Below, one piece after another: positions 1 to 64,000 of a stretch of DNA of 64,000 nt (its first letter is position 1; each line of letters starts with the position of its first letter). This stretch comes from Arthrobacter sp. UKPF54-2 (GTDB lineage Bacteria; Actinomycetota; Actinomycetes; Actinomycetales; Micrococcaceae), in NCBI RefSeq assembly GCF_007858535.1, contig NZ_CP040174.1:744001-808000 (forward strand), in the 5' to 3' direction. The notes beneath the pieces were generated by a model. That model saw nothing but the letters and a program-made list of their open reading frames with translations, was not told where the DNA came from and ran no database searches. The translations under genes and the position numbers were made by a program.

Positions 1-300
1 ACCGGCGGCGCCGAGGCGGACGCTGTGGAAACGGAGACCTTCACGGCGAAGAACGGCGGGGTGCTGATGGTCGGTGCCGCCGGGGCTGCGGCGGGAACCG
101 GCAGCGCCGGGCTGGGCTTCGAATACGGCGGCAACCTTGAAGGGCTCCGGGAACGGCTCGCCGGGGCCGGGCACGAGGTGGCGCTGGTGGAGGAGGCGGC
201 CGTGGCGCTCCTGCACGTTGGCAACCCGGACGCCGGCGGCGCGGCCCACCCGCACGCCCTCTGGATCTCCGCAGCGCCCGCCGGCGGCCGACCCGTGTGA
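1..300 (+). CDS. C-terminal part of a VOC (glyoxalase-like) family protein, truncated by the window start
   Basis: The reading frame is open from the first base and stops with TGA at 298-300, so only the C-terminal ~99 residues are present. The pattern of a short strand, a Gly-rich turn, a G-F-E-Y strand, a helix (LEGLRERLAGAGHEV) and a final strand before HPHALWIS resembles the second half of a vicinal-oxygen-chelate (glyoxalase/bleomycin-resistance) module. That assignment is an inference from fold-like spacing. No metal ligand can be placed with confidence and the true start lies outside the window. Confidence 0.45.
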   Translation, partial: TGGAEADAVETETFTAKNGGVLMVGAAGAAAGTGSAGLGFEYGGNLEGLRERLAGAGHEVALVEEAAVALLHVGNPDAGGAAHPHALWISAAPAGGRPV

Positions 301-337
301 CCACGCCCGGCGCCCGGGGATGCGGTAGAACTTAACC

Positions 338-877
338 ATGAACGTTCGCACTCCCGACCCCAATCCCGGCTGGCTCTCCGACGACGATCTTTTCGAGGCC
401 CGCGGCCGACTGCCCATGGTCTACGTCGAGGCCGTCCCGGTCCGGCTGGACCCGCTCGGGTTTGTGAACGAGGTCGGGACCCTGCTGCAGGCCGACGAGG
501 ACGGCACCATGGTCCGCTCCCTGGTCTCCGGCCGGGTGCTGTACCGCGAGACCATCCGGGCCGCCCTGCTGCGCCACATGGAAAAGGACCTCGGCCCGCT
601 CGCCTTCCCGCAGCTGCCGATCAGCCCGGTCCCCTTCACAGTGGCCGAATACTTTCCCTCCCCCTCGCACACCGGCTTCACCGACGACCGGCAGCACGCC
701 GTCGCGCTGGCCTACATCATCCCCGTGACCGGCGAGTGCTCGCCGAGGCAGGACGCCCTCGAGTTGACCTGGATGACGCCGGAGGAAGTGATGAGTTCGG
801 ACGTGCAGCTGGAATTCAGCGGCGGCCGCGGTGCGCTGATCCGCCAGGCGCTGGCGTTCGCGGGCGTGGGCCACTAG
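338..877 (+). CDS. NUDIX hydrolase family protein with degenerate Nudix box (DUF4916-like)
   Basis: 179 aa, ATG start. Residues 28-60 and 100-150 have the alternating strands of a Nudix fold, and residues 65-87 hold a shortened box (G65, R70-E71, then ALLRHMEKDLG). The usual REUXEEXGU is reduced to RE plus a Glu/Lys/Asp helix, so classical Mg-pyrophosphatase activity is uncertain. Actinobacterial proteins of this length are catalogued as a NUDIX/DUF4916 family of unknown substrate. It stands alone between two plus-strand genes with ~120 bp downstream, so it is probably monocistronic. Confidence 0.7.
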   Translation: MNVRTPDPNPGWLSDDDLFEARGRLPMVYVEAVPVRLDPLGFVNEVGTLLQADEDGTMVRSLVSGRVLYRETIRAALLRHMEKDLGPLAFPQLPISPVPFTVAEYFPSPSHTGFTDDRQHAVALAYIIPVTGECSPRQDALELTWMTPEEVMSSDVQLEFSGGRGALIRQALAFAGVGH

Positions 878-998
878 GGGGATTGCGCCCCGGGCGGCCG
901 GACCCGCGGGGACGCCCGGAGCGCCCCGGCGTCCCCGACTTCGCGCGACCGTCTTTGTAGACTGGTGAGCGGACCGAAAGAGAATTTAAGGACTCCAG

Positions 999-2069
999 AT
1001 GACCCACCCCACAGCCTCCCTGAACTACAGCGAAAGGCAGGCGGGATCTCTGCGGACCGGGGATCTGCTGCTCCTGCCCGACGCCGAACGCACCGCCGAG
1101 ATCGTGCGCGTGGACGTCGACAACGACGATTTCGGTTCCCCTGCCATCGTGCGCGCCACCCTCACCGGGGGCGGCGTGCTGCGGATCGCCGCCGGGTCCG
1201 TGGTCCTGGTCCTGGACCCCGTGCCGGACTCACCGGAAGCTTCCCCCGCCGACGGCGCGATCCCGGCGGCCGACGCGGCCGGCCCGGGCGCTGACTCCCC
1301 GGCCGACTCCGGGGACGACTCCGCGGACGGCGGCGCCCCCGGACTGCAGCTGGTTGAGCACCTTCCCGACGGCGACGGCGCACCCGCGGCTCCCGGCGTC
1401 GTCGTCCCTCCCCGTCCGGTGGCCCCGCCGGTGGCCAGCGGCCCCAGCGAAGCGGACCTGGCCCTAATTCCGGCCGCGGACGGAACCCCCGAGTCGGTTG
1501 TGGAAGCCGCGGCCGAAGCGCACCCCGACGCACTCGGGGTGCTGCTGCTCAGCGACCGGCTCACCAAGGGCATCAACACCAAGTCCGGCAGCTGCCTCAA
1601 GGACCTCAGCGACCTGGCCCATGAACTCTTTGTGGTGCTCAAAGACGCGGAGAACGCCCTCGCCGTCGCGGACCTGCTCAACGTGCTCCCCTTCGACGGG
1701 AACCCGGGCCGCTGGGCCTCGGTGGAGGCGTCGCTGGCGCTGGCCAGCTACATTTGCCGCCAGCGCGGGGAGGAAGAACGCGCCGAGGTTTACGAGAAGT
1801 TCCTCCGGGCGCCGGACGAGATGGAGACGGACCCGTTCAAGGCCCGGATCAACGCCAAGGTGCGCCAGCGTTCCCTCAACGAGCCGAACCTGTATGACAA
1901 GGAAATCTTCCGGGCGATCGACAACTCCAACCCGGACGCGGAGCGTGAATGGCGGCTGCTGCGGCTCGAGGCGCTGCTCTTCCTGCGCGCGCACGGCGGC
2001 TCCCAGACCATCGGCGCCCCCGAACTGGAGCGGCGGATCGGCAACGAGCTCGAGTCGGTCCGCGGCTGA
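999..2069 (+). CDS. Conserved hypothetical protein with Ala/Pro/Asp-rich linker and helical C-terminal domain
   Basis: 356 aa, ATG start with AAGGA upstream at about 987-991. A TAGACT hexamer at 958-963 could be the -10 element. Residues 1-75 form a small beta-rich domain (RTGDLLLLPDAERTAEIV...LRIAAGSVVLVLD). Residues ~78-160 are a low-complexity Ala/Pro/Gly/Asp linker, and residues ~165-356 are an all-helical domain (LLLSDRLTKGINTKSGSCLKD, then repeated helices). There is no signal peptide or membrane segment. I do not recognise a functional family. The two-domain architecture with a disordered acidic linker suggests a cytoplasmic adaptor or regulatory protein, but that is only inference. 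Confidence 0.7.
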   Translation: MTHPTASLNYSERQAGSLRTGDLLLLPDAERTAEIVRVDVDNDDFGSPAIVRATLTGGGVLRIAAGSVVLVLDPVPDSPEASPADGAIPAADAAGPGADSPADSGDDSADGGAPGLQLVEHLPDGDGAPAAPGVVVPPRPVAPPVASGPSEADLALIPAADGTPESVVEAAAEAHPDALGVLLLSDRLTKGINTKSGSCLKDLSDLAHELFVVLKDAENALAVADLLNVLPFDGNPGRWASVEASLALASYICRQRGEEERAEVYEKFLRAPDEMETDPFKARINAKVRQRSLNEPNLYDKEIFRAIDNSNPDAEREWRLLRLEALLFLRAHGGSQTIGAPELERRIGNELESVRG

Positions 2070-2115
2070 CCGTTTGGCCCTACCCCGCCGCGGCCGTGCG
2101 TTGTAGATTCACCCC

Positions 2116-2841
2116 ATGACGAACAATCTCAGCGTGGTGATCAACTCCGACGCGCCGCAGGTCTGGACGATGCTGCGCGAACCCGCGAAAGTGGCCCAGT
2201 GGCACGGCTGGGAGGCCGACGACCAGGCCGCCGAGATCAACGCGATCTACTTCGGCCCCGACGTGGTCGAGAGCGCGGACCATACCTCCCTCGTCGTCGA
2301 CGGCGGCGATATCTTTACCCTGAAACCGGTCCCCACCGGCACGGAAGTCAGCGTGACACGCGCGGCCATCGACCATGACTCGGAGTGGGCGGCCTGGGAC
2401 GAGGACATCACCCAGGGCTGGCTGACGTTCCTGCACCAGCTGCGGTTCGCCCTGGAGCACCACCCGCACGGCAAACGGCGGACGTTTTTCTTCTCGGTCC
2501 CCGGCACCGGGGGCTCGGCGATCGACAAACTGGGCCTGTCCGACGTCCCCAAACCCGGCGAGCCGTACGCGCTCACCCTGGCCACGGGCGAGGAGATTTC
2601 GGGCAAGGTCTGGTTCCGCAGCAACCACCAGGTGGGCCTGACCGTGCACAGCTACGCCGAGCACGGCGACGGACTGGTCATTGTGGCGGACCAGCCCGTC
2701 ATCCCCGACCTCCGGCCCGACGGCGGCTCGCTGGGGATCATCTCCACCTACGATCTCGGCGCCCACCAGCTCGACGCCATCCGCGGCCGCTGGGACACCT
2801 GGCGGGCTGAGAACTACCCCACATCGGACCCGCTGCACTAA
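2116..2841 (+). CDS. SRPBCC (START-like/AHSA1-type) domain protein
   Basis: 241 aa, ATG start. TAGATT at 2104-2109 leaves almost no leader. The N-terminus (NNLSVVINSDAPQVWTMLREPAKVAQWHGW) is the typical opening strand, helix and W-H-G-W of polyketide-cyclase/AHSA1-like SRPBCC folds. DSEWAAWDEDITQGWLTFLHQLRFALE is the long C-terminal helix that closes the hydrophobic cavity, around residues 92-118. A second half (residues ~125-241) ending RGRWDTWRAENYP may be a divergent second copy. The ligand is unknown. No partner gene indicates a pathway; the next gene starts 33 bp downstream. Confidence 0.72.
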   Translation: MTNNLSVVINSDAPQVWTMLREPAKVAQWHGWEADDQAAEINAIYFGPDVVESADHTSLVVDGGDIFTLKPVPTGTEVSVTRAAIDHDSEWAAWDEDITQGWLTFLHQLRFALEHHPHGKRRTFFFSVPGTGGSAIDKLGLSDVPKPGEPYALTLATGEEISGKVWFRSNHQVGLTVHSYAEHGDGLVIVADQPVIPDLRPDGGSLGIISTYDLGAHQLDAIRGRWDTWRAENYPTSDPLH

Positions 2842-2874
2842 GGCTTCCGCGGTGTTAGCTGGCACACTTGAACC

Positions 2875-4173
2875 GTGCCAGCCAATCCTGACTTTGCGTC
2901 CACGCCCGCCGCGCCTGCCAAGCAGTCCGAGTTTTCCTTCCGGGTGGGCAAGCGCCTGAGCGAAACGTGCTCGCCGTCGGCCGCGCAGGTTGCCGCCAAC
3001 GGCGGGGAGTTCCTGGGCCGGACCGGCACCATCACCACCCCGCACGGCGAGATCCAGACCCCGGCGTTCATCGCCGTCGGCACCAAGGCCACGGTCAAAT
3101 CCGTGCTGCCGGAGTCCGTCGCCGAGCTCGGCGCGCAGGCCGTGCTGGCCAACGCCTACCACCTGTACCTGCAGCCCGGCGCGGACATCCTGGACGAGGC
3201 CGGCGGCCTGGGCGCCTTTATGAACTGGCGCGGGCCCACCTTCACGGACTCCGGCGGGTTCCAGGTGATGAGCCTGGGATCCGGGTTCAAGAAGGTCATC
3301 GACATGAAATCGGTGGACACTTCAGGGCCGGACGACGCCGTCGCCCCCGGCAAGGAACGCCTCGCCCACGTGGACGAGGAGGGTGTGTGGTTCAAAAGCC
3401 ACCTCAACGGCGACCGGCACCGGTTCAGCCCCGAGATCTCGATGAACGTCCAGCACCAGATCGGCGCGGACATCATGTTCGCATTCGATGAACTGACGAC
3501 GCTGCAGAACTCCCGGGGCTACCAGGAGGAGTCCCTAGAACGCACCCGCCGCTGGGCCGAGCGGTGCATCACCGAGCACTTCCGGCTTACGGAGCAGCGC
3601 GCCGGCAAGCCGTACCAGGCCCTGTTCGGGGTCATCCAGGGCGCGCAGTACGAGGACCTGCGCCGCAAAGCGTGCCGGGACCTCGGCGCGATGAACTTCG
3701 ACGGCTTCGGCATCGGCGGTGCACTGGAGAAGGAGAACCTGGGCACCATCGTGCGCTGGTGCAACGAGGAACTGCCGGAAAACAAGCCGCGGCACCTCCT
3801 CGGCATCTCCGAGCCGGATGACATTTTTACCGCAATCGAGAACGGCGCGGACACCTTCGACTGCGTCTCCCCCACCCGGGTGGCCCGCAACTCGGCCTTC
3901 TACCACCCCACCGGCCGGTACAACCTCTCCGGCGCCATGTACAAGCGCGACTTCGGCCCGCTCCAGGAAGGCTGCGACTGCTACGCCTGCCTGAACTACT
4001 CCCGGGCCTACATCCACCACCTGTTCAAGGCCAAGGAAATGGTCTCCGCCACGCTGATCTCGATCCACAACGAGCGCTTCGTGGTGAAGATGGTCGACGA
4101 CGCCCGCCGCGCCATCGAAGACGGCACCTTCTTCGAGTTCAAGGCCGAAACCCTGGGCCTGTACTACTCCTAG
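2875..4173 (+). CDS. tgt: tRNA-guanine(34) transglycosylase
   Basis: 432 aa, GTG start. The enzyme exchanges guanine-34 of GUN-anticodon tRNAs (Asp, Asn, His, Tyr) for a queuosine precursor. Seen here: the catalytic Asp of DSGGFQV (residue 125), the second Asp in FDCVSPTRVARN (about residue 329), and the zinc site CDCYAC plus a downstream His (about residues 365-398). A ~25-residue insert after residue 140 (VIDMKSVDTSGPDDAVAPGK) is common in actinobacterial forms. No queC/D/E/F genes are in the window. A YhhQ-type precursor transporter lies 2 kb downstream, so salvage of queuine or preQ1/preQ0 is a reasonable inference. Confidence 0.96.
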   Translation: MPANPDFASTPAAPAKQSEFSFRVGKRLSETCSPSAAQVAANGGEFLGRTGTITTPHGEIQTPAFIAVGTKATVKSVLPESVAELGAQAVLANAYHLYLQPGADILDEAGGLGAFMNWRGPTFTDSGGFQVMSLGSGFKKVIDMKSVDTSGPDDAVAPGKERLAHVDEEGVWFKSHLNGDRHRFSPEISMNVQHQIGADIMFAFDELTTLQNSRGYQEESLERTRRWAERCITEHFRLTEQRAGKPYQALFGVIQGAQYEDLRRKACRDLGAMNFDGFGIGGALEKENLGTIVRWCNEELPENKPRHLLGISEPDDIFTAIENGADTFDCVSPTRVARNSAFYHPTGRYNLSGAMYKRDFGPLQEGCDCYACLNYSRAYIHHLFKAKEMVSATLISIHNERFVVKMVDDARRAIEDGTFFEFKAETLGLYYS

Positions 4174-4243
4174 GCTTCTGCCGGGGCCCATCCGGGCGCC
4201 AAACCCTGGACGGGCTCCTAGCTGCGTCGGCTATCCTGACCGG

Positions 4244-4993
4244 ATGTTTATCGAGATTCCTGCCGCTGACGGCACAGCCGAGGCCCTCGTGGCGCGTCCT
4301 TCGACCGGCGAGGGCCCCTTCCCGGGCGTCATCTTCTACATGGACGCCTTCGGCCTGCGCCCCCGCATCCAGGAGATGGCGCAGCGCATCGCCGACTGGG
4401 GGTACGTCGTCCTCGCCCCCAACGTCTTCTACCGCGAAGGCACGGCAGCGGAACTGGCGCCGGCCGGTGACATGGGCACACCGGAGGGCCGTGAGGCCGC
4501 CGGCGCCGCGGCGTTCCCCCGGGTCGGGCGCCTCACCTCGGACAAGGCGCTGCCGGACATCGACGCCTGGCTACGTGATCTTCGCGAGCTCGACGGCGTC
4601 GCGGACGGCCCCATCGGCGTCACCGGTTATTGCATGGGTGCACGCCTCGCGGTCCGCACCGCCAACGCCCACCCGGATCAGGTCGCGGCGTGCGGCGGCT
4701 TCCACGGCGGGGGCCTGGCCACCGACGAGCCGGACAGCCCGCACCTGGGGCTGGAGCATGCCCGTGCCACGTTCGTGTTCGGCCATGCCGACCATGACCG
4801 CAGCATGGGGCCCGACGCCGTCGCGCGGCTGGGCGAGGCGCTCGACGCGGCAGGGCTGACCGCCATCAACACGATTTACGACGGCGCCCCGCACGGCTAC
4901 TCGATGGCGGATACTTCGGCGTTCCACCCGGAAGCCACGGAACGGCACTTCCGCGAGCTCCGCGACCTCCTCGACGGGACACTCAAGGCCTGA
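4244..4993 (+). CDS. Dienelactone hydrolase family protein
   Basis: 249 aa, ATG start. Alpha/beta-hydrolase with a cysteine nucleophile: GYCMGAR (C130), HADHD (D183) and PHGYSM (H217) form the Cys/Asp/His triad of the DLH family, whose reference enzyme opens the dienelactone ring to maleylacetate. No chloroaromatic catabolism genes surround it, so the physiological ester or lactone substrate is unknown. Cytoplasmic, no signal peptide. Stop codon is 17 bp before a long palindrome (5011-5080) that may terminate its transcript. Confidence 0.9.
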   Translation: MFIEIPAADGTAEALVARPSTGEGPFPGVIFYMDAFGLRPRIQEMAQRIADWGYVVLAPNVFYREGTAAELAPAGDMGTPEGREAAGAAAFPRVGRLTSDKALPDIDAWLRDLRELDGVADGPIGVTGYCMGARLAVRTANAHPDQVAACGGFHGGGLATDEPDSPHLGLEHARATFVFGHADHDRSMGPDAVARLGEALDAAGLTAINTIYDGAPHGYSMADTSAFHPEATERHFRELRDLLDGTLKA

Positions 4994-5010
4994 CGCACGG
5001 CCCGGCTTTG

Positions 5011-5080
5011 GCCGTTTCGACGGTTCCCTGCGTGCTCGATGTAACCAGACAGCCGTTCTGCAGGGAGCCGTCGAAACGGC
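5011..5080. repeat. Long palindrome, family A (copy A1), upstream of nuclease gene
   Basis: Arms 5011-5031 and 5060-5080 are reverse complements with one mismatch (GCCGTTTCGACGG core), separated by ~28 nt. Related copies lie at 6077-6146 and 9553-9620. The left arm and beginning of the loop match copy A3 over about 30 nt with only two differences. There is no T-tract, so a simple intrinsic terminator is not obvious. Confidence 0.9.
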
Positions 5081-5141
5081 GTTGTCCACATACCCCCACG
5101 GCGCTCTGGAGCAAGCCCGGCGCTTGGTCAATGCTGGTCCC

Positions 5142-6104
5142 ATGCCCACCAAACTTCCCGATGCCGGGACCCTCTGGCGCACGGATCAGCTTTTGGCATC
5201 CGGACGAAATTCCCGGGCCATTGCCAGACACGTCCGGGACGGAAGCCTCGTCCGGCTCCGCCGTGGCTGCTACGCCCGCGGCGAGTGGTGGCGGGGCCTC
5301 GATGCCCCATCCCGACGTCGGCAGCTGATTTCTGCGCATGCGCTTGGAACGCTGACGACGTCGGCGGGAGGCTTCGTGTACAGCCACATCTCAGGTGCCA
5401 GCCTCCATGAACTCCAGCTGTGGAAGGTCGATGACCGCGTGCACCTGACGCAGAACGGCTGCCCCTCGGGATTTTCGCACGGGCGCGACGTTGTCGCCCA
5501 CACCAGGCGGGTGACAAGCCGCGAGATGTGCTTCGTGGACGGATTGCCGTGCACGTCCCTGGAACGCACGGTCGTGGATTGCTGCCTGATGTTCACCGTG
5601 CCGCAGGCTTTGATCCTGATCGACCATGCGGCGCGCCTGGGGGCGGACCTCGGCATGATCCGCGCCCAGTGTGCCGCCCTCGCGGGGCGTAACGGCGTGG
5701 TGGCGCTGCGCCGGGCCCTCGAGTTGGCTGATCCTCGCTCCGAATCAGCCGGGGAGAGCCTGACGAGGGAACTGCTGCACCGGATCGGGATTGCGCCGCC
5801 GGAGGTGCAGTACAGCGTTCTGACGCCGCTCGGGGAATACCGGCTGGACTTAGCCTGGCCCGAGCGCAAGGTCGCCCTCGAGTTCGACGGCAAGAGCAAG
5901 TACTTCGCCTACCGGCCCACGGGAGAGGTCCTATTCGCGGAGCGGCAGCGCGAGAAGGCGCTGACGGAGCAGGGCTGGACGTTCCTCCGCGTCGAGTGGA
6001 GGGACCTGTTCAACGAGGTGGAGTTCAAATACCGGGTCCTGCGGGCGCTAAACCGCGGCGCGGGGGCTGGCTCCGCGCCGTTTCGACGATCCGCTGCCGG
6101 CTAG
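5142..6104 (+). CDS. AbiEi-like winged-helix / DUF559 (PD-(D/E)XK, Vsr-like) nuclease-type protein
   Basis: 320 aa from the ATG at 5142; the frame is open further upstream to about 5082, but that part overlaps the palindrome region and looks non-coding. Residues ~9-50 (LWRTDQLLASGRNSRAIARH...LVRLRRGCYA) match the N-terminal winged-helix of AbiEi-type antitoxins. Residues ~150-190 contain CTSLERTVVDCC. The C-terminus has a PD-(D/E)XK-like core: D236 in RLDLAWPE, E247-F-D-G-K251, then a helix and WTFLRVEW. There is no AbiEii toxin gene beside it, so this is not a standard toxin-antitoxin pair. Family A palindromes flank it on both sides and the downstream one encodes its last residues and stop codon. 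It is paralogous in architecture to the gene at 50584-51525. Confidence 0.8.
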   Translation: MPTKLPDAGTLWRTDQLLASGRNSRAIARHVRDGSLVRLRRGCYARGEWWRGLDAPSRRRQLISAHALGTLTTSAGGFVYSHISGASLHELQLWKVDDRVHLTQNGCPSGFSHGRDVVAHTRRVTSREMCFVDGLPCTSLERTVVDCCLMFTVPQALILIDHAARLGADLGMIRAQCAALAGRNGVVALRRALELADPRSESAGESLTRELLHRIGIAPPEVQYSVLTPLGEYRLDLAWPERKVALEFDGKSKYFAYRPTGEVLFAERQREKALTEQGWTFLRVEWRDLFNEVEFKYRVLRALNRGAGAGSAPFRRSAAG

Positions 6105-6146
6105 ACGCTTACCGGCGTCGAGCGGGCACGGAAGCGTCGAAACGGC
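6077..6146. repeat. Long palindrome, family A (copy A2), overlapping nuclease stop codon
   Basis: Outer arms GCCGTTTCGACG (from 6077) and CGTCGAAACGGC (to 6146) are complementary, with imperfect inner pairing. The left arm is translated as the last residues (about APFRRSAAG) and TAG stop of the nuclease gene. It sits at a convergent junction with the yhhQ-type gene and may also act as a bidirectional terminator. Confidence 0.88.
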
Positions 6147-6163
6147 GGATTTTGCGGGCGGAG

Positions 6164-6862
6164 CTAGACCGCCCCGTAGCTTGGTTCGCGCTTCTTCACC
6201 CAGCCGATGGCGAGCGAGGTCAGCGGCACGAAGGCGAACTCCACGAGCGTCTTGTAGAGGAACCCCACGAGGACGTAGTTCGCGAACATCCCGACGTCGC
6301 TGATCCCGATCACCGAGGCGGCGATGCTGCAGAAGATCAGCGTGTCCACGAACTCGCCGGCCACGGAGGATCCCATGATGCGGGCCCAGAGGGATTTTTC
6401 ACCCGTCCGGGCCTTCATCCTCACCAGGATCCAGGAGTTGATCGTCTGGCCGGCGAGGAAGGCCAGGAGGGACGCGAGCACAATCTGCGGCACTGGGCCC
6501 AGCGCTCCTTCGAGCGCGGACTGCTTGGCAGCGCCGTACTCGTCGTTGAAGCCGGGCAGCACGATGATGATCCAGTAGCAGAGGGACGCGAAGACGGACA
6601 GCGCGAAAGTGGTCAGGATGGCCTTGCGCGCAACCTTGAAGCCGTAGACCTCGCTGATGACGTCGCCGAGTATGTAGGCGAGCGGGAAAAGGAAGAAACC
6701 GCCGTCGGTGATGATCGGGCCGATGGCGACACCCTTGGACGCGCCGATGTTGGACAGGATCAGCACCACGGCCATAACGGCCAGCATGATGCCGAAGTAC
6801 GGCGAACCGATCGAGGCGAACTTCGGCGCGGCGGCAGCCGGGAAGGTCTTGGCGGTGGTCAT
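6164..6862 (-). CDS. Queuosine precursor transporter (YhhQ/VUT family)
   Basis: 232 aa from the ATG at 6862, preceded by GGAAT; an open extension to 6955 lacks family similarity. Six hydrophobic segments are visible, including IMLAVMAVVLILSNI, GGFFLFPLAYILGDVISEVYG and VLASLLAFLAGQTINSWI. The D-V-I-S-E-V-Y-G motif and IMGSSVAGEFVDTLIF are characteristic of the VUT/QPTR family, which imports queuine, preQ0 or preQ1. Tgt at 2875-4173 is the likely user of the imported base. Weak dyad GGTTCG/CGAACC lies ~35 bp upstream of the start. Confidence 0.93.
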   Translation of the reverse strand: MTTAKTFPAAAAPKFASIGSPYFGIMLAVMAVVLILSNIGASKGVAIGPIITDGGFFLFPLAYILGDVISEVYGFKVARKAILTTFALSVFASLCYWIIIVLPGFNDEYGAAKQSALEGALGPVPQIVLASLLAFLAGQTINSWILVRMKARTGEKSLWARIMGSSVAGEFVDTLIFCSIAASVIGISDVGMFANYVLVGFLYKTLVEFAFVPLTSLAIGWVKKREPSYGAV

Positions 6863-7114
6863 GGGTATTCCATTCGTAGTGGTTCGCTCGGCGGCCCGGT
6901 TCGCGTAAACGAACCCGGAACGGCCGGCTGTATTAGCACTGGGAGGCTCCGGCAATTCACGCCACGAGCCGCACCCATTCTCTCACCCGCACAGCACCTG
7001 CCGGAGCAGCCGGAGCACGCATTCCGGAGCAGGCCTTAACCGACGACAGCGGGCCGACGGCCTCCGGGACCGAAGTCCAGAAGCCGGCAACCCGCCGTCG
7101 TGGGCGTCCGAACC

Positions 7115-8527
7115 CTAGCGGCGCGAGGCGTCCACGAGGTCCTTGTCGTCGTCCCGGCGGCCGTCGCCCGTCCCTGCCGCGGCAGCGGCGGGCTCCCAGG
7201 CGTGGCCCTGTTCGTGGTCCAGGTGCGTGGACTTCTTGTTCTTCAACGCGAAGACGTAGACCAGCAGCGAGATGGCGATGGCCACGGTGACGTAGGTGAA
7301 GAACAGTTCCTCCTGGCCGGCTTTCTGCAGCGCCGCGCCGATCAGCGGAACCGTGCCGCCGAAGAGCGAGTTGGCGATCGCGTAGCCCAGGCCGACGCCG
7401 AGCGCGCGGATGGAGGCCGGGAAGAGCTCGGCCTTCACCAGGGCGTTGATCGAGGTGTAGCCGCCGACAATCAGCAGGCCGCCCATCATCAGCAGGAATG
7501 CCGTGAGCGGGTCCTTGGTGCCGGCCAGCGTCGAGAGCAGCGGCCAGGTGAACAGGACACCGGTGATGCCGAACCAGAGCAGCAGCGGCTTGCGGCCCAC
7601 CTTGTCCGAGATGATGCCGTAGACCGGCTGGAGCAGCATAAAGATGAACAGCGCCCAGAAGTTGATCACCGAAGTGTCCGTCTTGGCGATGCCGGAGGTG
7701 TCATTCATGAACTTCAGGATGAAGTTGGTATAGGTGTAGAACGCCACGGTGCCGCCGAGCGTGATGCCGATGCAGATCAGCAGGGGCCTCCAGTAGCCGG
7801 TGAACAGGAGCTTCATGGTGCCCGGCTGCGCTTCGCCGGCCACCGCGGGTGCCTTGGCGGCTTCGAGCTGTTCGGCCGAGACGGTCTCTTCCATGGAGCG
7901 GCGCAGCCACAGGACCACGAGCGCCGCGACGCCGCCGATCGCGAACGGGATCCGCCAGCCCCACTCGCCGAGGTCGGCTTTCGGCATCACGTTCTGCAGG
8001 ATGACCAGGACCAGCAGGGCCAGCATCTGGCCGCCGATCAGTGTGACGTACTGGAAGCTGGAGAAGAATCCGCGGCGCTTGGAGGTGGCGGCCTCGGACA
8101 TGTAGGTCGCGCTGGTGCCGTACTCGCCGCCCACGGAGAAGCCCTGGATCACGCGGATCAGGACCAGCAGGATCATGGCCCAGAGTCCGATCACGTCCTG
8201 GGTGGGGAGCACCGCGATGGCGAACGAGCCGGCGGACATCATTGTCACGCTCAGCGTCAGCGCGGCCTTGCGGCCCTTGCGGTCGGCGTAGCGTCCGAAG
8301 AACCAGGCGCCGATCGGGCGCATCAGGAACGACGTCGAGAAGACGGCCATCGCCTCGAGGCCGGCCTGCAGCTCGTCCTTGGAGTTGAAGAAGTGCGCCT
8401 GGAAGTAGGCCGCGAAGACGGTGTAGACGTAGAGGTCGTACCACTCGACGAGGTTGCCTGCCGAGCCTTTGAGGATGTTGCCGACGGCTTTTCGGGTCTG
8501 GGCCGCTTCGGACAGTTGGGTGCTCAT
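7115..8527 (-). CDS. MFS transporter, metabolite:H+ symporter (MHS) type
   Basis: 470 aa from the ATG at 8527 with a strong AGGAAGG ribosome binding site. Twelve transmembrane segments. The start GNLVEWYDLYVYTVFAAYF, the loop FGRYADRKGRKAAL and RVIQGFSVGGEYGTSATYM are the hallmarks of the MHS subfamily (KgtP, ProP, ShiA relatives), which imports organic acids or osmolytes with protons. Substrate cannot be read from sequence. A TTTGGTCATATTGGTC element at 8609-8624 lies in the 142-bp gap shared with the divergent pdxK gene. Confidence 0.92.
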   Translation of the reverse strand: MSTQLSEAAQTRKAVGNILKGSAGNLVEWYDLYVYTVFAAYFQAHFFNSKDELQAGLEAMAVFSTSFLMRPIGAWFFGRYADRKGRKAALTLSVTMMSAGSFAIAVLPTQDVIGLWAMILLVLIRVIQGFSVGGEYGTSATYMSEAATSKRRGFFSSFQYVTLIGGQMLALLVLVILQNVMPKADLGEWGWRIPFAIGGVAALVVLWLRRSMEETVSAEQLEAAKAPAVAGEAQPGTMKLLFTGYWRPLLICIGITLGGTVAFYTYTNFILKFMNDTSGIAKTDTSVINFWALFIFMLLQPVYGIISDKVGRKPLLLWFGITGVLFTWPLLSTLAGTKDPLTAFLLMMGGLLIVGGYTSINALVKAELFPASIRALGVGLGYAIANSLFGGTVPLIGAALQKAGQEELFFTYVTVAIAISLLVYVFALKNKKSTHLDHEQGHAWEPAAAAAGTGDGRRDDDKDLVDASRR

Positions 8528-8608
8528 CAATGAACCTTCCTGGATCCGGCGTCGCAAGAGAGCAACACCGTCCGCCACCCTAGTCCCCGTGATCCAGAAC
8601 ACTCGGTT

Positions 8609-8624
8609 TTTGGTCATATTGGTC
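8609..8624. promoter_or_regulatory. Candidate operator, direct repeat of TTGGTC
   Basis: The 16-mer TTTGGTCATATTGGTC contains two TTGGTC half-sites 9 bp apart, close to one helical turn. It occurs identically at 46599-46614 upstream of the subtilase. Here it lies between the divergent starts of the MHS permease (8527) and pdxK (8670). The binding factor is unknown. Confidence 0.45.
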
Positions 8625-8669
8625 ATGCGCACAATGCGGGCGGGTTTCCGGGGCTGGCAGGATGGGTCC

Positions 8670-9533
8670 ATGACTTCTTACGCCGTGGACAACGTGACCT
8701 CCGACGCCAGCGCCTACCCCGCCGTCGCCCTGACCATCGCCGGTTCCGAGGCAACCGGCGGCGCCGGCGCGCAGGCGGACCTGAAAACCTTCCAGGAGCT
8801 CGGCGTCTTCGGCATCGCCAACCTGACCTGCATCGTGTCTTTCGACCCGAAGGACAACTGGAACCACCGCTTCGTCCCCGTTGACCAGCAGGTCATCGCC
8901 GACCAGCTGGAGGCGACGACGGCGGCGTACGGCCCCGCGTCCGGCGCACCGTCCGTGCTGGACACGGTAAAGATCGGCATGCTGGGCAGCCCGGCGACGA
9001 TCTCGACCGTGGCCGAGGCGCTGGCCGACTCTGCTTTCCGGAACGTGGTGCTGGACCCCGTGCTGATCTGCAAGGGCCAGGAGCCGGGCCACGCCCTGGA
9101 CACCGACCAGGCCCTCAAGGCGCAGATCCTGCCGCTGGCCACCTTCGTCACGCCGAACCATTTCGAGGCCGAGTCGCTCTCCGGGCTGGAAATCACCGAC
9201 GTCGAATCCCTCAAGGCCGCGGCCGTCCGCATCCACGAACTCAGCGGCGCCGCCGTCCTCGCCAAGGGCGGCGTGCGCCTGGCCGGCCCCGACGCCGTCG
9301 ACGTTTACTACGACGGCGAGACGCTGGAGGTCCTGTCGGCCCCGAAGGTGGGCGAGGTCGCAGTTTCCGGCGCCGGCTGCTCGCTGGCCGCCGCGGTGAC
9401 AGCCGAGCTGGCCAAGGGCGCGACGCCGCTGGAGGCCGCCCGCGCGGCGAAGGACTTCGTCACTGCGGGCATCCGGAACCGGGTGGCCTCGGGCGCACCG
9501 TTCGACGCGCTCTGGCAGGGCGGCCCACGCTAA
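8670..9533 (+). CDS. pdxK: Pyridoxal/pyridoxine kinase of the ThiD-like class
   Basis: 287 aa, ATG at 8670. Ribokinase-fold enzyme: N-terminal TIAGSEATGGAGAQADLKTFQE binds substrate; NWNH, VLDPVLICKG and the C-terminal GAGC with C237 match the Bacillus-type PdxK, which looks like ThiD but phosphorylates pyridoxal/pyridoxine and uses a cysteine in its active-site loop. A role as hydroxymethylpyrimidine kinase cannot be excluded, but no thi genes are nearby. Monocistronic; followed at 20 bp by palindrome A3. Confidence 0.88.
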   Translation: MTSYAVDNVTSDASAYPAVALTIAGSEATGGAGAQADLKTFQELGVFGIANLTCIVSFDPKDNWNHRFVPVDQQVIADQLEATTAAYGPASGAPSVLDTVKIGMLGSPATISTVAEALADSAFRNVVLDPVLICKGQEPGHALDTDQALKAQILPLATFVTPNHFEAESLSGLEITDVESLKAAAVRIHELSGAAVLAKGGVRLAGPDAVDVYYDGETLEVLSAPKVGEVAVSGAGCSLAAAVTAELAKGATPLEAARAAKDFVTAGIRNRVASGAPFDALWQGGPR

Positions 9534-9552
9534 CCGGTTCCGGCCAGTCCTG

Positions 9553-9620
9553 CCGTTTCGACGGTTCCCTGCGCGCTAGATGGCACGTGACATCGAAGCT
9601 GCACGGAACCGTCGAAACGG
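9553..9620. repeat. Long palindrome, family A (solo copy A3)
   Basis: Arms CCGTTTCGACGGTTCC (9553-9568) and GGAACCGTCGAAACGG (9605-9620) are perfect complements; the centre holds a second near-palindrome, GATGGCACGTGACATC. It has no nuclease gene beside it and separates the convergent pdxK and serpin genes. Confidence 0.9.
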
Positions 9621-9637
9621 GGCGGCCGCGGGCCGGT

Positions 9638-10918
9638 TCAAGAGCCAGCGGCGCGCGGGTCTGACACCCTGCCCATAAAGAGCGGCAGCCCGGTCTCGAC
9701 GTGGATGATCTCGTACTGGAACGGCCGGTCGAACCTGATCGCTTTTGTCTGAACCGCACCGCTGACGGCGCGGGCGTTGATCTGGGTCACGGCGGCGGCA
9801 ACCGTGCCCTTCTCCGCCACCGTGATGTTGGCGGACTGGCCCGCCTGCGTGATTTCGAGTCCGGGCTGGATCGCGTTGAAGTCGGTCGCGGTCTGGAGCA
9901 TTTCCCTCAGGCCCAAGGCTGCGAAGACCTTGCGCAGCTCGAAGCTGCTCTTGTGGTCCCACCGTGGCAGGAAGATCTGGGTCGGGGCGGGCGCCGCCGT
10001 CGCAAGGGTCCCGGCGGCGTCGGCGAGGGCCTGCGGTCCGGGCATGGCGGCCCCGGCGTCGGGCAGCACCAGCCGCATCACAAAACCCTCGGCGTAAGGC
10101 AGGTCCACGGCCTGCCATCCCGCACCCCGGGCGGACGCGAGGTCCTGCACCGCGGACATGGTGGGGACGGTGACCGGCCCGCCGGCCGCCGTCGTGAAGG
10201 GCAGGTCTGAGGTATCGGCCGGGTCGAAGGGGACGTTCCACGCCGACGCGAAGTACACCGTGTTGAGCAGGCTGAGGGTGTTGTCCTTGCTGTACTCCGC
10301 GGGCGCTTTTTGGATCCGGCCGCCGGTGTTCTTGTTCACCCAGGCGTCGATCGCCGGTTTGGTGGTGCTCTCATCCTGAAAGTCCACCGGGTACACGCCC
10401 GTCCCGTAGTACCGGGCCAGGGAACGCAGGTAGCCTTCCCCGGTGGGCGCGCTCTTGTCCACGAACAGGCCGTTTGCGCTGTGCAGGACCGGCTTGCGCG
10501 GCGGGTTCTTTTCGTCCACGGAACCGGGGTCGCCGTCGAAGGCTTCCAGGGATCCGAGCAGCGCATTCAGGGCCTCGTCGCGGTGTTGCGCGGGCAGGCC
10601 CAGGGCGCTGTCCATCTCGGCGGCCGTCGTCCCCGATGCTCCTGCCCGCAGCATGGCCAGGGCAATCAGCAGGCTGCCCGGCGACGCGACCACGTTTCCG
10701 TTGCCGGCGTCCCCGCCGTCGGCGAGGAGCGCGGCACCCAGTGTCCGTGCCGATGACCGGAACTGCTCCAGCTCGTCCGGGTAGGCGGCGCGGTCCGCCG
10801 CAACGCGCTCGACGCCGTCGGCCTTCAGCAGCGCCGGCGGCGAGGCCGCACAGGCGGACAGGACCAGCGCCACGCCCGCGGCGGCTGCAACAAAACGCGC
10901 CGGAATCTTCTGTTTCAT
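9638..10918 (-). CDS. Serpin family lipoprotein (serine protease inhibitor)
   Basis: 426 aa from the ATG at 10918. N-terminal signal peptide with lipobox LSAC (C23), so the protein is probably anchored outside the cytoplasmic membrane. The serpin fold is recognisable: NVVASPGSLLIALAML near residue 70, the hinge and reactive-centre region AEKGTVAAAVTQINAR near the C-terminus, and the serpin signature FDRPFQYEIIHVETGLPLFMG. The Ala-rich hinge suggests an inhibitory serpin; the likely P1 residue region (INARAVSG) would suit a trypsin- or subtilisin-like target, which is inference. Serpins are uncommon in bacteria. A secreted subtilase (43172-46429) is a possible target in the same genome. Confidence 0.92.
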   Translation of the reverse strand: MKQKIPARFVAAAAGVALVLSACAASPPALLKADGVERVAADRAAYPDELEQFRSSARTLGAALLADGGDAGNGNVVASPGSLLIALAMLRAGASGTTAAEMDSALGLPAQHRDEALNALLGSLEAFDGDPGSVDEKNPPRKPVLHSANGLFVDKSAPTGEGYLRSLARYYGTGVYPVDFQDESTTKPAIDAWVNKNTGGRIQKAPAEYSKDNTLSLLNTVYFASAWNVPFDPADTSDLPFTTAAGGPVTVPTMSAVQDLASARGAGWQAVDLPYAEGFVMRLVLPDAGAAMPGPQALADAAGTLATAAPAPTQIFLPRWDHKSSFELRKVFAALGLREMLQTATDFNAIQPGLEITQAGQSANITVAEKGTVAAAVTQINARAVSGAVQTKAIRFDRPFQYEIIHVETGLPLFMGRVSDPRAAGS

Positions 10919-11064
10919 CGCGCCCCCAAGGCCCGCACAACCGCGTGGAACGGCGGGGTTCCGCCTACCGCCAGTCAAGCACCGGCACCGGGAAAGAGCG
11001 ACAGCACCCGGGTCACGATTTGGCGCGGATTCGTCGGGGAATGCCGGTCCGTCGCCGGACCGTC

Positions 11065-12813
11065 TCAGCGCCGCGGGATGTTCCGCAGGTTGCTGCGCGC
11101 CATGCTCACGGCCTCGCCGGCGCCCCGGTTCAGGACCACCTTGGACATCGCCGTGGCGAAGCCCAGGATCTGCGCGCCCTTGATCTTCGGAGGGATCGAG
11201 AGGGCCTTGGGGTCGGTGATGAGCTCCACCAGCGAAGGCCCCGGGTGCGCGAACGCCTCCCGGTAGGCGGCCTCGATTTTCGCCGGGTCGGTCACGCGGA
11301 CGGCATGGAAACCGAGGGCCCGGGCAACCTCGGCGTAGTTGGCGTCCGGCACGTCCACCCCGAAATCCGGCAGCCCGTCCACCAGCATCTCCAGCTTGAC
11401 CATCCCGAGGGTGGAGTTGTTGAAGACCACCACGTTGACCGGAAGCCGGTGCGCCGCGACCGTGATCAGCTCCCCCAGCAGCATCGACAGGCCGCCGTCG
11501 CCGGAGACCGAGACCACCTGGCGTCCCGGGTATGCGAGTTGGGCGCCGATGGCCTGGGGCAGCGCGTTGGCCATGGAGCCGTGCAGGTAGGAGCCGATCA
11601 GCCGCCGGGTGCCCAGCGGGTTGATGTACCGGGCGGTCCAGACGTTGCACATGCCGGTATCCGCGGTGAAGACCGCATCTTCGGCCGCCACCTGGTCCAG
11701 CAGCGACGCCGCGTACTCGGGGTGGATGGGCTGGGTTTTTTCGACCTTGCGGGTGTACGCCCCGACGGCCTTGTTCATCAGCCGGTCGTGCTTTTTGAGC
11801 ATCGCGTCGAGGAAGCGGCGGCTCTTTTTCGGCTTCAGCAGCGGCACGAGCGCGGCGAGCGTGGGCAGCACGTCACCGTGCACGGCGACGTCGACGTCGG
11901 TCCGCCGGCCCAGGTTCTGCGCGGCCCGGTCCACCTGCGCGGTCCGGGTTCCGGGAAGGAACTGGTCGTAGGGGAAGTCCGTGCCGAGCAGGATCAGCAG
12001 GTCCGCATCCTCGATCCCCTCGGCCGCGGCCCCATAGCCGAGCAGCCCGGTCATGCCGATGTCGTAAGGGTTGTTGTACTGCATGAAGTCCTTGCCGCGC
12101 AACGAGTGCCCGATCGGCGCGGAGAGAAGTTCGGCGAGCGCAATCACCTCATCGTGGGCGCCTTCTACGCCGGCGCCGGCGAAGATGGCAACCTTACCGG
12201 CGTCGTTGATGGCGTCCGCCAGTTCCCGCACACTGGCCGGGTCCGGCACCAGCGCGGCCGGCCGGAACGACGCCGGCGCCGGAGTTTCGGCGGTCGCCTC
12301 CAGCCCCGCGATGTCACCGGGCAGCGTTACGACGGCGACGCCGCGGAGGGCGACGGCGTGCTGGATGGCGCTGTGCATGACCCGCGGCGCCTGCTCGGCC
12401 GTGCTGACGAGTTCGGAGTAGACCGAGCATTCGTTGAAGAGCCGGTCCGGGTGGGTTTCCTGGAAGAAGCTGCTGCCAATCTGCTTGCTGGGGATGTGCG
12501 AGGCGATGGCCAGGACCGGGGCGCCGGAGCGGTTGGCGTCGTACAGGCCGTTGATCAGGTGCAGGTTGCCGGGCCCGCAGGACCCGGCGCAGACCGCGAG
12601 CCTGCCGGTCAGCTGGGCTTCGGCCGCGGCGGCGAACGCGGCGGCCTCCTCGTGCCGGACGTGAATCCAGTCGATCCCGCCCTTTGCCGCACCGCCGGTC
12701 TTGCGGACGGCGTCGACGATCGGGTTCAGGCTGTCCCCGACAATCCCGTAGATCCGCTGCACGCCGGCAGCCTGGAGTTGTTCGACAAGCTGGGTGGCAA
12801 GTTCCTTGGCCAT
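11065..12813 (-). CDS. poxB: Pyruvate dehydrogenase (quinone) / pyruvate oxidase, ThDP-dependent
   Basis: 582 aa from the ATG at 12813, with the frame open upstream through a repeat array that is not coding. Three-domain ThDP enzyme: N-terminal PYR domain with RHEEAAAFAAAAEAQLTG (catalytic Glu), central FAD-type domain, and C-terminal ThDP motif GDGGLSMLLGEL ... NNSTLGM. Family members oxidise pyruvate to acetate and CO2, passing electrons to quinone at the membrane (PoxB) or to oxygen. Sequence layout is closest to PoxB-type pyruvate dehydrogenases. Upstream DNA (12879-13069) carries an unusual 32-bp-phased repeat array that could influence its expression. Confidence 0.9.
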   Translation of the reverse strand: MAKELATQLVEQLQAAGVQRIYGIVGDSLNPIVDAVRKTGGAAKGGIDWIHVRHEEAAAFAAAAEAQLTGRLAVCAGSCGPGNLHLINGLYDANRSGAPVLAIASHIPSKQIGSSFFQETHPDRLFNECSVYSELVSTAEQAPRVMHSAIQHAVALRGVAVVTLPGDIAGLEATAETPAPASFRPAALVPDPASVRELADAINDAGKVAIFAGAGVEGAHDEVIALAELLSAPIGHSLRGKDFMQYNNPYDIGMTGLLGYGAAAEGIEDADLLILLGTDFPYDQFLPGTRTAQVDRAAQNLGRRTDVDVAVHGDVLPTLAALVPLLKPKKSRRFLDAMLKKHDRLMNKAVGAYTRKVEKTQPIHPEYAASLLDQVAAEDAVFTADTGMCNVWTARYINPLGTRRLIGSYLHGSMANALPQAIGAQLAYPGRQVVSVSGDGGLSMLLGELITVAAHRLPVNVVVFNNSTLGMVKLEMLVDGLPDFGVDVPDANYAEVARALGFHAVRVTDPAKIEAAYREAFAHPGPSLVELITDPKALSIPPKIKGAQILGFATAMSKVVLNRGAGEAVSMARSNLRNIPRR

Positions 12814-12878
12814 GGGTGCACGCTCCCGCGAGATGGATCGATGAGCTGACACTGGCCAATATAGCCCGCAAACCAGCG

Positions 12879-13069
12879 GACGCTCCCTCAGATCCGGCAG
12901 CGAACCACCAGACGCTCCCGCAGGTCCGGCAGCTAACCACCAGACGCTCCCGCAAATCCTGCAGCTAACCACCAGACGCTCCCGCACTAGAGGTGAGGGA
13001 GCGTCACCCGAATACACGCACGATGTGAGGGAGCGTCGGACCACGAACCGCAGGACGTGAGGGAGCGCC
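12879..13069. repeat. Seven-copy array of GACGCTCCC cores with 32-bp phasing, in a large dyad
   Basis: Four direct copies begin at 12879, 12911, 12943 and 12975 (exactly 32 bp apart). In the first three the whole 32-bp unit is similar (core GACGCTCCCGCA, then TCCGGCAG and AACCACCA). Three inverted copies (GTGAGGGAGCGTC) begin at 12993, 13025 and 13057, also 32 bp apart, but with unrelated spacers. The array lies between the stop of ramB and the start of poxB, both on the minus strand. The centre (12975-13005) can form a hairpin. Confidence 0.92.
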
Positions 13070-13087
13070 GGGGGTCGAGGGGGCAGG

Positions 13088-14572
13088 TCAGTTGCCGGAA
13101 TGCGCCTGCAGGAAGGAGTAGACCTCGGTCTCGTCCACGCCGGGGAAGGCGCCCGGGGGCATCGCGGCGAGCAGGTGCGAATGCGCCCGGGCCGAGGGCC
13201 ACGCGTTGCCCGCCCACTCCGAGGCGAGGGCGGCCGGCGGGCGCTTGCAGCAGCTCTCGTCCGGGCAGGTCGACTTGGAGCGCTCGGTGGTGTCTCGGCC
13301 GCGGAACCACTTGACCTGCGCGTACGGCACCCCCACGGAGAGCGAGAACTCCCCGTTGGCGGACCGCTCGGTCCTGGCCGTGCACCAGTAGGTCCCGGCC
13401 GGGGTGTCCGTGTACTGGTTGTAGGCGCTGAACTTGTCCGGTACGTCGAACACCACGCGGGAGGTCCAGTTCTTGCAGGACGGCTGGCCCTCGATGGCGC
13501 CGGTGTGGTCCTGGGGGAACGTCACGCCGTCGTTCTCGTAGGCCTTGTAGATGATGCCGCTCTTGTGCGTCTTCTGGAAGTGGGTGCGCAGGTCCAGGTG
13601 CTGGGTGGCGAGGTTGGTGAAGCGGTGCGCGGCGGTCTCGTAGGACACGGCGAACGCGTCCCGGATGTCCTCCACCGCAATCTCCTTGGCGGCCTTGGCC
13701 TTCTGCAGGAACTCCACGGTGGCCTGCTCGGGCAGCAGCAACGCCGCGGCAAAGTAATTCGTGGCGACGCGCTGCATCAGGAAGTCGCCGTAGTTGGTGG
13801 GCGTCTGGTGGCCCAGGACGTAGTGGCCCAGGGCCTGCAGCAGCACCGACCGGGGGTCGTGATCGCTCCGGGCGTTCTGCGTGAGGTAAATTCGGCGGTT
13901 CTTCAGGTCCGTCACGGAGCGGGTGGAATGCGGCAGATCGCCCACGTGGTGCAGGCTGAAGCCGAGGTGCCCGGCGATGTCCGCAATCACGTGGTGGGAC
14001 AGCGGGCCGGACGTGTGGCCCACCGAGGCCAGGACCTTCTGCGCTTCCGCCTCATACTCCGGGAAGTAGTTGTTGCGCTCGCGCATCATGGCCCGCAGTT
14101 CACCGTTGGCGCGGCGTGCCTCCTCCGGGGTTGCCACCTGCTCATTGAGCCGGCGTTCGAGCTCATGCTGCAGCCCCACCATGGACTCAAGCACGTCCAT
14201 CGGCAGCCGCGAACTGATGCGGATCTTGGGCAGGTTCAGGGACTCGTAGATGGGGCTGCGCTGGTAGCGTTCCAGCTCGATCTCCAGGGCCGCGCGGCGG
14301 TTCGGCGGTTCCGCGCCGAGCAGCTCGTCGATGCTGACGCCCAGCGCCGCGGCCAGCTGCTGGAGCAGGCCGAGTTTGGGTTCGCGCTTGCCGTTTTCGA
14401 TCAGGCTGAGCTGGCTGGGGGCTGTTCCGACGGCGGCGCTCAGGTCATCGAGCGTCAGCCCCGCAGCCTTGCGCAGGTGCCGGACCCTCCGTCCCATGCT
14501 GATGACGTCCACCTCGGGTTCGGCGGGGACTGAGGGGGATACGGCCTGGCGGTTCCAGCTGCTCGGATGCAT
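13088..14572 (-). CDS. ramB: Short-chain fatty acyl / glyoxylate-shunt transcriptional regulator, RamB type
   Basis: 494 aa from the ATG at 14572 (a TTG at 14599 is an alternative). An N-terminal XRE helix-turn-helix (RKAAGLTLDDLSAAVGTAPSQLSLIENGKREP, residues ~32-65) is followed by a helical region, an ImmA/IrrE-like segment with a degenerate LGHYVLGH where the protease HEXXH would be, and a Cys-containing C-terminal domain (CPDESCCKRP). This is the architecture of Corynebacterium RamB and mycobacterial Rv0465c, which control isocitrate lyase, malate synthase and acetate activation genes. It is divergent from aceA across 168 bp, which strongly supports the role. A dyad over its start codon suggests autoregulation. 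Confidence 0.92.
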   Translation of the reverse strand: MHPSSWNRQAVSPSVPAEPEVDVISMGRRVRHLRKAAGLTLDDLSAAVGTAPSQLSLIENGKREPKLGLLQQLAAALGVSIDELLGAEPPNRRAALEIELERYQRSPIYESLNLPKIRISSRLPMDVLESMVGLQHELERRLNEQVATPEEARRANGELRAMMRERNNYFPEYEAEAQKVLASVGHTSGPLSHHVIADIAGHLGFSLHHVGDLPHSTRSVTDLKNRRIYLTQNARSDHDPRSVLLQALGHYVLGHQTPTNYGDFLMQRVATNYFAAALLLPEQATVEFLQKAKAAKEIAVEDIRDAFAVSYETAAHRFTNLATQHLDLRTHFQKTHKSGIIYKAYENDGVTFPQDHTGAIEGQPSCKNWTSRVVFDVPDKFSAYNQYTDTPAGTYWCTARTERSANGEFSLSVGVPYAQVKWFRGRDTTERSKSTCPDESCCKRPPAALASEWAGNAWPSARAHSHLLAAMPPGAFPGVDETEVYSFLQAHSGN

Positions 14573-14598
14573 TTCTTGAGAATACGTGAAGAAGTGCA
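14568..14598. promoter_or_regulatory. Candidate operator dyad overlapping the ramB start
   Basis: TGCATTTCTT (14568-14577) and AAGAAGTGCA (14589-14598) form an inverted repeat with one mismatch in ten, in the ramB-aceA divergent region. The TTCTT/TGCA content recalls the AT-rich, TTGC-containing sites described for RamB, but identity as a RamB site is inference. Confidence 0.4.
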
Positions 14599-14740
14599 AT
14601 TCTTTCCAGAGTTTCCCCCTAGAAAGCCCCTTGAAAGTGAAGAAAAGTAGATCTCACAGAAAGATTCACCACCCCGGAACAACCGGCGGACCCCGCACTC
14701 AAGCGGTCACCGCCGGCCCGGACACATCAAGGAGACACAG

Positions 14741-16069
14741 ATGACTGCAGCATTTGAGCCCACCCAGCAGCCGTCCAGCCAGGACACGACAGAGCAGGCC
14801 GCCGCCCTGGAGCTCGAGTGGGCCGCCAACCCGCGCTGGGAAGGTGTCACTCGGGACTACTCAGCTTCCGACGTCGTGCGCCTCCGCGGCCGGGTCTCCG
14901 AAGAGCACACCCTAGCCCGCCGCGGCTCGGAGAAGCTGTGGAAGCAGCTCACCGAGGAGCACAAGGAGGGCAAGTACACCAACGCCCTCGGCGCCCTGAC
15001 CGGTAACCAGGCCGTGCAGCAGGTCAAGGCGGGCCTCCGCGCCATCTACCTCTCCGGCTGGCAGGTCGCCGCGGACGCCAACAACTCCGGCCACACCTAC
15101 CCGGACCAGTCGCTGTACCCGGCGAACTCCGTTCCCACCGTGGTCCGCCGCATCAACAACGCGCTGCTCCGCGCCGACCAGATCGAGTTCTCCGAGGGCA
15201 TCCAGACGGTCGAGGACTGGATGGTGCCGATCGTCGCCGACGCCGAGGCCGGCTTCGGCGGCCCGCTGAACGCCTACGAGCTGATGAAGTCCATGATCCA
15301 GGCCGGCGCCTCGGGCGTGCACTGGGAAGACCAGCTCGCCTCGGAGAAGAAGTGCGGCCACCTCGGCGGCAAGGTCCTCATCCCCACCCAGCAGCACGTC
15401 CGCACGCTGAACGCCGCCCGGCTGGCCGCCGACGTCGCCGGCACGCCGTCGGTCATCATCGCCCGCACCGACGCGGAGGCCGCCACCCTGATCACCTCCG
15501 ACGTCGACGAGCGCGACCAGGAATTCATCACCGGCGAGCGCACCCCGGAGGGCTTCTACAAGGTCCGTAACGGGATCGAACCCTGCATCGCCCGGGCCAA
15601 GGCCTACGCCCCGTACTCCGACCTCATCTGGATGGAGACCGGCACCCCGGACCTGGAACTGGCCCGCAAGTTCGCCGAATCGGTCAAGGCCGAGTTCCCG
15701 GACCAGATGCTTTCCTACAACTGCTCGCCGTCGTTCAACTGGCGCAAGCACCTCGACGACGCCACGATCGCGAAGTTCCAGCGCGAACTCGGCGCCATGG
15801 GGTTCACCTTCCAGTTCATCACCCTGGCCGGCTTCCACGCCCTGAACTACTCGATGTTCGACCTCGCCCACGGCTACGCCCGGGAAGGCATGAGCGCCTA
15901 CGTCGAGCTGCAGGAAAAGGAATTCGCCTCCGAGTCCCGCGGCTACACCGCCACCAAGCACCAGCGCGAAGTCGGCACCGGCTACTTCGACGACATCGCC
16001 ACCGCGCTCAACCCGAACGCATCCACCCTCGCCCTGGTCGGATCGACCGAAGAGGGACAGTTCCACTAA
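14741..16069 (+). CDS. aceA: Isocitrate lyase
   Basis: 442 aa, ATG, preceded by AAGGAG. Cleaves isocitrate to glyoxylate and succinate, first step of the glyoxylate shunt. The catalytic signature KKCGH lies near residue 205, with ADAEAGFGG around residue 168 (metal binding) and the NCSPSFNW substrate loop near residue 327. Length fits the class I bacterial enzyme. It is followed after ~210 bp by aceB, with a strong hairpin between them, and is divergent from ramB, so carbon-source-dependent repression is likely. Confidence 0.98.
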
Positions 16070-16133
16070 CGCTTACGACGGCGGCAGTCGCCTACGGCCT
16101 TCGGTCCGGCATTGCTCTGCCTGCTATTCCCCA

Positions 16134-16174
16134 TGTCCGGGTCCGACCTCGCTGAGCGAGGACGGGCCCGGACA
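16134..16174 (+). terminator. Strong hairpin between aceA and aceB
   Basis: TGTCCGGG at 16134 pairs with CCCGGACA ending at 16174, and the inner CCTCGC/GCGAGG extends the stem to about 17 bp with a 3-4 nt loop. No T-tract follows. It may attenuate or process the aceA-aceB transcript. Confidence 0.6.
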
Positions 16175-16278
16175 CAGGGCCCCTTTTACGCAGGCTGCCG
16201 CAATCCCGGCACCTTCGGCCTAGCGCGCACGTCACCGTCCGCCGTCGAACTTGCTTCTTCGCTAAGGAGAGATTTGAA

Positions 16279-17943
16279 ATGAACAGCTTCACTGACAACT
16301 TCACGATCAACGGGGTTACGTTGACTGCCCAGCCGATTTGCCGGCAGAGCGAGGTTCTGACGCCGGACGCGCTGGCGTTTGTGGCCAAGTTGCACAAGGC
16401 GACGGCGGGACGGCGGCAGGAGCTGCTGCAGGCACGGCGGGAACGCCGGCAGCAGATCACCCGGGCCCAGGACCCGCATTTCCTCCCCGAGACCGCCGCC
16501 ATCCGCAACGACCCCGAGTGGCGCGTCGCTCCCCCCGCTCCGGGCCTGACCGACCGCCGCGTCGAGATCACCGGCCCGGTGGACAAGAAGATGGCCATCA
16601 ACGCCCTGAACTCCGGCGCCAAGGTCTGGCTCGCGGACATGGAGGACGCCTCCACCCCGTCGTGGCGCAACGTCATCCAGGGCCAGCTGAACCTCACCGA
16701 CGTCCTGGAGCGCCGGATCGACTTCACTTCCCCCGAGGGCAAGGAATACAAGCTCCGCGCGGCCGAGGAGCTGCCCACCATCGTGGTCCGGCCCCGCGGC
16801 TGGCACCTGCCGGAGAAGCACATGCTCATCGACGGCGTGCCGGTGGCCGGCGGGATCGTGGACTTCGGGCTGTACTTCTACCACAACGCCCGCCGCCTGA
16901 TCGCCCAGGGCAAGGGGCCCTACTTCTACCTGCCGAAGATCGAGAACCACCTCGAGGCACGTCTGTGGAACGACATCTTCATCCTGGCCCAGGACCTGCT
17001 GGGCATCCCGCAGGGCACCATCCGCGCCACCGTGCTGATCGAGACCATCACGGCAGCGTTCGAGATGGAGGAGATCCTCTACGAACTGCGCGAGCACGCC
17101 GCCGGGCTGAACGCCGGCCGCTGGGACTACATCTTCTCGCTGATCAAGAACTTCCGCACCCGCGGCCCGCGCTTCGTCCTGCCGGACCGCGATCAGGTGA
17201 CCATGACCCAGCCGTTCATGCGGGCCTATACCGAACAGCTGGTCCGGGCCTGCCACAAGCGCGGCGCGATGGCGATCGGCGGGATGGCCGCGGCCGTTCC
17301 CAACCGCAAGGACGAGGCGGCCAACGCCATCGCCCTGGAGAAGGTCCGCGCCGACAAGACCCGCGATGCCGCCGACGGCTTCGACGGTTCCTGGGTGGCG
17401 CACCCGGACCTGGTGCCGGTCTGCCGCGAGGTGTTCGACGGCGTCCTGGGCGACCGCACGGACCAGCGGGACCGCCTCCGCGAAGACGTCATCCCGGATG
17501 ACCGTGCGCTGATCGACATTGCCTCCACCACGGGCACGATTACCGAGCGCGGCGTGCGGATCAACATCGAGGTGGGCATCCGCTACATCGAATCCTGGCT
17601 GCGCGGCAACGGTGCCGTGGCCATCCACAACCTGATGGAGGACGCCGCGACCGCGGAGATCTCCCGCTCGCAGCTGTGGCAGTGGATCTTCTCCCGGGCC
17701 ATCACGGACGCTGGCGATGTGATCACGCACGAATGGGTCGAAGACATGCTGGACGAGGAGTTTGCGAAGCTGGAACGCTTCGAGGGCGACCGTTTCGCCG
17801 ACGCCCGGGACATCTTCGAGGAGGTCACGCTCAGCAACGAGTTCCCCGCCTTCCTGACGCTCCCGGCGTACGACCGCTACCTGCACGAGGCCCGCGACGG
17901 CGCCGACACGGCGATCCACGCCGCCGACCTCGTCGCGGCCTAA
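16279..17943 (+). CDS. aceB: Malate synthase A
   Basis: 554 aa, ATG preceded by AAGGAGAG. Condenses glyoxylate with acetyl-CoA to malate, second step of the shunt. Seen: [14 protein letters not shown] (acidic metal/CoA region) near residue 118, VVRPRGWHL near residue 174 with the catalytic Arg, [20 protein letters not shown] near residue 255, and [13 protein letters not shown] near residue 372. Length and the TIM-barrel pattern fit the AceB isoform rather than GlcB. Follows aceA as in other actinomycetes. Confidence 0.97.
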
Positions 17944-17968
17944 GCCCGCGGACTAAACCCCGCAGCTC

Positions 17969-18000
17969 GGGACCGGGCGCCGCTGACGGCACCCGGTCCC
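17969..18000 (+). terminator. Probable terminator of the aceA-aceB unit
   Basis: GGGACCGGG pairs with CCCGGTCCC around a ~13-nt loop, 26 bp after the aceB stop. GC-rich stem without a clear T-run, as is common in this group. Confidence 0.6.
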
Positions 18001-18110
18001 GGCCCTCCAGATTTCCGTCCGCCGGGCTGCCACGCCCTTCGCAACAGGCTCCCCGAGATCCGGGGCGGCAGCCCGGCAACGGAACACCCTCCCCGTCACA
18101 CATCACCGGT

Positions 18111-18175
18111 GCGCGAACGGCAATTTGAGGCCCGTGTTTTCTCGGAAAACTCGGGCCTCAAGTGTCCGTTCGCGC
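18111..18175. repeat. Long palindrome, family B (copy B1)
   Basis: GCGCGAACGG (18111-18120) pairs with CCGTTCGCGC (18166-18175), and TTGAGGCCCG with CGGGCCTCAA, with an AT-rich GTTTTC/GAAAAC apex. The 3' 16-mer AAGTGTCCGTTCGCGC is identical in copy B2 (20908-20923). Located between convergent aceB and the CynX-type transporter gene. Confidence 0.9.
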
Positions 18176-18193
18176 TTTTGCGGGGCGGACCGG

Positions 18194-19381
18194 CTAGTGC
18201 GCCTTGGGGATGTGGCGCAGGGACAGCGCACAGCCGAGGATAAACAGGGCCACGGACCCCAGGATCATCAGCAGCGGCCCGGTCCACGAGTCCGAGACGC
18301 CGTGCACGTAGCCCAGCAGCGTGGGGGCCACGGCGCCGAAACTGTAGCCGGCCCCCTGGACAACGGCGGACATCCGGCCCGCCGATGCCTGGTCGCGGGC
18401 CAGCCGGATAATCGCAATAAAGATCAAGGTGATGCCGCCGCCCTGCGCCACCCCGCCGAACGATGACCAGAGCCACCACAGCTCCGGAGCCAGCAGCAGT
18501 CCCACCGGGACCGTCAGCCACAGCGCCCCCAGGGTGAGGCCGACCGCCGTCGTACTGGCGAAGCGCGCCGCCAGCGGGACGCCCAGGCCGCCGGCGATCG
18601 CGAGGATCTGGAACAGTGAGGAGCCGGCCCCGGCCGCCGACGGCGCCAGGCCCAGCTCGTCGGCAAGCAGGCTGGGCAGCCACGCGGTCACGCCGTAGTA
18701 GGAGAACGCCTGGCCGGCGAAACCCGCGGTCAGTGCCACGGTGATCCAGCGCGAGGCCGGCCGTCCCGCTGCCCGGGTGGGATCCGTCCCCGGGATCGCC
18801 TCGGGCCGGAAGGAACGGGCCCCGACGGCCAGCACCCACACGGCAGCCGCCGCGAGCGCGAAAAGTGCGCACGCCGCGATCGCCGGACGCCACCCGAGCA
18901 GTTCCGCCAGCGGGGCCGTGATCATGGACGTGACAAAGGACCCGATGTTCAGCGCCGCGGTGTAGGTGCCCATGGCGGCGCCCTGCTGTGACGGGCTGAA
19001 GTCGCGCCGGATGATCAACGGGACCACGATATTGCCGATCGTAATCGCGACGCCCAGGATCACAGTGCCCAGCATCTCGAGCGCGCCGCCGTCCGCGGAA
19101 CGGACCACGACGCCGAGGAGCACACCCAGCAGAGTGAGCGTGATAGCGAACTCCGGGCCCAGCTTCCGGCCGGTGAGCGAGGCCAGCGGCGCGGCGAGCG
19201 CGAAACACAGCACCGGGATGCCGGTCAGGAACCCGATTTCGACCGGCGAGAAGCCCAGGTCGCTCCGCATGTCTCCGACGACCGGCGCCACCGCGACGAA
19301 CGGGCCGCGCATGTTGAGGGCGATCAGTCCGATTGCGATCATCAACAGCCAGCCGCGGGGGCTCTTCGCCGCCGCGCTCAT
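18194..19381 (-). CDS. MFS transporter, CynX/NimT (cyanate permease-like) family
   Basis: 395 aa from the ATG at 19381. Twelve hydrophobic segments; the start IGLIALNMRGPFVAVAPVVGDMRSDLGFS and the GWRPAIA motif after the fourth/fifth helix are typical of the CynX/NimT subfamily. Members are linked to cyanate or 2-nitroimidazole export, but substrates of actinobacterial ones are unknown. No cynS or cynT is present, so cyanate transport is not supported by context. Divergent from the GNAT gene at 19535. Confidence 0.88.
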   Translation of the reverse strand: MSAAAKSPRGWLLMIAIGLIALNMRGPFVAVAPVVGDMRSDLGFSPVEIGFLTGIPVLCFALAAPLASLTGRKLGPEFAITLTLLGVLLGVVVRSADGGALEMLGTVILGVAITIGNIVVPLIIRRDFSPSQQGAAMGTYTAALNIGSFVTSMITAPLAELLGWRPAIAACALFALAAAAVWVLAVGARSFRPEAIPGTDPTRAAGRPASRWITVALTAGFAGQAFSYYGVTAWLPSLLADELGLAPSAAGAGSSLFQILAIAGGLGVPLAARFASTTAVGLTLGALWLTVPVGLLLAPELWWLWSSFGGVAQGGGITLIFIAIIRLARDQASAGRMSAVVQGAGYSFGAVAPTLLGYVHGVSDSWTGPLLMILGSVALFILGCALSLRHIPKAH

Positions 19382-19534
19382 CCGGCGGTCCGCGGCCCGG
19401 CGGCCTGGCAGAAATATGTTTTCATCAGTCCCATTGCTATCACGGGCCGCCGCGGCCCGCGCGGCGCCCCCGCTACATGACGGCCCGCGCTTCACGAACG
19501 GCACGCGCCGGGGCCACCGGACTAGGGTCTTGGC

Positions 19535-20071
19535 ATGACGCACCTGATCCGGAAGGCCGCCGCCGACGACGCCGGGCCGCTGGCCGAACTCGCCGCCGTC
19601 ACCTTCCCGCTCGCCTGCCCGCCGGAATCCCGGCCCGAGGACATCGCCGCGCACCTGGCGAACACACTCAGCGAGGCCAGCTTCCGCGGCTACCTCGCCG
19701 ATCCGGATGTCACGGTGTTTGTAATCGACGCCGGCGGGGAGCTCCGCGGCTACAGCCTGCTCGTGGACCGCCGCACGGAGGATGCCGAGGTGGACGCGGC
19801 CCTGGGCGCCGGGCGGAGTGTGGAGCTGAGCAAGTGCTATGTCCACCCCGACCACCACGGGATCGGCGCGGCGGCTGAACTTATGCACGCCAGCGTCGCC
19901 GCGGCGGAGGGCATGGGCGCCGCCGGCCTCTGGCTCGGTGTGAACAGCCAGAATGCCCGGGCCATCAGGTTCTATGAGAAGTCGGGCTTCCGGAAAGTCG
20001 GCACGAAGTCCTTCACGCTGGGGGCAAGCGTGGAACACGACTTCGTGATGGAACTCCGTCTCGCCCCTTGA
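19535..20071 (+). CDS. GNAT family N-acetyltransferase
   Basis: 178 aa, ATG. GNAT fold with the acetyl-CoA-binding V-x-P-x-H-x-G-I-G-A-A loop (YVHPDHHGIGAAAELM, residues ~104-119) and the C-terminal N-A-R-A-I-R-F-Y-E-K-S-G-F motif. Acceptor substrate unknown. Followed 52 bp later by the DsbA-like gene on the same strand; possible two-gene unit. Confidence 0.88.
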   Translation: MTHLIRKAAADDAGPLAELAAVTFPLACPPESRPEDIAAHLANTLSEASFRGYLADPDVTVFVIDAGGELRGYSLLVDRRTEDAEVDAALGAGRSVELSKCYVHPDHHGIGAAAELMHASVAAAEGMGAAGLWLGVNSQNARAIRFYEKSGFRKVGTKSFTLGASVEHDFVMELRLAP

Positions 20072-20122
20072 CCCCACAGCATGGGCGGGAATGGTCCGGG
20101 CACGTGCTCGGTTATCGCCAGC

Positions 20123-20836
20123 ATGAAGATTGAGATCTGGTCCGACGTGGCCTGCCCCTGGTGCTACATCGGCAAGCGCCGCTTTGAAACTGCCCTCGCG
20201 GCCTTCCCGCACCGCGACGAGGTCGATGTGCAGTGGCGCAGCTTCCAGCTGGATCCCTCCCTGCCCGAGCATTACGACGGCACCGAACTGGACTACCTGT
20301 GCACGCGTAAGGGCATGGCCCCGGAGCAGGTCGCCGGCATGTTTGAGCACGTGGCCTCCCTGGCCGGCGCCGAGGGCCTCAACTACCGCTTCGACGCCGT
20401 CGTAGTGGCCAACAGCTTCACCGCGCACCGCCTGATCCACCTCGCCGCGGCACACGGGAAGCAGGACGCCGCGAAGGAACGGCTCCTCAGCGACCACTTC
20501 GAGCACGGCCGCGACATCGGCAGCCGCGAGTACCTGACCTCGCTCGGCCTCGACCTCGGGATCGGCGCCGGCGAACTGGACGAGCTGTTCAGCACCGACA
20601 AATACGCCGACGACGTCCAGCACGACTTCGCGGAGGCCCGCGCCCTCGGCATCAGCGGGGTGCCGTTCTTTGTGATCGACCGGAAATTCGGGCTCTCGGG
20701 CGCCCAGGCTCCGGAAACCTTCAGCGCGGCCCTGGATCAGGCCTGGCAGGAAAGCCACCCGCTGGTGATGGCCGACGCCGGTGCTGCCGCCGGGGCGGAC
20801 GCCGGTGCATGCGGCCCGGACGGCTGCCCTGTCTGA
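20123..20836 (+). CDS. DsbA family oxidoreductase, FrnE-like (2-hydroxychromene-2-carboxylate isomerase/DsbA superfamily)
   Basis: 237 aa from the ATG at 20123. Starts MKIEIWSDVACPWCYIGKRRFE with a CPWC active site (C11, C14), lacks a signal peptide, and has the helical insertion plus cis-Pro motif GVPFFVIDRKFGLSGAQ of the FrnE group. FrnE-type proteins are cytoplasmic dithiol oxidoreductases implicated in oxidative stress in other bacteria. The C-terminus ends in an Ala/Gly-rich tail with CGPDGCPV, a third Cys pair that could interact with the active site or bind metal. Confidence 0.9.
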   Translation: MKIEIWSDVACPWCYIGKRRFETALAAFPHRDEVDVQWRSFQLDPSLPEHYDGTELDYLCTRKGMAPEQVAGMFEHVASLAGAEGLNYRFDAVVVANSFTAHRLIHLAAAHGKQDAAKERLLSDHFEHGRDIGSREYLTSLGLDLGIGAGELDELFSTDKYADDVQHDFAEARALGISGVPFFVIDRKFGLSGAQAPETFSAALDQAWQESHPLVMADAGAAAGADAGACGPDGCPV

Positions 20837-20865
20837 GGCTGGTCCCCCGGCAGCCTCCCGAACCA

Positions 20866-20923
20866 GCGCGAACGCACCCCTGCGGCCCCAAAAAGCCGCG
20901 GGGCCCCAAGTGTCCGTTCGCGC
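20866..20923. repeat. Long palindrome, family B (copy B2)
   Basis: GCGCGAACG (20866-20874) pairs with CGTTCGCGC (20915-20923); inner arms GCGGCCCC/GGGGCC surround an A-rich apex. The 3' 16-mer AAGTGTCCGTTCGCGC is identical to B1. Between convergent genes; ends one base before the neighbouring stop codon. Confidence 0.88.
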
Positions 20924-20924
20924 G

Positions 20925-21182
20925 TCAGGCGGGCTGCGCCAGGGCTGCCGGGACGTTGGCCCCGAGGCCCGGCGTGGCCGCGGACCGGACAATGTCCAGT
21001 GCCTCGACGTCGAGCAGCTTCCGGGCACCCGTCCGGGCATCCAGGATCCAGAACAGTTCCATCAGCGGGATGGTCTGCGTGACCCGTCCGCGGTGGAACA
21101 GCTTGCCGTTGTGCCACGCCTCGATCTGATCCCCCACGGCCAGTTCCCCGCACGTCCGGATCGTCGTGCCATTCGCGTCCAT
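20925..21182 (-). CDS. Small conserved hypothetical protein
   Basis: 85 aa from the ATG at 21182; an open extension upstream is Arg-rich and not needed. Beta-rich soluble protein (TIRTCGELAVGDQIEAWHNGKLFHRGRVTQTIP, then LFWILDARTGARKLLDVEALDIVR). The pattern of short strands resembles small SH3/hook-like domains but I recognise no family. Stop codon abuts palindrome B2. Confidence 0.65.
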   Translation of the reverse strand: MDANGTTIRTCGELAVGDQIEAWHNGKLFHRGRVTQTIPLMELFWILDARTGARKLLDVEALDIVRSAATPGLGANVPAALAQPA

Positions 21183-21360
21183 TGCCAGTTCCTCCCCCTC
21201 GGCGCCCCGCCGTCGGGGAGCCCTTGCCACCAGCATGCCCGGGCGATGTTTCGCCGCGGTTTCCGGGGTGTGAGGTTCTCGCGTCGCCGACGGCGCCCCG
21301 CCCGGCAGTGCCCGCCGGAACTTGGCCGCTTTTACTGACAGATGGGGCTAAAGTGTCCGT

Positions 21361-21999
21361 ATGCCCAGGATTTCGGCCGCGAGCAACGCCGCCCAACGTG
21401 CCGAGACGCAGCGCCGCATCCTGACAGCTTTCGGCGAACTGCTCTTCACGCACGGGCTGCCGGGCCTGACCATGACCGACGTCGCCCGGCACGCCCGGAT
21501 CGGCCGCACGGCCGTCTACAACTACTACGCGGACATTGAAGAGCTGCTCATCGCCTACGCCCTGGACGAGACCGAGCGCTTCCTGGTCGAGCTGCGCGAT
21601 TCGCTCGCGTCGCTGGAGAACCCGGTGGAGCGCCTGGCCCTTTACGTGCGCGCCCAGGTGGCCGACCTGAGCCGGCGGCACCTGCCGCCGGGGCCGGCCA
21701 TGGGCGCGGTCCTGTCCCCCGCTTCCTTCGCCAAGCTGGCGGACCACGTGGGCGAACTCAGCCTTCTGCTCCAGGACATCCTGCGCGACGGCATGGCGCA
21801 GGGGTACCTCCCCGAGGCGGACATCACCCAGCTCGCCCAGCTCATCCACGGCACTCTCTCCTCCAGCGCCGCCCGGGGCGACGGGGCCGGCGCGGAGCCG
21901 GAGGCGGAAGCCCGGATCGCACGGACGGTGCGGTTCATCCAGCTGGGCGCCGGCGCCAGGTTCGACGACGACGGCCGCCCCCTCCGCAGCGCCGCGTAG
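21361..21999 (+). CDS. TetR family transcriptional regulator
   Basis: 212 aa, ATG. N-terminal HTH (RRILTAFGELLFTHGLPGLTMTDVARHARIGRTAVYNYYADIEEL, residues ~20-62) is canonical TetR; the C-terminal half is a helical ligand-binding domain with no specific signature. The neighbouring genes do not point to a regulated pathway. It could control the convergent or upstream divergent small gene at 20925-21182, which begins 178 bp away. Confidence 0.9.
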   Translation: MPRISAASNAAQRAETQRRILTAFGELLFTHGLPGLTMTDVARHARIGRTAVYNYYADIEELLIAYALDETERFLVELRDSLASLENPVERLALYVRAQVADLSRRHLPPGPAMGAVLSPASFAKLADHVGELSLLLQDILRDGMAQGYLPEADITQLAQLIHGTLSSSAARGDGAGAEPEAEARIARTVRFIQLGAGARFDDDGRPLRSAA

Positions 22000-22043
22000 C
22001 CGCACTCGATGCCGGAGCTCCCAGCCGCAAACGCGGCGGCGGC

Positions 22044-22724
22044 TCAGGGGTTGGGGCTGGGCGGTACGAGGGTAGGAACGACCGGCCATTTGGGATCGTC
22101 CACGACGCGGCGGGTTTCCCGCGGGCAGCTGAGCTTGCCGGGCGTCTGGTCCACGAGTTCCGGTTTGGCCAGGTCCTTGAAGTCGCCGGTGAGGATGACG
22201 TCCACGCTCGGGTCGCTGCGGCCGTCCTGGACGTAGTCCGAGCCGGGAAGGTTGCGCTGGACACTGAATGCCGCGGACTGGCCGGCGGCGCCGGATACCA
22301 CCAGCGCCACCCCGCGGTAGCCGCTCTGCGTGTTGCCCACGGAACCCACCACAAACTTGCGCGCCAGGAACTCGTCGGCAACCGTCCGGGCCAGGCCCGG
22401 ACGACTGGTGGAGTTGTAGACGTTCAGGTTGATCTTGTCGTGCGGTGTGTAGTCGAACGACGCATCCGGGCACAGCGACGCGGCCGCCTGGCTGCGCTCC
22501 GTCGTCGGGATTTTAATTTGGCCGTTCATGATGGCGAGGGCCACCACAATGGCGGCAGTAACCAGCCCGACCAGGAGCACCAGGACCACCCCGTGCAGAA
22601 TCCGCCGGCGCATCCGCACCGGGTTTTCCAGCTCGTCCTGCTCCACGAACGTGGCCCGCAATTCGGAGCCGGTGATGACGTGGTGCCCGTGCAGGACGGT
22701 GGGGTCCTTTGGCGTCCTAGCCAT
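22044..22724 (-). CDS. Membrane-anchored LytR C-terminal domain protein
   Basis: 226 aa, ATG. One transmembrane helix (residues ~43-66, LHGVVLVLLVGLVTAAIVVALAIM) with a short cytoplasmic N-terminus, then an extracytoplasmic LytR_C domain (INLNVYNSTSRPGLARTVADEFLARKF, residues ~97-185). LytR_C modules are found attached to or near LytR-CpsA-Psr glycopolymer ligases; here the ligase domain is absent. Its start overlaps by 8 bp the end of the upstream gene at 22717-23019, so they are likely cotranscribed. Confidence 0.85.
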   Translation of the reverse strand: MARTPKDPTVLHGHHVITGSELRATFVEQDELENPVRMRRRILHGVVLVLLVGLVTAAIVVALAIMNGQIKIPTTERSQAAASLCPDASFDYTPHDKINLNVYNSTSRPGLARTVADEFLARKFVVGSVGNTQSGYRGVALVVSGAAGQSAAFSVQRNLPGSDYVQDGRSDPSVDVILTGDFKDLAKPELVDQTPGKLSCPRETRRVVDDPKWPVVPTLVPPSPNP

Positions 22725-23019
22725 TTATCACCAGGACGCGGGCGTGGATCGCGGTGCGCTGGTGCAGTGCAGTGCGGACTGCACGGTGCAGCCCGTCCTC
22801 GAGGTAGAGCACGCCGCGGAACTCGACCACGTGCGGGAACAGGTCGCCGAAGAAGGTCGAGTCCTCGGCCAGCAGGGCCTCAAGGTCCAGGGTGCGTTTG
22901 GTGGTCACGAGTTCGTCCAGCCGGACCGGGCGCGGCGGCAGCGCCGCCCAATCCTTGGGCGTGTTGAAACCATGGTCGGGGTACGGGCGTCCCTCGCCCA
23001 CAGCTTTAAAGATCACCAT
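22717..23019 (-). CDS. Small conserved protein, often labelled VapB-family antitoxin; function unproven
   Basis: 100 aa, ATG. Begins MVIFKAVGEGRPYPDHGF and contains LVTTKRTLDLEALLAEDSTFFGDLFPHVVEF. Proteins of this type in Micrococcales are frequently given a VapB antitoxin label. I see no ribbon-helix-helix or AbrB motif that I would trust, and the gene downstream is a LytR_C membrane protein, not a PIN-domain VapC toxin. The 8-bp overlap with that gene suggests a shared, non-toxin role, possibly at the cell envelope. Confidence 0.7.
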   Translation of the reverse strand: MVIFKAVGEGRPYPDHGFNTPKDWAALPPRPVRLDELVTTKRTLDLEALLAEDSTFFGDLFPHVVEFRGVLYLEDGLHRAVRTALHQRTAIHARVLVING

Positions 23020-23156
23020 GCAAGCCTAAGGAAGATCCCTGGCCAGGGGAATCACTGAGGCCACGGCGCCGGAGGTTGTGGCCAAACAGTGACCATTTGT
23101 CACTGAAATGCCGTAACGGCGGGGCGAACCGGCGCCCCGGCTGAGAGAATGGGGGC

Positions 23157-24068
23157 ATGACTTCACCCGAGACCTCCGCCCTGCCGCCCTCGGCCCCGCC
23201 GCTGGCGCTGCTGCTCGACGTCGACGGTCCGGTGGCGAGCCCGCTGACCCGCACCGTCCGTCCCGGCATCATCGCGGACCTCCTCGCCCTGGCGTCCGCC
23301 GGGATTCCGGTCATCTTCAACACCGGCCGTTCGGACGCCTTCATCCGCGAACAGGTGATGGGGCCGATGATCGCCGCAGGCATGCCGGCAGGGCTCCTCA
23401 TCCACGCCGTCTGCGAGAAAGGCGCGGTGTGGTTCAGCTTCACCGCGGCCGGACCTGGCCCGGTCCACGTGGACCAGGACCTCGCCATCCCTACGGCGTT
23501 CGGGGACGACGTGCGCCGGCTCGTCGCGGAGGACTACGCCACCCACATGTTCTACGACGAGACCAAGCTGGCGATGGTCTCCGTGGAGCAGCACGTCGCC
23601 GTCGCCAACTCCGATTACCGCGAGGAACAGGCTCTGTTCGACGCCGATGCCATGGAACTCATGCGCCGCCACGGCCTGGGGGTGGTGCGCCTGGACCACC
23701 ATGCCCCGGACAGCGACGACCAGGTCGACTACCGCGTGGATCCGACGATCATCTCCACCGATATCGAATCCGTCCGGCTCGGCAAGGACCTGGGCGCCAG
23801 CCGAGCCGTCGAGCTGCTGGCGGCCCAGGGCATCACCCCGCAGGCCTGGCGGACGGTGGGCGACTCGCGCACGGACTACGCCATGGCGGACTGGCTGCAC
23901 CACAATGACCACCCGGTGAAGCACGTGGACGTTCGTCCCGCCGACGGCATTCCGGTCAAGCCCTACGCGGTCCTGACCGCCGCCGACTTGGGCCTGGGCG
24001 CCGACGTCATCCACGACGACGCCGGCGCGGCGTTCCTGACCCACTGGCGCGCCGCCCTGGCCGGCTGA
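23157..24068 (+). CDS. HAD-superfamily hydrolase-like protein
   Basis: 303 aa, ATG. HAD motif I is LLLDVDGPV (D21, D23), motif II is the Thr of FNTGRSDAF near residue 59, and motif IV is VGDSRTDYAMADWL near residue 239. This layout resembles Cof/SPP-type HAD phosphatases acting on sugar or small phosphates. The substrate is unknown. The stop codon falls in a 10-bp triplicated repeat that separates it from the Stealth gene. Confidence 0.82.
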   Translation: MTSPETSALPPSAPPLALLLDVDGPVASPLTRTVRPGIIADLLALASAGIPVIFNTGRSDAFIREQVMGPMIAAGMPAGLLIHAVCEKGAVWFSFTAAGPGPVHVDQDLAIPTAFGDDVRRLVAEDYATHMFYDETKLAMVSVEQHVAVANSDYREEQALFDADAMELMRRHGLGVVRLDHHAPDSDDQVDYRVDPTIISTDIESVRLGKDLGASRAVELLAAQGITPQAWRTVGDSRTDYAMADWLHHNDHPVKHVDVRPADGIPVKPYAVLTAADLGLGADVIHDDAGAAFLTHWRAALAG

Positions 24069-24092
24069 TTTTGGCTGATTTTGGCTGATTTT
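24063..24092. repeat. Perfect triplication of a 10-bp unit
   Basis: GGCTGATTTT occurs three times without change at 24063, 24073 and 24083, covering the stop of the HAD gene. The unit is about one helical turn. Probably replication slippage. Confidence 0.95.
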
Positions 24093-24140
24093 CCCTGCTG
24101 GGAAGCCGGTTTGGCGGGCGTTTTTGCGCCCCGCGATATC

Positions 24141-25781
24141 ATGCAGTTACAGATCCACACACCTTCCACAGCTCGGAGAGACGACATTACGGACGCATTG
24201 ATCCAGGACGAGATTTACTACGGCAGCCAGGCCGGCGAGGAGGACCACGCCCACGCGGAGGTCACTTCGGCCGCCGCCGTTGCCAGGTTCCGCACCCGCC
24301 CCGACGTGGTACGCCGGCACGGCCGGTATGCGCTGATCAATGACAACCGCACGCCGTACCAGGCCATGGTGGAGGACCTGCTTTTCCTGCGCTCGGTGCT
24401 GGCCGGCGCCAACCTGGACTACCTGCTGGTCCGCGGCAATAACGACCGTCCGGTCATTGCGGTGGACTGGAAGAACCGCCGGGAGCTGCGGGCCGCCCTG
24501 GTCGAGGCCTGCCGGGACGAGCCGTTCTACTCCATGACCGTGGACGCAAAGAAGAAGTCCTCGGTGCTGGTGGCCGACGGAGAGCTGTCACCGAACCGCC
24601 AGGGCCGCATCTTCCGGCTGTACCGGCCCCGGGTGGAACCGGAGGGCGGCCTCGAGTTCGGCGCCTCGGCCGGGGTCCAGCTGGAGCTCTGGAGCTTCGA
24701 GGGCGACCAACTGATCCTGCCGATCGAAAACTCGCTGACCCGGCGGACCCTGCTGGCCCAGGACGCGGTCCGCGGCACCGTTGAACGCTACGGCCACACC
24801 TGGCCCACCATCGAGAACATGTTCGCCGACCATGCCAGCGACATCAACTTCGATATCGATCTGGTGTTTTCGTGGGTCGACGGCAGCTCCCCCGAGTACA
24901 TCGCCGCCCGCCGGGCCCGGATGGCCGGCGTCGTCGTGGGCGAGGGGGATGACCACGAGGCCCGCTTCCGCCAGATCAACGAGCTGAAATACGCGCTGCG
25001 CTCGGTCTACATGTTCGCGCCGTGGATCCGGCGGATTTTCATTGCCACTGACTCCCCGGCCCCGGCCTGGCTCGCGGACCACCCGAGCGTGACGATCGTG
25101 CGCAGCGAGGAGTTCTTCGCCGACCCGTCGGTGCTGCCAACGCACAATTCCCAGGCGGTCGAGTGCCAACTCCACCACATCGAGGGCCTCTCCGAGCATT
25201 TCCTGTACTCCAATGACGACATGTTCTTCGGCCGAGCCGTGCGGCCGGACATGTTCTTCACCCCGGGCGGGATCACCAAGTTCATCGAGGCGGAGACGCG
25301 CATCGGCCTGGGCGACAACGCCGCGGAGCGCAGCGGGTTCGAAAACGCGGCGCGGGTGAACCGGAAGCTGCTCTGGGACCGCTTCGGCCGGATCACCACC
25401 CGCCACCTCGAACACACCGCCGCTCCGCTTCGACGCAGCGTGGTTGCCCAGATGGAGCAGGAGTTCCCGGACGAGTTCGCCAAGACGGCGGCCAGCAGGT
25501 TCCGCGGTGCGGACAACATCTCGGTGACGAATTCGTTCTACCACTACTACGCGCTGCTGACCGGCCGGGCCGTGACCCAGACGGCGGCGAAGGTGAGGTA
25601 CGTGGACACCACGGCCCGGGCTGGCCTGAACTACCTGCCCAAGCTGCTCTCCAAGCGGAACATGGACTTCTTCTGCCTCAACGACGGAAGCTTTCCGGAG
25701 GTACCGGCCGAGGAACGCGCCGAACTCGTAACGGATTTCCTGGAGAAGTACTTCCCGATCAAGGCGCCCTGGGAAAAGTAG
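24141..25781 (+). CDS. Stealth family protein (sugar-phosphate transferase)
   Basis: 546 aa from the ATG at 24141. That ATG has no clear ribosome site, and a TTG at 24198 preceded by GGAGAG is an alternative, so the start is uncertain. All four Stealth conserved regions are visible: CR1 IDLVFSWVDGSSPEY (~residue 240), CR2 ELKYALRSVYMFAPWIRRIF (~285), CR3 HLEHTAAPLRRSV (~425) and CR4 NSFYHYYALLTGR (~465), plus HFLYSNDDMFFGR. Stealth enzymes transfer hexose-1-phosphates to build phosphodiester-linked capsule or wall polymers; the family spans bacteria and metazoan GlcNAc-phosphotransferase. No capsule locus is nearby. Confidence 0.9.
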   Translation: MQLQIHTPSTARRDDITDALIQDEIYYGSQAGEEDHAHAEVTSAAAVARFRTRPDVVRRHGRYALINDNRTPYQAMVEDLLFLRSVLAGANLDYLLVRGNNDRPVIAVDWKNRRELRAALVEACRDEPFYSMTVDAKKKSSVLVADGELSPNRQGRIFRLYRPRVEPEGGLEFGASAGVQLELWSFEGDQLILPIENSLTRRTLLAQDAVRGTVERYGHTWPTIENMFADHASDINFDIDLVFSWVDGSSPEYIAARRARMAGVVVGEGDDHEARFRQINELKYALRSVYMFAPWIRRIFIATDSPAPAWLADHPSVTIVRSEEFFADPSVLPTHNSQAVECQLHHIEGLSEHFLYSNDDMFFGRAVRPDMFFTPGGITKFIEAETRIGLGDNAAERSGFENAARVNRKLLWDRFGRITTRHLEHTAAPLRRSVVAQMEQEFPDEFAKTAASRFRGADNISVTNSFYHYYALLTGRAVTQTAAKVRYVDTTARAGLNYLPKLLSKRNMDFFCLNDGSFPEVPAEERAELVTDFLEKYFPIKAPWEK

Positions 25782-25842
25782 CGCGGGCTCCCTTGGCGCT
25801 GCCTCCCGCAGCGGGAACGGTAGCGGCGGGATAGGCGGGCGG

Positions 25843-26787
25843 CTAGTTGAGCGTGGTCATCCGGCGGTCATGGGATGCCTTCGCCGGATCCTCGGGCCGA
25901 GCCTGGGCCGGAATCCGGATGCCTGCGGCGGCAATGCGCCGTTGCGTTTCCTCCGCCGTAACGAACTCGCCCACCGCGGGCAGGGTGTCGCCCACTTGCA
26001 CCACAGAGTGCACAATCGTGTGCTCGTAAACGTGGACCAGATTGAAGGACTGCCCGCTGTCCCGGCCCCGGCTTCCGCCCACGGGGACATTCAGGTCCTG
26101 GGTGTAGCAGGTGGCCGACGCAACCGAGACGGGGATGCCGGCGAACGTGGCTGACGTCGAGTAGTGCAGGTGCCCGCCCAGGATGGTGCGCACGTCGGAG
26201 TTGCGGAGCACGCCGGCGAGCGCGGATTGGCCGCGGAGTTCGACCAGCACCGCCAGGTCCAGCACGGAAGGCACCGGCGGGTGGTGCAGGGCCAGGATGG
26301 TGCCGTCCGGCGCCGGGGTGGCGAGTTCCGCGGCGAGCCACTCCAACTGCTGCGGGGTGAGTTCGCCATGGTGGAAGCCCGGCACCGAGGTGTCCAGGGT
26401 GATGATCCGAAGGCCGTCGATGAAGTAACTGTGGTCCACGGGGGCGTCGTCGGCCGGCTGGTCCAGGAGCCCGGTGCGGAAGTTGGCCCGGTCGTCGTGG
26501 TTGCCCATCGCCCAGATGACCTTGGCCCCCATTGCCCTGCAGGCCGGGTCCACGATGGTGCGGAGCTTCGCATACGCCTCCGCCTCGCCGCGGTCGGCCA
26601 GATCGCCGGTGAAAATCACGGCTTCAGGGCGCGCACCGGAGGCACGCACCTGGTCGAAGAGTTGTCTGAGCCGGGAGTCGCTGTCCACCACACCGTGCAG
26701 AGGATCCGGGCCTCCCAGCAAATGCGGATCGCTCAAGTGGAGTAGGAAATGCCGTGGCCGGGGGTGCTCGGCCTCGATGAGCTCCAT
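25843..26787 (-). CDS. Metallophosphoesterase (CpdA/cyclic-nucleotide phosphodiesterase-like)
   Basis: 314 aa from the ATG at 26787 with AGGAAGG upstream. Calcineurin-like motifs in order: LHLSDPHLL (residues ~14-22), [14 protein letters not shown] (~61), [11 protein letters not shown] (~96), LALHHPP (~170) and LGGHLHYS (~207). The set matches class III phosphodiesterases such as CpdA or GlpQ-like diesterases. cAMP versus glycerophosphodiester specificity cannot be decided from sequence. Follows the formaldehyde dehydrogenase gene on the same strand, separated by a palindrome. Confidence 0.88.
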
Positions 26788-26910
26788 TGCAACCTTCCTG
26801 GTTGGGTGGAGGCAGTTGTCTCCAGCGTCCCTCTCAGTAATATCTATCCAACCAGACATTCGGCCAGCAGTGTGCAAACTCAAGTAGGCATGTTTGAAAA
26901 AAGGCAATAA

Positions 26911-26983
26911 CCGAGTATTCCGGCGGACACATACCTGCTCAGGTATATGTAGGTTGGTGTCCGCCGGAAAGTGGATTACTCGG
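26911..26983 (-). terminator. Long imperfect palindrome downstream of formaldehyde dehydrogenase
   Basis: TTCCGGCGGACAC pairs with GTGTCCGCCGGAA, flanked by CCGAGTA/TACTCGG with a 7-nt bulge; ATACCTG/CAGGTAT forms an inner hairpin. On the minus strand the stem comes ~12 bp after the dehydrogenase stop, so it is probably its terminator. Confidence 0.7.
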
Positions 26984-26994
26984 CCCGGTGGCGG

Positions 26995-28206
26995 CTAGCT
27001 CAGGTAGCCGTTCGGGTTGAGGACATACTTAGTGGCGGCGCCGGCGTCGAACTCGGCATAGCCCTTCGGAGCGTCCTCGAGGGAGATCGCCTTGGCGTTG
27101 ACGTTCTTGGCGATGTGGACCCTGTCGTGCAGGATCGCCATCATCAACCCGCGGTTGTACTTCATCACCGGGCACTGCCCCGTGGTAAAGCTCAGCGACT
27201 TCGCCCATCCGGTGCCCAGGCTGAGGGAAAGGGCTCCCTTCTTGGCCGCTTCGTCCACACCGCCCGGGTCCCCGGTGACGTAGAGCCCGGGAATGCCGAG
27301 TGCGCCGCCCGCCGCGGTGAGCTCCATCAGGGAGTTCAGCACCGTGGCCGGCGCTTCCTTGGCGTCGTGACCGTGGCCCTTGGCCTCGAAGCCGACGGCG
27401 TCCACACCGCAATCGACCTCGGGCACACCGAGGATCTGCTCGATCTGGTCCGCCGGGCCGCCCTTGGACAGGTCGACCGTCTCGCACCCGAAGCTGCGCG
27501 CCTGCTTCAGCCGGTCCTCGTTCATGTCACCGACTATCACGACGGCGGCGCCCAGCAGCTGCGCGCTCGTGGCGGCCGCCAGCCCAACCGGCCCGGCCCC
27601 GGCCACATAGACCGTGGAACCAACACCGACGCCGGCAGTGACGGCGCCATGGAAGCCGGTGGGGAAGATATCCGAGAGCATGGTCAGGTCCATGATCTTC
27701 TCCAGGGCCTGGTCCCGGTCCGGGAACTTCAGCAGGTTCCAGTCCGCGTACGGGACAAGGACGTAGTTGGCCTGGCCGCCGACCCAGCCGCCCATGTCCA
27801 CGTAGCCGTAGGCGCTACCCGGGCGGTCGGGGTTGACGTTCAGGCAAATGCCGGTCTTGCGCTCCTTGCAGTTCCGGCAGCGTCCGCAGGCGATGTTGAA
27901 GGGCACGGAACAGATGTCCCCCACCTTGATGAATTCGACGTCCGGGCCCACTTCCACGACTTCGCCGGTGATTTCGTGGCCGAGCACCAGGTCGGCGGGG
28001 GCGGTGGTGCGGCCGCGGACCATGTGCTGGTCCGAGCCGCAGATGTTCGTGGCAACGGTTTTGAGGATTACGCCATGGCGCACCGAACGGCCCACGTTGG
28101 CGGGGTTGACCCCCGGGCCGTCTTTGAGTTCGAAGGTGGGGTAGTCGATGTCGATCAGTTCGACTTTTCCTGGCCCCTTGTAGGCAACGGCTTTGTTTCC
28201 TGTCAT
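26995..28206 (-). CDS. fdhA: Glutathione-independent formaldehyde dehydrogenase (zinc-dependent, NAD-linked)
   Basis: 403 aa from the ATG at 28206 with a strong AGGAGGAAA. Medium-chain dehydrogenase: catalytic zinc site ICGSDQHMVRGR with GHEITGEVVEVG, structural zinc cluster CGRCRNCKERKTGIC, and Rossmann motif VAGAGPVGLAAA. The long loops (RPGSAYGYVDMGGWVGGQANYV) are diagnostic of the Pseudomonas putida type enzyme, which oxidises formaldehyde without adding a thiol and keeps NAD(H) tightly bound. That is notable in a group that normally uses mycothiol. Probably monocistronic. Confidence 0.93.
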   Translation of the reverse strand: MTGNKAVAYKGPGKVELIDIDYPTFELKDGPGVNPANVGRSVRHGVILKTVATNICGSDQHMVRGRTTAPADLVLGHEITGEVVEVGPDVEFIKVGDICSVPFNIACGRCRNCKERKTGICLNVNPDRPGSAYGYVDMGGWVGGQANYVLVPYADWNLLKFPDRDQALEKIMDLTMLSDIFPTGFHGAVTAGVGVGSTVYVAGAGPVGLAAATSAQLLGAAVVIVGDMNEDRLKQARSFGCETVDLSKGGPADQIEQILGVPEVDCGVDAVGFEAKGHGHDAKEAPATVLNSLMELTAAGGALGIPGLYVTGDPGGVDEAAKKGALSLSLGTGWAKSLSFTTGQCPVMKYNRGLMMAILHDRVHIAKNVNAKAISLEDAPKGYAEFDAGAATKYVLNPNGYLS

Positions 28207-28459
28207 CACTTTCCTCCTGGTTTCACGGACCCCAATGCTGAGTGCCCAGTTGTGATTCACGAAGCTGGCTGATGCGCCCTCCACGGGCCTGCGCCGGCTG
28301 CGCTGCCGACGGGCGGACGCGCTTGCGCCGCGGGTGAGGCCGGAATGTTGGAGGGTTTCGCCAGTCTAGGCCGCAAGCATGCTTACAAATAGGGTCCGTT
28401 GTCCCCTTGCGCTTCCGGCGGTCGTACCGGCGGCGTCGGAGGGGGGCGACGGCGGATGC

Positions 28460-28945
28460 TCAGGCGAGCGCCTGCCGGACCGCTTCGATGACCTCCGGCG
28501 AGTCGGGCTCGACGGTGGGGGCGAAGCGGGCGACGATCTCACCGTCGCGGTTTACCAGGAACTTTTCGAAGTTCCACTTCACCAGTCCCGGCAGCAGGCC
28601 GTTCTTAAACTTTGTCAGCCGGGCGTAGAGCGGGTGCTGGTGCCGGCCCCGGACATCCGCCTTGGTGGTGAGCGGGAACGTCACCCCGAAGTTGCGCTGG
28701 CAGAACTCGGCGATCTCGGCGTCCGCGCCCGGCTCCTGCCCGGCGAACTGGTTGCAGGGGACGCCCAGGACCGTGAAGCCTTCCTCGCGGAACTTGTTGT
28801 GCAGGGCCTCCAGGCCGGCGTACTGCGGCGTAAAGCCGCACTGGGAGGCCACGTTCACCACCAGCACCACCTGGCCCCTGAACCGGTCAAAGTCCGTTTC
28901 GGTGCCGTCGTTGAGTATCAGCGGGATGGAGTGCAGGGCTGTCAT
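28460..28945 (-). CDS. Glutathione peroxidase family (thiol peroxidase)
   Basis: 161 aa, ATG. NVASQCGFTPQY carries the peroxidatic Cys (C36), with GVPCNQFAGQEPG (Gln70) and LVKWNFEKFLV (Trp124) completing the catalytic tetrad. Cys64 lies in the resolving position reported for some GPx-like proteins, and Cys82 is another candidate. Bacterial members usually use thioredoxin rather than glutathione, and actinomycetes generally lack glutathione, so thioredoxin is the likelier reductant. Upstream of fdhA's promoter region on the same strand; no overlap. Confidence 0.93.
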   Translation of the reverse strand: MTALHSIPLILNDGTETDFDRFRGQVVLVVNVASQCGFTPQYAGLEALHNKFREEGFTVLGVPCNQFAGQEPGADAEIAEFCQRNFGVTFPLTTKADVRGRHQHPLYARLTKFKNGLLPGLVKWNFEKFLVNRDGEIVARFAPTVEPDSPEVIEAVRQALA

Positions 28946-29048
28946 GGGAAGTTTCCTCGCGGGCTCGGGTACAGGGGCAGTTCACCCTGTGGTTCGGCGC
29001 CGGGGCGCACCCGTATGGGTCCGGGTGCCGGCGCGGTCTTCGGCCCGG

Positions 29049-30410
29049 CTACGGCGTGGGCGAGGCGGTGGGTGCCAGCGATTCTGTCGGTTTCGTCGCG
29101 GCGGTCTCCTGCGGGGTCGCCGTCACGGTGGGCGCCGGCGCCGTCGCGGGCGCGGTGGCGGTGGCTGGCTGCGTCGACGCGGCCGCGGGGGCCGACGTCG
29201 GGGCGGTCACCGTCGGAGTGGGGGTGGGCGTGGCGGTCACGGCGGCGGTCACGCCCGCAGCCGTGGGGGTCGGCGTGACGGTCGGGGTGGGTGTCGCAGT
29301 AGGCGTAGGCGTGGGCGTGGCGGTCGGCGTCGCAGTTTCTGTCGGCGTCGGCGTCGCGCCCGCGGGCGTTGGGGCCGGGGTAGGCGTGGCGGTCGGGGTA
29401 GGCGTGGCGGTCGGGGTGGGCGTGGCGGTCGGGGTGGGCGTGGCGGTCACCTCCGGCGAGGGCGTCTGGGTGGCGGTCGGCGGGGCCTTGACGGCGGGAA
29501 CCGGTGACTCCTGCACCCCGCCGGACACAGCGCGGGGGAGGTTTTCGGTGACGGGCACCGCCCAATCCGTGCCGGTGCTGTCCGCGCCGCCGGCGTTCGG
29601 GCTGTAGCTGACCATCTGGATGTCGTCGAGCCGGTCCACCTGCCGGGTGGGAAGGTAGTGCCAGTCCAGCGGGTTGGTGTGCGAGCCGTTCACGATCGTT
29701 TCGAAGTGGAGGTGGCACCCCGTGGACGAGCCCGTGCTGCCCACCTTGGCTATGACCTCGTCCACGCCCACCGATTCGCCCTTCTTCACAGCGATGCCTT
29801 CGAGGTGGTTGTACGTGGTGATCAGGCCGTTCCCGTGGTCGATTTCCACCCGGTTGCCGCCGCCCCAGGGATGCCATCCGACCGCCCGCACCACCCCGGC
29901 GTCGGCCGAATACACCCGGGTTCCGCACGGGGCGGCAAAGTCCTGGCCCCAGTGGAATTCCCCCGCGGTTCCGGTCAACGGGCTGGTCCGCAGGCCGAAG
30001 GGGGACGATTCCAGCAGCACTTCGAGCGGAGCCATCAGGAAACCTTTTGGCGGACGGGCCAGGCCGGCCGAGGCGACGCGGAGCTCGACCTTGCCTTCCT
30101 TAGACGCAGTCTGCACAGTGGTCCGTGCGAAGGAAAGGAGAGCCCGGCCGTCCGCGGTGAGCGCATCATTTACGGCCGGCGCAGGCTCCCGCACATCGGC
30201 TGCGTTGTCCCCGGGCTCCAGGAGTCCGGGCCCCACGGAACCCGTGGCCGGGGCCTGCTCCGGCGCCACCCGCGCGGAGGTTCCGGCGGGCGCGGGGGCC
30301 CCAAAGACCAGCACAGCCAGGGCTAGTCCCGTTGCCGCCGCGAGGGCGCGTTGGACTACCTTTGCAGTTTTGGACAGCTCACTCGTTGAGTTTCCCCAGT
30401 GTTTTCCCAC
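29049..30410 (-). CDS. Secreted M23 (LytM-type) peptidase with Thr-Pro-Ala repeat tail
   Basis: 453 aa, GTG at 30410 with AGGAG 8 nt upstream. Residues ~15-45 form a signal peptide or signal anchor (LAAATGLALAVLVFGAPAPA). The M23 domain spans ~130-245 with zinc ligands H153 and D157 in HWGQD, and HLH at 233-235, so it is probably active on peptidoglycan cross-links. Residues ~310-453 are a TPTPTA-type repeat; the DNA shows 18-bp tandem repeats at about 29380-29452. Such tails often span the cell wall. The leader (30411-30600) is long and structured. Confidence 0.92.
   Translation of the reverse strand: MGKHWGNSTSELSKTAKVVQRALAAATGLALAVLVFGAPAPAGTSARVAPEQAPATGSVGPGLLEPGDNAADVREPAPAVNDALTADGRALLSFARTTVQTASKEGKVELRVASAGLARPPKGFLMAPLEVLLESSPFGLRTSPLTGTAGEFHWGQDFAAPCGTRVYSADAGVVRAVGWHPWGGGNRVEIDHGNGLITTYNHLEGIAVKKGESVGVDEVIAKVGSTGSSTGCHLHFETIVNGSHTNPLDWHYLPTRQVDRLDDIQMVSYSPNAGGADSTGTDWAVPVTENLPRAVSGGVQESPVPAVKAPPTATQTPSPEVTATPTPTATPTPTATPTPTATPTPAPTPAGATPTPTETATPTATPTPTPTATPTPTVTPTPTAAGVTAAVTATPTPTPTVTAPTSAPAAASTQPATATAPATAPAPTVTATPQETAATKPTESLAPTASPTP
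29380..29452. repeat. 18-bp tandem repeats inside the M23 peptidase gene
   Basis: Four nearly identical units built on GGCGTGGCGGTCGGGGT (plus strand) encode (TPTPTA)n on the minus strand. Expansion or contraction would alter tail length in frame. Confidence 0.85.
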
Positions 30411-30600
30411 GACGTGACTCCTGCATCCTGTCCGCCAGACCCCAATCTCGACGGACTCACCCTCCTATGGGACCACAATCGACCGGGTCTGTGAACCTCC
30501 GAAATCCTCGGTTTCGGGCGTCTCCGCGGCATCTCCCGGTCACCGTCCGGCGACTTGGGTGGCGTCCCAGTAGCGCCCCGCGGGCAGGCGCGTAGGACAC
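30411..30600 (-). other. Long leader of the M23 peptidase gene; possible structured RNA
   Basis: The ~190 bases upstream of the peptidase start contain no gene and read, on the minus strand, with short complementary blocks and GGAGGGTGAGTCCGTC, a string reminiscent of part of cyclic di-AMP riboswitches, which often precede actinobacterial cell-wall hydrolase genes. I cannot fold it reliably, and the hallmark CGCTTAAT-like block is not evident. Confidence 0.3.
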
Positions 30601-30627
30601 CCGCCCTGGCCGGGTAAGAATAGGAGT

Positions 30628-31539
30628 ATGCGCAATGTCCTCAGACAGTGGCAGGCCGAGCTCAAGCAGACGTTCACCGGGACCAGGGACGCGGTCCCGG
30701 AATGGGTGCCGCGGCTGGCGGAAGGCGACGACGCCGGCTATCACCTTCCCGGGTCCGCCGTCTGGGCCGTGCACGGGGACATGCCGACGATTGTCGCCGG
30801 CATCCGGGCACTGCTGATGCAGGCGCTGCACCCCGGCGCGCTGGCCGGCGTCCACGACCATTCCCGGTTCAGGGAAGATCCCTTGGGCCGGCTCGCCGGG
30901 ACCATCCGGTGGATCTTCACCGTCACCTACGGGTCCACCGACGCGGCCCGTGCCGCCTCCGGCTGGGTGCTGCGTGTGCACGAGTCGGTGCGCGGGGACT
31001 ACCTCGACGGCCACGGGGTGCGCCGGCCCTATGCGGCGAACGACCCGGAACTGCTCCGCTGGGTGCACATCGCCTTCACCGATGCGTTCCTGTCCGCACA
31101 CAAGCTCTGGGGCCGGCCGATCCCGGGCGGCCCGGACGCCTACGTGCGCGAGTGGGCGCAGGCGGGACGACTGATGGGGGTTGAGTCGCCGCCGCTGAGC
31201 GAGGCCGAGATGCGCCGGCAGCTCGAGCGCTGGTACAACGACGGCGAACTGAGTTCCGGCGACAAGGTCGCCGAGACCGTGGCCTTCATCCGCGATCCCC
31301 CGCTCCACCCGGCGCTCAGGCCCGGATACCGGGTGCTGTTCGCGGCGGCGGTGGCCAGCCTCGAGCCCAAGTACCGGGACATGCTCGGGCTGCGCACCGC
31401 ACGGCTCGGGCCAGTCCCGCTTCCGGTGAAGCTGGCGACGAAGGTCACGCTCGGCGTCGTCCATCTTGCCCTGGGCCGGATGGGCCCAAGCGAACAGGCC
31501 GCACGCCAACGGCTGCGCCGCCTCGGGTACGCGGCCTAG
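30628..31539 (+). CDS. Oxygenase MpaB family protein (DUF2236)
   Basis: 303 aa, ATG. Contains the H-x-D-M-P-T region (WAVHGDMPTIVAGIRALLMQALHPGALAGVHDHS), R-W-I-F-T-V-T-Y-G-S-T, and W-V-H-I-A-F-T-D-A-F-L, all hallmarks of the DUF2236/MpaB family. Fungal MpaB and bacterial latex-clearing relatives use haem b; the conserved His/Asp/Arg residues seen here match, so a haem-dependent oxygenase is plausible. Substrate unknown. No N-terminal membrane anchor is apparent. The IS element starts 85 bp downstream. Confidence 0.88.
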   Translation: MRNVLRQWQAELKQTFTGTRDAVPEWVPRLAEGDDAGYHLPGSAVWAVHGDMPTIVAGIRALLMQALHPGALAGVHDHSRFREDPLGRLAGTIRWIFTVTYGSTDAARAASGWVLRVHESVRGDYLDGHGVRRPYAANDPELLRWVHIAFTDAFLSAHKLWGRPIPGGPDAYVREWAQAGRLMGVESPPLSEAEMRRQLERWYNDGELSSGDKVAETVAFIRDPPLHPALRPGYRVLFAAAVASLEPKYRDMLGLRTARLGPVPLPVKLATKVTLGVVHLALGRMGPSEQAARQRLRRLGYAA

Positions 31540-31716
31540 CCGGACCTGGCCGGCGCCGAGTGCCGGTTCCGGTGCCGCGGGCGGGGTTTCCGCTGCGGTT
31601 TCAGACGCACGCTCCGCGGATCCGGGGTTATAGGACAAAATGTGTGTCTGCGTGAGGCCTGCTTCCTAGTGCCGGGGCGGTAATGCGGGGTTTGCTATGC
31701 CCTGAGACTCGTAGTT

Positions 31717-32877
31717 GTGGCTGGTGCTGGGAATTCCTCGCGTTGTGTGCTCTGTGGTTCTGGACTCAAGCGGAACGGTAAGACCTCCGCCGGGCGGACC
31801 CGGTGGAGATGTACGGGGTGCGGTGCGAGCAGCACCAGGACCCGGCCCGATGTGGAACGCCGGGCCCAACTGGGCGCCTTTCTCGGCTGGCTCATGGGCA
31901 AGAGCTCCCAGGTCGAGTGTGTCCGGGAAGGCGCCGACCGGTCCTTCCGCCGCCGGACGGGCTGGTGCTGGAATATCGCCCCACAGATTCCCGTCACCGG
32001 CGAGGTCCACGACCAGATCCAGGTCGACGGGATTTACGTCGGCTCGTGGTGCTGCCTGATCGCGGTCGCCGGCGATTACGTCCTCGGGTGGCAATGGTGC
32101 GACACCGAGAAAAAGGCTGCGTGGGCGGCCCTGCTGGCAAGGTTCCCCGCGCCCACGGTCGTGATCACCGACGGCGGCGCCGGGATTGCCGCCGCCCTGT
32201 CTGAATGCTGGTCCGAGACCGCGGTCCAGCGCTGCCAGGTGCACGTCCAACGCAACGTCCGCACCTACCTGACCGGCCGGCCCAGAACCGAGGCCGGCAA
32301 AGCGCTCCTGCGCCTTGGCCGTGCCCTGACCAGAATCACCACGGCGACCGAAGCCGCGGCCTGGCTCGGAGGCCTGAACGACTGGTATCAGGACCACGGG
32401 CACCTCGTCCGGGCCAGGACCTACCGCAACGGCACCGCCCTCGTGCCGGGATGGGTGCGGGCAAACCAAAGCTGGTGGTTCACCCACGACCGGCTGCGCA
32501 AGGCCTACCGGCTCCTCGAACGCCTCAGCCGGGCCGGGACTCTCTTCACGTACCTGCGTGCCGAACACGCCGGGCTCAACATTGCACCCACAACCAACCG
32601 AATCGAAGGCGGCACGAACGCCCAGCTCCGTCTAATCCTCCGGGCCCACCGCGGGATGAGCGAAGAGCACCAAAAGCGCGCCATCGAGTGGTACCTCTAC
32701 CTCCACAGCGAAAACCCGCTACCGCCGGCCGAGCTGATCGCGGCGCACCACTACGAGCTCCCGCGGCCGAAGCGAACGGTGATCACGGACGGTACTCCGG
32801 GCCCGGAACGTTATAGCGCCGGTCTCAGCGCCGAAGAAGGCCTCTGGGCCAGAAAAGGCTGGGCAGGACGCACCTAA
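31717..32877 (+). CDS. IS1249 family transposase
   Basis: 386 aa, GTG start. N-terminal zinc ribbon CVLC...CTGC (C10, C13, C32, C35), then a DDE catalytic core: first Asp in QIQVDGIYVG (~residue 104), second in VVITDGGAGI (~151), Glu in TNRIEGGTNAQLR (~293). C-x-V-H-V-Q-R-N-V-R is the typical C/H motif between D2 and E of IS256-like transposases. The gene is intact with no frameshift, so the element may be active. Confidence 0.95.
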   Translation: MAGAGNSSRCVLCGSGLKRNGKTSAGRTRWRCTGCGASSTRTRPDVERRAQLGAFLGWLMGKSSQVECVREGADRSFRRRTGWCWNIAPQIPVTGEVHDQIQVDGIYVGSWCCLIAVAGDYVLGWQWCDTEKKAAWAALLARFPAPTVVITDGGAGIAAALSECWSETAVQRCQVHVQRNVRTYLTGRPRTEAGKALLRLGRALTRITTATEAAAWLGGLNDWYQDHGHLVRARTYRNGTALVPGWVRANQSWWFTHDRLRKAYRLLERLSRAGTLFTYLRAEHAGLNIAPTTNRIEGGTNAQLRLILRAHRGMSEEHQKRAIEWYLYLHSENPLPPAELIAAHHYELPRPKRTVITDGTPGPERYSAGLSAEEGLWARKGWAGRT

Positions 32878-33021
32878 CACGCCCGAAAAAGACACACATT
32901 TTGTCCTATAACCCCGTTATAGCGCCGGTCTCAGCGCCGAAGAAGGCCTCTGGGCCAGAAAAGGCTGGGCAGGACGCACCTAACACGCCCGAAAAAGACA
33001 CACATTTTGTCCTATAACCCC
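32810..33021. repeat. Perfect 106-bp tandem duplication of the IS right end
   Basis: 32810-32915 and 32916-33021 are identical, each starting GTTATAGCGCC and ending with the terminal inverted repeat. The first copy contains the last ~22 codons of the transposase; the second repeats them without a start. Confidence 0.97.
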
Positions 33022-33042
33022 GCTTTCGGGTTTAAGCAAAAA

Positions 33043-33067
33043 GGCCCCGGTCCAGAGGACCGGGGCC
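33043..33067 (-). terminator. Intrinsic terminator of tRNA-Ser
   Basis: Perfect stem GGCCCCGGTC/GACCGGGGCC with a 5-nt loop, followed on the minus strand by five T residues (complement of 33038-33042). Confidence 0.93.
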
Positions 33068-33072
33068 AAGCG

Positions 33073-33157
33073 CGGAGAATGGGGGATTTGAACCCCCGAG
33101 GGCGTTAACCCAACACGCGTTCCAGGCGTGCGCCATAGGCCGCTAGGCGAATTCTCC
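33073..33157 (-). tRNA. tRNA-Ser, anticodon GGA
   Basis: Minus strand: acceptor GGAGAAT pairs with ATTCTCC; D-arm GCCTAGCGGC; anticodon stem CACGC/GCGTG with loop CTGGAAC giving GGA; long variable arm typical of class II serine tRNAs; T-arm GGGGGTTCAAATCCCCC. Discriminator G73, and CCA is not encoded. Reads UCC and UCU codons. Confidence 0.96.
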
Positions 33158-33546
33158 AGTAGCTTCTGAATCAAAAGCAGATACTAGACTACCTGACATT
33201 CCCGGCTTAGCCCAATTCGGCCCTCCGGCCCGCCACCACCGGACATGCCCAGCGCTCACTCCGGGCTTTGGACATAGCCTGTATATGACCAGTCCAAGGC
33301 TCAAAGAATGGGCATGCCCATCCCTTCCTGGCACGGCCACACTCCGCATCAGGATGGACATGCCCGGCGTTCACGGCGCCCGTTGGACATATTCCCAATA
33401 TGCCCACGCTCCAGCCCGAAGGATGGGCATGTCCGTCCCTTGCCCCGCTGGCCGCACTCCCCGAAGGATGGGCATGTCCGTCCGGCCCACCCAAGGCCAT
33501 CGAGCCGGATTCGGGGCAGGCCCGATCGTCGGGTAAAGTAGTCGTC
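33158..33546. other. Gene-free region with GGACATGTCC-type dispersed repeats (cluster G1)
   Basis: No convincing gene. At least six words of the type TGGACATGCCC, GGGCATGCCC or GGGCATGTCC occur between 33240 and 33485, twice inside the longer word AAGGATGGGCATGTCCGTCC (33419 and 33465). Each core is a partial palindrome; some are separated from a complementary partner by 10-15 nt. The same words form cluster G2 at 37905-38245 across the dnaX-recR locus. Confidence 0.8.
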
Positions 33547-33636
33547 GGCCCCTCATGTGGCGTCATCCTGTTGAACTCCCCCAGGACCGGAAGGTAGCAA
33601 GGGTAAATGGGCTCTGGCGGGTGCATGGGGGGTCTT
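33547..33636 (+). ncRNA. ffs: Signal recognition particle RNA, bacterial small type (4.5S)
   Basis: The apical loop signature is present: GTTGAACTCCCCCAGG, GGAAGGTAGCAAGGG and the GGGCTCTGGCGGGTGC 3' side. The 5' end CCCCTCATG pairs with the 3' CATGGGGGG, giving a single long hairpin, and TCTTTT follows. Pairs with Ffh to target membrane proteins. Lies just upstream of dnaX as in many actinomycetes. Ends are approximate. Confidence 0.93.
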
Positions 33637-33667
33637 TTATGTCTGTGCCGATTGGTAGGGTTTAGCT

Positions 33668-36664
33668 GTGACTGTTACTACCGCTCTTTACCGCAGGTAC
33701 CGCCCCGATTCGTTCGCGGACGTTATCGGGCAGGAACACGTCACCGACCCGCTGATGACGGCGTTGCGGAAGAACCGCGTCAACCACGCCTACCTCTTCT
33801 CCGGCCCCCGGGGCTGCGGCAAAACCACCTCCGCCCGCATCCTGGCGCGCTGCCTGAACTGCGCCGACGGCCCCACGGACACCCCCTGCGGCGTCTGCCC
33901 CAGCTGCGTTGAGCTCGCCCGCGGCGGCGCGGGCTCGCTCGACGTGATCGAGATCGACGCCGCCAGCCACGGCGGCGTGGACGACGCCCGCGACCTGCGT
34001 GAACGCGCCACCTACGCCCCGGTCCGCGACCGCTACAAAATCTTCATCATTGACGAAGCCCACATGGTCACTTCGGCCGGCTTCAACGCGTTGCTGAAGA
34101 TCGTTGAAGAACCGCCGGAACACATCAAGTTCATTTTCGCCACCACGGAGCCGGACAAGGTGATCGGCACCATCCGGTCCCGCACCCACCACTACCCGTT
34201 CCGGCTGGTCCCGCCGGAGCCGCTGATGGCGTATCTGGAACTGCTCTGCACGCAGGAGAACGTACCCGTCGCCCCGGGCGTGCTCTCACTCGTCATCCGT
34301 GCCGGCGGCGGCTCCGTGCGTGACTCGCTCTCCGTACTGGACCAGCTGATGGCCGGCGCAGGCCCCAACGGGCTGGACTACGAACTCGCCGTAGCCCTGC
34401 TGGGCTACACGCACGCCTCCCTGCTGGACGACGTCGTAGAGGCCGTCGCCGCCTCCGACGCCGCCACCGTCTTCCGCGCCGTGGACCGTGTGATCCAGAC
34501 CGGCCACGATCCGCGCCGCTTCGTCGAGGACCTGCTCGAGCGGTTCCGCGACCTGATCATCGTGCAGGCCATGCCGGAGAGCGCCCAGTCGATCCTCCGC
34601 GGCATGCCGGCGGACCAGATCGCCCGGATGCAGAACCAGGCCCACAACCTCGGTGCGTCCGAACTCTCCCGCGCGGCCGACGTCACCAATACTGCGCTCA
34701 CCGAGATGACCGGCGCCACGTCGCCGCGCCTGCATCTTGAGCTGCTCTGCGCCCGGATCCTGCTGCCCAGCTCTGAGCAGACCGAACGCGGCATCGCCGC
34801 CCGGATCGACCGGGTGGAGCGGCGCCTCAACTACGCGGGGAACGACGTCGGTGCCCCCGCCGCGGGTCAGGGCCAGTCCGCACCGGCAGCGTCCGCGCCA
34901 GCACCGTCCGCTCCGGCTGCGGCTCCCGCGCCGGTCGCCGGACCCGCAGCCCCGCCCGCCCAGGCTCCCACACCGGCTGCAGCCGCCCAGGACGCACACC
35001 AGCAACGCCCGCTCACGGCGCCGCGGGTCAGCACCAACGACTGGCCGGTGGAGGACCCCGCCGCGGCGAACGGCGCCTCCCGACCTGCGCCGGCCGCCGC
35101 GCCGCAGCCTTCCCCGCCGGCTCAGCCTGCCCCGGCCCAGCCTGCCCCGGCAAGCCACCCCGAGCGGGCGCCGAGCGCTTCCGCGCCGGCGGACGCGGCC
35201 CGGACCGCGCCGGCAACGGCACCCGCCCCGGCCGCCGCACCTGCCGGGGCCGGCCCCGACGTCGAGGTCCTCCGCCGCGCCTGGCCCGAGATCCTGCAGA
35301 CCCTGACGAAGATCAAACGCAGCACGTGGGCACTCGTCGAACCCAACGCCCAGGTCGGACACTTCGAGGGCCAGGAACTGACACTGTCCTTCACCACTTC
35401 CGGGCTCGCCGGCGCCTTTGGCCGCGCGGACCACGCCGAGAACCTGCGCCAGGCGATCCACAAAACGATCGGCATCGACTGCCAGATCACGGCCGTGGCC
35501 GGCGGAACCAACAGCGCAGCGAGCTCTGAGCCAAACCCAAAAGCGCCCGCTAGCCGGGAGCACGCCCCGGCCACGGAGGCGGATGTTGCGTGGGGCCTGG
35601 CCCCCGCCATTCCCGCTGCGCCCGCAGCCCCACCGGCGGCCGTAAGCGACGCGGGCCCCGCGGCCGCCTCCGCCGCGGCAACGGCCGGCCCCGTTCCGGA
35701 GCCGGCCCGGCAGCCCGCACCCCAGCCCGCCGCCGTGGCAGCCCCGCCGGCGGCCGAAAAAGACGCGAGCCCAGCGCCCGCCGCGGCGTCCGGAAGCACG
35801 GATGCTGACGCCAGCGGTTCGTACTCCTACCCCGACGACGACTGGGGGCCGCCGCGGGACGAAGACGCGCCTCCCCTGGACGAGGAACCGCCGATGGACT
35901 GGGACCCCCAAGCCGCGGCGTCCGTCCGGCCCACAGCGTCCGCACCTTCCCTGGCCGCGGCCTGGGCCTCCGACTCCGCGCAGACCGCGACGCGCGCCCG
36001 CTCCGGCGGCAGCGCGGCAGGCAGGGTACCCGCCACAGCACCGGCCACAGCCCACACCGCGGCCCCGCCCGCCCCGGATACCTCCGCCGACCCGTGGGCA
36101 CGCGCCGTCGAGCAGTCCCCCGGGGTCTGGAGCGTCGGCACGGAACTGAACGTGGGGCGGCACCCCGTCCCGGAGGCACAGCAGGCCACACAGCTGGCCG
36201 CGCCGCAGCCTGCGCCGCGCAGTCCGGAGCCGCCGCATTACGAGCCTGCGGCCGCGCAGATTCCGAAGCCTGTCGGCGCCTTCCCGGGCGGATCTGGTCA
36301 CGCCGGCGCCCCGGAGCGCATGCCCGCGCCGCAGCCCGCCCCGGCCGCCGGCGCGTCCATGGTCATCACGGCCGCCGCGTCCCCGGTGGCGGCCACGGCT
36401 CCGGTCGGTGCGCCGGCTGCTTCCGGGCGGCAGAGTCTTTACCAGCGGCTCTCCAACAGCCCCGAGGCGGAGGCCGGGCGCGCCAAGGCACCCGCGCGCG
36501 CCGCCGTTGCCGCCACGAGCTACGAACAGGACGTCCCCAGCGCGGACGACGAGACGATCGAGGAATCGGGCGTCTTCGGCCGCGCCGCCGTCGAGCGTAT
36601 TCTGGGCGGGAAGCTGCTTGAGGAACGTTCACTGGACGGAAGCCCGCTGGCGCCACGCCTCTAG
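33668..36664 (+). CDS. dnaX: DNA polymerase III subunit gamma/tau
   Basis: 998 aa, GTG start. Clamp-loader AAA+ ATPase: Walker A GPRGCGKT (46-53), zinc module with C62, C65, C74, C77 and C80, Walker B/DEAH at 129-132, and sensor segments to residue ~370. The rest is mostly Ala/Pro-rich low complexity, interrupted at ~535-615 by a folded segment (VLRRAWPEILQTLTKIKRSTW ... FTTSGLAGAF) that corresponds to the tau C-terminal region contacting polymerase or helicase. At 998 aa it is much longer than the ~640-aa enterobacterial form. No slippery sequence was identified. recR follows 48 bp later; the usual YbaB/EbfC gene is absent between them. Confidence 0.97.
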   Translation: MTVTTALYRRYRPDSFADVIGQEHVTDPLMTALRKNRVNHAYLFSGPRGCGKTTSARILARCLNCADGPTDTPCGVCPSCVELARGGAGSLDVIEIDAASHGGVDDARDLRERATYAPVRDRYKIFIIDEAHMVTSAGFNALLKIVEEPPEHIKFIFATTEPDKVIGTIRSRTHHYPFRLVPPEPLMAYLELLCTQENVPVAPGVLSLVIRAGGGSVRDSLSVLDQLMAGAGPNGLDYELAVALLGYTHASLLDDVVEAVAASDAATVFRAVDRVIQTGHDPRRFVEDLLERFRDLIIVQAMPESAQSILRGMPADQIARMQNQAHNLGASELSRAADVTNTALTEMTGATSPRLHLELLCARILLPSSEQTERGIAARIDRVERRLNYAGNDVGAPAAGQGQSAPAASAPAPSAPAAAPAPVAGPAAPPAQAPTPAAAAQDAHQQRPLTAPRVSTNDWPVEDPAAANGASRPAPAAAPQPSPPAQPAPAQPAPASHPERAPSASAPADAARTAPATAPAPAAAPAGAGPDVEVLRRAWPEILQTLTKIKRSTWALVEPNAQVGHFEGQELTLSFTTSGLAGAFGRADHAENLRQAIHKTIGIDCQITAVAGGTNSAASSEPNPKAPASREHAPATEADVAWGLAPAIPAAPAAPPAAVSDAGPAAASAAATAGPVPEPARQPAPQPAAVAAPPAAEKDASPAPAAASGSTDADASGSYSYPDDDWGPPRDEDAPPLDEEPPMDWDPQAAASVRPTASAPSLAAAWASDSAQTATRARSGGSAAGRVPATAPATAHTAAPPAPDTSADPWARAVEQSPGVWSVGTELNVGRHPVPEAQQATQLAAPQPAPRSPEPPHYEPAAAQIPKPVGAFPGGSGHAGAPERMPAPQPAPAAGASMVITAAASPVAATAPVGAPAASGRQSLYQRLSNSPEAEAGRAKAPARAAVAATSYEQDVPSADDETIEESGVFGRAAVERILGGKLLEERSLDGSPLAPRL

Positions 36665-36712
36665 CCTTCCGGCGGCCCGCGGCCCGCCACCCCCTAAACG
36701 AACGAGGACATT

Positions 36713-37312
36713 GTGTACGAAGGTGCAGTTCAAGAGCTGATCGACGAGCTCGGCCGCCTCCCCGGCGTCGGACCCAAGTCGGCCCAGCGGCTCGCCTTCC
36801 ACATCCTCGAAGCGGACCCGCAGGACATGAAGCGCCTGGTTGAGGCCATCACCACCGTCAAGGAACGGGTGAAGTTCTGCACCGTTTGCGGCAACGTTAC
36901 CGAGCAGGAACTGTGCAACATCTGCCGGGACCCGCGCCGCGACCCGTCGGTGATCTGCGTTGTGGAGGAGTCCAAGGACGTCCTGGCCGTGGAGCGTACG
37001 CGGTCGTTCCGTGGCCGGTACCACGTGCTAGGCGGCGCCATTAACCCGATTGCCGGGATCGGCCCCGAACAGCTGCGGATCCGGGAGCTGCTCACCCGGC
37101 TCAACGACGGCGCCATCCAGGAAATCATCATCGCCACTGACCCCAACCTTGAGGGTGAGGCGACCGCTACCTACCTCGCGCGGATGCTCAAGTCGATCGG
37201 CATCGCCGTCACCCGGCTCGCGTCCGGGCTGCCGGTCGGCGGAGACCTCGAATACGCCGACGAGGTCACCCTGGGCCGCGCCTTCGAGGGCCGCCGCAAC
37301 GCCCTGAGCTGA
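36713..37312 (+). CDS. recR: Recombination mediator RecR
   Basis: 199 aa, GTG start. N-terminal helix-hairpin-helix ([17 protein letters not shown]), zinc finger C56-C59-C68-C71, Toprim domain ([13 protein letters not shown] ... [12 protein letters not shown]) and a Walker-B-like C-terminus. Works with RecO/RecF to load RecA at gaps. Follows dnaX closely and is followed at 7 bp by a GNAT gene, so the three genes probably form one transcript. Confidence 0.97.
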
Positions 37313-37319
37313 CCGGGCC

Positions 37320-37889
37320 GTGACAGCCGCACCCGCCCCCATCCGCACCGCACGCCTGACCCTGCGCCCCCTGTCCGCCGACGACGACGACGCCCTCCTG
37401 CGGTTCCGCGGCGATCCGGACGCGACACGCTACCTGTCCCACACGGCACTCAGCCCCGAGGAGAACACGACCCGGGTGCTGAAGGTACTGGCGGCGTCGG
37501 CCGCGTCCACCCCGGACTGGTTCAACTTCGGCTGGGTCATCGAACTCCAAGCCACCGGGGAGATCATCGGCGACGCCCGGACATGGAACTCGGACAGCCC
37601 TCCCGTCCCGGGAAAGATCCCGGCGGACACGGCGCGCCTCGGCTACATCCTGAACCCGGACCACCAAGGGCTTGGCCTCGGCCGGGAGGCCGCCGCTGCT
37701 CTGGTGGAGTGGTTGTTCACGGCCCGCGCAAGCCGGACAGTGTTCGCGGGCGTCTACGAACCCAACCTGCCCTCTAGCAAGCTGCTGGAACGCCTCGGCT
37801 TCAGGAAGGATCATTACTTCACCGCGGCCGAGGACACGGCCGGAAAGAGCCTCCCGTCCTGGCGCTACCGGCTGGACCGGCCCGAGTAA
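37320..37889 (+). CDS. GNAT family N-acetyltransferase (RimJ/RimL-like)
   Basis: 189 aa, GTG start 7 bp after the recR stop. Begins IRTARLTLRPLSADDDDALLRF, the standard RimJ/RimL opening, with acetyl-CoA loop LGYILNPDHQGLGLGREAAAALV (~residues 101-123) and N-L-P-S-S-K-L-L-E-R-L-G-F. Substrate unknown; might acetylate a protein N-terminus or a small molecule. Downstream is repeat cluster G2. Confidence 0.88.
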   Translation: MTAAPAPIRTARLTLRPLSADDDDALLRFRGDPDATRYLSHTALSPEENTTRVLKVLAASAASTPDWFNFGWVIELQATGEIIGDARTWNSDSPPVPGKIPADTARLGYILNPDHQGLGLGREAAAALVEWLFTARASRTVFAGVYEPNLPSSKLLERLGFRKDHYFTAAEDTAGKSLPSWRYRLDRPE

Positions 37890-38543
37890 CCCGGCCGGCA
37901 TATCCGGGCCGCATGTCCGGACCGCGACCCGCATACCCCTCCGTGACCCCTTCACGCCCATTGCGTGGCGTCGCCTGCCGGACATGTCCATCCGGTCGAC
38001 CCAAGAACGGACATAGTGGATTCTGTCCACTCCCGGGCACGCACACTGGGCATGTCCATCCATGGTCTAGCCGCCCCCCGGCCCAGGAGTGGACATGCGC
38101 AACGTCCCCGCCGGATATGTCCATCGCGTCGGCCCAGGAGTGGACATGCGCAACATCGCCGCCGGACATGTCCATCGCGTCGGCCCAGGAATGGACATAG
38201 TGGGATTATGTCCATTCCCCGGCGCGCAGACTGGGCATGTCCGTCCGTGGCCCGGCTGCCCAAGCCCGCAGTCAGCCAGCCCCAGCCCGCAGTCAGCCAG
38301 CTCTGCCCCGCAGCCGGCCCCACCCACCCCAGCCCGCAGTCAGCCATCCCGGACCGGGCCGGCCCGGAACCAGCCCCACCCAGACCCCGCCCCATCGGCC
38401 CCAGTCAGCACCCCCGTTCGGTCACAATTGAACGCCGGGCCGCCAGCGGCGATAAACTGGGCGGAGAAGTCGCCGTCGCGCCGTTTGGCCGCGCCGTTGA
38501 GCGGCTTTGCCCAGAACCCCGATGATCCAGTGAGGGTGCGCGC
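37890..38543. other. 654-bp gene-free region with repeat cluster G2 and three short direct repeats
   Basis: No gene is supported, although all frames stay open. From 37905 to 38245 the words GGACATGTCC, GGACATGCGC, GGACATAGTG and GGGCATGTCC recur about ten times, including a hairpin GAATGGACATA/TATGTCCATTC near 38190-38220 and a 51-bp tandem duplication (38089-38190). From about 38262 to 38345, AGCCCGCAGTCAGCCA occurs three times. The last ~100 bp should hold the lysC promoter. Confidence 0.85.
38089..38190. repeat. 51-bp tandem repeat, two copies
   Basis: Units at 38089-38139 and 38140-38190 both start GTGGACATGCGCAAC and end CGCGTCGGCCCAGGA with three or four differences. Part of cluster G2. 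Confidence 0.93.
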
Positions 38544-39890
38544 ATGAGTTTGCCCACGACCGAAGTCCACCCCGGAGTGCTGCCCGCAATTCCCGCCGTC
38601 ACCAAGCAGCTCGTCGTAAAGAAGTTCGGCGGCTCCTCCGTGGCCGACGCCGAGGGCATTAAGCGCGTCGCCCGGCGCGTCGTGGACGCCCACAACGCCG
38701 GCGACGAGGTCGTCGTCGTGGTGTCCGCCATGGGCGACACCACCGACGAACTTCTCGACCTTGCCGCCCAGGTGACCGACTCCGCCCCGGCCCGGGAAAT
38801 GGACATGCTCCTTTCCGCCGGCGAGCGCATCTCCATGGCCCTGCTTGCGATGGCCATCAACAAGTACGGCGCCTCGGCCCAGTCGTTCACCGGTTCCCAG
38901 GCCGGCATGATCACCGACGGCATCCACGGCAAGGCCCGGATCATCGACGTCGACCCGCACCGGATCCGCACGGCCCTGGACAAGGGACACATCGCCATCG
39001 TCGCGGGCTTCCAAGGGATGAGCCGCACCACGAACGAGATCACCACGCTGGGCCGCGGCGGCTCGGACACCACCGCGGTGGCACTGGCCGCCGCCCTCGA
39101 CGCCGATGTCTGCGAGATCTTCACCGACGTTGATGGGATCTACACGGCGGATCCACGGGTTGTGCCCTCCGCCCGGAAGATCGACCGGATCTCCAGCGAG
39201 GAAATGCTCGAGCTCGCGGCCTCGGGGGCCAAGATCCTGCACCTGCGCTGCGTGGAATACGCGCGCCGCTTTGGGGTGCCGCTGCACGTCCGCTCCTCAT
39301 TCAGCCAGAACGAAGGCACCTGGGTCCTGCCCAGCGCCGATGACAAGATCACGATTCAAGAGGGAGTTGCCTTGGAGCAGCCAATCATCTCCGGCGTTGC
39401 ACACGACCGTTCCGAAGCAAAGGTCACGGTGGTGGGCGTCCCGGACATCCCCGGCAAGGCCGCGGCGATCTTCCAGGTCATCGCCGATGCGCACTCCAAC
39501 ATCGACATGATCGTCCAGAACGTTTCCACGCACGGGACGGGCCGGACGGACATCTCCTTCACGCTGCCCATTGTTGAAGGTGCCGACGCCTTGGCCGCCC
39601 TCCGCGCGGCCCAGGCTGAGATCGGCTTCGAGAACATCGAATACAACGAGAAGATCGGCAAGCTGTCGCTGATCGGTGCCGGCATGCGCTCTCACCCCGG
39701 CGTTTCCGCACGATTCTTCGCAGCGCTTTCCGAGGCTGGGATCAACATCAACATGATCTCCACCTCGGAAATCCGTATCTCGGTGGTGACCCATGCCGAC
39801 CTGCTCGATGACGCCGTGCGCGCCATCCACAAGGCCTTTGACCTGGACAGCGAAGACGAGGCCACGGTCTACGGCGGCACCGGCCGCTAG
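38544..39890 (+). CDS. lysC: Aspartate kinase (aspartokinase)
   Basis: 448 aa, ATG. Phosphorylates aspartate, entry to lysine, threonine and methionine synthesis and to diaminopimelate. Kinase domain starts [21 protein letters not shown] and contains [18 protein letters not shown] and [13 protein letters not shown]. Two ACT domains follow (~residue 285 to the end) with [19 protein letters not shown] and [25 protein letters not shown], implying feedback by lysine and/or threonine. Relatives make a separate beta subunit from an internal start; that is likely here but not visible. asd does not follow within this window. Confidence 0.97.
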
Positions 39891-39926
39891 GACCGCCCCA
39901 AGGGCCCCGCGCCCAAGGGCCAACGC

Positions 39927-39960
39927 GCGAAGGGAGCGGCATCAGTGCCGCTCCCTTCGC
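39927..39960 (+). terminator. Terminator of lysC
   Basis: Perfect 15-bp stem GCGAAGGGAGCGGCA/TGCCGCTCCCTTCGC with a TCAG loop, 36 bp after the stop. Can serve both strands because the next gene is convergent. Confidence 0.88.
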
Positions 39961-39979
39961 CGTCCCGTTCACACCCGGG

Positions 39980-40213
39980 TCAGACCTGCTCCTTGGGGAG
40001 ATCCTCCCGGCGGACCGCGTAGTGGTGCCCCTGCGAATCGGTCTCGACTTCGAAGCCGGCCAGATCAGTCTCCGAGGCCTGCTCGAAGTCATCGTGCCGG
40101 TGCACGACCGGCGCGGAATAATCGCCGCGCGAAGCAGGGCCAAAAAGGAACCGCGCCCAGTTCGACGGGTGCAGGCGCCGACGCAATGCAGCCGCTCTCA
40201 ATGCACGTGCCAT
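39980..40213 (-). CDS. Small hypothetical protein, paralogue of the 74-aa protein upstream
   Basis: 77 aa, ATG. Basic N-terminus (MARALRAAALRRRLHPSNWARFLFGPASRGDY) followed by an acidic, beta-like C-terminus ending LAGFEVETDSQGHHYAVRREDLPKE. The shared FGPASR word and the terminal H-x-Y-x-V pattern relate it to the gene at 40319-40543. No function recognised; possibly a nucleic-acid or ribosome-associated small protein, by composition only. Confidence 0.65.
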   Translation of the reverse strand: MARALRAAALRRRLHPSNWARFLFGPASRGDYSAPVVHRHDDFEQASETDLAGFEVETDSQGHHYAVRREDLPKEQV

Positions 40214-40318
40214 ATTCCCACCCCCTTTCCTGTTGACAGGCCAAGCGAAGGTGGCGCGGGCGGCGCCAGTGCCCCCATTTTACGCCCGACGGCGGCCAAA
40301 AGGGCAGGGCAGCGGCGC

Positions 40319-40543
40319 CTAGCGCAGGGACTTGTCGCCGGGGTTGCGGGGCACCACATAGGTGCTGCCGTCCGGCCGGTGCAGGGTTTCCCACTGCTGG
40401 GTCTCGGCCTCCCGTTGGGCCAGCAGCTGGCGGTTCTGCTCCGTCATCTCATGGCCGATCGACGTCCGGCTGGCGGGGCCGAAGACCGCCCTCAGCTTCC
40501 CGGTCGCACGCATAAACCGCTGGGCGGTGTTTTCCTTGGCCAT
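40319..40543 (-). CDS. Small hypothetical protein
   Basis: 74 aa, ATG. MAKENTAQRFMRATGKLRAVFGPASRTSIGHEM, then a helical Gln/Glu segment and TLHRPDGSTYVVPRNPGD. Similar in design to the 77-aa neighbour. Divergent from the MarR-type regulator with 75 bp between starts, so it may be under that regulator's control. Confidence 0.7.
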   Translation of the reverse strand: MAKENTAQRFMRATGKLRAVFGPASRTSIGHEMTEQNRQLLAQREAETQQWETLHRPDGSTYVVPRNPGDKSLR

Positions 40544-40581
40544 GACCCACTCCTTCGAAACGGACGTGGCACCAGTGTACG

Positions 40582-40599
40582 CTAATCATTAGTGCACTA
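40582..40599. promoter_or_regulatory. Overlapping palindromic operator candidate in the marR divergent promoter
   Basis: CTAATCATTAG (40582-40592) and TAGTGCACTA (40590-40599) are both perfect or near-perfect dyads in an AT-rich island. MarR/OhrR proteins typically bind such sites. The ribosome site GAAGGAGG follows at 40606-40613. Confidence 0.6.
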
Positions 40600-40618
40600 A
40601 CTATTTGAAGGAGGCCCA

Positions 40619-41119
40619 ATGGCTGTCCCCGATCTCGCCGCCCCAGCAGCACCGGAGGCCGGCGCCCCCGCGGACGAGGACCTCCTGCTCGAGCACCAGC
40701 TCTGCTTCGCCCTGACCGTCGCGTCCCGCAGCGTCGTGGGCGCCTACAAGCCGGTGCTCGACAAGCTGGGCCTCACCCACCCGCAGTATCTGGTGATGCT
40801 CTGCCTGTGGGAATCGAGCCCCCGCACGGTCCGGGAGATCAGCGAAGCCCTAGCCCAGGAACCCGCCACGATCTCGCCGCTGTTGCGGCGGCTGGAGGCC
40901 GCGGGCTACCTCACACGGCAGCGTGCCGAAGGCAACGAACGCAGTCTCGCCGTGCGGCTGACCGACCGCGGGGCGGCGCTGCGGCAGCAGGCGACGGCGG
41001 TCCCCGGCACTATGATGGCGCGGCTGGGCCTGGACCGCGAACAGGTCAGCGAACTGCATGCCGCCATGATGCGGCTCATCGCCGCCACCCGGGACGCGGA
41101 CCAGGGCCACAGCGGCTAG
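40619..41119 (+). CDS. MarR family regulator, OhrR-like
   Basis: 166 aa, ATG with GAAGGAGG upstream. The L-L-L-E-H-Q-L-C-F-A-L stretch near residue 33 matches the position of the redox-sensing cysteine in OhrR, the organic-peroxide sensor. The winged helix (REISEALAQEPATISPLLRRLEAAGYLTRQRAEGNERSLAVRLTDRGAAL) is canonical. OhrR usually sits beside ohr, which is not here; the divergent 74-aa gene is the obvious local target. Extended Ala/Pro-rich N-terminus of ~20 aa is unusual. Confidence 0.85.
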   Translation: MAVPDLAAPAAPEAGAPADEDLLLEHQLCFALTVASRSVVGAYKPVLDKLGLTHPQYLVMLCLWESSPRTVREISEALAQEPATISPLLRRLEAAGYLTRQRAEGNERSLAVRLTDRGAALRQQATAVPGTMMARLGLDREQVSELHAAMMRLIAATRDADQGHSG

Positions 41120-41206
41120 TCCCCTTGGACACGGCCCCGGGCCCGTCTGGCCCGAAGCGCGATGTTGGACCGGCGCTAGAATGAGTAAAACCGAGGAGAG
41201 CCGACC

Positions 41207-41767
41207 ATGCGCAAGACCCTGACTCCCACCCTGCTCGCCCTGATCACGGCTGCCGGGCTTGCGGCCTGCTCCCCGGCCGGCGGACCCGCGCCGAGCGCCT
41301 CGACCACCGGCACCGCCTCCGCTTCGGCTTCGGCCAGCAGCACGGGAACCCCCTCCGCCGACGCCGAAACCACCGCCCCGGCGCCGTCGCCGTCGGCTGC
41401 CGCCCCGACCGCCGGACCAGGGCAGGGCAACGCAGAACTGGCGATTATGGTCACGTCCGCCGAGGGCGGGAAGGCCACCAACTACACCTTGGTGTGCCAG
41501 AACGGGATTCCCGCCGCGGAAAGCCAGCACCCGACCGCCGCCGCGGGCTGCGCCGCCCTGAAGGAGAACGCAGCCCTCCTCAGCCCCGAGCCCCGGCCCA
41601 CGGACAAGGCCTGTACCCAGCAGTACGGCGGCCCGGAGGAGGCGACGGTCACGGGCTCGGTGGATGGCAAGGCTGTCGAAGCCAGGTTCAGCCTGCGCGA
41701 CGGCTGCGAGATCGCCCAGTGGAAAGCCGCCAAGGACATTCTGGGATCCACCGGTGGAGCTGTCTAA
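41207..41767 (+). CDS. Lipoprotein with subtilisin-inhibitor-like (SSI) domain
   Basis: 186 aa, ATG; TAGAAT at 41177-41182 is a likely -10 box and GAGGAGAG the ribosome site. Signal peptide with lipobox GLAAC (C21), then a Ser/Thr/Ala/Pro linker to ~residue 75. The rest resembles the Streptomyces subtilisin inhibitor fold: four cysteines (LVCQNG, GCAAL, ACTQQYGGP, DGCEIAQW) and the VTGSVDGKAVEARF strand. The convergent neighbouring operon end faces a secreted subtilase gene (43172-46429), which suggests a protease-inhibitor pairing. Confidence 0.8.
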   Translation: MRKTLTPTLLALITAAGLAACSPAGGPAPSASTTGTASASASASSTGTPSADAETTAPAPSPSAAAPTAGPGQGNAELAIMVTSAEGGKATNYTLVCQNGIPAAESQHPTAAAGCAALKENAALLSPEPRPTDKACTQQYGGPEEATVTGSVDGKAVEARFSLRDGCEIAQWKAAKDILGSTGGAV

Positions 41768-42728
41768 ACTGCAGCACCTCCCGCAGGACGAGTGGCTCCG
41801 GCGCGAAGCCGCCCACGCCCAGCGCGTCCGCACCTATGCCGATCCCTACCTCGCCCGGAGGTCGGCCGGCCAGAAGCACCCGGTGGAGGACTTCCTCTTC
41901 ACCTACTACACCCAGAAGCCCGGCCAGTTGCTGCGCTGGCATCCCGGCGCCGGCGTTGTGCTCTCCGGAACCGCCGCCGCGGCGCGCGCCGGTTGGAAGT
42001 ACTACCGCACTGCCACCGCCGACGAACTCGCCGCCGCCGGCCTGAAGCCGGGCACGGACGCCGTGACGGTCGACGTCGAACGGTTCCTCACCGAGCGGCG
42101 CGATGCCGTGCAGTTTGCCGGCATCATCCTGGCGGGAACGGCCGCCCGGCCGGCGCAGTTCGGCTGCTTTGGCCTGCACGAGTGGGCCATGGTCTACCGG
42201 CAGGACAAGTTCGAACTGCGGCACGAATACCTGAAACTGCGGCTCGGTTCCGAGGGGACGGACAAAGTGGTGGAGGACAACAGGATCCGGTGCTCGCATT
42301 TCGACGCCTACCGGTTCTACGCCCCGGACGCGGTGCCGCTCAACACCCTGGAGCCGAGCCGCGAGAACCAGCGGAGCATGGAACAACCCGGCTGCCTGCA
42401 CGCGAACATGGACCTCTACAAGTGGGCCTACAAGCTGGCGCCCGCATTGCCCAGCGAGCTGGTCATGGACTGCTTCGAACTGTCCTGGCGGATCCGCGCC
42501 ATGGACATGCGCGCCTCCCCCTACGAGCTGAGCGAGTGGGGTTATCCCCCCATCCGGATCGAAACGCCGGACGGGAAAGCCGAGTACGTGGACCAGCAAA
42601 GGGCGTTCGCCGCCGCATCGCAGGAGCTGCGCGGACGGCTGCTGCTCGAACTCACGCCGCTGCTGCAGGCCGCCGGCACCGCGACCGCGGCGCCCCCGGT
42701 TCCGGCCGGCCGGGAAGGACGCCCATGA
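41754..42728 (+). CDS. Conserved actinobacterial protein annotated in relatives as 3-methyladenine DNA glycosylase; function unproven
   Basis: 324 aa from the GTG at 41754, overlapping the upstream stop by 14 bp. Highly conserved family: GQKHPVEDFLFTYYTQKPGQLLRWHPGAGV, FGCFGLHEWAMVYRQ, IRCSHFDAYRFY, CLHANMDLYKWAYKL and MDMRASPYELSEWGYPPI. The many invariant Trp/His/Cys/Tyr residues suggest an enzyme. I see neither the HhH-GPD motif of AlkA nor the Zn-snap motif of Tag, so the DNA glycosylase label carried by homologues should be treated with caution. Cytoplasmic, no signal peptide. Confidence 0.75.
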   Translation: MELSKLQHLPQDEWLRREAAHAQRVRTYADPYLARRSAGQKHPVEDFLFTYYTQKPGQLLRWHPGAGVVLSGTAAAARAGWKYYRTATADELAAAGLKPGTDAVTVDVERFLTERRDAVQFAGIILAGTAARPAQFGCFGLHEWAMVYRQDKFELRHEYLKLRLGSEGTDKVVEDNRIRCSHFDAYRFYAPDAVPLNTLEPSRENQRSMEQPGCLHANMDLYKWAYKLAPALPSELVMDCFELSWRIRAMDMRASPYELSEWGYPPIRIETPDGKAEYVDQQRAFAAASQELRGRLLLELTPLLQAAGTATAAPPVPAGREGRP

Positions 42729-43105
42729 CCGCCCCCGCCCAAGGGAACGCCCCGCACGAGGTGGACCTCACCGTCCGGCTGACGGAGGGGCCGGGCGCGC
42801 CCGAGTACAGCTTTCGGCTGATCGCCGACGGCGGGATCCCCGGCGCCGGGTCCACCCTGCCGGACCCCGTTGCCGCACTCGAGGCCCTGCGGCTGCACGG
42901 CGAGGCCATTTTCTTCCCCGTGCCCGGACCGCCGAAGCTATGCACCCAGCAGTACGGCGGCCCCCAGGTGGCTGTGGTGACCGGGCACTACCGGGGCCGG
43001 GAAGTCCATTGCGAGTTCAGCCGCACCGACGGCTGCGAAATCGCCCGCTGGCGTGCCCTTGCACCCGTCCTCGGCGGCATCGCGGGATCCACCGGCGCCG
43101 TCTGA
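42725..43105 (+). CDS. SSI-like domain protein without signal peptide
   Basis: 126 aa, ATG overlapping the previous stop (ATGA). The C-terminal half (CTQQYGGPQVAVVTGHYRGREVHCEFSRTDGCEIARWRALAPVLGG) is clearly paralogous to the lipoprotein at 41207-41767, but the N-terminus has no export signal. It has three cysteines instead of four. Either it works in the cytoplasm on something other than a protease, or it is exported by an unrecognised route. Confidence 0.78.
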   Translation: MTAPAQGNAPHEVDLTVRLTEGPGAPEYSFRLIADGGIPGAGSTLPDPVAALEALRLHGEAIFFPVPGPPKLCTQQYGGPQVAVVTGHYRGREVHCEFSRTDGCEIARWRALAPVLGGIAGSTGAV

Positions 43106-43122
43106 GGCCCGGAGCTTAAATG

Positions 43123-43157
43123 GCAGTGGCCGGCGGTCCACGACCGCCGGCCACTGC
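43123..43157. terminator. Bidirectional terminator between the SSI operon and the subtilase
   Basis: Perfect 16-bp stem GCAGTGGCCGGCGGTC/GACCGCCGGCCACTGC with a 3-nt loop, between convergent stops at 43105 and 43172. Confidence 0.92.
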
Positions 43158-43171
43158 TGTTTCAGGTGGTG

Positions 43172-46100
43172 CTAGATGGCGTTGTTCGGGGCCTTGAGCA
43201 GGTCACCATTCTGGATCTTGCCCTTTTCCTTTTTCACCTTCTTGCCCTTGTCCTTCTTTTCCTTGTGGTCCTTGCCGCTGTTTCCGTTGTCACCGCTGTC
43301 CCCGGGACCGTCGTTGCTCTCCTGGTCCTCGGACGTCGGCGGAACCACGACGGCGCCGGCCGGCGTGACGATAACACTCACGAACGTCGGATCGCTGGCG
43401 CCCGCGTAGGTCACTCGACCGATGTAAGACCCAACTGCCAGGCCCTTCCAGTTCAGCGTGACCTGCCCGGACTTGCCGTTGGCAAGGCGCAGCGGGTTGG
43501 GAGTCAACGTGGCGTTCCCGACGTTGGCGCCCAGGACGGCGGCGTCCACGCTCGCCTTCGTGGCCTGACCATTCGGGCTTGCATAGAGGTTGACAAAGAT
43601 CCGGTAAGTTCCCGGCGCGGGGTTGGGGATCGACAGCGACTCACTCGCCGACGACGTGGCGACCTGCACCAGCTGGTTGGCGGGGTTCACCACGTACATG
43701 TCGAAGTCCGCATTCGGATCCGAAGAGAGAACAGAGAACTTGGCCAGCGGGGCGCCGGCAGGTACCTGGACCGTCTTTCCGAAGTTCGACGCGTTGTTCG
43801 CGCCAAGGATCGCATCGCCCGGGACAAGTTCAATCGCGGAGGAATCCGCCTTCGACAGCCCGTCCAGGGTCATGGTGATCGGGTTGCTGCTTCCCGAAAC
43901 CACGTTGATGGCCCCGGAACCGTTACCGCCCTCGGAAACAAACGCGACATCGCTCGCAGCGACTACCGCCTGCGGGCGGACCGCAATCGGAGAGGCTACG
44001 TTCTTGTTGGCGCCCTGCCACGTGAGCGTGCCCATGGCGAACTTGCCGAGCGCCGCGTTCTGGTTCTCGAAGGACACCTTGAACGTCTTCTTGTCTCCGG
44101 CCGCGCCGAAGGTCAGGATGGACGGCGTTACCGTGACCTTGACACCCGGGAGATCAGTCTTGACCCGGTAGGTGCCAGGGGTCAGCGCGGTCAGGGTGCG
44201 GGTGACCTCGATCTTGCCCGTGAGGTTGCCCAGCGCGAAGGACGGAACGTTCATGTCGCGGGGCTTGGTGGCGCCCAGGTCCGGCATGCCGAGGTCGACG
44301 CCGGTGCCCTGGATGAACTTCAGGTAGTCCTCGTCGTTGGCGTCATAGACGAGGCCCGGATCCAGTACCCGTGCCGGGTCTACCTGCCCTGCGCCCGTTG
44401 CGAAGACGTCCGTGTCCTTGCTTCCGTTGGCGAGCTTGACGTCGCTGGCGGTCGTCATCATGGCGGACTTGACCATGGCCGGGGACCACTTGGGGTTCTT
44501 GCCGAGGATCAGTGCGCCGAATCCGGCCACATGCGGTGCTGCCATGGAGGTGCCGGACATGAAGCCGAAGTTGTCCCCGCCCGTGCCGATCGGTGAGACG
44601 CCGGCCAGGACGGCAACGCCGGGAGCGGCGACGTCCGGCTTCAGCAGGTCCGAGCCGGTGGCGAGCAGCGGGCCGCGGGAGGAGAAGCCGGCAATCTGCG
44701 GCTGGGCCTCGAGCGGCAGACCGGTGGTGTCTTTATTGACCAGGGACACGGTGATCGCCGGGTTGGCGGTCACCTTGGCCTTGATAGCGTCGGTGGCCGG
44801 CGGGTTCACGTGCACGGTCGGGACGGAGTGCTTGTCAGTGTCCAAGGAGGAGTTGCTCAGGTTCACCAGGATCATGCCGACGCCGCCGCCGCGCTTGACC
44901 TCTGCGCTCTTGGCGACGCGGTCGAAGACACCGCGGTCACAAACCACAACCTTGCCCGCGACCTTGGCCGGGTCCAGCGTATCCGGGCCGCACAGCGCTG
45001 CGTTGGCGTTTCCGGCCGTGGCGGCGGCGTTGGCAGCCAGGACAACGCCGGCGCCCTTGACCTCGCGGTTCATGATGCTGGCGCCGCGGAACTTGGTGCC
45101 ATCGGCGAATTCCACCGTGCCCTGGAGTTCCTGGGAGAAGCTGCTGGCGGCGACCGTGGTCAGCCAGGGTGCGCCGTGGTTGACGGTGCTCGCGGTGGGA
45201 CCGGAGTTGCCCGCCGAGGCAGCGACGAAGATGCCCGCTGAAGCAGCAGACAGGAAGGCCATCGAGACCGGGTCCGTTGTGGTGGTCGTGGAGCCCGAGA
45301 TCGAGTAGTTCAGGACGTCAACGCCGTCCACGATGGCCTGGTCGATGGCGGCCACGGATGCCGACGAGTAGCAGCCGCCAGTGTTGGGATTCGTGTCCTC
45401 CCAGCAAACCTTGTACACAGAGAGCTTGGCGGCCGGGGCCATGCCGCTGGTCAGGCCGAAGCTGCGGCCATCCACGAACGTCTCGACGTTGGCGTTGCCT
45501 GCGGCAGTGCTGGCCGTGTGCGTGCCGTGGCTGGCGACGTCGACCGGGGAGATCTTCTCCAGTGGCGACCGGTTGTCCGGGGTGACGTACTTCAAGAAAT
45601 CATCGGCGAAGTAGTGCGCGGCCAGGACCTTCGAGTTGCAGGCCGAGCCGTCGAAGTCCGCGCCGGTGCCCACGCCCTTCTGGCATTCGCCGATGAAGGT
45701 GTCGCCGTCGGACTTGAGCATGGCGATCTTGCCGTCGCTGGTGCGGTACGGCACGCCAACCACCGGGTCGCCGACCAGCGGCTTTACCTCTTCACCGGCG
45801 AAGAAGGCGCTGCCGGGCGTGTAGCCGGTGTCGATGACACCGACGACGACGCCCTTGCCGGCTGCATCCTGGCCGCCGAACTTGGTGTTCCAGGTGCCGT
45901 TGGCGCCGCTGAGTTTGAGGAAATCAGTGCTGGAGTAATCCGGGGCGTTTTCCGTGTCGGGGGCAACCACAAGAACGTCCGGGTTCTTGGCCAGTTTTAT
46001 GGCCTGGTCCGAGGTGAGGTTCGCGCTGAATCCGTTGACCGCCGCCGTGAAGCTGCGTTTTATCGCAACGTTCTGCTGCGCGGCGACCTCGGTCTGCTTC

Positions 46101-46429
46101 TGCTCAAGGTGGGCCTCATACTGCCGGACGGCCGGCTTTTTGGTGTCCAACTTCTTGCCCGACTCGGGTTTCGTGGGCGCCAGGCCCGGTGTTCCGCCGT
46201 CGTAGGTGGCCGCCGGTTTCTCAGCAAGCACAACGATGTAGCGGCCGTCCGAGTAATTGGCGGGGTCCAGATTCTTCTGCGCGATCCCGGCGACGGTGGA
46301 ACCCTGGCCCGGCGCAGCAGTGGCGGGCGAGATGGCAACTGTGGAGAGGAGAACCGGTAAACCCAGGGTCAGCGCCGCTGCCCTCCGGAGTCCCCCGCTT
46401 CGAAGGAAGCTCTTTCCTGGTGATTTCAC
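43172..46429 (-). CDS. Secreted S8 subtilisin-like serine protease, multidomain
   Basis: 1085 aa from the GTG at 46429, chosen because it gives a normal signal peptide (KSPGKSFLRSGGLRRAAALTLG ... SPATAA); the frame is open 96 bp further. Inhibitor_I9 propeptide (RYIVVLAEKPAA ... NGFSANLTSDQA), then catalytic D200 (VIDTGYTPGS), H301 (SHGTHTASTAAG), oxyanion N408 and S628 (SGTSMAAPHVAGF), with a PA domain inserted at ~460-560. C-terminal Fn3-like region and a PPC-like domain (FDMYVVNPANQLVQVA) precede a Lys/Asp-rich tail (KDHKEKKDKGKKVKKEKGK). Layout resembles plant-type and Arthrobacter subtilases that degrade extracellular protein. SSI-like genes converge on it. Confidence 0.94.
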   Translation of the reverse strand: MKSPGKSFLRSGGLRRAAALTLGLPVLLSTVAISPATAAPGQGSTVAGIAQKNLDPANYSDGRYIVVLAEKPAATYDGGTPGLAPTKPESGKKLDTKKPAVRQYEAHLEQKQTEVAAQQNVAIKRSFTAAVNGFSANLTSDQAIKLAKNPDVLVVAPDTENAPDYSSTDFLKLSGANGTWNTKFGGQDAAGKGVVVGVIDTGYTPGSAFFAGEEVKPLVGDPVVGVPYRTSDGKIAMLKSDGDTFIGECQKGVGTGADFDGSACNSKVLAAHYFADDFLKYVTPDNRSPLEKISPVDVASHGTHTASTAAGNANVETFVDGRSFGLTSGMAPAAKLSVYKVCWEDTNPNTGGCYSSASVAAIDQAIVDGVDVLNYSISGSTTTTTDPVSMAFLSAASAGIFVAASAGNSGPTASTVNHGAPWLTTVAASSFSQELQGTVEFADGTKFRGASIMNREVKGAGVVLAANAAATAGNANAALCGPDTLDPAKVAGKVVVCDRGVFDRVAKSAEVKRGGGVGMILVNLSNSSLDTDKHSVPTVHVNPPATDAIKAKVTANPAITVSLVNKDTTGLPLEAQPQIAGFSSRGPLLATGSDLLKPDVAAPGVAVLAGVSPIGTGGDNFGFMSGTSMAAPHVAGFGALILGKNPKWSPAMVKSAMMTTASDVKLANGSKDTDVFATGAGQVDPARVLDPGLVYDANDEDYLKFIQGTGVDLGMPDLGATKPRDMNVPSFALGNLTGKIEVTRTLTALTPGTYRVKTDLPGVKVTVTPSILTFGAAGDKKTFKVSFENQNAALGKFAMGTLTWQGANKNVASPIAVRPQAVVAASDVAFVSEGGNGSGAINVVSGSSNPITMTLDGLSKADSSAIELVPGDAILGANNASNFGKTVQVPAGAPLAKFSVLSSDPNADFDMYVVNPANQLVQVATSSASESLSIPNPAPGTYRIFVNLYASPNGQATKASVDAAVLGANVGNATLTPNPLRLANGKSGQVTLNWKGLAVGSYIGRVTYAGASDPTFVSVIVTPAGAVVVPPTSEDQESNDGPGDSGDNGNSGKDHKEKKDKGKKVKKEKGKIQNGDLLKAPNNAI

Positions 46430-46733
46430 GAGTGATTTGAACCTTTCAGAGGGTACGGTCCCGGCGCCATTGCCGGGGACGACGGACTGGTTCGGGAAGC
46501 GGAACAGGAGTTGACTCTCGCCCACGGGCGGATACCAGCCGATTCATACAGTACAGACTGAGAGCCAGATATGACATAGACCACAGCAACAAATCTGGTT
46601 TGGTCATATTGGTCGACAAATCTCGTCGTGCGGGGGACACGGCAGAGCCGGGACGGCGGCGCCGTCCCGGCTCGGGGCCCGCCCGGAGGCGGGTAATTAC
46701 GGGGGTTGTTACACGCTGATGACTGTCGGCCGG
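46430..46733. other. Promoter region of the subtilase; no gene
   Basis: 304 bp without a supported gene. AT-rich around 46545-46620 compared with the surroundings. Contains TTTGGTCATATTGGTC at 46599-46614, identical to 8609-8624, and possible -10 words (TACTGT, TATGAA) near 46545. Confidence 0.6.
46599..46614. promoter_or_regulatory. Candidate operator, second copy of TTTGGTCATATTGGTC
   Basis: Identical 16-mer to 8609-8624, ~170 bp upstream of the subtilase start. Direct TTGGTC repeats spaced 9 bp suggest a dimeric or cooperative regulator binding on one face. Confidence 0.45.
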
Positions 46734-46925
46734 CTACTGCCGGGGCGTCCGGACTACCTCGCTGATCCAGGCCTTGGTCTTCTCGTCCAGCGGGCCGGCC
46801 ACGTTGCTCGCCCTCGCCGCCCGGTCTGCTTTGACCTTCTGCAGGACCATCCGGCCGAGGCCCGCGAAGACGGCGGCGGCGACCACGGGAAGCAGGACGG
46901 ATCTCGGTTTCTCAGCCATCCCCAC
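46734..46925 (-). CDS. Small membrane protein, hypothetical
   Basis: 63 aa, ATG. One hydrophobic segment near the N-terminus (RSVLLPVVAAAVFAGLGRMVL, residues ~8-28), then a basic helix and KTKAWISEVVRTPRQ. No family recognised. Stands alone; the convergent downstream region leads to the subtilase promoter. Confidence 0.6.
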   Translation of the reverse strand: MGMAEKPRSVLLPVVAAAVFAGLGRMVLQKVKADRAARASNVAGPLDEKTKAWISEVVRTPRQ

Positions 46926-47036
46926 ATCCTACTGAGCGCCGCCGCCGCAGACCAGAGCGGTGACCATGGCCCCGCCGCGCGCCGGGCACCGCGGCCGCCG
47001 CCCGGTCACGAATGCGGCATGGCGCACCGCGCCCGT

Positions 47037-47042
47037 TAGAAT
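47037..47042 (+). promoter_or_regulatory. Likely -10 box of the purSQL operon
   Basis: TAGAAT, 115 bp upstream of purS, in the context GTTAGAATGAG, nearly identical to GCTAGAATGAG at 41175-41185 before the SSI lipoprotein gene. No clear -35. Confidence 0.45.
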
Positions 47043-47156
47043 GAGGGTGCAAGCTCGCGGAGCGCCCGAATCACGTTGTCACCACACAACGGATCGGCGT
47101 GAGACGGCACTACTCCGCTGCGCCCTTACCCAATGCTCACGCACAGGAGTTGCCGG

Positions 47157-47408
47157 ATGCCCCGGATCGTTGTCGACGTCATGCCCAAGCCCGAGATTCT
47201 CGACCCGCAGGGGAAGGCCATCGTGGGTGCACTGCCCCGCCTGGGCTTCACCGCGTTCAGCTCTGTCCGCCAGGGCAAGCGCTTCGAACTGACCGTCGAC
47301 GGCGAGGTGACCGAGGAGATCCTGGCCCAGGCCCGCAACGCCGCGGAGACCCTGCTCTCCAACCCGGTCATTGAGGACGTCGTCAACGTTGAGGTCGTCG
47401 AGGCCTGA
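47157..47408 (+). CDS. purS: Phosphoribosylformylglycinamidine synthase subunit PurS
   Basis: 83 aa from the ATG at 47157 with AGGAG at 47146. Small structural subunit that bridges PurQ and PurL in the three-part FGAM synthetase of Gram-positives. Seen: [37 protein letters not shown] and the paired strands at the C-terminus. purQ starts 1 bp after its stop. Confidence 0.95.
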
Positions 47409-47409
47409 G

Positions 47410-48168
47410 ATGACTGAACTCCCCCTGATCGGCGAGGCCGTCGCCGTCGCCGCGGAGCCCCGGCTCGCGGGTGCACGGATCGGCGTCGTCACTTTCCCCG
47501 GCACCCTCGATGACCGCGACGCCGCCCGCGCGGTCCGCCTGGCCGGCGCCACCCCGGTGGCCCTCTGGCATGCGGACACCAGCCTCGGCGACGTCGACGC
47601 CGTCGTCATTCCCGGCGGCTTCTCCTACGGCGACTACCTCCGCGCCGGCGCGATCGCGCGGTTCGCGCCGCTGATGGCCAAGATCATCGACGCCGCCAAC
47701 TCGGACGCCAAGCTGCCCGTCCTCGGCATCTGCAACGGATTCCAGATCCTTACCGAGTCGCACCTTCTGCCCGGCTCGATGATCAAGAACGACCACCTTA
47801 AGTTCCTCTGCCGCGACCAGGTCCTGCGGGTGGAAAACAGCACCACCGACTGGACCCGCGACTACACCGCCGGCCAGGAAATCACCGTGCCGCTGAAGAA
47901 CCAGGACGGCCAGTACATCGCGGACGAGAAAACCCTCGACGCCCTGGAGGCGGAGGGCCGCGTGGTGTTCCGCTACGTCGGCTGGAACCCCAACGGCTCG
48001 CGCCGCGACATCGCCGGCATCTCCAACGCCGCCGGCAACGTCGTGGGCCTCATGCCGCACCCCGAGCACGCTGTGGAGGCCGGTTTCGGCCCGGAGACCG
48101 GCGCCGGCACCGAGGGCCTCGGCTTCTTCACCTCTGTCCTGAACACGATCGTGGGAGACAACAAATGA
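47410..48168 (+). CDS. purQ: Phosphoribosylformylglycinamidine synthase subunit PurQ (glutaminase)
   Basis: 252 aa, ATG at 47410. Class I glutamine amidotransferase: nucleophile C108 in GICNGFQIL and the His-Pro-Glu of MPHPEHAVE near the end. Supplies ammonia to PurL. The stop overlaps purL (ATGA), indicating translational coupling. N-terminus carries ~20 extra residues before [16 protein letters not shown]. Confidence 0.96.
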
Positions 48169-50498
48169 CGGAGACCCCCGCAATGGCGGCGCCCGCGCAG
48201 ACCACCAAGAAGTTCAACATCGACACCGTCGAGAACGCGGCGAAGACCCCGGACGTCGAGCTTCCCTGGGCCGAGCTGGGCCTGAAGCAGAACGAGTTCG
48301 ACGAGGTCGTCAAAGTCCTGGGCCGCCGCCCGACCGGCGCCGAGCTCGCCATGTACTCGGTGATGTGGAGCGAGCACTGCTCCTACAAGTCCTCCAAGAA
48401 CCACCTGCGCCAGTTCGGCGAAAAGGTGACCGAGGAGATGAAGAAGGACATGCTCGTCGGCATCGGCGAGAACGCCGGTGTCACGAACCTCGGCGATGGC
48501 TGGGCCGTGACGTTCAAGATCGAGTCGCACAACTCGCCGTCGTTCGTGGAGCCCTACCAGGGTGCCGCGACCGGCATCGGCGGCATTGTCCGCGACATCA
48601 TCTCGATGGGCGCCCGCCCCGTGGCCGTGATGGACCCGCTGCGCTTCGGCGCCATCGACCACCCGGACACGGCCCGCGTGATGCACGGCGCCGTCGCCGG
48701 GATCGGCGGCTACGGCAACTCCCTGGGCCTGCCGAACATCGGCGGCGAGATGGTCTTCGACTCGGTGTACCAGGGCAACCCGCTGGTCAACGCCCTCGCC
48801 GTCGGCGTCATGCGGCACGAGGACATCCGCCTCGCCAACGCCTCCGGCAAGGGCAACAAGGTGGTCCTCTTCGGCGCCCGCACCGGCGGCGACGGGATCG
48901 GCGGCGCCTCCGTGCTGGCCTCCGAGTCCTTCGACGACACCAAGCCCTCCAAGCGGCCCGCCGTCCAGGTGGGCGACCCCTTCGCCGAGAAGGTCCTCAT
49001 TGAGTGCTGCCTGGAGCTGTTCAAGGGCTCCCTCGTGGAGGGCATCCAGGACCTGGGCGCGGCCGGCATTTCCTGCGCCACGTCCGAGCTCGCCTCCAAC
49101 GGCGACGGCGGCATGGAAGTCGAGCTGACCTCCGTCCTGCTGCGCGACCCCACCCTGACCCCGGGCGAAATCCTGATGTCCGAGTCGCAGGAACGCATGA
49201 TGGCCGTGGTCACCCCCGAGAACATCGCCGCGTTCGAAGCGGTGATGAACAAGTGGGCCGTGGAGTACTCCTGGCTGGGCGAGGTGACGGACACCGGCCG
49301 CCTGATCATCACCTGGGAGGGCGAGGTGATCGTCGACGTCGACCCGCGCACCGTCGCCCACGACGGCCCGGTCTACGACCGCCCCGACGCCCGGCCCGAG
49401 TGGCAGGACGCCGTCCAGGCGGACACCTTCACCGGTTCCGTGCAGGACACCGCACGCCCGGCCGCCCCCGCGGAGCTGGCCGCCGCCATCACCGAGCTCG
49501 TCGCCTCGCCGAACATGTGCAGCAAGTCCTGGATCACCAACCAGTACGACCGCTACGTCGGCGGCAACACGGCCATGGCGTTCCCCGACGACGCCGGCGT
49601 GGTCCGGGTGGACGAGGAAACCGGCCTGGGCGTGGCCCTGGCCACGGACGCCAACGGCCGCTACACCTACCTCGACCCGTACCACGGCGCGCAGCTGGCC
49701 CTGGCCGAGGCGTACCGCAACGTCGCCACCTCCGGTGCCATCCCGATGGCTGTCAGCGACTGCCTGAACTTCGGCTCCCCCGAGGATCCGGACGTGATGT
49801 GGCAGCTCGCCGAAGCCATCCGCGGCCTCTCCGACGCCTGCATGGAGCTCGGCATCCCCGTCACCGGCGGCAACGTGTCGCTGTACAACCAGACCGGCAG
49901 CGTCCCGATCCACCCCTCCCCCGTGGTCGCCGTGCTGGGCAAGCTCGACGACGTCGCGCGCCGCACGCCCTCGGGCTGGCGCGAGGACGGCCAGGCCATC
50001 TACCTCCTGGGCACGACGGCGGCGGAGCTGGACGGTTCGGAGTGGTCCAACCTGCGCGGCCACCTGGGCGGGCTGCCGCCGAAGGTCGACCTCGCTGCCG
50101 AACGCGAGCTCGGTGAAATCCTGATCAACGCCTCCCGCGACGGCATGGTGGACTCCGCGCACGACCTCTCCGAGGGCGGCCTCGCGGCGGCGCTCGTGGA
50201 GTCCGCGCTGCGCTACGGCACCGGCGCCCGGATCTCGCTCCAGGATGTGATGGACCGCGACGGCGTGGACCTGTTCACCGCACTGTTCTCCGAGTCCCAG
50301 GCCCGTGCCATCGTGGCGGTGCCCCGCTCGGAGGAAATCCGGTTCAAGGACATGTGCACCGCCCGCGGCTTCGCGCACGTCCGGATCGGCGTCGTGGACG
50401 CCGAGAGCAGCCAGCTGGAGATCAACGGCGTCGATACCCTGGACCTCGACGCCCTCCGCGAAGCCCACGAGGGAACCCTGCCGAAGTACTTCGGCTAG
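48165..50498 (+). CDS. purL: Phosphoribosylformylglycinamidine synthase subunit PurL
   Basis: 777 aa, ATG overlapping the purQ stop. ATP-dependent synthetase converting FGAR to FGAM in de novo purine synthesis. Small-type PurL with [16 protein letters not shown] near residue 68, [38 protein letters not shown] and [14 protein letters not shown]. Uses PurQ-derived ammonia and needs PurS. Last gene of the purSQL set; palindrome C1 lies 22 bp downstream. Confidence 0.97.
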
Positions 50499-50520
50499 TC
50501 CCCACCCTCGCCCCGACCAT

Positions 50521-50576
50521 CGGCTGCTCCGTAACTGCCCTTTTGAGCCCTCAAAACGGCAGCTACGGAGCAGCCG
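50521..50576. repeat. Long palindrome, family C (copy C1), downstream of second nuclease gene
   Basis: 27-bp arms with two mismatches and a 2-nt loop: CGGCTGCTCCGTAACTGCC pairs with GGCAGCTACGGAGCAGCCG, with a CTTTTGAG/CTCAAAAC apex. Ends 7 bp from the nuclease stop and also separates it from purL. Confidence 0.93.
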
Positions 50577-50583
50577 TTTCGGT

Positions 50584-51525
50584 TCAGCGGCCGGGGCGCC
50601 AGCCGGCTTGGACCAGGGCCACCCGGACCTTCGCCACGGCCGCCCTGGCGTCATTCGCCATATGGCGCTGGGAGATCCGGACCTCGGACCAGCCAAGCGC
50701 CTTGTAACGCTCCGAACGGGCGATGTCCCGGACGATCTGAGCCGGGTCGCCGTGGTGTTCGCCCTCGTATTCGACGCCGATCTTGTATTTCCGATAAGAC
50801 ATGTCGGGTTCGTGGTGACGCGCCCCCGCATCGTCGATGATCGGCACGTTCAGCTCCGGCTCCGGAAGGCCGGCACGGACCAGCGCAAGCCTGAGCAGGG
50901 ATTCCTGCGGCGAATCCGAGCCGACGCGGATCAGGGTGATCGCTTCCTTGGCCTTCCTGATACCTCGTTTTCCTTTGTGCCGGTCGATCATCCGCTGCAA
51001 GTCCTCCAGTCTGCAGAGGGGCAGCTCCCGGCCCTCAAACTCAGGCCGGGGTACCCGGACGCAACTGTCCCCCGCCACCACGAGTTCGTCCACAGTCAGC
51101 ATTTCGGCCAGGTCGAGCCAGGTTCGCTCCGGCGTTGTCAGGGGTATTCCGTTCAGGACCGTCACCTCGTCCTCGTAGAGCTTCATTCGGTGGACGATCA
51201 CATGGGGCCGGTTGAGATGGGCTGCGCCCTCGGGCCTGATTATGTGGTACATCGGCGGTTCCTCCCTCTGCCGCCGCGCCGGAAGCGAGCCAAGCTCCGC
51301 CGCGGTGAAGTGCGACGCGGCGCATCGCTCATTGACCTCAATGAATGGCCGCACCCGCACGCTCAACGGGAGTCCCGACGTCGGGCCGTCCGACCGGAGG
51401 CCCCTACCCAGCAGGGCGAGGGAACGGTGCCGGAGCCGTTTGGGCTTCACACCTGCCAGGTTGGCCGCGGCAACGGTGAACGGAAGGCCCTGAAATTCCT
51501 GCGGGAGCGGACGTGCTGTCTTCAT
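50584..51525 (-). CDS. DUF559 (PD-(D/E)XK, Vsr-like) nuclease-type protein, AbiEi-related
   Basis: 313 aa from the ATG at 51525; the frame is open further upstream through palindrome C2 but is unlikely to be coding there. The middle (VTVLNGIPLTTPERTWLDLAEML) corresponds to the LPCTSLERTVVD segment of the gene at 5142-6104. The nuclease-like core is EPDMSYRKYKIGVEYEGEHH followed by RYKALGWSEVRISQRHM, with D and E-x-E spaced as in PD-(D/E)XK folds. The N-terminal winged helix is less obvious than in the first copy. Family C palindromes bracket it. No partner toxin or methylase is adjacent. Confidence 0.78.
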   Translation of the reverse strand: MKTARPLPQEFQGLPFTVAAANLAGVKPKRLRHRSLALLGRGLRSDGPTSGLPLSVRVRPFIEVNERCAASHFTAAELGSLPARRQREEPPMYHIIRPEGAAHLNRPHVIVHRMKLYEDEVTVLNGIPLTTPERTWLDLAEMLTVDELVVAGDSCVRVPRPEFEGRELPLCRLEDLQRMIDRHKGKRGIRKAKEAITLIRVGSDSPQESLLRLALVRAGLPEPELNVPIIDDAGARHHEPDMSYRKYKIGVEYEGEHHGDPAQIVRDIARSERYKALGWSEVRISQRHMANDARAAVAKVRVALVQAGWRPGR

Positions 51526-51579
51526 TGGCCCATCAGAGCAGACCGGTGCTCGGGCCGCAGAAGTTATCCACACCACCCA

Positions 51580-51637
51580 TCGACTGCTCCGTAAGCGCCG
51601 TTTTGACGCTTCAAAAGGGCGTCTTCGGAGCAATCGA
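51580..51637. repeat. Long palindrome, family C (copy C2), upstream of second nuclease gene
   Basis: Arms TCGACTGCTCCGTAAG and the complementary CTTCGGAGCAATCGA side, with apex GTTTTGACGCTTCAAAA. About 55 bp upstream of the nuclease start. Shares TGCTCCGTA and inner TTTTGA with C1 and C3. Confidence 0.92.
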
Positions 51638-51691
51638 CGACGGTAGTCGACAAGATGAGGGAGACAGAGGGTACTGGGCCGTCGATCCGCG

Positions 51692-51985
51692 TCAGTCGTC
51701 GCTGCGGAGTTCGCGCTGGCGGGCGCTGAGCAGTTCCAGTTCCGGCCTCGCCGCCACAAAACGTTCGACGGCGGTCAGCACCTCCACGAGGTGCGCCCGG
51801 TCCGCCGCGACCAGGCCTGCGCCGATCACGGTGCGCCGGTACTGGTCGTGGAACTCGGCCTCGGTCACCGAAACGTCGAAGCGGCGCCTGAGCTCTGCCA
51901 GTAGCGGCCGCACCACGGAGCGTTTCTCCTTCAGGCTGTGCACGTCGCCCAGGAGGACATCGAATTCAATCCAGCCGATCCACAT
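51692..51985 (-). CDS. DUF503 family protein
   Basis: 97 aa, ATG. MWIGWIEFDVLLGDVHSLKEKRSVVRPLLAELRRRFDVSVTEAEFHDQYRRTVIGAGLVA is a full-length DUF503 domain, a ferredoxin-like small protein. In several genomes the family lies near ribosome-maturation genes (YlxP), but its role is unknown. Here it stands between palindromes C2 and C3. Confidence 0.92.
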   Translation of the reverse strand: MWIGWIEFDVLLGDVHSLKEKRSVVRPLLAELRRRFDVSVTEAEFHDQYRRTVIGAGLVAADRAHLVEVLTAVERFVAARPELELLSARQRELRSDD

Positions 51986-51997
51986 GGCCCAAGCCTA

Positions 51998-52055
51998 TCG
52001 ATTGCTCCGTAGGCGCCCTTTAGGGGCCCCAAAAGGGCGTCTGCGGAGCAATCGA
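51998..52055. repeat. Long palindrome, family C (solo copy C3)
   Basis: TCGATTGCTCCGTAGGCGCC pairs with GGGCGTCTGCGGAGCAATCGA; apex TTTTAGGGGCCCCAAAA. Between DUF503 and the ABM-domain gene, without a nuclease of its own. Confidence 0.93.
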
Positions 52056-52070
52056 CGGGGGTGGAGCGGC

Positions 52071-52391
52071 TTAGGCGATGGTGAGTTCGCCCATCCGGTC
52101 CCAGCCTTCGCCGTCGAGCTGGCGGCTGATGATCCGGGGTGTCTCGGCCAGCGCCTGGGGCATGTCCGCCATGGCCTGCTTGAAGTGGGCGCTGTTGACG
52201 TGGTCCCCGGCGGCGTCGTCCTTGAAGGCCTCGACCAGGACGAATTCGTTCGGGTCCTCCACACTGCGGGACCAGTCGAACCAGAGGTTGCCGGGTTCCT
52301 GGCGGGTGGCCTGCATGAACTCCTGCACGAGGCCGAGCCAGCGCTCGGACCAGTCGGGCTTGACCTTGAATTTAACGACGATGAAGATCAC
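52071..52391 (-). CDS. Antibiotic biosynthesis monooxygenase (ABM) domain protein, putative quinol monooxygenase
   Basis: 106 aa from the GTG at 52391 with GAAAGG upstream. Single ABM (YgiN-like) dimeric ferredoxin fold: VIFIVVKFKVKPDWSERWLGLVQEF, FDWSRSVEDPNEFVLVEAFKD and HFKQAM. Such proteins oxidise quinols or act on small aromatics without cofactor, but many are uncharacterised. Possibly cotranscribed with the upstream TPR gene (65 bp apart). Confidence 0.88.
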   Translation of the reverse strand: MIFIVVKFKVKPDWSERWLGLVQEFMQATRQEPGNLWFDWSRSVEDPNEFVLVEAFKDDAAGDHVNSAHFKQAMADMPQALAETPRIISRQLDGEGWDRMGELTIA

Positions 52392-52456
52392 GGGTGTGTG
52401 CCTTTCGGTGTTGGTGCATGGGTCTTCCATTATTGCGATGAGGACACCGCGGGAGC

Positions 52457-53059
52457 TCAGCAGGCGTCGATGGCCGCCCGGGCCCGCTCCTGCTGCTGCG
52501 GTGTGCCCACCCGTTCCGCCCACTGCTCGGCAAGCTGGAACTCCACCATGGCTTCGGTGCAGCGTCCCGCCTCGTGCAGGCTCCAGCCGAGGTTGTTGTG
52601 CAGCGCCACCATCCAGCGCCTGGTGCGGGCGTCGTGTGCCGTGGACGCGTACTCCAGGGCGCTGCGCGTCCAGGTCTCGGCGTGGGCTGTGTCGGCGATC
52701 GCCAGCATGTGCAGGGCATCGACGGCCAGGAACTCCTCGCCCAGGTGGTCGGCGAGTTCGGCGGCCTGCTCGAACAGCGGGACCGCCATCTCTGCGTGGC
52801 CGCCGGAATTGAGGACGCGGCCACGTTCCAGCAGCACCCGCACCGCCACCGTGGGCTCGTCGCCGTCAATCGAGTCCAGCAGGGCGTCCGCTTCCTCGTA
52901 GCGCCCCTGCAGCCCAATGGCCCGGCCCAGCTGGGTGGCGAACTCGGCCCGTTCGTCGTCGTCGTAGGCCGGATCGGCGGCCGCCGCACGGAAGCGGGAC
53001 TCCGAAAGGGCCGGGTCGTCAAAGTTCCACAATCGGTCAAGGGTCTGTTGGTTCAGCAT
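52457..53059 (-). CDS. Tetratricopeptide-repeat protein
   Basis: 200 aa, ATG. Helical throughout with several TPR-like pairs (ATQLGRAIGLQGRYEEADALL, VLLERGRVLNSGGHAEMAVPLF, VALHNNLGWSLHEAGRCTEAMVEFQLAEQWAE). Cytoplasmic scaffold or binding protein; the partner is unknown. First of a row of minus-strand small genes with short gaps. Confidence 0.82.
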   Translation of the reverse strand: MLNQQTLDRLWNFDDPALSESRFRAAAADPAYDDDERAEFATQLGRAIGLQGRYEEADALLDSIDGDEPTVAVRVLLERGRVLNSGGHAEMAVPLFEQAAELADHLGEEFLAVDALHMLAIADTAHAETWTRSALEYASTAHDARTRRWMVALHNNLGWSLHEAGRCTEAMVEFQLAEQWAERVGTPQQQERARAAIDAC

Positions 53060-53073
53060 CTACCTGCTCCTGC

Positions 53074-53622
53074 TCAGTTCACACCTGCGGCCAATTCCTG
53101 TGCACTCCTAAGGTATCGGGAAGTGACCAGCCGGCGCGCCCGGGCGGTGACGGCCCCGCCGGCCGCATAGAACCAGTTGGCCGGCACACCGAACGCGGTG
53201 ACCTTGATCAGCACCAGGCCGTTTTCGTCGAGCGAGATTTCGAATGCCTCCTCGCCGCGGACCGGATGCCCCGGCAGCGTCCCGTAGCCGAACCCGGCGG
53301 ACTGCGGCCCGCCGCCGGGGACCGGACGGCGCACCCAGACCACCTCGCAGGGCGCGTTGATCCGGAACGGCCCGACGCCGAAGCCGCTCACCACGCGCGT
53401 CCCGGGGAGCACGACGTCGGACTCGGCACGCACGCTCAGCCCGGCCCGCTTCTGCAGTTGCCAGGTCAGCATTCCCTGCACCGCGCGGCGGTAGGCGGCC
53501 TCGCCGTCGCCCACGTAGGCTTGGGTGACTTCGCCGCCGCTGCCTTCCGGCAGCAGCCCGCTTTCGGTGGTCCCGACCCCTTCGTAGTTCAGCTCGCCGC
53601 CGGCGATCCGCGGGGCGCTCAT
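53074..53622 (-). CDS. DUF1990 family protein
   Basis: 182 aa, ATG overlapping by 4 bp the end of the upstream gene. Contains the DUF1990 pattern: LNYEGVGTTESG, a central W-Q-L-Q-K-R-A-G-L helix, CEVVWVRRP, and GFGYGTLPGHPVRGEEAFEI. Found in actinomycetes and plants; function unknown. Coupled with the MmcQ/YjbR gene. Confidence 0.9.
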   Translation of the reverse strand: MSAPRIAGGELNYEGVGTTESGLLPEGSGGEVTQAYVGDGEAAYRRAVQGMLTWQLQKRAGLSVRAESDVVLPGTRVVSGFGVGPFRINAPCEVVWVRRPVPGGGPQSAGFGYGTLPGHPVRGEEAFEISLDENGLVLIKVTAFGVPANWFYAAGGAVTARARRLVTSRYLRSAQELAAGVN

Positions 53623-54032
53623 GGCCGGGCCTGTCCGCCGGCGAGCCGGGTCCAGCCGAGTTGCTCCTGCTGGCGGCGGCTCAGGGTGGCGACAACGAGG
53701 TCATAGGAGTCCTCCACCATGTCCCGGACCATGGAGTCGGCCAGCGCACCGTCCAGCCGCACCCCGTTCCAGTGCCGCTTGTTCAGGTGCCAGGCACCGG
53801 TGATTTCCGGGTGCGCGGCCCGCAGTTGCTCGGCGAGGGCCGGTTCGCATTTGAGGCTCACGGCAAGGTCGTCAGGGTCCAGCGCGGACAGGGCGAACAT
53901 CTTGGCCGTGTGCCGGGCCCCGCCGTCCACCGCGGCGCGGACTTTGAAGACCGCCGTTTCAGGGCCGAACGGGTAGTCCTCGAAGGCGCCGGGAAAGCCC
54001 AGGCAAATCCGGCGCAGCGTGGCGACATTCAT
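53619..54032 (-). CDS. MmcQ/YjbR family DNA-binding protein
   Basis: 137 aa, ATG. Typical CyaY-like fold features: RRICLGFPGAFEDYPFGPETAVFKV at the start, MFALSALDPDDLAVSLKCEP, and LNKRHWNGVRLDGALADSMVRDMVEDSYDLVVATL at the end. The family is described as double-wing DNA binding, but its biological role is unclear. Start of a translationally coupled pair with DUF1990. Confidence 0.92.
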   Translation of the reverse strand: MNVATLRRICLGFPGAFEDYPFGPETAVFKVRAAVDGGARHTAKMFALSALDPDDLAVSLKCEPALAEQLRAAHPEITGAWHLNKRHWNGVRLDGALADSMVRDMVEDSYDLVVATLSRRQQEQLGWTRLAGGQARP

Positions 54033-54081
54033 GAATCAAGCCTACTTTTATCCACCGACATTCTCCGGCCCGCGGGGCGGC

Positions 54082-54951
54082 TCAGGCGACGCCCAAGAAG
54101 TCCTCAAGCAGGACGACCTCGAGGCCGGCGGCCAGCTGGGCGGCACGGAACGCGGCCAGGTCGGCGGCAAACTCGGGCCGGAAGTGCATCAGCACAATGT
54201 CGCCCGGGCGCAGGGCCTTGCCGTACTGGTAATCCATGTGGCCGGTATTGGATTTAGCCTCCCACGTGACAATCGCCTTCATCCCCGCCGCCGCGACCGC
54301 CTGCCGCATGGCGACGGAATAGGCTCCGCCGGGCGGACGGAACAGGGTGGGGCGGCGTCCGAAGTGCTGCTGGGCGTACTCCTGCATGCCGTTGATTTCC
54401 GCGAGCTGCTGTTGATACCCCATCTGCGTGACCATGTTGATGTTGTGGCTCAACGTATGGTTTTCCACCAGGCTGCCCTGGGCGGCGAACTGCTTGAAAA
54501 AGTCCGGATTGTCCTGGACGAAATTCCTGGTCAGGAAGATCGACGCCGGATAGTCATAGTCGGCCAGGAGCCGGACCATCTCGGGGGTCTTGGTGACGCC
54601 GTCGTCGATGGTCAGGAACACCACCGGATGCTTCGTCTCAATCTTGGTGATGACGGGTGCGAGCCCGTTTTGCACGGGCGGCAGCTTGAAGTCAGGGGTG
54701 AACCGGGCACGCGGGCGCCGGGCCGGGGCATCATCGGTGAGGAGCGGCTTCCGCAGGCTGCCCGGTCGCTCAGACCCGGCAGTATTCGCCGCAGCCGGCG
54801 TTTCCGGCGTCGACGATGACGGGCCGTCGGGAGCCGCGCAGGCCCCCAACGCCGATATCATCGAAGCGCCCAGGAACCCGAGGGCGGTCCTGCGCCCAAG
54901 GGTCACCGGCGGCGCAGTCGGGTGGTCCCCACACATGTTTTTTCCTAGCAT
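54082..54951 (-). CDS. Polysaccharide deacetylase (NodB homology) lipoprotein
   Basis: 289 aa, ATG. Signal sequence with RRTALGFLGA and lipobox LGAC (C38), so it may be Tat-exported and lipid-anchored. The carbohydrate esterase 4 domain shows motif 1 TIDDG, motif 2 HTLSH, motif 3 RPPGGAYS, motif 5 LMHF; the metal triad Asp-His-His is complete. Acts on acetylated sugars, likely peptidoglycan or wall polymer. Monocistronic. Confidence 0.92.
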   Translation of the reverse strand: MLGKNMCGDHPTAPPVTLGRRTALGFLGASMISALGACAAPDGPSSSTPETPAAANTAGSERPGSLRKPLLTDDAPARRPRARFTPDFKLPPVQNGLAPVITKIETKHPVVFLTIDDGVTKTPEMVRLLADYDYPASIFLTRNFVQDNPDFFKQFAAQGSLVENHTLSHNINMVTQMGYQQQLAEINGMQEYAQQHFGRRPTLFRPPGGAYSVAMRQAVAAAGMKAIVTWEAKSNTGHMDYQYGKALRPGDIVLMHFRPEFAADLAAFRAAQLAAGLEVVLLEDFLGVA

Positions 54952-55011
54952 CCGCGAAGTAAGACAGGCGCAGACTACCAGAGCGAAGTGACCGGCCGTG
55001 GAGGCCGGTCC

Positions 55012-55437
55012 TTAGAGGCCGAAGCGCGGCGCCTCCTGGGCCGGGCAGGCGTTCATCACAACGTCCAGGCCCGCCGCCGCGGCCCGGGACGCGGCCGCCT
55101 CATCGATCACACCGAGCTGCAGCCAGACGGCTTTCGCTCCGGCAGCGATGGCCTGGTCCACCACGTCCCCCACCCTCCGGGAGTTCACGAAGCAGTCCAC
55201 GACGTCGAGGGGCTGCTTCGCCGCCGGGATGTCCGCCAGCTTGGCGTAGCCAATCTCGCCGTGGACCGGGTCGGCCGGAAGATTGACCGGGATGATCTCC
55301 ATGCCGAGCCGGTCCCGGATGTATAGGGAAGTGTCATAGGCGGCACGCCACTCGTTGGTGGTCAGGCCGACAATTGCCCACCGTCCCTTGGTGCGCAGGA
55401 GCCGTTCGATGACTGCGGTGTCGTTCACGTGGGCCAT
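55012..55437 (-). CDS. CoA-binding domain protein (YccU-like)
   Basis: 141 aa from the ATG at 55437 (GTG at 55443 also possible). Rossmann-type CoA_binding domain: WAIVGLTTNEWRAAYDTSLYIRD, VNLPADPVHGEIGYAKLADI, VVDCFVNSRRVGDVVDQAIAAGAKAVWLQLG, and a diverged end (MNACPAQEAPRFGL instead of C-x-K-x-E-H-x-R). Divergent from the SAM-riboswitch operon, whose last gene (63151-63645) is a paralogue. Confidence 0.9.
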   Translation of the reverse strand: MAHVNDTAVIERLLRTKGRWAIVGLTTNEWRAAYDTSLYIRDRLGMEIIPVNLPADPVHGEIGYAKLADIPAAKQPLDVVDCFVNSRRVGDVVDQAIAAGAKAVWLQLGVIDEAAASRAAAAGLDVVMNACPAQEAPRFGL

Positions 55438-55596
55438 CTGCACAGCCTACGTGCCGCCCGCGCGGGAGCACGGCGGACCTGCCGCCGGGGCGGGCGCGCC
55501 GAACAATCGACCGCCGGGCCAGCCAGCGGAGGCAGGGTGTCCGAATATTACGCGGCCGGTTTGGGGAAAAGCTTCGTTTCCGTTTTAGTGGGTAGT

Positions 55597-55766
55597 GACC
55601 ATCCCGAGCGGCTGAGAGACCTGGATCGATGAAGCCGCAGCAACCCTGGTCGTCGGAGTTCCTCCCCGGAATCCGTTGACAGCAAGGTAGCGAGCCACGG
55701 GAACGGCCGGACTGACACCCGGCCGAGAGGCTCGTTCCGTAGGGTGCTACTGCCAGGACCGATGGA
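55597..55766 (+). promoter_or_regulatory. SAM riboswitch (SAM-I/S-box type) with enlarged P3 region
   Basis: Core S-box sequence is present: CGAGCGGCTGAGAGA (kink-turn side), GATGAAGCCGCAGCAACC, and after a ~100-nt insert AGGGTGCTACTGCC. Outer stem P1 pairs CCATC (55599-55603) with GATGG (55761-55765). The insert can fold as CGGCCGG/CCGGCCG with outer ACCCT/AGGGT. The ribosome site GGAG (55764-55767) of the first gene overlaps the 3' strand of P1, suggesting translational shut-off when SAM is bound. Confidence 0.88.
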
Positions 55767-55774
55767 GTAACCCT

Positions 55775-56629
55775 ATGACTGCTGTCCTGTCCCCCTCCCC
55801 GGCCGGGGCGTCCGCCGACGCACCCGCCGGGGCATCGCACCGCACCCCGGCCCTGCCGGTGTCCTTCCGCGGCCTGCGCCGGGCCTTCGGCTCGGGCGCC
55901 GAGGAGCACACCGTGCTGCGGGAGGTGAACTTCGACGTCCGCGCCGGTGAAGTCCTCGCCATCCTCGGCACGTCCGGCTGCGGGAAATCCACCCTGCTGC
56001 GCGCCGCGGCGGGCCTGGACGCCCCGAGCTCCGGGAGCGTGGAGATCGACGGCGCCCCGGTCCAGGGCGTGGATTCACGCTGCGCCTTCGCCTTCCAGGA
56101 GCCCCGCCTGCTGCCGTGGCACACCCTGCAGGCCAACATCGCCATCGGCCTGCCCACCGGCGTCAGCGCCCGCGACGGCAAGGCCAAGGTTGCCCGGCTC
56201 CTCGGACTCGTGGGCCTGCAGGACTTCGCCAAGCACCGGCCCCGCGAAGTGTCCGGCGGCATGGCCCAGCGCGCGTCGCTGGCCCGGGCGCTGGCGCGCA
56301 ATCCCGGCGTCTTGCTGCTTGACGAGCCCTTTGGGGCCCTCGACGCCCTGACCAGGATCAAGATGCAGGACCTGCTGTTGGAGGTCCACCGCGCGGAGCC
56401 GACCACCGTGCTGCTCGTGACCCACGACGTCGACGAGGCCCTGCAGCTCGCCGACCGCATCATCGTCCTGGGCAAGGAAAGCAGCGGCGGACCAGGAGCC
56501 GCGGCACCCGGCGCCACCATCATCCGGACCGTGGACGTGCCCGGGGACCGCCCCCGCGACCGGGCATCGGCCGAGTTGGCCGCGCTGCGGGCCTCGCTCC
56601 TGGCGAGCCTCGGCGTCGACGGCCACTAG
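55775..56629 (+). CDS. ssuB: ABC transporter ATP-binding protein, aliphatic sulfonate (SsuB-like)
   Basis: 284 aa, ATG. Walker A GTSGCGKST (65-73), Q-loop FAFQEPRLLPW, signature SGGMAQR, Walker B VLLLDEPFGALD and H-loop THDVDEA. The F-Q-E-x-R-L-L-P-W and the FGALDALTR words are typical of the nitrate/sulfonate/taurine group. Directly controlled by the SAM riboswitch. Partner genes ssuA and ssuC follow. Confidence 0.9.
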   Translation: MTAVLSPSPAGASADAPAGASHRTPALPVSFRGLRRAFGSGAEEHTVLREVNFDVRAGEVLAILGTSGCGKSTLLRAAAGLDAPSSGSVEIDGAPVQGVDSRCAFAFQEPRLLPWHTLQANIAIGLPTGVSARDGKAKVARLLGLVGLQDFAKHRPREVSGGMAQRASLARALARNPGVLLLDEPFGALDALTRIKMQDLLLEVHRAEPTTVLLVTHDVDEALQLADRIIVLGKESSGGPGAAAPGATIIRTVDVPGDRPRDRASAELAALRASLLASLGVDGH

Positions 56630-56727
56630 CCACACCGGTCTCCGCCACCCGGCCGGACCCGCCGGCCGCGTCCCGGCCGCAATTCAGTTCTTCCTATCCG
56701 TTCGCACCGTTTTCCAAAGGAACCTCC

Positions 56728-57798
56728 ATGCCCTTCGCCCGCACCAGCACCCGCCGTCCTCTCTCCCGCCGCGCCCTGCTCACGGCCGCGGGGGTGTCCG
56801 CCGCCCTGGCCCTGACCGGCTGCGTGGCCGGGGAAGGCTCCGGCCAGCCGGCCGCCGGCACCAACGCCGCGGGTGCCACCGCCGCGGCGGGCACCCTGAA
56901 CATCGACTTCGCCACGTACAACCCGCTGAGCCTCGTGATCAAGAAAAAGGGCTGGCTGGAAACCGCGCTCAAGGACCAGGGTGTGAGCGTCAAGTGGGTC
57001 CAGTCCGCAGGCTCCAACAAGGCCAACGAGGCCCTGCGGTCGGGCGCGATCGACGTCGGCTCCACCGCCGGCTCCGCCGCGCTGCTGGCCAAGGCCAACG
57101 GTTCGCCGATCAAGGCCATCGACATCTTCTCCCAACCCGAGTGGGCGGCCCTCGTGACCAAGCAGGGTTCCGCCATCACCAAGGTGTCGGACCTCAAGGG
57201 CAAGTCGGTGGCGGCGACGAAGGGCACCGATCCGTACTTCTTCCTGCTCCAGTCGCTGGCCGAGGCCGGGCTGTCCGCCAAGGACGTCACGGTGCAGAAC
57301 CTGCAGCACGCCGACGGCCGCGCCGCCCTGGAAAACGGCTCGGTGGACGCCTGGTCCGGCCTGGACCCGATCATGGCGGGTGCTGAGCAGAAGGGCGCCA
57401 CGCTGTTTTACCGAAACCTCTCCTTCAACACCTACGGCTTCCTGAACGCCACGGAGTCCTTCCTCAAGGACAAGCCGCAGCAGGCGCAGGCCGTCGTCAA
57501 CGCTTACGAGAAGGCCCGCGCCTGGGCCGCGGCGAACCCGGACGAGACCGCGCAGATCCTCGCCGAGGCCGCCGGCCTGGACCTCGCCGTCGCGAAGACC
57601 GTGGTCCTGCAGCGCAGCAACCTCAACGTCAACCCGGCCCCGGGCGAGGCGCAGCGCAAGGTCCTCGCCAAGATCGGGCCGACGTTTGTGGAGACCGGGG
57701 ACGTTGCGAGCCAGCGGCAGATCGATGACGCCGTCGCCTCCCTGCTCGATGACTCGCTGGTCAAGAAGGCGGATGCATCCGCCATCAAGGACTCGTAA
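56728..57798 (+). CDS. ssuA: ABC transporter substrate-binding lipoprotein, sulfonate type (SsuA-like)
   Basis: 356 aa, ATG. Twin-arginine-like signal (RRPLSRRALLTAAGVSAALALTGC) with lipobox C31. NMT1/SsuA-like fold: LNIDFATYNPLSLVIKKKGWLETALKD, DVGSTAGSAALLAKANG, VAATKGTDPYFFLLQSLAEAGL and DAWSGLDPIMA. Binding specificity (alkanesulfonate, taurine, methanesulfonate or other) cannot be read. 98 bp after ssuB; ssuC overlaps its stop by one base. Confidence 0.9.
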   Translation: MPFARTSTRRPLSRRALLTAAGVSAALALTGCVAGEGSGQPAAGTNAAGATAAAGTLNIDFATYNPLSLVIKKKGWLETALKDQGVSVKWVQSAGSNKANEALRSGAIDVGSTAGSAALLAKANGSPIKAIDIFSQPEWAALVTKQGSAITKVSDLKGKSVAATKGTDPYFFLLQSLAEAGLSAKDVTVQNLQHADGRAALENGSVDAWSGLDPIMAGAEQKGATLFYRNLSFNTYGFLNATESFLKDKPQQAQAVVNAYEKARAWAAANPDETAQILAEAAGLDLAVAKTVVLQRSNLNVNPAPGEAQRKVLAKIGPTFVETGDVASQRQIDDAVASLLDDSLVKKADASAIKDS

Positions 57799-58640
57799 TG
57801 ACGCGCCTCGAAACTCCCGCCCTCACCGGCCCCGGCCGGCGCGCCGCGGGCCTCCCTGCAGATTCGGCGTCCCGCGCGGGGCTCCCCGCCAACGGCTGGG
57901 CGCGCCTGCTCCTGGGACTGCTCATCCCCGCCGCGGTGCTGGCCGCCTGGCAACTTTCGACGGCGGCCGGCGTGTTCAGCGTGGTCCAGCTCCCGCCGCC
58001 GGCCATGGTGCTGGAGGCCGGCCTGGACCTGCTACAGCGCGGGCAACTCGGCCAGCACATCGCGATCTCCACCCAGCGGGTGCTGATCGGCTTCGCGGCC
58101 GGGGCGGCGCTGGGGCTGGTGTTTGGATCGCTGGTGGGCCTGTCCCGTTTCGCCGACGCCCTGCTCGCCCCGACCATTGGCGCCCTCCGGGCCGTCCCCT
58201 CGCTGGCGTGGGTGCCGCTGCTGATCCTCTGGATGAAGATCGGCGAGGATTCCAAGATCACCCTGATCCTGATCGGCGCGTTCTTCCCCGTTTTCACCAC
58301 CGTCTCGCTGGCACTGCGTCACGTGGACCGGAACCTGGTGGAAGCGGCGCGCGCGTTCGGGCTCAAGGGGGTGAAGCTCCTGACCACGGTCCAGCTCCCC
58401 GCCGTGGTGCCGGCCGTGTTCTCCGGCCTGCGGCTGGCGCTGGCCCAGGCTTGGCTGTTCCTGGTGGCCGCCGAACTCATCGCCTCCTCGATGGGCCTGG
58501 GCTTCCTGCTCACGGACTCTCAGAACAACGGCCGTACGGACCGGCTCCTGCTGGCGATTGTGCTGCTGGCCGTGATCGGCAAGATCACCGATGCGCTGCT
58601 AGGCCTGGCCGAGAAGTGGGCGGTGAAACGATGGGCATAA
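57798..58640 (+). CDS. ssuC: ABC transporter permease, sulfonate type (SsuC-like)
   Basis: 280 aa, ATG in a TAATG overlap. Six hydrophobic segments and the EAA loop EAARAFGLKGVKLLTTVQLPAVVPAVFSGLRLAL typical of the BPD_transp_1 family. The N-terminus is extended by ~35 Ala/Gly/Arg-rich residues before LLLGLLIPAAVLAAW. Its end overlaps the next gene by 10 bp. Confidence 0.9.
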   Translation: MTRLETPALTGPGRRAAGLPADSASRAGLPANGWARLLLGLLIPAAVLAAWQLSTAAGVFSVVQLPPPAMVLEAGLDLLQRGQLGQHIAISTQRVLIGFAAGAALGLVFGSLVGLSRFADALLAPTIGALRAVPSLAWVPLLILWMKIGEDSKITLILIGAFFPVFTTVSLALRHVDRNLVEAARAFGLKGVKLLTTVQLPAVVPAVFSGLRLALAQAWLFLVAAELIASSMGLGFLLTDSQNNGRTDRLLLAIVLLAVIGKITDALLGLAEKWAVKRWA

Positions 58641-60628
58641 CCCTCAGCGACCCCGCCGTGCGCGATCCGCAGACCGAGGCTCCGCAGACCGAGGAAGAAC
58701 GCATCGCGTTCTGGGAGTCGGCCGCCCTCCGGCTCGACTGGGAGGACGTGCCCGGGCAGGACAAGCCCTGGCACACCGCCCACCGCCGCATCCCCGCCGA
58801 CGCCGCGGCCGGCACCGGCCCGCAGATCACCTGGTTCGACGGCGGGAAGCTGAACGTCGCCTACAACTGCGTCGACCGCCATGTAGCGGCGGGACGCGGG
58901 GACAAGGTGGCCCTGTTCTTCGAGGGCGAGCCCGGCGACCGCCGCACCGTCACGTATGCCGAGTTGCAGCGCGAGGTCGCCCAGGCCGCCAACGCCCTGC
59001 TGGAGCTCGGAATCAGTCGGGGCGACCGGGTGGTCATCTACCTCCCGGTGATCCCTGAAACGGTGGTCATCGCCCTGGCCGCGGCCCGGATCGGCGCCAT
59101 CCACTCGCTCGTCTTCGGCGGCTTTTCCGCCGAGGCGCTCAAGTTCCGGGTGGAGGACACCGGCGCCAAGCTCCTGGTCACCACGGACGGGCAGTTCCGC
59201 CGCGGCGCCGCCGTGCCCGTGAAGGCAAACGCAGACGCCGCCGTCGCCGGCGACAACGCCATTGAGCACATCCTGGTGGTCAACCGCACCACCCCCTCGG
59301 GCGAACTGGACACGGTCCCGATGACCGCGGGCCGCGACGTGTGGTGGCACGACGCCGTCGGGCGCGCTTCCGAGGTCCACGAAGCGGAGGCGTTCGACGC
59401 CGAAACGCCGCTGTTCATCATGTACACCTCCGGCACGACCGGCAAGCCCAAGGGCCTGGTCCACACCTCCGGCGGCTACCTCACGCAGGCGTCCTGGAGT
59501 TTCGAGCACCTCTTCAGCAACCCGGACCCCGCCCTGCGGGATGCGGACGTCCACTGGTGCACCGCGGACCTCGCCTGGGTCACCGCCCACACCTACGAGC
59601 TCTACGGCCCGCTCTCCAACGGCGCCACCCAGGTCATCTTCGAGGGCACCCCCAACACGCCCCACCCGGGCCGACACTTCGAAATCATCGAACGCTACGG
59701 CGTGACGCAGTACTACACCGCCCCCACCCTGGTCCGCTCCCTGATGGGCTGGTTCCCCGAGGGCGTCCCGGCCGACTACGACCTATCCTCCATCCGCCTG
59801 CTCGGCACCGTCGGCGAAGCCGTCAACCCCGAGGCGTGGCGCTGGTTCCGGGACAACGTCGGCGCCGGCACCGCCCCTGTCGTGGACACCTGGTGGCAGT
59901 CCGAGACCGGCGCCACCATCCTCTCCCCCGCCCCGACGGACACCGCGTTCAAGCCCGGCTGCGCGGCCAGGCCGCTGCCCGGCGTCGGCACCCGGATCGT
60001 CGACGCGGCCGGCAACACCGTCCCGCCGGGCGTGCAGGGCTTCATCGTGGTGGACGCCCCGGGCCCCGCGATCGCCCGGACCGTGTGGGGCAACCCGCGC
60101 CGCTACTTCGACTCCTACTGGCGCCAGTACGCGGACCAGGGCTGGTTCCTCGCCGGCGACGGCGCCAAATACGACGACGACGGCGACATCTGGATCCTCG
60201 GGCGCGTGGATGACACCCTCAACGTCTCCGGGCACCTGCTCTCCACGATCGAGATCGAATCGGCCCTCGTCTCCCATCCGGACGTGGTGGAGGCCGGCGT
60301 CTGCCCCGTCGCGGACCCCACGACCGGCCACGCCATCGTCGCATTCGTCGTGCTTCGCGAATCAGCGGCCACCCCCGATATCCACGGCGCGCTCAAGGCC
60401 CACGTCGCGACGGCGATCGGGCCGATCGCGAAGCCGCGCGACGTCGTCGTCGTTCCGGATGTGCCGAAGACCCGCAGCGGCAAGATCATGCGCCGGCTGC
60501 TGACCCAACTGTTCGAGGGGACCGCGCTCGGGGACACCACCTCGCTCCAGAACGAACCATCCATCGCGGACATCCAGGATGTCCTGCGAATCCGAAATAC
60601 CCCAGAAGTAAGGAACACCCATGACTGA
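58631..60628 (+). CDS. Acetate-CoA ligase (acetyl-CoA synthetase-like), in a sulfur operon
   Basis: 665 aa, ATG at 58631, overlapping ssuC by 10 bp. AMP-forming ligase: YTSGTTGKPKGLVH (P-loop), DTWWQSETGATILSP with the Trp that limits the pocket to short acids, GRVDDTLNVSGHLLSTIEIE and the C-terminal KTRSGKIMRRLL lysine. These support acetate or propionate as substrate. Its place between a sulfonate transporter and sfnG is unusual; supply of acetyl-CoA for O-acetylhomoserine, or activation of an acid freed from the sulfur source, are inferences. Confidence 0.88.
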   Translation: MGITLSDPAVRDPQTEAPQTEEERIAFWESAALRLDWEDVPGQDKPWHTAHRRIPADAAAGTGPQITWFDGGKLNVAYNCVDRHVAAGRGDKVALFFEGEPGDRRTVTYAELQREVAQAANALLELGISRGDRVVIYLPVIPETVVIALAAARIGAIHSLVFGGFSAEALKFRVEDTGAKLLVTTDGQFRRGAAVPVKANADAAVAGDNAIEHILVVNRTTPSGELDTVPMTAGRDVWWHDAVGRASEVHEAEAFDAETPLFIMYTSGTTGKPKGLVHTSGGYLTQASWSFEHLFSNPDPALRDADVHWCTADLAWVTAHTYELYGPLSNGATQVIFEGTPNTPHPGRHFEIIERYGVTQYYTAPTLVRSLMGWFPEGVPADYDLSSIRLLGTVGEAVNPEAWRWFRDNVGAGTAPVVDTWWQSETGATILSPAPTDTAFKPGCAARPLPGVGTRIVDAAGNTVPPGVQGFIVVDAPGPAIARTVWGNPRRYFDSYWRQYADQGWFLAGDGAKYDDDGDIWILGRVDDTLNVSGHLLSTIEIESALVSHPDVVEAGVCPVADPTTGHAIVAFVVLRESAATPDIHGALKAHVATAIGPIAKPRDVVVVPDVPKTRSGKIMRRLLTQLFEGTALGDTTSLQNEPSIADIQDVLRIRNTPEVRNTHD

Positions 60629-61814
60629 CATCAGCAGCGTCGCCCGTCTTTCCGAACCGCTCAAGTTCGCCTACTGGGTCCCGAACGTCTCCGGCGGCCT
60701 GGTGGTCTCCACCATCGAACAGCGCACCGGCTGGGACTTCGAGTACAACAAGAAGCTGGCCCGGATCGCGGAGAACTCCGGCTTCGAATACGCCCTGACC
60801 CAGACCCGGTACGCCGCCTCCTACGGCGCCGACAAGCAGCACGAGGCGACGTCGTTCAGCCTGGCCCTCCTGGCCGCGACAGAACGCCTCAAGGTGATCT
60901 CCGCCGTGCACCCTGGCATGTGGCACCCCGGCGTGCTGGCCAAATACATCATCACCGCGGACCACATCTCCAACGGCCGCGCCGCCGTGAACATCGTCTC
61001 CGGCTGGCTCAAGGACGAGTTCACCAACTTCGGCCTTGAATGGCTGGAGCACGACGAGCGCTACGTCCGCACCGAGGAATTCATCCGGGTCCTCCGCGGG
61101 CTCTGGACCGAGCAGGACTACAGCCAGTCCGGCAAGTACTACAACATCAACAACTTCACCCTGCAGCCGGCCCCGGTGGACGTGCCGGGACGGGCGCACC
61201 CGGAGATCTTCTTCGGCGGCAACTCCACCGCGGCCCAGGCCACCGCCGGCCGGGTCGCCGACTGGTACTTCTCCAACGGCAAGGACCTCGAAGGCTTCAA
61301 GGAGAACATCGCCGGCGTCGTCGCGGCGGCCGGTGAGACCCGGCGCGGCGCTGAGGGGGCGCTACCCAACCCGAGGTTCGGCCTGAACGGCTTCGTGATT
61401 GCCCGCGATTCCGAGAAGGAAGCCCGCGACACCCTCCGCGAGATCGTCGAGAAGGCGCACAAGCCCGCCGTCGAGGGTTTCCGTGCCGCCGTGCAGGAGG
61501 CCGGCGCGTCCACGAAGGACGGCAAGGGGATGTGGGCCGATTCCAGCTTCGAGGACCTGGTCCAGTACAACGACGGCTTCAAGACCCAACTGATCGGAAC
61601 CCCGGAGCAGATCGCCGAGCGGATCGTGGCTTACAAGAAGATCGGTGTGAACCTGTTCCTCACCGGCTACCTGCACTTCCAGGAGGAAGTCGCGGCGTTC
61701 GGCGCGGACATCCTGCCGATCGTGCGCGAGCTTGAGACGGACCTGGCCCGGAAGAGCGGCGTCGAACTGGACCTCTCGCAGACCCCGGCGGCAAATGTGG
61801 AGGTGGCCGCGTAA
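60621..61814 (+). CDS. sfnG: Dimethylsulfone monooxygenase, FMNH2-dependent (SfnG)
   Basis: 397 aa, ATG overlapping the ligase by 8 bp. Luciferase-like flavin monooxygenase. The N-terminus KFAYWVPNVSGGLVVSTIEQRTGWDFEYN and the C-terminal FEDLVQYNDGFKTQLIGTPEQIAERIVAYK and TGYLHFQEEV match Pseudomonas SfnG, which converts dimethyl sulfone to methanesulfinate and formaldehyde using reduced FMN. The flavin reductase is not in the operon and must come from elsewhere. Formaldehyde could be removed by fdhA at 26995-28206. Confidence 0.9.
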   Translation: MTDISSVARLSEPLKFAYWVPNVSGGLVVSTIEQRTGWDFEYNKKLARIAENSGFEYALTQTRYAASYGADKQHEATSFSLALLAATERLKVISAVHPGMWHPGVLAKYIITADHISNGRAAVNIVSGWLKDEFTNFGLEWLEHDERYVRTEEFIRVLRGLWTEQDYSQSGKYYNINNFTLQPAPVDVPGRAHPEIFFGGNSTAAQATAGRVADWYFSNGKDLEGFKENIAGVVAAAGETRRGAEGALPNPRFGLNGFVIARDSEKEARDTLREIVEKAHKPAVEGFRAAVQEAGASTKDGKGMWADSSFEDLVQYNDGFKTQLIGTPEQIAERIVAYKKIGVNLFLTGYLHFQEEVAAFGADILPIVRELETDLARKSGVELDLSQTPAANVEVAA

Positions 61815-63154
61815 TGGCTGAGCGCAAGTTCGGGTTCCGCACCCGCGCCCTGCACGCCGGCGGCACCCCCGACGCCGAGCACGGCGCCCGTGCGGTGCCG
61901 ATCTATCAGACCACCTCCTTCGTGTTCAAGGACACCCAGGACGCCGCCAACCTCTTCGCGCTGCAGAAGTACGGCAACATCTACTCCCGGATCGGCAACC
62001 CCACGGTCGCCGCCTTCGAGGAGCGCATCGCCTCCCTCGAGGGCGGCATCGGCGCGGTGGCCACGTCCTCGGGCATGGCCGCGGAGTTCATCACCTTCGC
62101 CGCGCTGACCCAGTCCGGCGACCACATCGTCGCGGCCTCCCAGCTCTACGGCGGCACGGTCACCCAGCTGGACGTCACGCTGCGCCGCTTCGGCGTGGAC
62201 ACCACGTTCGTGGCCGGCACCGACCCGGCGGACTACGCCGCGGCCGTCCGGGACAACACCAAGGCGATCTTCGTGGAGGTGGTGGCCAACCCGTCATCGG
62301 AGGTCCAGGACCTGGCGGGGCTGGCGAAGGTGGCGCACGACGCCGGCATCCCCCTGGTCGTCGATGCCACCTTGAGCACCCCGTACCTGGTCCGGCCGAT
62401 CGAGCACGGGGCGGACATTGTGATCCACTCCGCCACGAAGTTCCTCGGCGGCCACGGCACCACCCTGGGCGGCGTGATCGTCGAGAGCGGCCGCTTCGAC
62501 TGGGGCAACGGCAAGTTCCCCACAATGACCGAACCCGTGGCTTCCTACGGCAACGTCTCCTGGTGGGGCAACTTCGGCGAATACGGCTTCCTGACCAAAC
62601 TGCGCTGCGAGCAACTGCGCGACATCGGGCCGGCGCTCTCCCCGCAGTCGGCGTTCCAGCTGCTGCAGGGCGTCGAAACCCTCCCGCAGCGCCTCGACGA
62701 ACACCTGAAAAACGCCCAGGCCGTGGCCGAATGGCTGGAAGCGGACGAGCGTGTGGCGTATGTAAACTACTCCGGCCTGCCCTCGCACCCGCACTTCGAG
62801 CGGGCGCAGAAGTACCTGCCGCTCGGCCCCGGCTCGGTGTTCTCCTTCGGTGTGAAGGGCGGCAGGGCCGCGGGCCAGAAGTTCATCGAGTCCCTGCAAC
62901 TGGCTTCACACCTGGCCAATGTCGGCGACTCCCGCACGCTGGTGATCCACCCCGGTTCCACCACGCACCAGCAGCTCAGCCCCGAACAGCTCGAGTCTGC
63001 CGGAGTCCCCGAGGACCTGGTCCGGATCTCGATCGGGCTCGAGGACATCGAGGACATCCTCTGGGACCTGGACCAGGCCCTGGACGCCGCGGCTGACGTA
63101 ACAGCCTCGGATGCCCTGTCGGCCGACACCTGCACGATCGGAGCAAACGCATGA
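61814..63154 (+). CDS. metY: O-acetylhomoserine (and O-acetylserine) sulfhydrylase
   Basis: 446 aa, ATG in a TAATG overlap with sfnG. PLP enzyme of the Cys/Met metabolism family; the Schiff-base lysine is K209 in HSATKFLGGHG. TRALHAGGTPDAEHGARAVPIYQTTSF and NPSSEVQDLAGLAKVAH are typical. It makes homocysteine from O-acetylhomoserine and sulfide, so its presence explains the SAM riboswitch. Contains the ~50-aa extension that separates MetY from MetB/MetC types. The next gene overlaps by ATGA. Confidence 0.95.
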   Translation: MAERKFGFRTRALHAGGTPDAEHGARAVPIYQTTSFVFKDTQDAANLFALQKYGNIYSRIGNPTVAAFEERIASLEGGIGAVATSSGMAAEFITFAALTQSGDHIVAASQLYGGTVTQLDVTLRRFGVDTTFVAGTDPADYAAAVRDNTKAIFVEVVANPSSEVQDLAGLAKVAHDAGIPLVVDATLSTPYLVRPIEHGADIVIHSATKFLGGHGTTLGGVIVESGRFDWGNGKFPTMTEPVASYGNVSWWGNFGEYGFLTKLRCEQLRDIGPALSPQSAFQLLQGVETLPQRLDEHLKNAQAVAEWLEADERVAYVNYSGLPSHPHFERAQKYLPLGPGSVFSFGVKGGRAAGQKFIESLQLASHLANVGDSRTLVIHPGSTTHQQLSPEQLESAGVPEDLVRISIGLEDIEDILWDLDQALDAAADVTASDALSADTCTIGANA

Positions 63155-63645
63155 GCACGCAAGAACGAACCTGGACCGGCCCCTCGGCGCCCGAACGGCT
63201 TGCCCTGCTGCGCCAAGCCAAGTCGATCGCGATCGTGGGCGCCTCGGACAAGCCCTCGCGTGCAAGCTACTTCGTGGCGACCTACCTGCAGTCCTCCACC
63301 CGCTACAAGGTGTACTTCGTGAACCCCGTGGTGAAGGAAATCCTGGGTGAACCGACCTACGCCTCGCTTGCGGACCTGCCGGAGAGCCCGGACATCGTGG
63401 ACGTGTTCCGCAAGCACGAGGACCTTCCGGGTGTCCTCGACGAGGCCGTCGCAGCCGGCGCCAAGACACTGTGGCTGCAACTGGGCTCGTGGCACGAGGA
63501 CGTCGCCAAGGAAGCCGAAGCGGCCGGGCTCGACGTCGTGATGGACCGCTGCGTGAAGATTGAGCATGCCCGGTTCCACGGCGGCCTGCACCTGGCTGGC
63601 TTCGACACCGGGGTGATCTCCTCCAAGCGCCAGGTCCTCGCCTAA
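63151..63645 (+). CDS. CoA-binding domain protein (YccU-like)
   Basis: 164 aa, ATG overlapping the metY stop. Rossmann CoA_binding domain: SIAIVGASDKPSRASYFVATYLQ, YFVNPVVKEILGEPTYASLADL, DIVDVFRKHEDLPGVLDEAVAAGAKTLWLQLG and DVVMDRCVKIEHARF, which is the complete family signature. Paralogue of 55012-55437. Cotranscription with metY is seen in other bacteria as well; it may bind CoA or an acyl-CoA and affect sulfur or acyl metabolism, but this is inference. Confidence 0.92.
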   Translation: MSTQERTWTGPSAPERLALLRQAKSIAIVGASDKPSRASYFVATYLQSSTRYKVYFVNPVVKEILGEPTYASLADLPESPDIVDVFRKHEDLPGVLDEAVAAGAKTLWLQLGSWHEDVAKEAEAAGLDVVMDRCVKIEHARFHGGLHLAGFDTGVISSKRQVLA

Positions 63646-63668
63646 CGGCACACTCCCTGGCGCCCACA

Positions 63669-63733
63669 CCCAAGTAGCTCGCAGTTGTTGTCGTTATGAG
63701 CACTCAAAACGACAACAACTGCGAGCTACTTGG
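63669..63733. repeat. Long palindrome, family D
   Basis: 31-bp arms with one mismatch and a 2-nt loop: CCAAGTAGCTCGCAGTTG at the left pairs with CAACTGCGAGCTACTTGG at the right, with a GTTATGAG/CTCAAAAC apex. Lies at the convergent end of the metY operon and the partial gene beyond. Confidence 0.95.
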
Positions 63734-63747
63734 GCTTTGGCGGGACC

Positions 63748-64000
63748 TTACGGCAGGTCGGACGACGACGTCGGCAGTTCCGGAACCGACGGGACGGTCG
63801 GCAGCGGGCTGCTGGGAGTGTTGCGGCCGTCCTGGCCGTCCTGGCCGTTCTGGCCGGGGACCACGGGGCGCTGTCCCGGCGTCGGCAGCACACCCCCGCG
63901 TCCCACTGCGGGAGGCGTGGGAACGGGGCCTGGGTGCTTCGGCGCCGGCACGGTTGCCGCCGGGGAGGGCTCCGCCGGAGTCGTACCGTGCGGGGAGGTG
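63748..64000 (-). CDS. C-terminal Pro/Gly/Ser-rich tail of a protein running off the window
   Basis: The minus-strand frame is open from the window end to a stop at 63748-63750. The ~83 visible residues are low complexity (Pro, Thr, Gly, with GQNGQDGQDG and TVPSVPELP). Such tails occur at the end of actinobacterial cell-wall proteins such as transglycosylase/penicillin-binding proteins, but no domain is visible, so no function is assigned. Confidence 0.55.
   Translation of the reverse strand, partial: TSPHGTTPAEPSPAATVPAPKHPGPVPTPPAVGRGGVLPTPGQRPVVPGQNGQDGQDGRNTPSSPLPTVPSVPELPTSSSDLP

Follow-up and report, generated by a model that had tools for sequence, protein, structure and literature searches.

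AbiEi-Vsr-type nuclease genes bracketed by private long palindromes in Arthrobacter and other actinomycetes

The window analysed here is a stretch of 64,000 nucleotides (C1:744001-808000) of the genome of the soil bacterium Arthrobacter sp. UKPF54-2, which consists of one contig of 3.52 Mb, and it contains two genes for nuclease-like proteins, each standing between two long palindromes (Table 1). The first, between genes whose products have Pfam matches to the DLH and Vut_1 families, encodes a protein with an AbiEi-like N-terminal half (approximately residues 1-197) and a Vsr/I-Bth0305I-like C-terminal domain (approximately 202-308), and its stop codon falls within palindrome A2. A preliminary description of this DNA had already outlined this arrangement, and the coordinates it gave for A1, the gene and the lone third copy were all recovered; A2 is also present, its extent being 6076-6147 instead of 6077-6146. 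The proposed fusion of an AbiEi-like half with a nuclease-like half is borne out by an AbiEi_4 (PF13338) match above the cut-off, accompanied by REase_MTES_1575 and DUF559 matches below theirs. The second case (50521-51637), which had been taken as an independent one, is genuine: a paralogous gene on the opposite strand is held between two palindromes of one family, distinct from that at locus A, with a third copy nearby. Its neighbours are an AIRS (PurL-like) protein by Pfam on one side and a 97-aa ORF (51692-51985) on the other. The nearest paralogue in the same genome is 52% identical for nuclease A and 41% for nuclease B (46% for a remnant).

Table 1. Nuclease genes and palindromes of the window (window coordinates)
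Feature	Position	Strand	Remarks
Palindrome A1	5011-5080		5' bracket of nuclease A; hairpin z -7.8
Nuclease A, 320 aa	5142-6104	+	ATG 5142; TAG 6102-6104
Palindrome A2	6076-6147		3' bracket of nuclease A; hairpin z -8.2
Solo A palindrome	9553-9620		by coordinates, the relative G044 has a copy at the corresponding site
Solo palindrome, GCGCGAACG family	18111-18175		its nuclease sits in other genomes
Second solo palindrome, GCGCGAACG family, less regular	20866-20923
Palindromes of the GGACATG/ATGGACATA family	38024-38243		words also flank L006, another nuclease of the same genome; matched by reading
Palindrome B	50521-50576		3' bracket of nuclease B; hairpin z -8.7
Nuclease B, 313 aa	50584-51525	-	AbiEi/Vsr-type, paralogous to A, different palindrome family
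Palindrome B	51580-51637		5' bracket of nuclease B; hairpin z -7.0
Solo B palindrome	51989-52064		missing from the syntenic site of the relative G044

The Pfam matches and the predicted fold are those of an AbiEi protein joined to a Vsr-type nuclease and not those of an HUH Y1 tyrosine transposase, and the acidic residues at the predicted active site are invariant. The MTES_1575 domain is described as Vsr-type in a study of HEPN proteins (PMC3710099), and NCBIfam offers a name for only one of four proteins, far under its cut-off. The protein is widespread, turning up (E 1e-20) in 208 of the 296 genomes taken from across the class, and in the source genome the MTES_1575 profile leads to 12 places (E up to 10), 8 of them intact and the others corresponding to a helicase-like protein, a 126-aa fragment, a small Vsr-like protein and a remnant. 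A reading as a toxin-antitoxin system was dropped, as no AbiEii toxin partner is seen among the DLH, Vut_1 and AIRS neighbours identified at the two window loci, and so was that of a simple insertion sequence, there being no near-identical copies in the genome and no transposase fold. Each of the seven proteins compared with PADLOC has a match to its AbiEi models (best E values between 1.4e-12 and 6.2e-4), which would suit a domesticated defence nuclease whose chromosomal palindromes serve the host as marks, decoys or sinks; we nevertheless regard this as quite improbable, given that no partner gene is seen at the two loci and that a private palindrome per gene and a patchy presence look selfish and not useful.

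Palindromes are frequent in the window: an exact-stem scan (arms of at least 11) returned 15 stems, compared with 4, 0, 0, 3 and 0 in five sequences drawn from a first-order Markov model, and single-strand DNA folding of seven of the window palindromes yielded z values from -7.0 to -10.3. The nuclease of the GCGCGAACG family has its nearest relative in the source genome at 57% identity, with different flank words. By reading, the palindromes at 38024-38243 and 33352-33438 carry ATGGACATA/GGGCATGTCC words like those around nuclease L006 (C1:2191376). An 82-bp near-perfect palindrome (63661-63742) resembles the family of the B-like nucleases L139-L142, a kind of gene that survives in this genome only as a remnant (L198, C1:1795658-1796179).

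The relation between gene and palindrome was analysed over 106 loci picked by protein similarity and not by palindrome, which comprise best-scoring similarity matches, 40 places hand-picked across the identity range and the loci of the source genome; a helicase-like protein (L005), a fragment (L007), a small Vsr-like protein (L015), a remnant (L016) and the duplicates L009 and L010 were excluded. With the highest-scoring gap-free alignment of the 5' to the 3' flank as score and 91 genes from 40 of the nuclease loci as controls, the best shared flank word reaches a median of 36.5 at the nuclease loci, orthologous loci among them not being independent of each other, against a median of 12 and a maximum of 20 in controls. 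Scores above 20 are found at 95/106 loci and 0/91 controls and scores of at least 16 at 101/106 and 10/91, the control becoming unclean at the laxer threshold of 13 (104/106 vs 38/91). When alike palindromes are required in both flanks, 69 of 108 loci (two duplicates kept) comply and none of the 91 controls does. Swapping flanks between loci (300 pairs) brings the median to 12, with a 95th percentile of 24, this upper tail arising because some pairs are orthologous. The 217 long palindromes in the flanks form 48 clusters, some perhaps not cognate. The two flanks of a locus share one palindrome family and unrelated loci have different ones, which was the test proposed in the preliminary description, and the results confirm that the bracketing is real and far more general than first noted.

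The same behaviour is observed across the class, where 31 of 34 loci exceed the control maximum, or 26/29 counting the new ones from other genera, the 34 including the same-genus L255 and the already counted L252, L253, L254 and L256, with L220, L265 and L274 left out at contig edges. So do 27 of 29 D-like loci. Among the 8 intact loci of the source genome, six surpass the best control score of 20 (27, 31, 24, 42, 25, 34), and L011 (15) and L013 (19) do not, L011 having look-alike palindromes on both sides despite its score. The terminal repeats are clearly inverted at 20 of the 34 class-set loci and clearly direct at 2, and in four Arthrobacter-centred sets neither arrangement is clearly preferred. 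Ordinary transcription terminators or chance palindromes, a possibility in line with the enrichment between convergent genes described below, are a very improbable explanation: a scan of 4900-9700 called no terminator at the three palindromes there (3 elsewhere, 2.2 expected), Rfam gave no match at the scanned palindromes at gathering threshold, and gene-specific flank words go beyond every control at the great majority of loci. A promoter reading of the scanned palindromes was dropped, as the scan gave nothing at them.

The placement of the palindromes is rather regular, the 5' copy ending at a median of 64 bp upstream of the start codon (71 loci) and the 3' copy starting at a median of 5 bp past the stop (85 loci), or before it in 23. 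Arm-internal word repeats (score at least 5) occur in 24 of 48 clusters, are absent from the B-family palindrome, and have a spacing of 19 or 20 bp in 18 of these 24 clusters, compared with 18 of the 250 repeats of this kind that shuffled sequences gave; for scores of at least 8 this spacing is found in 9/9 compared with 0/9. Many palindromes therefore carry four sites, two per arm, laid out on one plan. AbiEi is described as binding inverted repeats reaching 23 bp, with 3 bp between them (PMC3985639), and I-Bth0305I as dimerising on nearly 60 bp (PMC3943268), footprints which the palindrome lengths suit.

Palindrome type varies with the protein. Over 53 loci, the likeness of 5' and 3' flanks across loci climbs with protein identity (Mantel p 0.002, the locus pairs not being independent), flank scores of at least 20 being reached by 0/1058 pairs below 50% identity, 21/190 at 50-60% and 95/130 at 60% or above. 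The partial correlation with palindrome type peaks at residues 91-150 (0.56 at 101-120) and rises again at 171-190 (0.37); it is near zero or negative for the nuclease domain and about 0 for winged-helix residues 1-60, the expected reading head. Among the A orthologues and their nearest relatives (L017-L046), the palindrome word shifts (TTTCGACGG, TTTCGATGG, TCGCCGGAA) at approximately 60% protein identity, and this shift is a natural specificity switch.

Beyond the brackets, palindromes of three families are dispersed with 1-104 matches per genome. The strict A pattern has 4 matches in the source genome and up to 12 in relatives, and it matches 39 of 119 genomes, some by chance in coding sequence, the reversed pattern matching 8 genomes once each. 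Among the matches listed, those that show the A arm words all lie in genomes which have an A orthologue or its remnant; G028 and G035, with one strict match each and no close orthologue, fall outside these. In the GCGCGAACG family, for which 81 genomes of the genus were searched, copies are present in all 7 genomes with a nuclease of at least 66% identity (1-21 copies, brackets included) and in 8 of 28 with a relative of 50-58% identity, the other 20 having none; G020 has a remnant of the nuclease and 12 copies, and only 4 of 45 genomes with neither relative nor remnant have any (G042 12, G059 5, G028 4, G027 1). The difference between 7/7 and 4/45 corresponds to p 2.5e-6, part of the co-occurrence being built in because bracketing copies are counted.

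The distribution of the copies among genes bears on their role. Setting aside 6 intragenic and 7 edge copies out of 83, and with crude gene calls and bracketing copies included, 40 of 70 classified copies lie in convergent gaps, against 36/160 background gaps (p 7e-7), and 4 in divergent gaps, against 32/160 (p 0.005). This bias speaks against operators and fits with insertions being weeded out of promoters. It is relevant to a reading in which the AbiEi-like part acts at the 5' palindrome to autoregulate its gene, solo copies being operators or chromosome-organising sites and nothing moving, for which there is a precedent in the repression by AbiEi of its own operon through inverted repeats (PMC3985639), together with the position of the 5' palindrome where a promoter is likely. 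Taking into account the gap bias, the second copy at the 3' end, the invariance of the predicted catalytic residues and the variation of copies and units between species, we find this reading rather improbable.

Several observations concern individual places. Of the 10 strict solo A copies of relative G044, 4 are no more than 40 kb away from the gene (p 4e-5, the distance having been chosen after seeing the positions). In L115 (G034, ~877-2264) six A-family palindromes stand inside a 1.4-kb stretch that reads as low-complexity and GC-rich. A putative IS21-like gene pair lies between two GCGCGAACG palindromes in L193 (G044, 1946-4525). A repeat with the word CCTCGCAAGCTCGGCCAGGGAACCC interrupts the B palindrome in L166 and L168, in opposite orientations, and occurs in tandem in G044 (L148, ~2560-2700).

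In family f38, palindrome-bracketed units are found beside a gene here called cysS, a shorthand for what we take from Pfam to be a class I (C) tRNA synthetase, in the same manner as tgt below stands for a TGT match; the labels GNAT, PAC2 and IS21 of neighbouring genes are putative. The copies begin with AATGATCA, and the tag AATGATCAYGTTYA has 6-104 matches (brackets included) in 8 genomes with a unit beside cysS and none in 4 genomes without it nor in the other 5 of the 17 searched, two matches per genome being built in as the pattern was derived from the cysS units; two of these 5, G319 and G223, carry units with variant tags. Some copies have sharp ends approximately 78 bp from each other, and inverted doublets have their tags 72-273 bp apart. 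Tagged inverted repeats thus form the brackets in this one bacterial family, where inverted doublets are also dispersed. The unit on the cysS side is present in 9 of 16 genomes, in one orientation in 7 and in the other in 2. At L310-L323 it starts at the cysS stop codon, whose TGA is provided by the repeat tag in L317, L320, L321 and L323. A clean empty site at cysS was dropped, since L313, the one case read closely among those lacking the unit, has there another gene, putatively GNAT-like.

Dispersed copies, whose genome-wide count the preliminary description had proposed, exist and mostly follow the cognate nuclease (GCGCGAACG 7/7 vs 4/45; AATGATCA tag 8/8 vs 0/4). Together with the matched flanks they support the suggested partnership between a nuclease and its private palindrome, which we consider well supported.

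Given the shape of the palindromes, we have also considered a RAYT-like route, in which the nuclease would nick the foot of the palindrome folded as a single strand at replication and the palindrome itself would be mobile. The strong hairpin z values agree with it, and so does the arm covariation in the GCGCGAACG family: in 40 equal-length copies arm pairing is 0.86 against 0.77 in shuffles, and in the variable core 0.64 against 0.22-0.35 when slid, the copies sharing descent and covariation not proving folding. The tagged palindromes and inverted doublets of f38 also resemble REPs and REPINs. However, in the A family, where overall pairing is 0.73 (0.64 shuffled), spacer positions 19-22 pair near chance (0.37-0.50 vs 0.37-0.48), which better suits duplex half-sites, and a Vsr-type nuclease hydrolyses DNA and is not known to join or transfer strands. 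We therefore view the hairpin route as unlikely.

Differences between species were followed at the DLH-Vut_1 junction in 24 genomes, mostly chosen for having no close A orthologue, yielding 18 loci with 12 readable junctions (DLH-Vut_1 or tgt-Vut_1). Four of these are clean (L161, L165, L167, L169), four carry a palindrome of another family (L159, and L164, L166 and L168 with the B type) and two (L158, L170) a lone TCGCCGGAA palindrome with the gene absent, this type bracketing A orthologues elsewhere; gene loss and prior insertion fit these two equally. The remaining readable junctions contain nuclease A (L156) or are closed up (L157), and the unreadable ones are closed up (L162), at a contig end (L160) or rearranged (L163, L171, L172, L173). 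The preliminary description had held that palindromes conserved at the same junctions in relatives lacking the gene would make the association coincidental: such palindromes do occur in part, namely the two lone TCGCCGGAA copies, and the four clean and four other-family junctions are otherwise. Genome G018, which has the L159-type palindrome at this junction, carries the nuclease of that family at L052, about 970 kb away. In the part of G044 that is syntenic with the window (blocks 82-95% identical) both the B unit and the B solo copy are missing, and A copies are present between tgt and DLH and elsewhere that are missing from the source window; an insertion next to 18183 in G044 was dropped as a nuclease unit, as it reads as a different gene. 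With one genome per species, no target-site duplication was seen by eye, and the differences may be gains or losses.

REP palindromes are spread by RAYT enzymes, which have a single HUH fold and are flanked by their own REPs. As in such a REPtron, an enzyme gene is bracketed here by its own palindrome, with one family per enzyme and copies dispersed in intergenic regions, and the inverted doublets of f38 are like REPINs. However, the enzyme is an AbiEi plus Vsr-type nuclease, whereas REPs are associated with HUH tyrosine transposases (PMC6006769, PMC3733652); the palindromes mostly measure 50-80 bp, compared with 20-40 for REPs (PMC3733652), and have 1-104 matches per genome, REPs usually having over 100 (PMC2817692). 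By reading, no GTAG-type tag of REPs is seen in the A, B and GCGCGAACG families, and f38 copies begin with AATGATCA. The hosts are actinobacteria, and in the Actinobacteridae a 2018 survey found only IS-type subclass 1.1 (PMC6006769). The RepRanger study gives palindrome counts for an Arthrobacter in a main text that contains no words starting with RAYT, transposase or nuclease (PMC12306157). TIRtrons also have a gene bracketed by recurring inverted repeats (PMC3733652), in their case with an HUH tyrosine transposase.

The predicted catalytic fold is that of Vsr and of the EDxHD homing endonuclease I-Bth0305I, from which the present proteins differ by their AbiEi-like DNA-binding half; in EDxHD homing the element interrupts its own target, whereas the palindrome presumed to be the target here is dispersed and remains whole on both sides of the gene. 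The AbiE type IV toxin-antitoxin system shares the AbiEi-type winged-helix N-terminal half and a long inverted-repeat site, but here a nuclease domain is fused and an AbiEii partner is unseen at the window loci. Terminal inverted repeats, as in the class set, recall insertion sequences, whose several near-identical full copies per genome are missing in the source genome. Although it behaves like a REPtron, the system falls outside that class, and it also lacks a defining feature of each of the homing, insertion sequence and AbiE families. Among the open-access papers listed there was none on DUF559/AbiEi proteins with cognate palindromes, and the partnership looks to be built on a type of enzyme not known for such pairing.

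On balance it appears probable, by a little, that each unit is a one-gene selfish element made of an AbiEi-Vsr nuclease and its private palindrome and spread through cutting and host repair. The nuclease, as a dimer or tetramer, would hold the long palindrome through its AbiEi half, and the 5' copy probably doubles as operator of the nuclease gene. Rare cutting of a palindrome would be followed by host repair, either by gene conversion between copies or by end capture, through which palindromes, and at times complete palindrome-gene-palindrome units, would be copied into new intergenic places; gene conversion at a solo palindrome would yield the complete unit directly, and solo copies could stem from independent insertion or be what is left once a bracketed gene has been lost. 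Units would occur in both orientations because the target is a near-symmetric palindrome. Since both brackets look whole, free cutting would hit the nuclease's own locus, and the reading has to presuppose autorepression or some special state of the DNA. Against spread by cutting and repair stand the winged helix (residues 1-60) unlinked to palindrome type, the GCGCGAACG copies in genomes without a close nuclease and their absence from 20/28 genomes with a 50-58% relative, the two lone TCGCCGGAA palindromes at the gene-less A junction, the occupied place beside cysS in L313, the lack of a visible target-site duplication among genomes that number one per species, and the scores of L011 and L013 below the control maximum.

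Whether this extends to a class-wide nuclease-driven REP system of actinomycetes, with private four-site palindromes on a 19-20 bp plan spread by cutting and repair, we judge to be evenly balanced. If so, REP-like systems would have two or more separate origins, each based on an unrelated enzyme, and selfish pairs of repeat and enzyme would be possible without a transposase; the origin of many actinobacterial palindromes would be explained, and proteins now filed as antitoxins or as nucleases of unknown function would gain a concrete job. Since proteins and palindromes come in matched pairs, the DNA code of the protein can be tested directly, and nucleases with long targets and many specificities may be useful tools.
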